Source: Odontesthes bonariensis | Lineage: Eukaryota; Chordata; Actinopteri; Atheriniformes; Atherinopsidae | DNA length: 64,000 bases | Assembly (NCBI RefSeq): GCF_027942865.1 | Contig: NC_134526.1 | Location: 19,945,784-20,009,783, forward strand | Direction: 5' to 3' | Part shown: in pieces, positions 1 to 64,000 of the stretch | Numbering within the stretch: position 1 is the first letter of the stretch | Layout: every line of letters starts with the position of its first letter | Notes under the pieces: model-generated | Databases searched by the model: none | What the model was told of the DNA's origin: nothing | The model's input: the letters and a program-made list of their open reading frames with translations, nothing else | Program-made: the position numbers and the translations under genes

Positions 1-649
1 ATGTGGCATGTGGAGAAGTCAACTCTGATTTACAAGACCAGAAATATTAAAACGCCCACTTCACAGTCAGCAAAGTGCAGTATATATTGTTCAGCTTCAA
101 CACCAAAGCTGGAATGTGTCAAACAATGGTGCAACGAGCTGAGCCCACTCTGAAATGGTTTTCGCCAGAACAGAGGAATCTATTCACTGCAGGACAATCT
201 GACTTTCCAGCATTGTCTCCAATGTACAGCTTTAGATGTAATGCTTTAGCATTTGGATCATTGTTCATGATCACCTATTTATTAAGCGTATGAGTAGACC
301 ACGGTGTCGCAAGAATGTCCGAGGGGAACAGCCATGCTGAGACACGCTACGGAAAAGGATGGGAAAGCCGAACAGCAGGAAAAGCAAGTTGGCTTTTAAA
401 GTCAGATGCACACTCCATTACTCAAGACTTTACTCCTTGGGAAGCTTTCACTCAGACTTGGAAAACCTGACTGTGGTGTTTAGATATTCTTTGAGAAATC
501 TCTAGTTTTGTAATATTAATTACTCTAGAGACTTGTGTCTTTAAAGTGGCAGCAGTGGGCAAAAGTTTGAAATCCTTGTTTTCAGCAGTACAAACTGTAT
601 AATACTGTCCTTCATTTGGTGTAAGAAACACTTGCCCGTTTCTGTGGTA

Positions 650-1240
650 AGAAACAGTGCCTTGAAATATTATTCACCCTCCTCTGCATTTCTTCCTTTT
701 TTATTGAATTACAACCTGCAAAAAAGAAAAAAAAAAAGGCATTTGAGCATCCCCAAACATCTGGGGAAGGTTTTCTGGTCAGAGGAGACTAAAAGTGGCC
801 GCTTTAGCCATCAATAAAAGCTTTGCATTTGGCACAAACCCCTTTAATTTCTCGGGGAACACCATCCCCACCCTGTAGCATGGTGTTGGCAGCATCATGC
901 TGTGGGGATGCTTTCCACTGACAGTCCCTGGAAACTTTAGCAGAAATGATGGATGGTGCTAAGTACAAGAACATTATTGAAGAAAACTTATTTCGGCCTT
1001 TCGGAGAATTGAAAACGAATAGTAGGTCCGACTGTTTACTGGTTTAAAGGGAAACATTTAATGTATCTGAGCCGGGTCAAAAGCCAGATCACAATCCAAC
1101 TGTGAATATGTGGCAGGACTGTGTTCTGCACACAAGTGAACGAGGCTGAAGGAGCTTCTGGAGCCTTAGTTTGCAAAAATCCCAAAGACCAGATTTGCCA
1201 AAGTTACAAAACGTCGCCCCAAGAAATTCCAGTAGAACTG
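650..1240 (+). mobile_element. Degenerate Tc1-like DNA transposon copy
   Basis: The sequence follows the fish Tc1 transposase layout on the plus strand: the subterminal stretch ending ATTACAACCTG, then GGCCATCAATAAAAGC..TTTGGCACAAACCC and CACCATCCCCACCCTGTAGCATGG. The segment GGCAGCATCATGCTGTGGGG..ATGATGGATGGTGCTAAGTACAAG and the GGTTTAAAGGGAAACA..CAATCCAACTG part follow. It has frameshifts and stops throughout and is not functional. Confidence 0.85.
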
Positions 1241-1375
1241 CGAAGTTGTGATGGCTTGAAATATTGACGTTTTCCAGCCAACAGTGTTTAGTATTCTTCA
1301 TTTTTCAAGACTTTGAATGATCAGTGGTGCCACCTAGTGATGACACATAGGCTATTACGCACATGAGAAACAATT

Positions 1376-1760
1376 TAAAGGAGAACTGTGGTATTTTCAA
1401 CATTAAAGGTAGGGTAGGAGGTCCTGGATTTTGAGTCCAGCGAAGCTGCATTTTGAAAATACAAAGGAAAAAAGTCCCAACCCTTTTCTTCACTTTCCCC
1501 CCGAAGGCACGCCTCTAGAGTACATGAACGCGCACGAGCACGAAGGTGCACGAGCGCTGTTCTGACAGCAAGCATCGATCGTTGCCGTATTTAGTTTATG
1601 CTAACTATACGTTTAAAGGGGCACTAGGTAGCATTTTCACCTAAAATTATAGCCTTTAGGAGTTTAACAAAGGTTAAACAAGTCAATAGTAAGCGAATGA
1701 AGCCTGTCTCGCTCCCAACAGGGGTCTGTATGCTGAAAATCCCATATGTAACTTCGGCAG
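1376..1760. repeat. TTAAAG-ended interspersed repeat fragments
   Basis: Two or three segments start with TTAAAG (near 1376, 1405 and 1613). The one at 1405 resembles the MITE termini at 3036 and 33741. Read as overlapping fragments of TTAA-inserting MITEs. Boundaries are uncertain. The following stretch, 1760-2330, holds no feature I can name. Confidence 0.4.
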
Positions 1761-2335
1761 GAGCGACCCGCTTCTGAAGTGTCGTGATGCGCGAGAAGAG
1801 TCGTTTGTGTTTACGGCACTTAGCTAGGTACTGTATGCTAGCTGTAGTTGTAGCTGTGTTCGCTTGCGTTGAAGAGCCAACACCAAGCGTTTCATATTCT
1901 GCCTTTCACAGACTTAATATGAAACGTTCGATGTTGGCACTTCCCATCTTTGTGAAATTTCTCCAAGCGTGATCTTGTTCATCTACCATAGTGATCTGCG
2001 TTTTAGATCGTGAAGAGACAGGTGATGATGGTGCTCTAATTCCTCCTGAGTTCGAGACGTAGCCTAGCTTCAGAAATACACGGACTGACCTGATTAGAAT
2101 AAGAATAGCGTTTTGATCCGAACAAGAATTGTTATCTACAAATGAAAATTGATTCATTTGTGATTGTAATCGGAATAGTGTAGAGCTAGTCTGCGTTTAT
2201 TGCGGCGTGTGTTGGTAGTGCTTGCGCGCATCTGTCTAAGATGTAACTTTTGTAAGTGTCTGCTAATACAAAGGAATCACTCCACGAATACACCATGATG
2301 AGGGAAGAATCCCATTCAAGATCAGCAACAGTCCA

Positions 2336-2445
2336 TCTATACATCCATTATCTTCCGCTTGTCCGGGGATCGGGTCGCGGGGACAGCAGCCTGAGCAGAG
2401 AAACCCAGACGAGCTGTCCCCGGCCACTTCCTCCAGCAACAGTGT
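2336..2445 (-). mobile_element. LINE 3'-end fragment (L2/RTE-type)
   Basis: The stretch begins CATCCATTATCTTCCGCTTG and continues with GGGTCGCGGGGACAGCAGCCTGAGCAG..CCCGGCCACTTCCTCCAGCA. This is the reverse complement of a very common teleost LINE 3' region. No coding part of the element is present. Confidence 0.6.
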
Positions 2446-2679
2446 TATAGCATATTATCTTGAGTTCTCTCTACAGAAAATCTCTGATTAAAGTATCTTA
2501 CGTGGGCAGTCTACACTTGTGAATCAGATGACATAACTGCACTGACTGAATAACACAACGGCAGCATTCGCCACGATGTTTAGTTAGTGGGTGTGTACAG
2601 GTGGGCATTTTTACGACAGTGTAGAATTTCAGTTTGACCAATAGAGATCGCTATACTGCCGCTAAACTACCTTGTATCC

Positions 2680-3042
2680 CTTTAATAATGCTAGGTGCTA
2701 GCCAAGCAGGCTCTAGTTTAGCTTCCTGCCAAGCTTCGTTCACGGAGCAGGGTACGCGCACAGGGGGAAGGAGGGGGAGGGGGAGGGGGAAGGAGGGGGA
2801 GGGGGAGGGGGAGGGAGGAGCAGATTGCAGTTTGATAGACGGCATCAGAATCCAATCATTGTGAACGGTCCGTTCACAATGATTGGATACTGTTTTTCCT
2901 AGATTGTACGTTCTAGAGGCCACTAAAACTTTTCATATTTGTGTCAAAACTTTTAATTAATTGGTTGCAATGGGGGTGTGAAGAGTATTTCAAGCAATAT
3001 GTAAAAAAATGTTCCAGAAAAAGATCCCCTACCCTGCCTTTA
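2680..3042. mobile_element. MITE with TTAA ends, G-rich tract and central palindrome
   Basis: The right end reads CTACCCTGCCTTTAA and the left end CTTTAATAATGCTAGG. Between them lie a (GGGGGA)n tract at about 2763-2817 and a perfect 19-bp inverted repeat at 2850-2868/2870-2888 with one base between the arms. The same order of modules occurs in the element at 33741-34157, which supports a shared non-autonomous piggyBac-like (TTAA) family. Confidence 0.55.
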
Positions 3043-3596
3043 AGCCTCTTTTCTGAGTCGTCTGCAATGTTTTAGAACCCCCCTCACCGCTTTTTTGATG
3101 TTTACTGCTGTCTCCGGTATTTGCCTAATTTTGATTCTTCTCAACCTGCTTCAGAACGGCAAGTCATGCGCATGTCTAGAAAGGTCCGTAAAAGCAAAAT
3201 AAACATCCGTTTTCAAAATAATCAACTCACCGGAGTGGTTCATCTTGTTTTATTTGGCAGCTCCTTCATGCTCGCACCATTTTCTTAGCGGTGGCGGAGT
3301 AATATCAACGAATATCCAGTACAAAATGTCAAATAAAACACGACAGAAGCAACTTTTCGCCACAAAATTTGATATGGATTACCAGTGCACACCAGTAACC
3401 ACTCCGGTGAGTTGATGATTTTGAAAACGGACGTTTATTTTGCTTTTACGGACCTTTCTAGACATGCGCATGACTTGCCGTTCTGAAGCAGGTTGAGAAG
3501 AATCAAAATTAGGCAAATACCGGAGACAGCAGTAAACATCAAAAAAGCGGTGAGGGGGGTTCTAAAACATTGCAGACAACTCAGAAAAGAGGCTTA
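3041..3596. repeat. Foldback element with 200-bp inverted arms
   Basis: Arms 3041-3240 and 3397-3596 are inverted copies with only about three or four mismatches by eye. They enclose a 156-bp unique spacer containing no ORF. The left arm begins at the TTAA end of the neighbouring MITE, so this could be a nested or head-to-head insertion of two copies. It lies outside any gene model. Confidence 0.85.
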
Positions 3597-4889
3597 ATGT
3601 TGAAAATACCGCAGTTCCCCTTTAAGTTAAAATTTTAAATAACTTCTACAGTCCCACCTGCTTTACATTATTTAAACCCTTTATCTATTTCGGTATGTGC
3701 ACCACCTGATTTTTTTTTTTTTTTTTTTAATTCACACTTTTTTCTTCAATGCTATAAATTCACACGTCAAAAAAAAAAAAAAAAATACCACCATACAGGT
3801 AAAAAAAAGATCTTACCTTTGCATTTTTTCCTCCATCTCATCCACAACACGGTTTATACAGGATGTCCGACGCACAGCCCCTTTCTGATTTTATTCAAGC
3901 TTGCTCTACTTGTCTTTTTATTACTTTTCACATCTAATGTGCTCCCATTTCTATTCAAGTTAAAATATAATGCCGATTCTGAATGAAACACTGGACAAAA
4001 ATAAATTTTGTCAGTGAAATGTTTAATTCTTGCTTGGTCTTTTGCTGTAAACACAACCCCCTCATACCGCTGATTGACAGAATGTAAACGGACGAACCAT
4101 AATAAAAAAATAAAAATAAAAAAATAAATCACCACAACACAGCTTTAACAGTATCAGGAAATTTTATTTTATTATATGTATAATTCTGTTTTTGTTAATC
4201 GTTTAATTCATAATACCCATAGAATATACAGACTATAACCCTCAATAACTCATATCTCTTTGACAATCTATATCATCTTTTAAAATAATTCCTTATAAGA
4301 CCTTGGAGGAAAAAAAAATTTAAATTTAAAAAAAAATTCAGAAAGAATGAAAACGCTGCCAATAATGATCACGCCCAGAAAAGAAAGAAGAAAAACAAAC
4401 AAATAAAAACTGACTAAAAAAAAGAAAAAAAAATACAACTCCAACTCCCTTTTATGTAAAAAAAAACAACAAACAAACAAAAAAAACTAACATAATTTCA
4501 CCAATATAACAACAGCAATAATAAGAACAGCCGCTTTAAAAACAACATCTGGAAACAGGCCATATGACAGGCGGGCCGCAGACTCATCGATACTGTGTGA
4601 ACGTGTTTAAGTGCAACTTGTCGCAAACACACGGGCACATTCCTCAGAAATAAGGAGAGGACGTGTGAGTGTGTGTAAGGAGGTTTGCAGAATGTGGTTC
4701 ACTTGGTTTGTTCCCATTGTTGACCAGTAAGATGCCTGGTCTGGTGGCAGGTTGGAGGAACTGAAGAAAGAAAAAAAACAAACAAAGAAAAACAACCACA
4801 ACAAAACAAACGAATCAAAAACCAGAAGGCCTGACTGACTAGTGGCCAAATATGAAATACCTAGAAGAAATCTGTGTTTTTGTGTCACA

Positions 4890-4924
<35 letters not shown>

Positions 4925-5607
4925 ACAGTTAACTGCAGGGAGAGGGACCCAAGCAGTGAGGAAACAATGTACACTTCCAAAGCAAACACACAGACAAGAA
5001 GAGCCTTGGCTTTACTGATGAGCAGATACACAAACACTTGTACACGGACAAAAAAAATCCGCTGATAATCCATGAGACCCTCACACGCGCCACAGCACAT
5101 GAAACTTAAAGCTAAAAAGCAGGACACAAGACAGGGAGGGTAAGTCCAAACAAAACGAAGTGGGGGGGGGTGGCTGGTAAGACAAAGTGCAGACGTGCTG
5201 ATTGGAGCAGGTTTCCTGCTTGCGTGACTGTCCATCCGGCGACGGTTTTCAGAGAGGGGAGGCAGCAAAGTCCGTGATAAGAGGTTGAAAAAAAAGAAAA
5301 GCGGTGGGCACGTGAAAACAGAAGGGAAGGAGGAAGGGGCAGCCCTTTGAGTAAAGCAGAGTGAGGGTTTGGTTGAACAAAAAGCATGAATATCCCCACA
5401 CACGCCGCACCAAAAAGCCTCAGACTGATCCCAGAGTGCTGGCTATGGCTTCTGACAGAACAGCAGATGACACAACTTGAGCCCAAGACGTGAAACGAAT
5501 CAGAGATTCTGCTGCGAGACGGCGAGGCCAGTGGGATCGGCATCACGGGACTGCCGCAGGCTGGGCAATCCAGTGCAGTGTTGGTCCTGTTTTCTTTTTT
5601 TGTAGGA

Positions 5608-5625
5608 GGGGGGGGGGGGGGGGGG
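5608..5625. repeat. Poly-G tract
   Basis: An uninterrupted run of 17-18 G on the plus strand, interrupted only by A on its left side. In the presumed mapk3 3' UTR this would be a poly-C run in RNA. Homopolymer length may be unreliable in the assembly. Confidence 0.8.
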
Positions 5626-6054
5626 TTTCTGACTGGTCCCAGTGCAACAAGCAAAAAGCCAAAAAATAAAACTCGCAGAAAACGAGTACTGACTGAACTG
5701 GACCCGTGAGCAATAAGTACAGTCGCATCCGGAGCGCAGTGCGGAGAGAGCAGACGCCGACAACCGAGGGGGAGAGCAAACAGACAGGCATAGGAAACAA
5801 AACACACACTCACAGAAACATGAGGAGCAATCTCTGAGGAACATGGAATGACCACCACTGTAGCACTTACATCACCACGTTTAAGAATAAAACACCCACT
5901 ATGTTAACAATAGCACAGATAGAACGGGCAAAGAGTGGCAATCTCAGTTATGCAATGCACAGCCACTGAGTGATGGCGGCTGTCCGGCTGTGCTCAGAGC
6001 AGATTGGTTGAGGATTTATCAGTAACCACAAGAGTTTTCTCACGAGGGGGTTGT

Positions 6055-6056
<2 letters not shown>

Positions 6057-6089
<33 letters not shown>
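6057..6089. repeat. (GAAA)n microsatellite
   Basis: About eight GAAA units in the presumed mapk3 3' UTR region. Confidence 0.9.
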
Positions 6090-7124
6090 GAAAAAAGGGT
6101 CTACTCTGAAAACAGGACTGTTTTCGCAGAAGACATTTTGGCATGTCGTAGCATGAAAAGCACAGGTGTTACTAGTGAAATTAACAGCAAGTGCATTCCA
6201 TTTAAATGACTCAGTGGGACAATTGTTTTTGTCCAATGCTTTAAGTCGAGATCATGGTAAAACTGAACACGTTTGTTGGGACAAGCACTCAAATTTGCTC
6301 GGATAAGGGTCTTTCAGGCAGACAAGTTAGGCCTCAGCTTGTGTTCGGGTTCGACTCCACGCAGCATTCGTCCCGCGTCGAAATGTAGCGGCTTTAAGGC
6401 GAATGTCAACGGGAGCCATTTTGGGTTGTTTTTTTTGTTAAACCAAGGGGCTGCGCTTCAAATTGACAGGTGCGATGCTACAGCAGGTAGGTGCCTGTCA
6501 TTCTATTTCGGATGTTGCATCGAACTTTTTTTTTTTGCAGCTGGAAGCAAGTAGTGAGAGCTTGCAGAGCTCCACAAAGCTTCTGGGAAATGGGGCTTTG
6601 GTATCACAGCTGCACTACGTGTATGAACATGCAGTCATGGAAAATCTTTTGCTTTATGCTTCTGTCCGACGTGTTCGAATCATACAGTGGTTAATCGATA
6701 TAGCAGCCTTTTCACAAATGAAGGTGGGGTGGGGGACTACAATTAGCTTCTTATCGGAATATATTTTATATGAAGAAATGCGTTTTAAGTTGTAAAAAAA
6801 TTCCAACATCTCTCTTCAGCCAAGTTCCTTGCATCTCTCTGCCACTTTGGTAAACTTCAGGAATGCATGCATTCATATGAACATCATACACTTACATTTT
6901 TTTTTTGGGGGGGGAGGGGAAAAAAAAAAAAAAAAAAAAGAAAAAGAGAGGGAGACGACAAAGAAATCCTGCCAACATGCCACTAAAAAACATTGAGTGT
7001 TTGTCTCAAATCAAGTTTTCAAAAAAAAGGACTTGCAAATACAAACTTCAAAACATACGAGTACGACTCTGAACTCAACTGAAAAAACACTTGTACAATT
7101 GAAAACTGCAACAAGCACATTGGA

Positions 7125-7160
7125 AAGAAGAAGAAGAAGAAGAAGAAGAAGTAGAAGAAA
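7125..7160. repeat. (GAA)n microsatellite
   Basis: About eleven AAG/GAA units with one interruption, in the presumed mapk3 3' UTR. Confidence 0.85.
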
Positions 7161-7912
7161 GAAAAAAGAAGGTTTTATATTTCTTATGTACATACACACA
7201 CCCAGGTAGCGTCCCCATTCTTTTAGCCCTCAATTTTTCCGGGTTGAATTTACATGGATCAAGACAAGAGAGTTATGGTGTTGGTTAATACAGTAGTATG
7301 AATATATATATGACAGGAGGCTACTGAGAGAGGAGGGACGGGAGAGCTCAGACACAGGAGGGACATGAGAGAAAGGGTTGGATGAGGAGAGGGGCAGAGA
7401 GTTACTGTAGATGGGACTGGATGGGTTGGGACAGTAAACCAGGAGGGGGGGTTGGGACAAATCTAAAGATGAGGTGAGTGAAGAGTCCAACGTGGACATC
7501 GGGAGTTCGACAGACCCCACCACCTCACTCAGTCACAGAAATCAAAGTTATACTTAGCTCTCTCTCGTAGTAGAAATGGAAAGGTAAGCAGGTAAATATT
7601 CATTTTTTCGTCGTTTTCACTTTTTGTCGGTTTCTTGAAGATGCGTTTTTCTTTTGCTTTAGCGTGTCGTTTGGGGTCTTCTTTTTCCAAGCTTCGGTGT
7701 GGCTTCGTCACTCGCTCGGGACTAAGAGAGAGAAAGAGGAGATAGGCTTTGACAGAATCAAGAAAACCCAGTTTGGGGACATTCGATCATGTTTAGTTTT
7801 TTAAGAACCACCACAGTGAGCCCAATTTACTGCATGACAAAACCAGAGATTAGTCCCATTTGGCCCGGAGCAGAGTTAGATTTTTTGATTATTTTTGCCA
7901 TAAGTGAAAGAC

Positions 7913-7923
<11 letters not shown>

Positions 7924-7952
<29 letters not shown>
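7924..7952. repeat. (AC)n microsatellite
   Basis: About fourteen AC units in the presumed 3'-UTR intron of mapk3. Confidence 0.9.
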
Positions 7953-7954
<2 letters not shown>

Positions 7955-9303
7955 CATCTTATACGTCTGCAACAGGTTTACTGGCTGGAAAATGTGCATT
8001 CGAGGTTCAGGTCTGATTGAACAGCATTGTGCCCCACTGACATCTAGTGGCCTAACATTAAAACTAAATCTGCTCCGAGGTCTTACAGCCAAACATGAAC
8101 TCATCAGACAGAAGATGAACCAGGTTTCTGACACAAATTGATCAACCGATGCAGTTTGTGTGTCGAACTGCAGTGCGAGAATAAAATCTCTGAACAGAAC
8201 ATCTTTAAACAGGACGGTATGGACCATAATTTATATCTGGTAGTTATAGACTGATTGTATTCCTACTAATACTAAAAGAATTCCATAGCAGTATTTGCAT
8301 TCTGCCTACCGTCAGACAGTATCAACATCAATTTGCCTGCCCCATATACTGTATTATTTCCCTATGTTTCTGTTGTCAGATGCGTGTGACAGACGCAGCT
8401 CATAAACCTTTCATCATAGTTTTCCCCTTTTCAGTTCAGCAACATCATGCCCCGTCCCCCCCCGCCCCCGCCCCCCACATCTTGATAACAAGATGTGGTC
8501 TGCTACTCACCAGGGTTGCTCACAGCTCCAAAGGGAGAGTGGTGGCAGGGCTGCTCTGTGAATCAGACAAGAGACACAAACACTGATGCAACTTTAAAGA
8601 GGAAACAGCTTCGCTTATGCAACACCACTCCATGCTGTTCAACGGTATTGTATGATTTTTAGATTCATTTTTAAAAAACTTAATTCAAAAGCCTAAAGGT
8701 TGCCTTCTGATCACACGCTAACAAACCGCTTGCCAGCTTTTTTATCATTTTCTCTTCAGCCCCATGCAACACATCCATTCACAAACCACCACGATGAGGA
8801 GTGCACTTTTTAAACATCTGTCATGATGGATATCCATGACAACGAAAGAGTTGTCTGCATGTGGGATCAGCTGATTTGAGCTACTAAAAAAGCCTATGTA
8901 ATAAGACTCCAAAACCAGACACGGCGGAGAGGAGATGTCGAAGATGGAGAGCAGGAACAACATGGAGACAAAGTAGGAGGACGTTTACACCATTTCTTTC
9001 ATTGAGCGCATTTAAAGAAGGACGAGCTCAGAGCCCCGATGAGGATGCAGCAGGAATATCAGAAAGGCATTTGTTTCACAAAGTTTCTGTCTGTGCCGTC
9101 TATCGAGAGTTCCCCTGCGTTATCTGCTGGCGCCGTGACTGACATCAGCCACAACTGTAGCTCCACGATGAAAAAAAGCACGCAAGGTTCAGGGACAAAG
9201 AACGCAAACTAGCATGAAAAAAAATAAAAGAAGCTAGGATGATCTTAAACATATGCATCATCCACAGCTTTGTGCTGCTGTGCGTTTCTTACGTACCTGT
9301 GTC

Positions 9304-15832
<6,529 letters not shown>

Positions 15833-16260
15833 TCTTCCTCACCAAAGCGCTCCTTCTCTGTCAGAGTGTTTCACTGAGGGACCGCCGCTGCTCTCTGTAC
15901 CTTTCAACGGCTTAACAAGGCGGATTGCTTGATCGACGGAGAAAAGCGACTCGACGAGGGCCCTCTTTACTACCAGAGCGTAAATGGATATCGTGCGCGA
16001 GCGCGGATTTGGTCTCAAAGCTGAGCGTAAATGCGCGTGCCAAACTACGGTAATACAGGTGCGTTAGATATATTTGCAAGGATGACTTGTTTGGGCGGAG
16101 CCGTGTTTGAGTAAAGGCGCCTCCAATACAGGCCCCGTGGAGCGAAACAAGCGATTTCTTCCAATTAAACGGACCGTAGATCCATGTAGGCGTGTCACAA
16201 TGTGCTGCGTGCTGCCTGTTATGACATGAATTCATCAAATGGATATTTGATATTTCAGGG
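15833..16260 (-). promoter_or_regulatory. mapk3: mapk3 5' UTR and proximal promoter region
   Basis: This GC- and CpG-richer stretch lies directly upstream of the mapk3 ATG and contrasts with the AT-rich DNA from 16500 to 16850. I see no TATA box, which fits a housekeeping-type promoter. The transcription start cannot be placed from sequence alone. Confidence 0.4.
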
Positions 16261-16886
16261 GTCTATCCGACCTTGTATACCACAAAAGCCGTCTTAAAAG
16301 GGTTACGTGAACATTGCGTCACCCAATATTGTGTCAGTGGGGGAGAACAGTGAGCAGTTTAAGTAGCTTTTTGTTCAAAGACTGAGCAACATAATTGCTT
16401 TGCTCATGGCTACCATCAGAGACTGTGGTGTGAGCTTAAAGTGGTCCACTGAGAGACCCTTACACGCTCAGCAAAACAGCATCAATCATCCACCAAGACT
16501 GTCTTTTGATGTGTATTTAAAAAAAAAAACTTTGCAAACTTATTATAATAAGTATACAAGCAAATTATACAATAAAATAAATTTATTTTACTATTTATGC
16601 AAGCATTTTCAGTGGTTTCAATCCTTATCTTTTGGGCAAATGAGCGACAGAACTGTACATTTATTCTGATTAAATAAAAATGTAATCAAGTTAATAAAAT
16701 ATTCCACTGTTGATAATCATTCTGAAAACGTTTACATGTATTAAAATGAAAAATCAAACAAAAGCGTTTATATATATAACAAACATAATCAAATATATAA
16801 CATTTGAATGAATTGTGCATCCGTCCATTTTTCTTACATTCATGTGTGATTTTGTACGACAATTTTCACAGGAATAGTTGAATTCG

Positions 16887-16900
16887 ATCACCATGGAAAC
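16887..16900 (+). promoter_or_regulatory. RFX X-box-like site upstream of nudt9
   Basis: ATCACCATGGAAAC matches the RFX X-box consensus (GTNRCCATGGNAAC) at all but the first position. It lies about 125 bp upstream of the nudt9 start codon and on the nudt9 side of the divergent mapk3/nudt9 interval. Binding is inferred from the motif only. Confidence 0.5.
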
Positions 16901-16931
16901 GAGTGCGACCGCTGTAACTACGCCCCTTTGC

Positions 16932-16939
16932 TTACGTCA
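16932..16939 (+). promoter_or_regulatory. CRE/ATF-like site TTACGTCA in nudt9 promoter
   Basis: TTACGTCA is a one-mismatch CRE (consensus TGACGTCA) followed by a CpG-rich stretch. It sits about 32 bp downstream of the X-box and 73 bp before the nudt9 ATG, a plausible proximal-promoter position. Function is inferred. Confidence 0.45.
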
Positions 16940-17011
16940 TCGCGCAAGGCTGTGCACTTCCTGGTTACTGTGCTCTGCATGTTGTGCAAGTTGAATCAGT
17001 TTTCTCAAGGA

Positions 17012-20000
17012 ATGGTACATTTACCTCTGCGACGACTCTGGACGGGCCATATTCCTTTGGCGCTTACTCTCCTTGGATTTCCGTACACCATCTGCACCTA
17101 CGGAGTAAGGTATGATGAATGACATCAATTATAAAGCTAAAAGGTTGCTAAAATTGGACATGTCACGGACCGTTTGGGCTTTAAAGCTGCAGTCTGCAGG
17201 ATTTGTTGTTGTCATACGTAAAGTCCTAATTTTTGGCATTTTAAGAGTTTACATGATCTGTCAGAACGCTTGAAGTTGAAAACGGTGACCTCCGTAGTCG
17301 CAAAATGCAAGAAATGCTTATTTTTTAACCGAAAAATAAAAAGTTATTCAACTTCCTGTCCCGCCCCATCAAAACACATGAGAACTCGTGCACGTCTACG
17401 TGCACGCCAGATGCGCGTACACGACTCCTCATTCATCAACTCACCTGTCATTTGCGATCATGGAAGATAGTAAGTAGACTAGCCCGTAATGAAGTTCAAT
17501 AGTCTAGATAAATAAGCGTGGGGACGAGCCTACCTTGTATCGCGCGTGCACAATCGGTGATTGACAGGCAGCAGAGCCCTGCTCGTAACCTGATTTTTAC
17601 CGGTCCGGTCTGCAATTTTGTAAACAAACCTGCTGGCTTTGGAGGGACCTAGCGGGACATATAGGGGACCTAGAGAACTCATTTTTTTTGTATTGGGGTA
17701 TTTAATGTACTACTTTCAGAATCTCCGGACAGTTCCAGGCATTATGCTTGAAAAAGAGTTGCAGACTGCCGCTTTAAGCTAAGATTTTGAAGAGAGGGAA
17801 ATATAGAAATGCCTAAGGACTATAAGCCATGACCACAAACACATATAGAAACATTAGTGCTGGACAATCCTGCACAATGCACATCCTCTTCACAATGTGT
17901 TGGTCAGCCACAGAAGCACCTTCAGCCAGAGACTGATTGCACCACGCTGCACCACAGAGCGCCACAGGAAGTCATTCCTGTCTGTGGCCTAAACTGTACA
18001 ATTCCAGTGTCTGACATTACTTCACCATGTGCAATAACAATAACAACTAGCTACTGAGTAGCATTGTAAAGTCTGTTTACTGTTTATTGTATTTTTGTAC
18101 ATATTGAGATTTTTTAATGTTTTTATTTTTTCCTTATCTTATTCTTATTCATCTTTTCTTTTCTTTTTTCTGTAATGAGAGCACTGCAACAAAGGAATTT
18201 CCCGCAAGGGATTAATAAAGTAATTCTGATTCTGATTATAACCATCAGCTTACTCCGCACAGTTAAGGGAAACCTACTTTTATATTTTTGCTGTGTAACT
18301 CAAGCAAGACTAAACATAACTAGAAAGCTGGAAGCAGCTGAATGCGGGACCGAGGTGTGCGCATGTTGGGACAGTAGTCGCGCAGCTCTGCCCACACGCA
18401 CGATACCCTCTGCATACGTACGAGCACATAATAACTCCAATGTGGAGGTGTTTTCGAAAATTTCTAGGGGGCGCCACTGAGCCATTTTGCTCCGCCCACA
18501 CACGATACCCTTTACATACGTACGAGGTCGTCAGGGAGGACGTGTGTGCCAAGTTTCATGACTTTGCGATGATTATAAGGCTTTCAAATCACAAACGCCA
18601 TAACAAGATTTTTACCGCCTGGCAACACCACACCGTTCAGAGTTTTGTGGCGAGTGACTGTGAGTCATCAAACTTTGAGGCGTTGCCACGCCCACGCCCT
18701 TTAAGTTTTGAAAAAGTTTCCCCATGAATTTTTCCCCCCCATGTCTTAAATGTACCGAATTTCGTCATCCCACGCGAAACTAAGCCCATTGCGGGACCAT
18801 TTTTAAGCATCGTAGGGGGCGCTACAGAGTCAATGAGCGACTCCCAAAAATATAAAGTTTAGATTCTTTCATGTTGTCGACTGGCAGGTGGTGCTCGCAA
18901 AATTTCCTGAGTTTTCGCATACCTTTTCATGACCTTACGATCATGATAAGCCTTTCAAATCACACACCATCATAAGATTTTCACCGCCTGGCCACGCCCA
19001 CTCCGTTCAGAGTTTAGAAAGGTTTCTTCATGAATTTTTCCCCCCACGTCTTAAGAGTAACCTGGCCAAGTTTGAAGCTTGTAGAATTAAAATCTGTAGG
19101 AGGAGTTTGATAAAATGTGAGGTGTGGAAAAAAAAAAGACGTTTCCAACCACCAATAGGTGGGGCTGTAGGTGGATATCACTATTTTATATGTGCGCGTT
19201 CAGGCTGGGTCCAGCAATCACCGTATAAAGTTTGGGACAGTATGGATAATGTATGTGGGAGTTAGAAGCGACTTAATTTTTCATGGCGAGTCATAAATTT
19301 GAGGCGTCGCCACGTCCACGCCGTTTGAGGTTTGAAAAAGTTTCTCCATGATTTTATCCCCCCATGTCTTAAGATTAACCTGACCAAGTTTGAAGGTTTT
19401 TGCATTAAATATGTAGGAGGAGTTTGATCAAATGCGAGATGTGGAAAAAAAAAGACGTTTCCAACCACCAGCAGGTGGCGCTGTAGTTGGATGTCACTAT
19501 TTTATACCGGTATGTACGCGTTCAGGCTGGGTCCAGCATTCACCGTATGAAGTTTGGGACAGATTGGATAATGTATGTGGGAGTTATAAGCGACTTCATT
19601 TTTTGTGGTGAGTGATGGCGAGTCATCAAACTTTGAGGCATCGCCACGGCCACGCCCTTTAAGTTTTGAAAAAGTTTCTCCACGATTTATTCCCTCCATG
19701 TCTTAAGAGTAACCTGGCCAAGTTTGAAGTCTGTAGCATTAAATCTGTAGGACAAGTTCGATCATATGCAGGCGTGAAATCGGTCAAAAGTGGCACGGAA
19801 ACTCATTTTCCATCCAAAATGGCCGCCTTCCTGTGGGCGTGGGACCATGGCGGCATGAGACTTTTTTGTGCGTATGGTCATGATGAATGAGTGTACCGAA
19901 TTTCGTCGTCCTACGCGAAACTAACCCCATTGCGGGGACCATTTTTAAGCATTGTACGGGGCGCTACAGAGTCAATGAGCGACTCCCAAAAATATAAAGT

Positions 20001-23000
20001 TTAGATTCTTTCATGTTGTCGACTGGCAGGTGGTGCTTGCAAAATTTCAAGAGTTTTCGCATTCCTTTTTCAAAGAATAATAATAAGAAGAAGAAGACGG
20101 AATAATAAACCTTACAGATACAGTAGGGTCCTTGCAGTTTCACTGCTCAGTCCCTAATTAAGGATATCCACACTAAACCATCATTGGCATAGACCACAGA
20201 TTTGTATTTCAGTAGCACATCCTGGTGCCTTGTAATGGTTGTTGTGCTCCCTCCTTGAGTATTGTCCGAGACTGTGTGTAATAAGTGATTTTTTGTGTCT
20301 CATACGCCTTCATGCTGCAGGTCTGCCATCTCCTGCTCATCTTCTCACCCTGGTGGGGCAAGTAAAAACATCAGACCTAACCCTGCCAGTTGCTGTAACC
20401 TTTACATGACCAGCGTCGGGACAATGCCGTCCTCAGCAGCAGCACCTCATGTAAAGGCCAGATGCACCCAGTATCCAGGGTCCACCGTCAAGCGCTTTCC
20501 CGTACCTGATGACAAGGTGGATTGGAGTCAGCTCTGGCCGCAGTATAATCCAGTCAGTTACACTGCCCCTTCAATTTTAAAGAAGCCAGCATGGGCGGAT
20601 CCTGATATTGGGTGAGCAACACTTAACAACCTTAATGTACACCCTGTACGTTTTAATAAAATTAGGACTGCATGTTCAATATGTTAGTGCCATGTGAATG
20701 TTGGACTTTCAGATCTGTGGGGTAGGCTGTAGATTTTTTGAGTGCTGTGAGACATTGTGACTAAGATTTGTCTCCTCTGTTCTTTGTCAAAGACCAACAA
20801 GAGTTTATTAATACTATTTTTGGGACATTTGCTTTTTTTTTTTTGCAGCTCTTTCTCTCCAAAGTTCAATGCCATGGATGGTGCTGTGGACAGGGAAAGC
20901 TTTGAGGGCAGTTACAGAGTGGAAAATGGAAAACCCTTGTAAGTTTGTGAGCGGTAAGGTGAAAGCGGTTAAAGAGAATGAACACCTTTCTTTAGATTCT
21001 CGGTTTTGCATATGTGGACATACGATAAAAATTGTCTGTTGCGTACCAAGTCTGACGATTTCCTAAGTACAACCTCAGATACACATGACAAAACGTGACG
21101 TGTAACACTTTGATTTAGAAAAATAAACCAAAATGCGAAAACAGTGTGTGAATAAAACTTAAGTACATTGTTACTGTTTGCACGGGAGTTACAGTGGTAA
21201 GTAGCAGCCAGGTGCCATTTGAATGTTTTGTCATATAGGTGAAGATGTATTTACCTCCTCTTAAGACCTTGGAAATGGATTTTTTTATCATGTCCAAAAA
21301 CATAAAGCCCTGAACTTGAAAGAGGGTGTGCTCCCTCCTGACGTGACTGTAAGTGATTTCTCGTTAATGTTGAAGGCATCACTTTATGACTCTTCGATGT
21401 TAATGCACAACAACATCAGGGTGAATGTCCAGTGTAGGCCTGTGGGCACTTGTTCTAAAGAGCAGTCTTACAGGAGGATTGCCAATCCCCTCTGTGCTCT
21501 CTACTAAAGAGTTTTGCTCTTGTATCAGAACATCTTAGGTTCACTTTGACCGTTTAAGTAATTTAGGAAAACAGGCCATCTCCGCATGCCATATGAATTA
21601 GGACCGCTAATTCCCGTTTTACTTCTTAGAAATCCTCTTGGACGAACAGGGTTGACTGGTAGAGGCTTGCTGGGACAATGGGGACCTAATCATGCAGCAG
21701 ATCCTATTGTCACAAGGTAACTTTTTTTCTTTACCGTACAAATTGTTATTGTTCCCGTAGTCATTAATCATTGTTATTTGCTTGATTAATTTAGAAATGA
21801 CTAAAAACAAGTGGAAAATCACGTTCGCCAAACTTAAACAGTTAAGGACGATTCCTTCCCTAAGAAGAAGGGCAGTGCCTGTCTTTTCGTATTAATGTCT
21901 AATGGCATGACATTTTTTCCTTTCTGCTAGATGGAAGACAGATCCCAATGGAGCAAAGATAAATCACTCAATCTCCAAACAGCCTATTCTGGAGTTTGTG
22001 TCCATCAAGAGGAAAGACTGTGGGGAGTGGGCCATTCCCGGGGTTGGTTGCTTTTACATTTCTTTTCATTTTACTGAAAAGCCACAAAAACCACTTTGTT
22101 TGTTCAAAAGATTTCTTTGCCGTCTCTTTGAAGCTGTAACATCCACAGAGACTATTTATATATTAGACCGTATTTTACAATGAGAAAAAAAGAACAAACA
22201 TCTTACCCTACCAACCTAACTAGTCAATCCATAACACCAGTGTCTAGTATAGGATTGTCTTGCTAATACTCGAGGTGCAACAAGCATGCTCTTCCTTTTG
22301 AGTAGCTGAGACTCCTGAGTACCAGAGCTTTATTGTTCCGGCAGTAAATGCACTTCCTATAGTTACTCTCCTGGATGCTTCCTCTTGGCAACACAAAGTC
22401 AATTTCATTTAATAAGAGTAAATTGAAGTTGAGCAAAATTCTATCAACCTGTAAAATATCTCTTTGCAGAAATGGTTTCCCAGCGACGGTGTGTGCAGAT
22501 ACAGCAATATTCTTACTATTGACTGTAATCTCACTAAGACAATAGTGTACTAAGGTGTTTGCAATGGTCGCAGTGAGGATATTAGTTCATATTCGGTGTT
22601 GCCAGATCTTATGACAGAAACAAGTCATCGAATCCATGAAAACAAGCCCGAAAACAAGCGCTGGTGTATTCATGTGTCTCTAAACTCCCCAGCTTAGCTC
22701 ACGCATTATAGAGCAGCAGTGTGTGTTGAAAGATACAAGGTCTCTACGTGTATGCGTAATGTGGCTAAGCTCTGCATGCACCACATACTTTTATCCGATT
22801 ATTGGTTACTCCAGATAGGACCTTATTCGATCAGAAAATGTCTTATTCAGAGTAAGGTCTTAATCAGGTCGTTTTTGGTATGTTCGTTGAAAACAAAACA
22901 TGTCTGAGATATTCGGACTAAATATCAGCCACTTTTCGGCTAGAAATCAAGATTTACTTCCCAGTTGGTACCGAGTGGATGTCACAATCCCGTACATGTC

Positions 23001-23917
23001 CCATCTGTGTGCACGTTCTGGTTTTGCAGGGGATGGTAGATCCAGGGGAGCAGGTTTCTCTCACGTTGCAGCGGGAGTTCTCGGAGGAAGCTCTGAACTC
23101 GCTTTCAGTCCCGCCATCAGAGAGAGCAAAAATCCACGAGCGCATCACCAAACTCTTCAGATCTCGAGGGTTTGAGGTCAGTAATTGATACAATAGCTTT
23201 TTTTTTCTTTTTTTTTTACCATCGTGTTTCAGTCATTAGGTGTTTGCATCAGGCTAAGGCTGCATTCAGACTGCAGACAGATAGATGGAAGCAATGTAGC
23301 AAAACAGCGTAGCTCCACTTGAGAGTTGTCATCCCAACTGTAAAATTCTTACAACTCAAAAAAAAAAAGTTTAAATCCAAATTTGACTAAATCAATGTGT
23401 ATGAATAAGTGTATAAATGTATGCAAATACTTTTCTCCACCTTTCCAATCCAGGTGTATAAAGGCTACGTCGATGATCCTAGAAACACTGACAATGCTTG
23501 GATGGAGACAGTTGCTATCAACTTTCATGACGAATCAGGTGTCTTTAACTACATTTTTCTTATTACCTGTCCCGTTCACATGTTTTAAACTCTTCATTAT
23601 CAATATTTCATTAAGGCTTCAGGGTTGCAGTCTTAGCCAATCCAGGGTAATTTAGAGGCCATTCACAATAACTTCCTATGGACGCTTTTTCCTCTCTGAG
23701 GACAACTAAAAGCAAGGTAGAGATGCAAGATTTTTTCAGACCATGATGGGTTATCGGTGCTCTTTTTGCAGGTGACAGTGTGAGTGAGCTACCACTGCAA
23801 GCTGGTGATGACGCTGGTGAAGTCCAATGGCTTGACATGGACTCGTCTTTGGCCCTCTACGCAAGTCACTCCCATTTCCTGGAGCTGGTTGCCAAAGAGA
23901 GGAAAGCTCACTGGTAA
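17012..23917 (+). CDS. nudt9: Mitochondrial-type ADP-ribose pyrophosphatase NUDT9, 8 exons, 351 aa
   Basis: Nudix hydrolase that splits ADP-ribose into AMP and ribose 5-phosphate. Exons: 17012-17109, 20321-20611, 20849-20938, 21630-21716, 21931-22042, 23030-23176, 23454-23538 and 23772-23917 (1056 nt, all phases closing). The N-terminus is basic and hydrophobic ([10 protein letters not shown]...), as expected for a mitochondrial presequence. Family blocks: [48 protein letters not shown], and the Nudix box starting at G227 with E233, R241-E242-F243 and E245-E246. The motifs [18 protein letters not shown] and [12 protein letters not shown] follow, with the C-terminus [10 protein letters not shown]. 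The Nudix box is split so that GG straddles the exon 5/6 junction. The ATG at 17012 has G at -3 and +4. An in-frame upstream ATG at 16979 would add 11 residues. The same fold is the C-terminal domain of the TRPM2 channel, but no channel exons are present, so this is the free enzyme. Confidence 0.95.
17181..17777. mobile_element. MITE with 18-bp terminal inverted repeats and TTAA ends, in nudt9 intron 1
   Basis: The left end TTAAAGCTGCAGTCTGCA and the right end TGCAGACTGCCGCTTTAA are inverted copies with one mismatch. Both carry TTAA at the tip, the target duplication of piggyBac-type elements. At 597 bp with no transposase it is non-autonomous. Confidence 0.75.
18140..18235 (+). mobile_element. 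LINE 3' tail (Rex1/RTE-like) in nudt9 intron 1
   Basis: The tail reads GCAACAAAGGAATTTCCCGC then AAGGGATTAATAAAGTAATTC, with TTCTGAT repeats at the end. This is the typical 3' end of a common teleost non-LTR element. The upstream part, back to about 17850, may belong to the same copy. Confidence 0.6.
18420..20100. repeat. Tandem and dispersed repeat block in nudt9 intron 1
   Basis: A module beginning near GAGGCG.CGCCACG..CACGCC occurs at about 18677, 19301 and 19635, with intervals near 624 and 334 bp. It contains AAAGTTTC.CCATGA and GTTTCCAACCACC, the latter at 19141 and 19457. A second module (GTACCGAATTTCGTC..GCGCTACAGAGTCAATGAGCGACTCCC..GGCAGGTGGTGCT) occurs at about 18752-18915 and again at 19890-20060, nearly identical. 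No ORF of interest. This is a partly tandem array of an unclassified repeat. Confidence 0.8.
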
Positions 23918-25097
23918 ACGAGGACAAGAGACTCTTTTGACTTCATGAAGGAAAATATGAAGGAAATAAGAGCCTTAAGAGTACTTGTCCATGTAGCAAG
24001 CATGACATCTGAAGTGAAACTTCCCTCGTTAAATTATTCATAATAATAAGTTATAATAATGAAAACCTAATAAGCACATAGGAACATAGGAATCAACGCA
24101 ATGACACGTCAGAGATAACAAAATACCATGTTAAGTGTGACTAAAGGAAGAAGTCAGAATAAAAAAAAGTGGTACCTTGATTTGATCCCGACATGAGAAA
24201 AGGAAATGACGTCCAAGCTTAGTGGTCCACTGAGATTGAGAAATCGAAGACCAAAGATGGAGGACTAACACGATTAGCCTTCCAAACCTCATCTCACTGC
24301 TGGGGATAATTGGACCAGCGATGAAGGTTTATGCATGAGAGGCCTTGTGTCTTTTAGGATTCCTGCTTCAAACGCTCATACATGGACACCTGCATGCATA
24401 GTGGCTTGACATTGTTTACTCTTTTTACGACAAAATGTTTCTCCTCACGCCTAATTAATAGATTTCATAAGAGATTATGCAAATTCACTGTGCGCAGCTA
24501 AGTTAGTGTGAGCGACCAGTGTGAGCATTTACGGGAACAGAAGAAGAAGAATCTGACCGTTATTGGGTTTATTAAGTCAGAACCTTTTACAAGAAAAGCT
24601 TAATAGTATTAGAACCAGTTCTAGGAGGCGCCACAAATCCAATTAGTCGTCTTTATCTGTTCTCATCGCTGCTGGGACCACAACCTTTGCCTGTATGACT
24701 CGATATTCAGCTGATGTAAAGTTGGATCCTAGCAGCACTGAACGGGGAGCTCCTGGTGTTTGGTACATTACAAAGCAGGAACGTGAAATTCCTTACACCC
24801 ATAAAGATGCTCTTTCAGCTCTAGTAGAGTGCACCCAGGCCACTTTCCAGCATAACTGCAGTATAGTAGGAGCACTAATAGCATTTGTTCTTGTGGGAAG
24901 AGAGAGCTTTTCCCATCCAGAATTCCCCACTTGCAACCGCATAGTCGTTTGATTTTATTGTTGTTGTTTTTTTCTCTGACTGAGCTTTATTGCTGAAATT
25001 TTGCACGGTTAACAGTGTGAACCATCTCACCTGTTTTGATAACTATTACGGCTTTACTCATTGCATTGAATTCTTTTTCAATGAGCTATGATGTGAA

Positions 25098-25103
25098 AAT
25101 AAA
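25098..25103 (+). terminator. nudt9: Candidate nudt9 polyadenylation signal
   Basis: AATAAA lies about 1.18 kb after the nudt9 stop and is followed by a GT-rich stretch (TTTGTGTGTC), the usual downstream element. Two further AATAAA signals, at 25393 and about 25408, could be used instead. The interval 23918-25100 is read as 3' UTR because it has no ORF of interest. Confidence 0.45.
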
Positions 25104-25632
25104 CGGAACTTGCGCTGAATCTTTGTGTGTCACTAAAATGTCTGATAACCCCTGTTCCTCATGTATGCATGAAATTGTTAACCAATCTAAGGTACTGAAG
25201 TGATAGTCCAGTGTTTGGGGATGTTTTAACATCACACCATGTTTACTGTAGCGATTGTCTTGCAGTATGCATAACAAGCTGATGTCACTTCAGGAACAAT
25301 GATAATCAGATGTCTGCACAAAGCTGCTGTTTTTGGATGATCTTAGACCTATAGTTATATCTGATGCATATATTTTAAGGTGTCCATGTGCCAATAAAAA
25401 CTATACAAATAAAGTTTGATTTGGACTAAACAGCAGCAAGACAAGTTCATTGTGTTCTGTCTATCCTTAATGTCTCCTCATCAGCATATTACTGACTCCC
25501 AACACTTTCTATTAGCGATATTAAAACTAAGGATATCGAGTGACATTTTTATTTGTTTTGTTTTACTTTATTATTTCTTGCAGTATGGATTTAAGCCAGA
25601 TACAAACAACAGACAAAACTTCATAGAACACA

Positions 25633-26045
25633 AATGAAAAGAAATAAGTCCCAGGCACTCAAAAGTAGAAAAGGAAGAAGGTATAAATAAAAAGCCTTTA
25701 ATGACTTTGGCTAATCATAATAAAATACCAACATGTTTCAACCACCACCGTGGTCTTCATCAGGGCAAAGCAGAAGTCACAGACTGAACAACGGTAAAGA
25801 CGTCTTTACCGTTGTTCAGTCTGTGACTTCTGCTTTGCCCTGATGAAGACCACGGTGGTGGTTGAAACATGTTGGTATTTTATTATGATTAGCCAAAGTC
25901 ATTAAAGGCTTTTTATTTATACCTTCTTCCTTTTCTACTTTTGAGTGCCTGGGACTTATTTCTTTTCATATCGTGGATTTCCCTACCCCAAGAGCACCAC
26001 TTTGGACTGTTCGTGATACACCTGAGCGCCGGGTTGATTTCTCTC
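25633..26045. mobile_element. TSD-flanked insertion built around a perfect 336-bp palindrome
   Basis: Arms 25634-25801 and 25802-25969 are exact inverted copies with no spacer (centre AAAGACGTCTTT). About 76 unique bases follow, to 26045. The whole is bounded by identical 15-bp direct repeats, ACTTCATAGAACACA, at 25618-25632 and 26046-26060. The long TSD of unusual size and the inverted-copy structure point to a retroelement insertion, possibly Penelope-like. It lies between nudt9 and the GTPase gene. No ORF is present. Confidence 0.85.
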
Positions 26046-26441
26046 ACTTCATAGAACACATTGAAAGATATCTCGCTCTTAAGACAAAATCGAAACGTGA
26101 AAGATATAAAACATCATTGCTTGTAAATGTGTGTTTCTAAGCAGAAGTAAACACAGCCCTTACACCATGAAGTGAATGGTTATCTATAGATTTACTCTAG
26201 TTTTTCACTTTGAGCGAAACTGAAAAATATTACATTTTTTCATTACATCATCATAAGGGTATTTAGTCAGTTTTGATTTACTGAAATGCAAGGGATCTAA
26301 GAGGAAGCAGCTTTATCCCATCTCAGTCTGTGATGGTAATGATTAATTAGCAATTCACTGAATTCAATGTATTACCATAAAACCCTTTTCTAAAGTCATT
26401 TCTAGCTTCACTTTTTAAGTGAGGCGATTTTCAACAGACGA

Positions 26442-26460
26442 ACTACATTTCCCAGAAGCC
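26442..26460 (+). promoter_or_regulatory. ZNF143/Staf-type binding site in GTPase gene promoter
   Basis: ACTACATTTCCCAGAAGCC closely matches the vertebrate SBS element (ACTACAATTCCCAGAATGC), bound by ZNF143. It is 174 bp before the ATG of the GTPase gene, in a CpG-containing stretch, a typical place for this motif. It suggests a TATA-less, broadly expressed promoter. Motif match seen; binding inferred. Confidence 0.6.
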
Positions 26461-26633
26461 TGTGCGGCAAAAGCCGCCCAAGCTGACGACGTGGCTGACA
26501 TAAGTCTCAACCCGGGGTTTCAGTGAACCGGTGTGATTCAAATTGGCAAACCGACTGCGCTCATTGCTTGTGCTATACTTCAGGAGGCTCTAACCGAGTT
26601 ATACTGATACTTTGACCCACTCACTGTGCAACC

Positions 26634-27907
26634 ATGTCGGGGAAAATCAGGAACCGAAGTGCTGCTAATGCCGACTCGATAGCTGGTGGTGTGTCCTGTG
26701 ATGAGCGCATCTTGCGAGATATTCATCAGTTGTACACGGATCCCGACAGTGGTGAGTTGGCTGACTCGGGTGGTCCCTCGTAAAATGCTTAAAAATATAA
26801 CTATTATAAATATATATACTGTTAAGATAGTTAGTCTTTTGTCGACCAGTGGTTAGCTAGCTAACCTACTAACGTTATGGGGCATGTGGGGAGGGCTAAG
26901 CGCTAGCTAAGTTTGCTAATAAGGATTTATGCTTCGGCTGACGTTGCATTTATCAAAGCTAATGCCATTTATATTGCCCATCTACATCCACTGCTTCGGC
27001 AGACTATAACATACTCATTAGTGATGACTCAGCTGCAGCGTTTGGTGACGTAACTTGAAATTGAAGGTGTGTGTTCCAACTTGAAATACGCAGTTACAGG
27101 TGGGTCGCTTGGAATTCTGGGTCCTGTAAAGAAAAAACTGTATAGAAAAACAGACATGTCCATCCCTCATCCAAAACTGAGGAGTGAATAAGTTATTAAG
27201 AGGTGCAAATAAAAACTTGTGGAAACGTTTTTGGACCCACTCTTCCTCCATCCGTTGCAGGTGCAACCACAGCACACTGATGGTGCCCCAGTTTTTCTTC
27301 ATCAATACAGACTCCATTTCTTTTTACACTGAAGCCCCAGTTTATAAAGACAAACCTATGACGATAAAAATGTATTGTTTTAACAGGGTTGATTACAGTC
27401 GGCGAATCTGTCGGTGTGAAGTTGCTCCCACCCAGGAAAAAAATCACAGTGATGCTCATGGGCAACCACTCTGCAGGGAAGAGCTCCTTCATCAACTGGT
27501 AAGGTTCTGTAGGCTACAGAAGAGAAAGGAAAGAAAATGGCAAGCAATGCAGCCACCCGTTACCGTAGAAGACCCTGTACTCTCCTAAGTCTTAACCTAA
27601 ACCCGTCCATCTTAATGGGTCTGAGACCCTCAGTATACAACACTGTAGAAAAATGAGTAAACAGCCACCATAGATGGTAGGTTTCATTCCTAAGCTGTCT
27701 CTCTACTTACTACAGGTATGTGGAGGAGCACATCCAGCGCACTGGAGTGGCTATTGAGACGCAGGGCTTCAGCTTTATTACAAGTGGACGCAAGAGAGAA
27801 TCTCTCACAGTGAGTGAAACAGTGCATTCTTTTTTTTTTATATCAGCGTCGATAGTCCAGAAGAAAACACAAACATTGCAATTATGCTTGTGCTAATCGA
27901 AATGGAG

Positions 27908-27944
<37 letters not shown>

Positions 27945-30900
27945 CCATCATGACAACCAGTTGCGTTCCCTCCAAGTCATGCCTCATTGTAGAGGTCAAG
28001 TGAACCGTGAAGAGCTCTCTGAAGTAATTGACATCTGCTTTACCCACCATCTGACAATTGTTTTTTTTTTTTTTTTTTTTTCTGTATCCAGGGAAATGCC
28101 ACCTTTCATCTTTATCCACATTTCAAGCCTCTGCAAGAGTTTAAAGGTGAGTGTTTTTCTTAAAGGGTTAATGGATGATATTTTAAACCGTAACGGAGCA
28201 GTGAACCACTATTTGCTATGTGAAGTCATCGCAATGTAATGATGATGTCACCAGAGCGTGCAGCTTGTCACTAAATGAGTCTTTTTGTCAAAACATGACA
28301 TGACTGAGATTGTGGAGTGCATTATCATCTTAATTGCTGTTGAAACCCAAATATAATAATCTCTGCCCCCGCCGGATTGTTTTCCAGGTGTTTCAGAGTA
28401 CCTGAGCACAGAGATCTGCACATCGCGGCAGAAACGGTTCAGTCTGGTGACATTTGTAGATTCTCCAGGCTTGGTGGATGGTGATATGAAGTATCCTTTT
28501 GACGTGGACGAGGTTATTCTATATCTCGGTAGGTTTCCATGCTTTCCTCTCAGCTGTTAATGTTATGTCAAACTGGAGTTTTGTTTTAAGGCTTTGTGGC
28601 GGGCGTTTATTGAATTCTGTGTCTAAATGGGAAGAATTTAAAAACCCTAAACGAAACAAAATTGGTCAAAAGCGGAATGCCATAGCTTAATAATCCATCA
28701 CTTTGCAGTAAAATGTGATGGGAATACATTTAAGCAATTTGATATTTGTTAATATTTGTAGGTGGTAAATAATGAATCTTCTCGCTGTCACTTTCAGGTG
28801 ATCTGTGTGACCTTATTATGGTCTTCTTTGATCCCATGGGTCAGGCTCTGTGCAAGCGCACCCTCAACATTGTCGAGAGCCTGAATGAAAAACACGGCGA
28901 CCGGCTGCGCTTTTACCTGAGCAAGGCTGATGAAGCCGGGGGAGAGTCGGACAGACAGGTAAACGCAGCAACAGCTCCGCTCACTTCAGTTTAACAAGCG
29001 TGTACGTTTGTTAACTTGGTCTATATTATGATTAGCACTCATTAAAATGATATGGAGAAAGAGTGGTGTGTGTCTATAAAGCAATTTTTACCCACATTCT
29101 TTATTTATTAGGTTAAAAGTGTGTGTAGTCTCTTTGTGAACCTATGTCAGCAGTGAAGTTTTGCCTGTTTGCACTGCCCTCATTTGCATTTTGAGACAAC
29201 AGAGCAGCCACTTCTTTTCAAAGTGCACCGATTGATTTCTGCGTTGAAGTATAGAAATGTTTCCCGTAAGCAGATGGGCATTCGCTGCATGAAAGGAAAG
29301 ACTTCCCTGCAGTCTCTTTCTGACTCATTTACGTTTGGTGACTGGCTGTTTCAGAGAGTAATGATGCAGATTGTCCAGGAGCTCTGCAAGCGGCCTGGAC
29401 TCAACAAGTGTGGTTTTGACATGCCCACCATCTACATCTCTAATCCAAGCAAGGTAAGAGTTGATATCTCACGAGTTCCAGGTGACTTTTAAGTTTTATA
29501 GTCCTACACCTCCGGCTCTTCCCATGTTCTGTACATTAATATGAAGTCACTGCTATTTATTCACCCTTTTATTTGTGTTCCTTGTCTTCAGCCCAGTCGC
29601 TGCGTCAACCAAATTGAGGAGACTTGCCGTACCATCGAGAAAACTATCAACCAGACAGTCCAGAATACCCTCAACTCCCTGGAGAGGGACTGTGAGCTCA
29701 TCAGTGAGGCCATCACAGAAACGCTCAGCAGTGACAGGTGAAACACAGATGCCTTCATTGTAATTCCTGCTGCAGTGCTGTCCCATTCCGTTGAATTCTG
29801 CTCATGGTCTCAGTGGGATTTATGCCAGGGTAAATGTCAGTTCCCATTTGTCCCACAAAGAGAACAATCGGTTCATTTTTACTTGATCTATGCCGAGGAG
29901 GTGTGTGGGTATAAGGGCTGGGATTATTTGGGACTCTGAACTAGAAACGCCGCTTATTTCCTCTGAGAGATTTGTATTTGTCAAACTGTTTTCGTTGAGT
30001 CTTGTTCATTTCAGCTAACTGTGGCCTGGTGCAGATAATGACTGTAATAAAGACGTATAAGAGCATCAGTCAGTGAGGCCTTCAGAGTGTAACCCTGACT
30101 CTTTGGTCTCGCAGACAGACCAGTGTGGTGAACCGACGTGCGCGCTGTAAGAGCTGCTTCCTGACTCTCTTGGGTTTCTGTGTGCCTCTGGCTCTGCTGG
30201 CCTTACTGGTGCTGGGCGCTTTGTCCAAGGATCTGCTGGAGGTGGCTCTGGGCCCCCAGGGGACCGAGGCGCTCTCGCTCTACCTGGTGAGTGTCCTTCA
30301 CTGCTCTGTTGTATCATTGCAAATGGTACTTGAGAGGAACTAAAGTCCAGTCGTGGCTGCTCTTGTATTGGACAGAAACCCATCGTGAGAGTATTTGACT
30401 CCCTGTCGGGGGAGCAGCAGCTTTACAGCTGCGGTGGACTGGTCCTTCTCTCCTTCCTGCTGCTCATCATCGCACGCTTCTCCTTCAGGTACGAGACCTC
30501 GGTGCCATCGGAGCATTTAGTGCGATGATGCTCAAACTGCTACTGCACTGTTACTTAGTCACTGTTTTAATTTTTTATCTCTGTCCTTACTTACTCTCTA
30601 ACCCTAATGGACTTTTATTTTATCAGTCAGCATTTACCCTCTTAGTTGGGATGCAGTTTTTATTCTCCAAAAAGCATAAAGTTGAAGATCAAGCTCACTT
30701 TTTGAACATGTTGAGCACTGATAGTGTATTATTGTTATAGTCATTTTAAAGTGTGTGTGGGGGGGGGGGGGTAATCAGAGAATCCAAGAGATTTGAGCGC
30801 AAACCTTTGCTAAAGTCTCAGTGCTTGAGTTCCCTGTGTGGGCTGTGGCTTGTTTTTAATCATCACGGTACAAATTTCAAGGTTCATTCACTCTCTTTAT

Positions 30901-31881
30901 CTTTGTCTCGACAATCTGAAGCCATCAGCTATTCTAATCAGCTGGTCAGCAGGCAACAGGTGAAAATGTTTTTTTTTAAGGTAGATAATCCATGGTTCAT
31001 AATATAAAGAAATGGCTGTTTGCAGCAACAGTTGAGGCATTTAAGCAAATCTTCTGAGATATCCTCTTAGGATTGCTGGAAATGCAAATCAAAACTCTTT
31101 GTTTGACTGCAAAAGACCTTCAGAACGATGCAGCAGACTGGTGTTCATGGTGCTCTGTTCCACTGAGCAGTGACACTTTCACAAACACAACCTTTGTGGA
31201 ACATTTACCTGCGTCCTCCCCTCTGTATCCAACGTCACAATGTTCGAATCTGAAGAATCCTGAAGCATTTTGGATGCGGGGCCTGCAAACTGTTAAAGTC
31301 AAAATGGAATATTTTGACTTCACCGAGCAAAGAGTTTGAGAAAAGGTCCAGAATATAATAAAAAGAACTTCTGTCCAACCGTGAAGCTCAGGGTTGATTG
31401 ATGGTGCTTTGGGCTTATGTTCCTATGAAGAAACCATGGAAGTAAATATGTCGTAATTTGTGGGAAAAAAAGTACAAGTTGGAAAGAATGACTATAAACA
31501 CAAATTAAAGTGCACGATATACAAAATCAAGGGTTGCAAGTTGAAAGCCCCTCAGAGTTCCTGTGAGCTGAAGTTCATCAAAAGAGCAGTGCATGGTAAG
31601 TTAAATACAAATGGAATTGATCTCTTAGATTTTTCCCTTTGACTTTTCGCAGAACTCGCCCGACTCTATCAGGCAAACAGAAACGGCAACTACAGGAGAA
31701 GCTGGGGTACGTTCAGGAGGTGGTCAAGTCCAAAAAGGTGAGCGTGCGTGACTCAATCTGAAACGGTCCCGGCGGTAAAAAAAACTCTTGGGTTTTTAAC
31801 GGTCTACTTCTCTCCCTCTAGAAAAAGCTCTATGAGGAGTATCTACGCCAGAGTGTCAGCGATCAGGACATGGACTTGTAA
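26634..31881 (+). CDS. EHD/sarcalumenin-like dynamin-superfamily GTPase with C-terminal membrane hairpin, 12 exons, 451 aa
   Basis: Exons: 26634-26751, 27387-27498, 27716-27809, 28092-28146, 28388-28528, 28798-28958, 29355-29453, 29592-29737, 30115-30286, 30376-30488, 31653-31737 and 31822-31881 (1356 nt, phases all closing). The G domain shows P-loop GNHSAGKSS (65-73), a candidate switch Thr in TGVAIETQGF, G3 motif D151-S-P-G154 in LVTFVDSPGLVDG, and G4 motif S215-K-A-D218. The order and spacing (PF..V..YL..DLIMVFFDP, then the SKAD block, then P.IYISN) resemble EHD proteins and sarcalumenin. After a short helical segment (about 275-315) come two hydrophobic stretches, about 323-345 and 385-403, separated by some 40 residues. 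A basic, lysine-rich tail ends in SDQDMDL. There is no EH domain and no signal peptide. A role in membrane shaping or organelle anchoring is inference from family and topology. I do not recognise an established gene name. Confidence 0.88.
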
Positions 31882-32509
31882 AGATGTGTGCGAAAGCATC
31901 GCCCCAATGACTTCGGACCAATTAAATACTTTCTTTGCCAAGGTTTCACACACCCGCTGCTATGTAACTCGGACTACTTAATTATGCATCTTTATTTCTG
32001 TTACAAGGCGCAACCAAGATCTGGTGCTTTGAGTGCCATAAAACCTGTTTACCTGTTAGACGATGTCACCTCTGTACGAACCCTGAAAGCTCACTATTTG
32101 CAGATGGGATAAGCTTGTTACTGATCAGTCATTTCCTTTGAGTAATTTCCATACTTGTATCTTGTGCCTCTGCTCCGCTCAAACAAATTCGGGTGCATAC
32201 CACTTTTAAGACGTGGAAGTGTACCCAAACTATTTATAACAACGTATAGCACTGATTTCCGAGTCACTTTGTACGCGTTACAGTTTTTGAGGACCGTCAC
32301 CAGCATTTTATACAGTGTTTTGACTTCTTCTCATTGGTTTTGTATCGAGCCAGTACCCACAAATGTCTTTGGATTAGCTTCTGTTTAGAATATTCAATTA
32401 TCTGCACAGATCCTGCGGTGATGATTGGGAGCTGCGCAGTCCAAACTGTTGCTAGAGTGAACTTTTTGTATTTTCTCTATACATTGTGACCATGTTTTAT
32501 TTACAGCTG

Positions 32510-32515
32510 ATTAAA
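32510..32515 (+). terminator. Candidate polyadenylation signal of the GTPase gene
   Basis: ATTAAA, the common AATAAA variant, followed directly by an A-rich run. It lies 629 bp after the stop codon at 31881. The interval 31882-32530 shows no other coding signal and is taken as 3' UTR. Confidence 0.4.
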
Positions 32516-33369
32516 GAAAAAAAAATGTTTTCAATATAGAAAATGAAGAGGCTTTTTCTTGATGAGTTTTGTGGAAATGGGGAATACCACCTTTTTCAAA
32601 TAAGTCGTATTACATTTGATTACATTTTTCTTTGTTTCTACAGTCTTTGACTCTTAGAGTACACTTCTCATGTGAGGTCTCTGACAGACCGTGAATATCT
32701 GCAAATCAGTTTGTAAAATACACAGTTGAAGATCAGTTGGTGTGTTGCTCTCGCAGCCCAACATTGCGACAGCCAAAATCTTCAACACAAGCAAATTTGG
32801 TGGAGTAACACAGTCACCGATCAGCTGAACTCATAAAACTAAGCTGGGCAGATGATATTCTGGTCGGTTGAGGACTGGGGCTCTGTCCTGTCTGAACACC
32901 CTTAAAACTGAAGTATGTATGAGTTCCTGCTCTTCGGAAGCACCTCCGCAAAATGCCTTCACGCCGACCAAAATCTTAGCGTAAGGCAGTCGATGAAATG
33001 CAAGTAAATCTAAAAGGAAAAAGAGGGTTTCATTGAGACTCTCTGTGTTGGGATGGTCACTATCAATCATTCTGAACACTGTCGTGAGTACAGTGTGTCG
33101 AAAAGAGGAAATGAAAATTCAAGAATCGTCGTGGGAACAGAAATGTAAAATGGCCTCACATTACCAACAAATAAGACTCCTTTATAATACTGGTATTTCT
33201 CCAGCAGAGGGTATCCTTATTTAAAGTAAACAACAATGTATCCTTATCATTACACCAACCTTTATTTACATAAAATATTGTTACATTATAGATTAACTAT
33301 ACACAGTTAAAGAAACGGTTACAAATTAAATGTGTTCTCCAAAAAAAGGTTGAAATGTTACAAATTGTT

Positions 33370-33600
33370 TCCATCTTCCAGAACATTAGGACTGGCCTGG
33401 AGATAATGCCGTTCAAGAATGGAAAATAACCCCAAGCATACAACTCAATCCTCAGTGAAGTGGTTTAAGGGGAAACATTGAAATGCCTGTCAAAGCCCAA
33501 CTGAAAATGGAAGGTACGACTTGAAGACTGACTGTACACCAGCAGAACACATCCAGCTTTGAAGGAGCTTGTCCGGTTTTGTCTTAAATAAATTGCCCCA
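33370..33600 (+). mobile_element. Tc1-like transposase relic
   Basis: Plus-strand similarity to the 3' half of Tc1 transposase: CCCAAGCATACAACTCAATC, AGTGGTTTAAGGGGAAACAT, CAAAGCCCAACTG and CACCAGCAGAACACATCCAG. Multiple frame breaks. Confidence 0.75.
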
Positions 33601-33740
33601 TAACCCCAGTGCTCGAAATCAATTTCAGTTCCACATTTTAAGGAAATGAAGTAAGAAAAAGATAACCAAAAGTGGTAAATCTATTGCAAAGCACCGTTCT
33701 AGGATACATAATCTCCAGGGCAAAAGGCCCACTTGTGATG

Positions 33741-34157
33741 TTAAAGACATGGTAGGTAATCCTGTTCAGAAACACATTTTGTAATACTGGGTGAAATGGT
33801 CCGTCTATCCTGAGAGAAATCTATACAAGATGTATTTAGAAAAAGGGACGAAAATAATCAGACCTCTGTGGCAGCTGCAGGACTGAGAAAAAGCTGACCA
33901 ATCCGAGATCAGCGTCCCGCTGATCTCGGATTGGTCGCCTACAAAAAACCAATCAGATGCCTCTGCTTTCTGCCTACGCCCCCCTCTGCCGGCTCCCTGC
34001 TCCATGTACGCATGCGGTTCCACCGGCTTTGGATGAAGCACTGACGGAATGGGGAGGGGGGAGGGGGGAGGGGGGGGTGGAGCTTAGAGGAGTGGACACT
34101 TTCGAATCTTGCTAGCTCTCTTGCTAGCTCTCTAGGATTACCTACCATAGCTTTAAC
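33741..34157. mobile_element. MITE with TTAA ends and central palindrome
   Basis: Terminal inverted repeats start TTAAAG and share GGTAGGTAATCCT (21 of 23 bases match between ends). Inside are a perfect 19-bp inverted repeat at 33896-33914/33918-33936 with a 3-base loop, and a G-rich (GGGGGGA)n tract at about 34051-34078. No coding potential. It lies between the GTPase gene and rabep2. Confidence 0.75.
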
Positions 34158-34754
34158 CAGCATTTAAAAAAAAAAAAAAAAAAAAAACTGGTTGAAACAA
34201 AGTTTGTGATTTTGGGGCTTTTTTAAAACAAGTTTGCTTTAAGAAAACGTTCACAATACCGCACAGGATTCTTTTTTTTTTTTTGTTCCGCTACACTGTG
34301 TCACCGGGGACGTTATGCAAATGAGCACAGTTCATTGTGTCTCATTTGCACATTTAAACGTAAAGACAAAGATTGTTTTTTCTTGACATAGCCAACACGT
34401 CATTTAAAAACATTTTACTTTAGTGCGTCAAGAAAATGTAACGGGAATGTTGACCTTTATTCAGAGTCAGGATTTCTGTCCTGTAACTGTGCTAATTCCA
34501 ACATGTTTGATGCCCGATAAGCTCTGCGTGTCCGAAACAAGGCTGTCGGGTTTCTATGGGTCTGTTGGTATTTGTGAACAGGAAGGAGGTTGACGTGTTT
34601 TCCGCAGGCTTAGACCGGGGAAAGTTGTTTCCTGAAGTTGACACTGTGCGGATGATATCTACCCCTATCTCTTGTGCTTTCAGAAGATGACTGAAACAAC
34701 TTTTCCCGACTTTTGAGAGTTGTTTTTATTTCACCGCGCGTGCCCTCGCTTCAG

Positions 34755-37700
34755 ATGGAGCTGTCGGACGAGAGGATGAGCTCGAAGAATGAAGACACAG
34801 GTATTAAAAAAAACGGAAGCTTAAACTTTAATCTGCTTTATAACTCGCCGTGAGGCGGACAGCAACAAATTTAAAGCTTGGATTTTCCTTTGTTGAAATT
34901 GTCGTTAACTTGTTGCTCGTGTTCGGGGGAACCTGTTGGAGTTATGGCGCCGCCGGTAGAAGATAAACGGCCTGTTAGCATCGTTGACCACAGAAATGAA
35001 CTGACGCTGCTAGCCGCTGGCTAACACGCCAACGCTAACTTAGGCTTCATAGAGGATCTCTATAACAAAGTGAGATTTAAAGCTGTTCAGCTCTCATTTC
35101 ATATTCACTCATTAAGAGTCACTTCTTCTTAATCGTAGCTCTCCAATGAAGTATATCAGTTACTGGTGTGGCAGTATAACATTAAAAAGTGTCACTTAAA
35201 GCTTTTATTGACGCTCAAACAACACAGCAGAAATGTTGACGTACTGTCTACATCACCAGTGGATGTGCTACTTGTAAATGAAAGCGAAAGTATCCATAAA
35301 AGACCTTTGAATACTTTTACTGAAACCTTATTATTGATGCATAAACATGTCAGTGACTTATTCCTGTTGGGCAAGTGCAGTAATAGATAGATAGATAGAT
35401 AGATAGATATACTTTATTGATACCAAGCTGGGAAATTAAAGTACATCATATCTTATAGGCTCATGGGTTTTAGTGTTTTTTCTTGCATCTCGGCCTTTTC
35501 CTGTCAAACAAATGCACATTTCATTGAAACGCAGTGTAGAAAAGTACAGAATGTTGCAGAAAAAAATAAAAACCCCAAAATATACAGGTGTCTTCATTGT
35601 CACCCATGGGCTAGGACTTGTATAAGTGTGCTGTAAAGGCCCTTAGACATGCTGCTGTAAGCAGTGTTGATAGTAATAGCAAAAGTAAATCTGTGGCATT
35701 TTGCCACACTGTGTGTGAGTAAGCTTATTGAAGGGGGGGGATCAAACAACAGAAACTCCAATAACTCCAATAAATCACTCCAACACCAGCTGTTCTCAGG
35801 ATCCTTTTCCTTAACTGCATGTCTTTAAGGTTTAGGTTGCTGGTCGGACGAATATGCAAACTAAAGATGTGATTTACTTGTTTTAGTACTGCATCACCAC
35901 CCTGCTAGACTTTCATAAGAGAAGGGAGTGTTGATTTCCCTTTCTGTCCCTTTCTGTTCTTTTTTTAAATTCTTTTAAACTTCTACAGTTTTCCTTTATG
36001 ACAACCATGACAGGGGAAATTGCAGCCTAGAATCCCTTTGGTATCTTTTTATAGCCTCAGCTGCTTTGTAGGCATCAATTAGCTTCATTTTGAGATCTTC
36101 AGTCAGCTGCTGAAAGGAAAATCTTGCGTTACCATGAAGTTTAAAACATCAGACCTGTTGCACACCTCCTAATTACGGTTTTCTTTTTAATTCACGAAAA
36201 AACAGTAATAGTGCATCTCCATTTTGGAGAATTAGCAGGGGTTTTAGTCGTGCCCTTAACACTTTTTGCATTACTACGCACCAACGGAGCAAATGTCATT
36301 GAAAGAATGTAAAGCACGGCTACCTGTTTGTTATTTTCAGCGGCGAGCCTGCAGGCCCAGCTAGCTGAGTGCCAAGCTCAGATCGAACACTGGCAGGGCG
36401 TGGCGACGATCTGTGAGATGAGCAAACAGGAGGAACTCGCAGAGCTGCAGAAACAATGTGATCAAGAGATCCAGTCTCTGCAGGAGGCTCTCAGAGGTCA
36501 GTGGTTGTGTGAATTTGGCTGTCGCATTCGGTTGTGCATTATCAGCACGATGGTTCGCGTAGGTTTACACACTAAGACGCGGTTTCTTTGCTCGGTCTTT
36601 TTTGTCTTGAGAAAGAAATCAGTCTGTGGACAGTTTGAATTTGGCCTTGTGTGTCCCGTGATCCTCAGACCAAACCTTGGGACGACAGTTGATGCTGTAT
36701 ATTCATCAGAGCTTGGGATAAATGGTCTCATCGTTATTCTATCATCCCGTTCTATTTTTCAGAGACGGCAGCACAGTATGAGGCCAGGATAGCTGTTCTG
36801 CAGTCTCAGCCTGTGGACTGGAGGAGAAGCGGCGGGCATACCGTGGTCAGTGCGCAACTGTCTTTCTTTCTCTCGGTTTCTCTCCAATTTATACTTTGGT
36901 TGCTATTTTTGAACCCCGTCTCTTGTTGCTTGTGCCTGTTAGATTGGCGGCAGAAGGGGCAGGGTGGAGGCCGAGGTCTCCGCTAATGAATCCCAGACAT
37001 CGGTCAACAACAACGTGGCAGAGGACGAGGCAACGTCGCCTTACAGGGGACAAAGTCAGGCAGCGGAGCTGGAGGCGGCAGCAGAAGGAGAGGGAGCCCC
37101 ATTTTCGACGGAGGCGTATTACTCGCTCCAGCACTGTGACTCGGCCTCGTTGTCCTCCTTCTCCTTAGACACACCTTCTCTGCCCAGAAAACTCCTCGCT
37201 CAGGAAGACACCGACTCGCTGGTCTCCACAGGAACTCTGGTGCCTGAAGCTATTTACCTGCCGCCAGCCGGACACCGGCTTGTCACGCACAGCGACTGGG
37301 ACGCACTCAATGCACAGGTAGCGATTTTTAAACCATTTCACCTTTTTTTTTTTACCACTTAATCGACTCTGCTTCTATATAAAAGAAAATGCAGTTACAA
37401 ACACTGGCATCTACACATGTCAAACTGTGCAGTTTTAATTCTCTGAGCTTTTTGGTCTAATCTAAAGTGTCCCTGCGGACTCTGCTGTGATAAAATTGTG
37501 GTGTGTTGAACAGCTGTCGGAGCTGCGAGGGGAAGTGAGTCGGCTGCAGGCTGAGAAGGAGGAGCTGGAAAACGAGCTAGATACACAGACCAACCACACA
37601 CACAAACAGGTGGACGACACCGCTCTGAATATGTGTCCTCTGAGGCGATGCTCACCAGACTATTGTGCAGACTTACACACATGTTGATGCGTTTGTGTGT

Positions 37701-40700
37701 GGTCAGGTGTCAGTGCTCCAGTCTCAGGTCCAGACTTCAGAGGCCCTCCTGCAGGATTTGCAGAAATCTTTTAGCCAATCACAGACTGCAGTCCAGAGCC
37801 GACTGGTGAGTGGCGTGATGATCCTAATAGATTAAAAGAAGACATTTTGGTTAACCCCAAACTTATGCAATTGTCACGGATAAAACAAACTACATACTGA
37901 GTTAATTAGTGATTTGTGGATTTGCTGTTGGGTGGCTGTGATTACTTGTGAACAGATCCAGACCAGATGTTTCTTACAGTTACCCGTCCTTGCTCTAACT
38001 ATGCAGCATTAGCCTGTGTTTGATCATTTCGAGAAACTCGAGAAAGCAAAAACAGGCTGGAAACATGCGGGTTGGCTTTTACTTTAGTCAGCCAAAGATG
38101 TAAAATAAAAAACCATAGATAATAACACAGCATTTACAAATGTAATGTCATGCGTGGAATTAACTTGTACAATGACTCATTCATTCATCACACCGTGACT
38201 AAAGCCAACACTACCAATAGCCAAGATTTGTTTGCTTTGCATGAATGTTTTCAGTATGTTCAGTCAGAGGAGGTTTTAGGCTTTTTTTTCCCTTTTTTTA
38301 TGTCCAGGCAGAGTTGTCCTTTTCTCAGCGGAAGATGTGCAGTGAACTGTCCAGACTGAAAGGGGAAGAGGTTGAGGAGGACGTGCCGGACACCAGCTCA
38401 TCATTCCCAGCATCGTTGCATGTACAGTTACTGCTTTAGATTTTCCATTTACAGTATATCTCGCCCACGGGTGCCGCAGCGAGAAATCTCACGGTCAAGT
38501 GTCTGAAATCCATTTACACATAGGTGGTGAACACGGGTGGTGAAAGATTTGGGGGTTTTACATGCTACTGTAAAGAGAACAGAAACCTGTGAGGAGCTTG
38601 TTTGTGTGTTTTGATTTCCTCTTTGTGAATAAGTTCTACTTCTTGTCCTTCTGTCTGGAAGCTGTCTGAGCAGCTGGATATAAGACCAAACCTCTCCTGT
38701 ACTGACTTTCAGACTTGTCCAGATTGATATTTTTGTGAAATTTAATTTCCACAGACGTAAAATAACTTCCTCTTTAGAAATTGCATCATGGGTAATCTTT
38801 TGTTTGCTTTAAAGGGATACGCCACCCCCAGGCCAAATTAAGTGTATCCCCGAATTCCCGAGACATAAATAAGTGTGTGGGAGCGTTTTCCCGGCGACCC
38901 AGGCATTGTCCGAATCTCACAGAACTGACCACTGCTTGGTTGCCCGTAATTTTTTATTAATCACGCAGAAAAGGCCATTGTGTACCAGGAGAGCCTCATT
39001 CCTGCACAGCTGTGCGCCTGTGGCTTCAGACGGAATTAACTTTTTGACTCAATCCTGCAGGGGGTGCATTGTGAGGAGCGCCTTCGAATTGAGATTGTCA
39101 ACCTGAGGGAGCAGCTGGACACTCGGACGGAGGAGAACGGTCAGTGGATTATTTTGAACTGTGTGGAATTAGATGTGTCGACTGTCTTGACGCTGAAACT
39201 GTTTATTTTTTCCCCCTCTTGCCTATTGGCTGATCCCGCTTGTAATTACGCCATCAGAAGTTTTAGAGGGTGAGTGTACAACTCATACTTTATTATTAGA
39301 CTGTTAAGCCAATTAGTGAGTCTTGTGGTTGGTGTAGGGTATCAATCAGTTATTCAACCTTTAAAATTTGTCCCCACTTTGGTAACTACAGTCATATCAT
39401 AGCTGATAAAATAGATGAGGAAGCTTAGAAAACTGGTAATAAATTATAAATGTCCTTAAAGAAAAAAATTTTTTTAGAGTGTGCTGTGATCAGTCGTGTA
39501 AATTCAAGGAGCTTTGTTTTGTGATGGTGTGCGCAGTGCAGCTTTCCACTCTGAGGACAGAGACGGAGAGGATCCAGGCTCAGAAGGACCAGCTGCAGGC
39601 TGAGCTGCTGGCCTGCCGCACTGAGCTGGAGGCCCTGCGGGTGGCGCTCACTCATTTACAGAGCACCAACAAAGCCGTCAGCAGTGACAAAGTAAATCTT
39701 GTTTGCTCTCTGCACTAAACTTGATCTAAAATGTTGATTGTTTCCCAGTTATTTGTGTCAGTCCCATGTGTGGTTATTAAGGCTGACGTTGAGATGAGCC
39801 AATGATGTCAATTTTAGTTCAATCTTTTTAAAACAATGAATGTATAGATAAACATGATATAATATAAGGCTTTCGTGTAGACACTGATGCGCCTTCATTA
39901 CACATCGGCATCGTGTGAAAATACTGAAGCGGCAATGGGGGGGGGGGGGGTGTTGATCTGCTGTTTTTACGCCTCTGAGCTGGCAGAGGAAGTAGTAACA
40001 AGCGAAATGGGCCACGCGTGTGACAACGGGTTCACATCAAGAGCGCCGTGCGTTGAGAGTGTGATCCGATCAGCATCCGCACTGGTTGTGTGAGACGCAC
40101 AGCTGCAGCTCGAGCTGTGGCTAGAGTTTCGGCATAGTGCATCAAGGAAGCGGCTCTGAGAAGAATGCACAGGAAAAACATATGTTGGTCGTCATATTGA
40201 CCTCATATCGGCAACAATACACCTTGCACTCTACTTTCAGTGTGTTGGTAACTGTCGGTGCTTATGTCTAAATGTGTACTCGTGTCTTATTTGTTGCTGT
40301 CGATCATGTTCACATCAAACACACAGGGGATTTGACATCTGTTTTCTGCTGTTTATATCAGTTAATATACTGTTGTCTGTTTGTCCGCCAGGCAGCTCTG
40401 CACCAACAGTGTCTGGAGCTGCGTAGCCAAGTGATCAGCCTGCGCTCTCAGGTCGACACCAGCCAGGCTGTACAGAGAGACTTTGTCCAGCTCTCCCAGT
40501 CGCTCCAGGTACAGTAAGAAACTGCGTTCGATGTCAGCTTCACCAGTGGACTCTGTTATCTTAAATCGGTAGATTCTTCATTAGGATTTTTTACACTGCA
40601 CATCTGTGAAGCATCGATCTTTCACTCTCCACCTTCAGGTGAAGCTGGAATTGATTCGGCAGGCGGAGAGTCTGGAACAAGTCAAGGAAATCATGGAGGA

Positions 40701-40743
40701 GGGAGCTCTTGAAGCCGCCTCCCATCCCTCAGACGCCTCATGA
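34755..40743 (+). CDS. rabep2: Rabaptin family Rab GTPase-binding effector 2, 12 exons, 478 aa
   Basis: Cytosolic coiled-coil effector that binds active Rab5-type GTPases and promotes early-endosome fusion. Exons: 34755-34800, 36341-36496, 36763-36845, 36943-37317, 37514-37609, 37707-37805, 38308-38421, 39061-39139, 39258-39269, 39537-39691, 40392-40508 and 40639-40743 (1437 nt, phases closing). Visible: an N-terminal coiled coil with Leu/Glu/Gln heptads (about 16-80), then a Ser/Glu-rich linker in the large exon 4. The rabaptin signature STGTLVPEAIYLPPAGHRLV follows, then a long C-terminal coiled coil from about residue 221 to 465. The exon at 39258-39269 is a 12-nt microexon supplying EVLE. 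The protein is shorter than the human orthologue (569 aa), so I may have missed exons in the larger introns (37806-38307 or 38422-39060). The signature and the atp2a1 neighbour support RABEP2 over RABEP1. Confidence 0.88.
35383..35450 (-). mobile_element. (ATAG)n repeat with LINE 3' tail, in rabep2 intron 1
   Basis: About six GATA units are followed by ACTTTATTGATACCAAGC and a short A-rich part. This is the reverse complement of the same LINE-type 3' tail seen at 18174-18235, with the tetranucleotide run as its terminal repeat. Confidence 0.6.
38815..39050. repeat. TTAAAG-type MITE fragment in rabep2 intron 7
   Basis: Starts TTTAAAGGGATACGCCACCC and continues as GC-richer DNA unlike the surrounding intron, up to just before the exon at 39061. 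Read as a TTAA MITE fragment because of its TTAAAG start. The right boundary is not clear. Confidence 0.4.
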
Positions 40744-41513
40744 ATGCTAGAAAAACGACGTTGGAACCAAAGAACACAGGACCAATCTTAAACACCCCGA
40801 GAGCGACCAAGAGAGGTCCACAGGAGCCTTCGCTGCTGCTACTAACCTTTGTTTCATGACAGTGGAACTATTCCTGAACAGAAACATTATAAGGATCATA
40901 TCACTTTATCACTGTTTCTTAGTGACCAAAAGGATCTGCGGTGAACCATAAACACTTTGGTAACTCTCACACTCTATTTTTTTATCATGTCTTGTAACAA
41001 ATGTTTCCCTGTACAGTACTAATTCCTTACTGCGTTGTCCCTTTATAAAACTGACATGACTCCAGCAAAACACTCAACTGTCCAACATTTAATGTTCACC
41101 GTGTCAGTAATTAAGATGCAAACGATCCAGATTTCTCTGCTTCCTTGTCAGCGAGGACCTCTTAAAGCACTCAAGCAGTACAATAATGAATTGTTATGAA
41201 GTGCTATGAAATGGACCCTCCTAATTGTTCTCATATGTAATATTTTATGTTTTTGTTGTAATAAGTAATTATGGAAATATTATGTGTACTAGCAACCGTA
41301 TTCCTGTCTTCATTATTAAGCATAACATCCCGTAGACGTCGTGCAGATGTTAGAACGTGGATGTTAGCGGGGAAATATGAATGTGCAATACCTTGCCATC
41401 TTGTTTAGTGTCGATATGCAGCGAAAACAAATGATATTTTCCTCAGCTGTTGGGGTCACAGTAGTTTTTTTTGGTGCCAGGTTTGGAACTCAAAACAGAT
41501 CGGCCGCTTGGAA

Positions 41514-41519
41514 AATAAA
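41514..41519 (+). terminator. rabep2: Candidate rabep2 polyadenylation signal
   Basis: AATAAA about 770 bp after the rabep2 stop. It lies only 35 bp from the minus-strand signal of atp2a1 at 41554-41559, so the two convergent transcripts probably end within a few tens of bases of each other or overlap. I saw no earlier AATAAA in the interval 40744-41513. Confidence 0.5.
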
Positions 41520-41553
41520 GAGCTAGAGTTCACAGCTTCTTTAATACATACCT

Positions 41554-41559
41554 TTTATT
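41554..41559 (-). terminator. atp2a1: Candidate atp2a1 polyadenylation signal
   Basis: The plus-strand TTTATT here is AATAAA on the minus strand, 282 bp after the atp2a1 stop at 41841. The interval 41560-41840 is read as atp2a1 3' UTR, which includes a T-rich plus-strand run at 41649-41666. The signal faces the rabep2 signal at 41514. Confidence 0.5.
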
Positions 41560-41840
41560 CTTTAAGAATAGAATAAACAGCAAAGCTTTCTCATCCCTTA
41601 ACTATATATTATTTTCAGTACATACACAGAAAAATACTTTGCAGCTTCTTTTTTTTTTTTTTTTTTAAATGTATCTTCAGATGGCTGATGTGTCTTCTTT
41701 AGTAGTCGCGCCACTGGAGATTTTGATCGAGTGGCTTTTGGCGCGCTCTCCTTCAGCTGGAGCGATCCGCCTCCTCTTTTTTTCGTCCTCTGTGTCTTCG
41801 TGCTCTCTTTGCTTCCAACTCTCCTTGTCGCACTTTGCCT

Positions 41841-56728
<14,888 letters not shown>

Positions 56729-56987
56729 CCTCACTGAAACGGAGAGGCTTCAGGAGAAAGGGATAAAGAAAAAACACAGATACTCACATCAGTCTGAGCG
56801 GCCCAGCCGGCCTAATACTGAGACTTAAAACAAATTAAGCTGTGTGCACCCACCACTTTCCTGAAGCGTGAGGAATAAAAACTGGCGACCCCCCCTGCGT
56901 TCACACTTGCTCTCTCTCTGGGCAGTTTCTCTCCTCTTAGACTCCTGGACTGACAGAAAGTGCAACCCGGCAAACTGTCCTGAAAAG

Positions 56988-56994
56988 TTTTATA
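56988..56994 (-). promoter_or_regulatory. atp2a1: TATA box of atp2a1
   Basis: Plus TTTTATA reads TATAAAA on the minus strand, about 260 bp upstream of the start codon, placing transcription start near 56960. Further upstream on the same strand are two CCAAT boxes (near 57016 and 57047) and a CAGGTG E-box at about 57067, a common MyoD-type site in muscle promoters. The spacing is typical of a focused, tissue-specific promoter. Motifs seen, use inferred. Confidence 0.55.
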
Positions 56995-57099
56995 CACATG
57001 AAAAAGTGGCCTCATTGGTGCTTGCTCAACATGCTCTCACCTCTCATTGGATGAAAAACGTCACAAACAGGTGGGCAGGGGGGGGGGCTGTGGTAAAGA

Positions 57100-58140
57100 A
57101 TAGGCAGAGAGGGAGGTGAGGAGGGGGGGCACGGGAGAGGGTAACAACTGCAGAGGGGTTCACTGTCCAGCAAGCTGGAAATTAGATGTGCTGAAGAGAG
57201 CGTGCCTGGTTTGGACAAAGAAGAGAGGCTTTCTGAATAAGGGGGTCTGGGACACTGATGGGCACATGTGGGCTCACATGTCTGCAGACACAAGGACACT
57301 TATAGTATGAACACAAGATTGTAAAGGATGTGAACATCAACAGATTTTCACTTGGCGGAAAGCAGCATTTACAAAAGTACTGCACTCATGCGGCACGTAA
57401 ACACTTGCAGAAATTAAAGTACCTTGATTTCCATTTTATCATCGTTCTATTCAGTTCAGAGGGAGACATTGGACTGTTTTACATTCTTAGATTTTACATA
57501 TACGTTTATTTAAAAATGAGAAAATATCAAACCAAGTCGAACAGAAGGATGAGAAAGCATCAAAAGTAATTCCAAAGTAATGTATTTCAATCATCTGGTA
57601 TTTCAGACATTTGGCACAAAACATGTTCAAATGTGTGTTGTGTGTTTAGCTGAGGTGGCAGAACTTGACAGCCAGAAATCCAACATTCTAACATCTAACA
57701 ATTAGCTCTCAAAGCGTAAAACAATAAAAACAGCAAGTGGAAATAAAAGGACATTTCGACTAGAAGCAAAAATGACAATTTGAATTTATCTTGTGTCCTT
57801 TTGTTGACTCAAACCTCTACTTGCTCATTGTTACATTATTGTAATGGTATTTTTTCCCCACACTTACGAGAGAATTTTTTGTATCCTTTGAAATGAACAA
57901 AGCAAAGATCGTCTTCATCTTAGTTACAATCATAGGCAAACAGTTTCACAACAAAATCAGCCTATCCGGAGGAATGAGAGGAAATTGCTCCCCCGAACCA
58001 AAACAGTGTAATAAATGTAAAGCGGGGTGGACAGAGTTCCATAAGTTGCATCCAACAAAGACATGAAAATCACTCTTTTATGGGTAGTTTTATCACTCAG
58101 GCTATACAGCAATTTGAAGTAAAGGGGATTTTGGTTTTGG
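57100..58140. other. Intergenic region upstream of atp2a1, no gene seen
   Basis: No ORF with family resemblance and no splice-compatible exon chain. It may include distal control sequence of atp2a1, but I see no specific element that I would name. Confidence 0.4.
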
Positions 58141-58199
58141 AAGGAAATGCACTTATGATTTCTTGTGACCTGAAGTTCTTTTGCCTATACTGATGTTGA

Positions 58200-58280
58200 A
58201 CACACTTATTGTAAGTCGCTTTGGATAAAAGCGTCTGCAAAATGACCGTAATGTAATGTAATGTAATGTAATGAGGCTTG
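58200..58280 (+). mobile_element. SINE/LINE 3' tail with (TAATG)n end
   Basis: TTGTAAGTCGCTTTGGATAA then AAGCGTCTGCAAAATGACCG, followed by five or so TAATG units. This is one of the commonest non-LTR 3' ends in teleost genomes. Confidence 0.75.
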
Positions 58281-59368
58281 ATTGACCACACAAACGCACA
58301 TGCAGATGAACGCAGAGCAGAGGAAGGAAAAGGGTGACGTTGGGGTGAAGGAGACCAGTCATGGGATTTAGTTTCCTCATTACACTGCCTCTTTTACTGC
58401 TGAACAGAGACTGTCAACTCCATAGACAGGCAGTGATTGCTGGAGTGTATCAACAAAGAACAATTATTAGCAGCTGCTAATTATAAGATTGTCATCCAGT
58501 ACAAACAGTGTGCACAAAATACTGTGACCCTTATTGCATTTACTGGCTCTGTCTCGGGTATCTTACGAAACGTATTCTCTAGTTTTCATGATAAATGTGA
58601 TCATTATCATACGAGAATATAAAGCAACCGGAAGCTGACAGGTCACTGATAACTTTGTGGCTGATATGAAAGCCGCTCCGCTGTGTGTTTCCGCTCTGAC
58701 CCCCCGTGCTGTTGTGGGCTCTGCTGTGGCAGTGAAAATCTCAAGGTGGCTCATTGACATTTAGCTCAATCTCCTGTTGGGATCAGGTTGCCTCAGCTCA
58801 TTCTAAGCGCTGTGCACACAGCTCACAGGCACACGTGCACACACCCAGTGTTCTTGCACAGTGAGATGGCAGCTCTCGAAAACACATTTTGAGATGATTA
58901 CTGGGGAACAAAAGGTTAGATGCGTAACCTTGACATACAATAAATGACCCATTAACTCCCACTAATAAAGGATCGTCTTTGCTTGACTGACTTCATTTGG
59001 ACTTTTGTTGCGTGGTTCTTTAATGCTGTGTCTGCTGATCCACCTGCTGATTGTTGGCAGCTCGAGCTGTAAGTTGATGTTTTAAGGTGCAGTTGCTCCC
59101 TGTCGTCATGCTTTGTGTCGCTGTTGACTTAAGGATATTCAGGCCATTGGATAGCATGTCGTAGAAGGAGGACATGGTAATCTCAGAGCAGGATGTCCTC
59201 CACTGTTGACACCTAACCACAGACCTAAATGACTTAAATCATATCATTCATTGATACATTGGGTTATGCATTAACATTGGTTACTCATGTTACAAATTAA
59301 ATTATCATGTACATTTTATTTGTTAGGAATCACCCCACTTTTGGAATCATCTGAGTTGGAATAACTGC

Positions 59369-59660
59369 GCTATGTAACTTTGCTGGACCGGCCCGGGAGC
59401 TGAGCGGAAGTACTTCGACTTGCTTTCTGGCACACCTACCGCAAAAACAAATAGACCCCTCTCACGCTCCCAGGTACAAGGCTAAGCTAGAGCAACATTG
59501 TCAGTACGATCATCATGGCAGAGGCACCGAAGAAACAGAAGAAGACGTTGACTGATGAAGCAAGGAAGAGAAAGAGATTTACGACAGTGTCTTAACCGTA
59601 CATTACCTCCAAGCCTGTAGGGGGAGCTCCATAATGGGCTTTTTGAGAAGTTACATAGTA
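59369..59660. mobile_element. Short MITE with terminal inverted repeats
   Basis: TATGTAACTT at 59371-59380 and AAGTTACATA at 59648-59657 are perfect inverted ends around about 290 bp. The interior holds a short lysine-rich frame (MAEAPKKQKK...) that stops after about 26 codons. It looks like a remnant of the parent element rather than a gene. Confidence 0.6.
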
Positions 59661-60899
59661 TTTAATGAGCTGATTGCTTTCTCTGCATAAAATGGAAAAC
59701 AGTTGAAAATGGTATTATGACATCTCACAGACAAGTTTAACATCAAATGGGACACTTGAAAGCATCAAATCTTGATACAATGTATGAGGAATAAGTTCAA
59801 CAAACATTTGATACTTTTCCCTTAAAAAGCTAGCAAAAAGAATGTTTTACCTATTAAAAGAGCTGCTTGATTGATTTTCCGTTCACTTGATTCACAGACT
59901 AAGTGTTACACCTCTTTAGTCAGCTTTTAAGCATGACTTTGTTAAGTTTCACACCAAAATTACTTGCAAGTCATACTAAAAAGCATGACTGTTGACGATT
60001 GACATTGTGGTGCAGGGAAAATGTGCAAGGGTTTCCTTTACATGCTATGTGAAGAAACGAGAAAACGACAACAACAGCAGCGATAAATTGCACATTGCTT
60101 GCTGAAAGGTATAAGCTCATTTGGAATTTTCAGCTAGCCGCATGTTTCAAAAAGGCTTTGACATGTTTACCTCTGCGTTGCATCGTCTCTTCTTTTAATA
60201 CCTTCTTTTAGCACTGCTATATGATGCTTAACAGTAAACTGCTTCCTCACACGCACACTAAAGGGATTTGGCAACTTTGGAAACTTTTGGAGTAGAATAA
60301 CACAATAACATTTCTCAGCCTTAACAGTTTCAACATTTGATACGTTGTGTTTGCACTGTTTTCAACTAAATGATTGGATCTGATTATTACTGTAGTTTGA
60401 ACTATTTGCCACATACCACTTTCCCATGAAACGATTATGTGAATAATGATTTATAGCTTGAGGGAAACAGGCTCACTTATGATGTAACCAACGTGAGCGA
60501 GTGAGAGCTCAGCAGCAGTACAAGTGTATATAGTACGTATGTTTCACTGTATTATTAGCCGAGGCAGGGCAGCTGGGGTTTGAAGAGCCTCACTGTAACT
60601 GTACCTATAGCAGCAGTTGTGCTCTTCTGGTAAAAATAGTGTGGTGGGCATGTAGGCAGGCAGCTATGACACAATGGCAAGATTTGGGTGTTCTTTTGGG
60701 AAGGTTTGAGAATGTGACACCCTGCAGGGAAGGACCATTGTAGACGCTATGCTGAAGCTTGAAGGTTACGCCAAGGTGAAGATCAGTGTCAGAGCGGTCA
60801 GTTTGTTCTCCTGTATTACCCAGTCGTAAAATAACTCACTTAAGCTCTTTTTTGGGGTTTATTGGTTTCCCTGCTGGGTGAAGCTCAGCCTGCTCTAAA

Positions 60900-61245
60900 C
60901 GGTGCTCTAGAAGGTAGACGGTGCCCGTTCTGCCGTATCTTTGGATCAAAAACTTTTTATCCCTATCACAGTGCTATTATCTACCGAATGCAAACCTGTC
61001 CAATTCCAGTAGTGGTTTGCTTCTGACGGGAGTTTGTTAGGAAGCAGATGCTCCACATACAGAAGAACAGACGCCCTTTTTCTTCCAGAGCATGGTGTGT
61101 TCCTGCACAGATGTTCTGACGATTCCCTTGTGGTTTACATTGTACAGCTCACCCAGGCCTCAATGCAGCTTAACAGCCTCAAACTATGACACTACCACCA
61201 CCATGTTTCGCAGATGGAAAAAGGTTTTTATGATGGAATGCAGTG
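60900..61245 (-). mobile_element. Tc1/mariner transposase relic
   Basis: On the minus strand, CATGGTGGTGGTAGTGTCAT followed by AGTTTGAGGCTG encodes the transposase core KHGGGSV.V..GC. The flanking sequence is too broken to give an ORF. Confidence 0.6.
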
Positions 61246-61283
61246 TTTTCCTTTCTTTTATTACCTTCTTTTAAAACAAGGCA

Positions 61284-61560
61284 TTAAAGGAGAATTCCGG
61301 CATTTTTACCAACATATCCCATCTGTTGGAGACCAAGGAAAGTTGGCCAAAGGGAAAAACGCGAGACATTTTCATGCCCGCTGCGCAAAGTTGTCCGATT
61401 GTGCTGATTTCCATGAAGCTTGTACTATCGGGCAAGCTTTTAACCTTTGCTGAGGCTCTTAACGTGTATCAAAATACTTTTTACCGAATTGGCCGTGGTG
61501 TCAGTAGCAATACAATTCAACCCAGGGGCTAACCATACCATTAGCTAGCACAGACATTAT
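61284..61560. repeat. TTAAAG-started repeat fragment
   Basis: Starts ATTAAAGGAGAATTCCGGC, a start typical of the TTAA-type repeats elsewhere in the window. Plus frames of 68-79 codons here have no family resemblance. Right end not defined. Confidence 0.4.
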
Positions 61561-61784
61561 ACATTTTGAGATTTCAAAAACTGCCTCAGCTTCCGTGTTC
61601 CACAGGCATGCGCACAAATCAATAGCCGAAGTCATACACTATAGTATTCCAAAATTGTCTTTTTGTCCACCAAAAACGACCCTCGGGAACCGAACTACAC
61701 ATTGCCATGTTTGTTATTGACCCACCCCACCCTATGTGCCTAAAGTCTGTAACAGTGTTTTTCTCTTGTCTTTTTGTTTATAAT

Positions 61785-61885
61785 GTCTTGTTTTTGTCTC
61801 TGCTTTCTGTTTGTTCCTTATGTAAAGCGTCTTTGAGCATTTGGAAAAGCGCAATATAAAACTTAGGTATTATTATTATTATTAA
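61785..61885 (+). mobile_element. LINE/SINE 3' tail with (ATT)n end
   Basis: GTAAAGCGTCTTTGAGCATT, then TGGAAAAGCGCAATATAAAAC and an ATT run. A common fish non-LTR 3' end. Confidence 0.6.
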
Positions 61886-62089
61886 AAAGTACAATATTAT
61901 TGTAACATTTAACTATATTTTCCTTAATTGTAGGGACTCGGTTACTGAACTTAAACCGATGAGACAAATGTGTCTCTCACAAATCTGAGTTGTAATACGT
62001 TCAAGAGACAGATAATTAGGAAGGCTAATGCCATTCTGTCTGGCAGCTCCCATCCTTTACATTCTGAGTTCCAGTTTCTGCCTTCTGGC

Positions 62090-62415
62090 CCCCGGCTCAG
62101 AGCAACAGGTACAAGCACTCCTTCATCCCTACAGCTGTTTCCCTTTTGAATTCAGGACAGGGTAGGAGGAGTCATACCTGATTGGTTGATATTGTTTCTG
62201 TTTCTTGTCTCCATGTGGTGTTATTGATGTTGGCAGAAATTGATGATACGCACCGTTCACACTTTCGCCACTTTGTAGGGACTGATGTTGTTTCAGCACA
62301 CTGTATTATCCCTCCCTCTTAGACTTTTAATTATATGTCTTTTATGTTTTATATCCTTTTTACTTGCTGCAACACTAATTTCCCTATGGGGACACAAATA
62401 AAACTGAATCTGAAT
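62090..62415 (+). mobile_element. Non-LTR element 3' fragment
   Basis: Ends TTTCCCTATGGGGACACAAA then TAAAACTGAATCTGAATGG, resembling the tail at 18174-18235. The upstream part contains CCATCCTTTACATTCTGAGT and TTCTGCCTTCTGGCCCCCGG, consistent with the C-terminal end of a LINE ORF. Confidence 0.5.
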
Positions 62416-63717
62416 GGTGATAATATACTGCTATCCATTAAAGTACATATTCAATTAAGAATCATTTAAAAAATACTGTTTTGGACCAAACAGTGGTGTG
62501 GAAGTGAAGTGACTGCCCTCACTCAGGCTCACTCTCTCTTTAAAACCCTGATCTAGAAATGACAAACCAAGCTTTGGTAACTTCCACAGTAGTGACAGCT
62601 GTATCCCAGTTCATATGTGTGAATGTGCTCCCATCTCCTGCCATCTCAACAATCTCTCACCTCAAATCTCCCCATTCTCTGTTTCCCCATCTTATGATAT
62701 GTACTTTGTCCTGCGCCCACTTCAAAACTTTGCTGCCACGTGTCCTGAAAAACCACCTCTGGAAGTAAACCAAGGCCCGCCCGCTCTCAGTGTGTCCTCG
62801 AGGACATGAGGTGAGGACACACTCCAGGTTCTTGTGTTGCTCTGTTATGTCACCAGATCTTTTGGTAAGCTCTCCCGTCATCCTGGTCCAAGGTAATATT
62901 TAGAAATGACAAAAGAGCCCCTTCCATTTTTTTTTACGATCTATCTGGGGTTTGCTTAAAACTTATAACAGAAGACTCACACTAACACACAATTATATAT
63001 GCAAACTCTGCACTGCGCCCGAATGATCCGTGTTACGCCTCAATAGAGGCCTTTCCAATCTGTTACATTTTTTTGAGAGCTCAATTAATAGAAACTATGC
63101 TGTTGTTTTTATTCATTATGCATCACATATCTTTGAATTATGATTTGATGTGTCAGCTCAAGAACTTTGGAAACTTGTGTTGCATTGACATAATTTCAGC
63201 CTCAGCAAATCTGATCAAACTGCTGATCTGAAAGCGTGTGTCAGGATGGCTTTCACACATCTCGTCTTCAATCACACTGGGTCTTCGGGTGAAGCACTTT
63301 GAACTGACAATGAGAAGACATGTGCTGTTCACGCTTTGAGTCTTATTTTACATTGCAGACAAGATGCCAAGACTTCCTAAATAACTCAGCAGTAGCTGCT
63401 GTTGAGCTTGTTTTTTCTTCTTAATTCAAAGGTTTTCCACAGCTGTTATGTGGCACTGCTCTGTTTATGAACTCACTCTTCTGTCTTTAGAATTCATAAG
63501 TTCAACATTTACAGCATTCTTATCGTGAACAAAGAATAGGTGTTTGTGTGAACTCTTTAGTGTTTACATGAACACTGAATAAAGAGATCGCAAAGTGTTT
63601 ACATGCTGCAAAGCAATTAATCAAAGTAAAACTTTTTTGACATGCAAAAAGTGGGACTGTCTGCTAATCTAGGGATACTACAAACAAAAAAAGGAGAAAA
63701 ATTTAGTTTTAACATCT

Positions 63718-63850
63718 TTATTCCAGTCCTGTGATCGACTGGCGACCTGTCCAGGGTGCATCCTGCCTCCAGCCAGATGGCAGCTTGGGTAGACTCCAGC
63801 CCCCCTGTGACCCTGAGAAGGATGAAGCAGGTATAGAAAATGAATGGATA
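63718..63850 (+). mobile_element. L2-type LINE 3' end
   Basis: CTGTGATCGACTGGCGACCT, GTCCAGGGTGCATCCTGCCT and AGACTCCAGCCCCCCTGTGA, ending with ATAGAAAATGAATGGATAGA. This is the reverse-oriented equivalent of the fragment at 2336-2445. Between 62420 and 63717 I see nothing to annotate. Confidence 0.7.
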
Positions 63851-64000
63851 GATTAATTTAACTCCTAACTAAAAACCATAAAGGCCTATTTCCCCTGCTG
63901 TCTACTACAAACAAGCGGAGAGTGAAAGTGGATCTTTACAATGTTGAGCTTTCCTCCAGCGGAGCATTGTAGATATGTTTAGTCATGAAAATCCATAACT

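Follow-up and report, generated by a model that had tools for sequence, protein, structure and literature searches.

EHD ATPases are membrane-shaping proteins of endosomes and caveolar necks, and sarcalumenin (SRL) is a lumenal protein with a role in muscle calcium stores. Here, we analyze a gene with kinship to both, located in a 64,000-nucleotide stretch of the Odontesthes bonariensis genome (contig NC_134526.1, positions 19,945,784 to 20,009,783, hereafter the window; features are numbered from its first letter and lie on the + strand). New here are that the gene is one of a conserved pair and that the predicted layout of its protein matches that of a bacterial family. Judged by titles and abstract openings, no such fish protein is described in the sarcalumenin and EHD-like literature, and the strings GNHSSGKS and GNHSAGKS do not occur in the literature searched. 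One paper reports the same membrane layout for bacterial EHD relatives.

The window gene (26634..31881) is real, and the 12-exon chain of the original prediction holds: all exon borders are GT/AG, the phases are consistent, and the spliced open reading frame of 1356 nucleotides including the stop encodes 451 residues. An in-frame TGA (26613..26615) sits seven codons 5' of the ATG. Exon 1 (26634..26751, residues 1–40) carries the start codon and the N-terminal helix region, exon 2 (27387..27498, residues 40–77) the P-loop, and exon 3 (27716..27809, residues 77–108) the switch I region; exons 4 (28092..28146, residues 109–127) and 5 (28388..28528, residues 127–174) lead to exon 6 (28798..28958, residues 174–227) with an FFDP motif and G4. 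These are followed by exon 7 (29355..29453, residues 228–260), exon 8 (29592..29737, residues 261–309), which encodes the stretch ahead of the putative membrane anchor, exons 9 (30115..30286, residues 309–366) and 10 (30376..30488, residues 367–404), exon 11 with the basic tail (31653..31737, residues 404–432) and exon 12 (31822..31881, residues 433–451 and stop). An ATTAAA at 32510..32515 is a candidate polyadenylation signal.

We located a second copy of the gene on C7 of the same genome. It too has 12 exons, with phases identical to those of the window gene and with exons 2–10 of the same length, so the exon chain is far beyond chance. The two proteins are 60% identical overall and 82% in the G domain (169 of 205 residues), and both keep two hydrophobic segments and the short basic tail that had been predicted. 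Synonymous change between the copies greatly exceeds amino-acid change (dN/dS is 0.13/2.4 for the G domain, with dS saturated), and the frames are open in two loci, which bears out the suggestion that the gene is under constraint. The neighbors of the two copies suggest an origin in the old vertebrate genome duplications.

The window protein matches Pfam Dynamin_N with 31.6 bits (cut-off 27), this family is matched by the C7 copy as well, and MMR_HSR1 is also above its Pfam cut-off. Pfam matches to AIG1, septin, Roc, RsgA and hormone-receptor families (below cut-off or weak) and the listed NCBIfam matches to bacterial GTPases such as Era and to DynA (best E 9.5e-8, both copies, far below cut-offs) were rejected. 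The nearest solved proteins by sequence are EHD2 and EHD4 (E ∼2e-8 when the window protein alone is the query, 1.4e-7 and 4e-6 when a profile of both copies is used), followed by Toc34 at 0.09. The proposed kinship with EHD and sarcalumenin is thus supported, and by its sequence the window protein would fall into the dynamin superfamily, on the EHD/sarcalumenin branch. In a phylogenetic tree, SRL groups with EHD at 100/100, and the fish pair, a very long branch, lies outside. Since the AU test rejects none of the three groupings tried for the pair (p is 0.241 for SRL with the fish pair and 0.336 for one clade uniting all eukaryotic rows), we make no claim of a position outside EHD and SRL; the tree joins SRL to EHD but does not place the fish proteins. 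The fish protein shares the G-domain family with EHD1–4 and may share the succession of N-terminal helix, G domain and helices, but it differs in other respects: as predicted, no EH domain is matched in Pfam by either copy up to an E-value of 10; neither copy matches EHD_N (PF16880) in Pfam or is among the seven genome loci that do; and a permanent hairpin appears to be present.

The nucleotide-binding motifs had been described as intact. The P-loop GNHSAGKSS (G1, residues 65–73, 27461..27487), DSPG (G3, residues 151–154, 28459..28470) and SKAD (G4, residues 215–218, 28920..28931) are all found, but G4 deviates from the canonical N/TKxD. The fish protein has GNHS where EHD1–4 have GQYS and SRL has GPWS, and SKAD where both have NKAD, whereas TFVD[ST]PG and FDP are common to the fish protein and SRL, which also share the G-domain family. 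EHDs, the nearest solved relatives, are described as binding adenine rather than guanine nucleotides (PMC13427840). With SKAD at G4, and EHDs being ATPases, the label "GTPase" is not established; the non-canonical G4 may also count against the NTPase model proposed below.

The strongest hydropathy peaks of the window protein correspond to residues ∼321–344 (segment 1, 30149..30220) and 381–401 (segment 2, 30418..30480), with bounds set by hand from the peaks. The 36 residues between them agree with the original prediction of two C-terminal segments about 40 residues apart. A weaker peak (1.64) at residue 166 is part of the G domain, and no peak above 1.3 precedes residue 164. Together with the upstream TGA, this hydropathy profile supports the predicted absence of a signal peptide, provided that no coding exon precedes exon 1; by this feature and by its membrane segments, the fish protein would differ from SRL. 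The loop between the segments is acidic in the two copies (−2 and −5), and the net charge after segment 2 is +5 and +4. Basic tail and acidic loop fit cytosolic ends, but in the 20-residue stretch that precedes segment 1 one copy is only weakly basic (+2) and the other neutral, which may count against the topology we propose.

A bacterial set, gathered by a DNA pattern for the P-loop and hence biased to this motif, comprises at least 80 loci, and 80 of the 80 listed continue in frame as one EHD-like family. The hosts are Verrucomicrobiota, Planctomycetota, Kiritimatiellota/Lentisphaerota, Rhodobacterales, Chromatiaceae and Myxococcota. All 66 complete ORFs contain D[ST]PG and xFDP, with the P-loop GNHS[SA]GKS near the N terminus; G4 is NKxD in 64, SKCD in one and was not found in one, compared with SKAD in fish. 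In a profile-profile comparison, the fish alignment matches the bacterial one at 99.8% (E 3e-30) over residues 21–295, a range that may take in helices around the G domain like those modeled for a bacterial relative. By the same simple hydropathy rule as used for the fish copies, 65 of the 66 ORFs have at least one hydrophobic peak after the G domain and 33 have at least two (one or none in the other 33), with the segments mostly around residues 305–360. The GNHS P-loop, xFDP and a putative hydrophobic hairpin after the G domain are common to both groups, with two segments in both fish copies and in 33 of the 66 bacterial proteins. The fish protein appears to keep the layout of the bacterial family, which would then not be a fish invention.

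One bacterial protein, L065, aligns with EHD2 as far as residue 317 of the 543-residue chain, five residues before Phe322 when the chain numbering is taken as that of EHD2. Phe322 is the membrane-inserting residue of EHD2 according to the same source (PMC13427840). The EHD2 match ends four residues before the first hydrophobic peak of L065, which starts at residue 310 of this protein, and a helix in the L065 model (residues 274–334) covers the start of this peak. The model suggests that the L065 hairpin starts where EHD2 inserts its tip, which would put the membrane-contact points of EHDs and of the bacterial relative at matching places. A Foldseek search with the L065 model returned EHD4 as the best hit (TM-score 0.50–0.60), then IniA, mitofusin/Fzo1 and BDLP. 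The turn between the modeled membrane helices comprises about six residues, compared with the 36-residue loop in fish, and the hairpin is followed by a longer helical return than in fish. The fish tail has ∼50 residues, whereas 89 follow the hairpin in modeled L065, and the fish stalk may therefore be incomplete.

We propose, as the most likely reading, that the window protein, an NTPase of the EHD/sarcalumenin branch, acts as a dynamin-like scaffold or tether held in the membrane by a hairpin. The N-terminal helix and the G domain would reside on the cytosolic side, and a helical stretch would lead into two membrane helices that form a hairpin, with the net-acidic loop on the far side of the membrane and the basic tail back in the cytosol. 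The hairpin would occupy the place of the hydrophobic tip of soluble EHDs and provide a permanent anchor instead of reversible insertion. Nucleotide binding may drive dimerization through the G domains, in cis forming a curvature scaffold or in trans a tether for membranes of an internal organelle, and the protein could act alone or with its 60%-identical sister.

It is rather unlikely that the protein is a fusion or tethering GTPase like atlastin or mitofusin, in which G-domain dimers formed in trans pull membranes together and the hairpin serves as anchor and wedge. The order of G domain, helices, two membrane segments and cytosolic tail, described for atlastin in PMC8565484, would be the same, and mitofusin and BDLP come after EHD in the Foldseek list of the modeled L065. 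A second dynamin-like ORF adjoins in five of the 80 loci listed (of at least 80), and the title of PDB entries 5owv/5oxf refers to an oligomerized bacterial dynamin pair for membrane sensing and tethering. However, the fish sequence and the modeled fold of the bacterial relative are nearest to EHD, sequence searches up to an E-value of 10 gave no match to a solved atlastin or mitofusin, and the GB1/RHD3-type (atlastin) family is not among the Pfam matches of the fish copies.

That animals acquired the gene from bacteria, separately from EHD and SRL, is unlikely. Both copies score higher against the 66 bacterial proteins (medians of 59 and 67 bits) than against EHD/SRL (33–47 bits), and GNHS, common to the bacterial family, is not found in the fish EHD or SRL compared. 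With the P-loop masked, however, the gap shrinks to medians of 34 versus 22–29 bits for one copy and 43 versus 19–35 for the other; the bacterial set was itself selected by this motif, xFDP is present in SRL too, and the AU test leaves the single eukaryotic clade unrejected. The many introns of the 12-exon gene and the two old copies speak against a recent transfer. A first contig scan of genomes with the two-copy alignment confirmed no relative and found no near bacterial donor. In viral contigs, protein and alignment searches confirmed no relative and neither of two DNA patterns matched; phages gave three weak matches only (E 0.4).

A diverged sarcalumenin copy acting on the muscle calcium store is improbable. 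Among the two EHD and two SRL fish proteins tested, SRL on C26 has the best score with each of the copies (40.1 and 46.9 bits), and a SERCA gene lies ∼12 kb from the window gene. Against this stand the predicted lack of a signal peptide and the two putative membrane segments, as well as the 54–68 identities over 198–224 columns to fish SRLs, compared with 88–94 over 206–232 between SRL and EHD; the tree also joins SRL to EHD without the fish pair, although the AU test tolerates SRL with the pair. That the gene is a relic without function, or a chain of exons joined in error, is hardly credible: the two loci agree in exon phases and have open frames, and the G domain is this well conserved although synonymous sites are saturated.

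Beyond the hairpin-anchored NTPase itself, the gene pair might, tentatively, represent a third lineage of EHD-type NTPases in eukaryotes, next to EHD and sarcalumenin, which had two copies in early vertebrates and kept the bacterial hairpin, while EHD took on an insertable tip and the EH domain and sarcalumenin went lumenal; fish would use both copies and mammals would have lost both. We know of no such gene in mammals. If this reading is true, the fish protein would be a surviving intermediate on the way from bacterial proteins to EHDs. A vertebrate relative anchored by a hairpin, as the bacterial relatives appear to be, would link two kinds of membrane attachment, and a fish model could show what the ancestral membrane-bound form does.

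The window gene (26634-31881, + strand) comprises 12 exons with GT/AG borders and agreeing phases, and its open frame yields the 451-residue product of the original prediction. An in-frame stop at 26613 precedes the start codon, and an ATTAAA is found ∼0.63 kb past the stop codon. In Pfam, Dynamin_N scores 31.6 bits against a cut-off of 27 and MMR_HSR1 25.5 bits against 21.9; neither EHD_N nor an EH domain was detected, the latter having been predicted to be missing. Its nearest solved homologues are EHD2 and EHD4 (∼2e-8 over residues 58-222), which remain the best solved matches, at a weaker 1.4e-7 and 4e-6, when a two-copy profile is used.

The 945 Mb genome holding the window, which lies on C26, contains one more such gene, a second copy at C7:23449959-23436477 (- strand). 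A protein search of this genome returned at least 20 matches, at least 19 of them in the two genes and one elsewhere at E 7. The second copy also has 12 exons, in the phases of the window gene, and exons 2-10 have the same lengths. Of 441 aligned residues, 264 are identical in the two copies. In the G domain the figure is 169 of 205, but it falls to just 6 of 33 near membrane segment 1 and to 7 of 19 near segment 2; the residues of the anchor thus drift while its hydrophobicity is kept. Both predicted hydrophobic segments are present in either copy, separated by a 36-residue loop with a net charge of -2 and -5, respectively. The copies are weakly basic (+2) and neutral (0) before segment 1 and basic after segment 2 (+5 and +4), and their tails are 48-50 residues long. 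NG86 estimates for the G domain are dN 0.13 and dS 2.4; for the whole protein they are 0.36 and 3.6, respectively. As dS is saturated, purifying selection can be read from these values, but not the age of the copies; with dN far under dS, the anticipated constraint on the window gene is borne out. Two ORFs of 424 and 440 amino acids, reverse-transcriptase-like by eye, lie inside intron 1 of the second copy (G000:C7:23447566-23448840) and just upstream of it (G000:C7:23451263-23452585), respectively.

The window gene is flanked on one side by an ERK kinase gene (MAPK3-like; exons at 10517-14546, - strand; a 39-residue exon piece scores 80.3 bits with MAPK3 and 78.7 with MAPK1), and on the other by a rabaptin-like gene (36313-37362, + strand; Pfam Rabaptin) and then a SERCA gene (44356-53379, - strand; SERCA1 and SERCA2 not separated). 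The sole other ERK match above 60% identity in the genome maps to C7 at 9.77 Mb, 13.7 Mb from the second copy. An SLC2-type transporter is found ∼9 kb from the second copy, which also has nearby ORFs that we take to be AIFM3 and that had no match in Pfam or the PDB. Human MAPK3 is located at 16p11, and MAPK1 and AIFM3 at 22q11. On these positions the two copies would be ohnologues of the early vertebrate duplications, an inference drawn partly from general knowledge of the human map.

Seven EHD_N loci are present in the fish genome, and four genes with readable exons from these loci were compared, two of which we take to be EHD (motif GQYSTGKT) and two SRL (GPWSVGKS). EHD and SRL have 88-94 identities with each other over 206-232 columns, and the fish pair has 51-68 with EHD/SRL over 198-224 columns, one wrong exon being included in EHD_C14a. 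One of the two genes read as sarcalumenin (G000:C26:15451446) shares its chromosome with the window gene, at a distance of 4.5 Mb; the other is at G000:C4:27809307. Clusters of many Dynamin_N matches (G000:C3:14750634-14857266 and G000:C26:15730778-15974154) are perhaps expanded Mx-like genes.

A degenerate P-loop DNA pattern located at least 80 bacterial loci, and among the matches listed the family signature continues in frame past the pattern in 80 of 80. Fourteen of these were dropped because their ORFs run off the locus ends, leaving 66 (419-578 amino acids, start codon assumed). Among the matches listed, 65 of the 66 have at least one hydrophobic peak after the G domain and 33 have at least two; eight have one further peak inside it. 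Fish and bacterial profiles match with a probability of 99.8% (E 3e-30, fish residues 21-295). Both fish copies matched 66 of 66 listed bacterial proteins (medians 59 and 67 bits), above their 33-47 bits with EHD/SRL; with the P-loop masked, the gap narrows (34 versus 22-29 bits for one copy, 43 versus 19-35 for the other). EHD and SRL are nearer to the bacterial set than the fish pair, with medians of 125 and 113 bits.

In a G-domain tree of 72 rows, including EHD and SRL as the original prediction had proposed, EHD and SRL group in a clade with 100/100 support, and the fish pair stands by itself, its branch having a length of 7. The bacterial rows need two changes and hence do not form one side of a branch. 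AU tests rejected neither a grouping of all eukaryotic rows (p 0.336), nor EHD with the fish pair (p 0.295), nor SRL with the fish pair (p 0.241), and thus the tree does not fix the place of the pair. Six Chromatiaceae copies (loci L048, L049, L064, L071, L092, and L119) are nested in a Rhodobacterales clade, which suggests that the bacterial EHD-like gene has moved between purple bacteria of two classes.

We modeled the bacterial protein L065 (AF2, 44 bacterial sequences, pLDDT 91.3, pTM 0.87). Its residues 9-306 match EHD2 residues 18-317 of 543 at 2e-40, and its first hydrophobic peak begins at residue 310, the point matching where EHD2 inserts its tip into the membrane. In the model, a single predicted helix (274-334) runs through the first membrane segment and, after a turn, a return helix (341-372) follows; the chain would end in helices, the longest being 393-412 and 422-457. 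In the PDB, the model is structurally closest to EHD4 (E 6.7e-19, TM-score 0.50-0.60) and then to EHD2, IniA, Fzo1, BDLP, and mitofusin. In both fish proteins the parts come in the order seen in L065.

The nucleotide-binding motifs, predicted to be intact for GTP, are canonical at G1 and G3 (DSPG in the window gene, DTPG in the second copy), but G4 is SKAD in both fish copies and NKxD in 64 of the 66 bacterial proteins among the matches listed. According to PMC13427840, EHDs bind adenine nucleotides and not guanine nucleotides. The window protein may use either GTP or ATP.

At five of the 80 listed bacterial loci (L047, L086, L088, L067, and L060), the EHD-like gene is adjoined by a larger, second dynamin-like ORF (625-807 amino acids as read), directly upstream on the same strand in four cases and on the opposite strand in one. 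Four of these ORFs have the P-loop GPLKSGKS, the fifth being cut, and the two that were scanned with Pfam both contain Dynamin_N. This arrangement hints that bacterial EHD-like proteins can work in pairs. In the fish, the two copies could pair with each other.

The P-loop strings GNHSSGKS and GNHSAGKS did not occur in the literature text searched, where no description of such a fish gene was found either. We know of no such gene in mammals. The word sarcalumenin is absent from the available text of a 2026 EHD review (PMC13282721). The window gene is a genuine fish gene under constraint, from a known superfamily and unusual in layout. Both the gene and its family assignment are firm, and the mechanism suggested for it is a proposal based on reasoning. 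According to PMC7016017 (section 12), the bacterial proteins most closely related to EHD and sarcalumenin have a membrane-helix pair after the GTPase domain; our analysis now shows this layout in a vertebrate gene.
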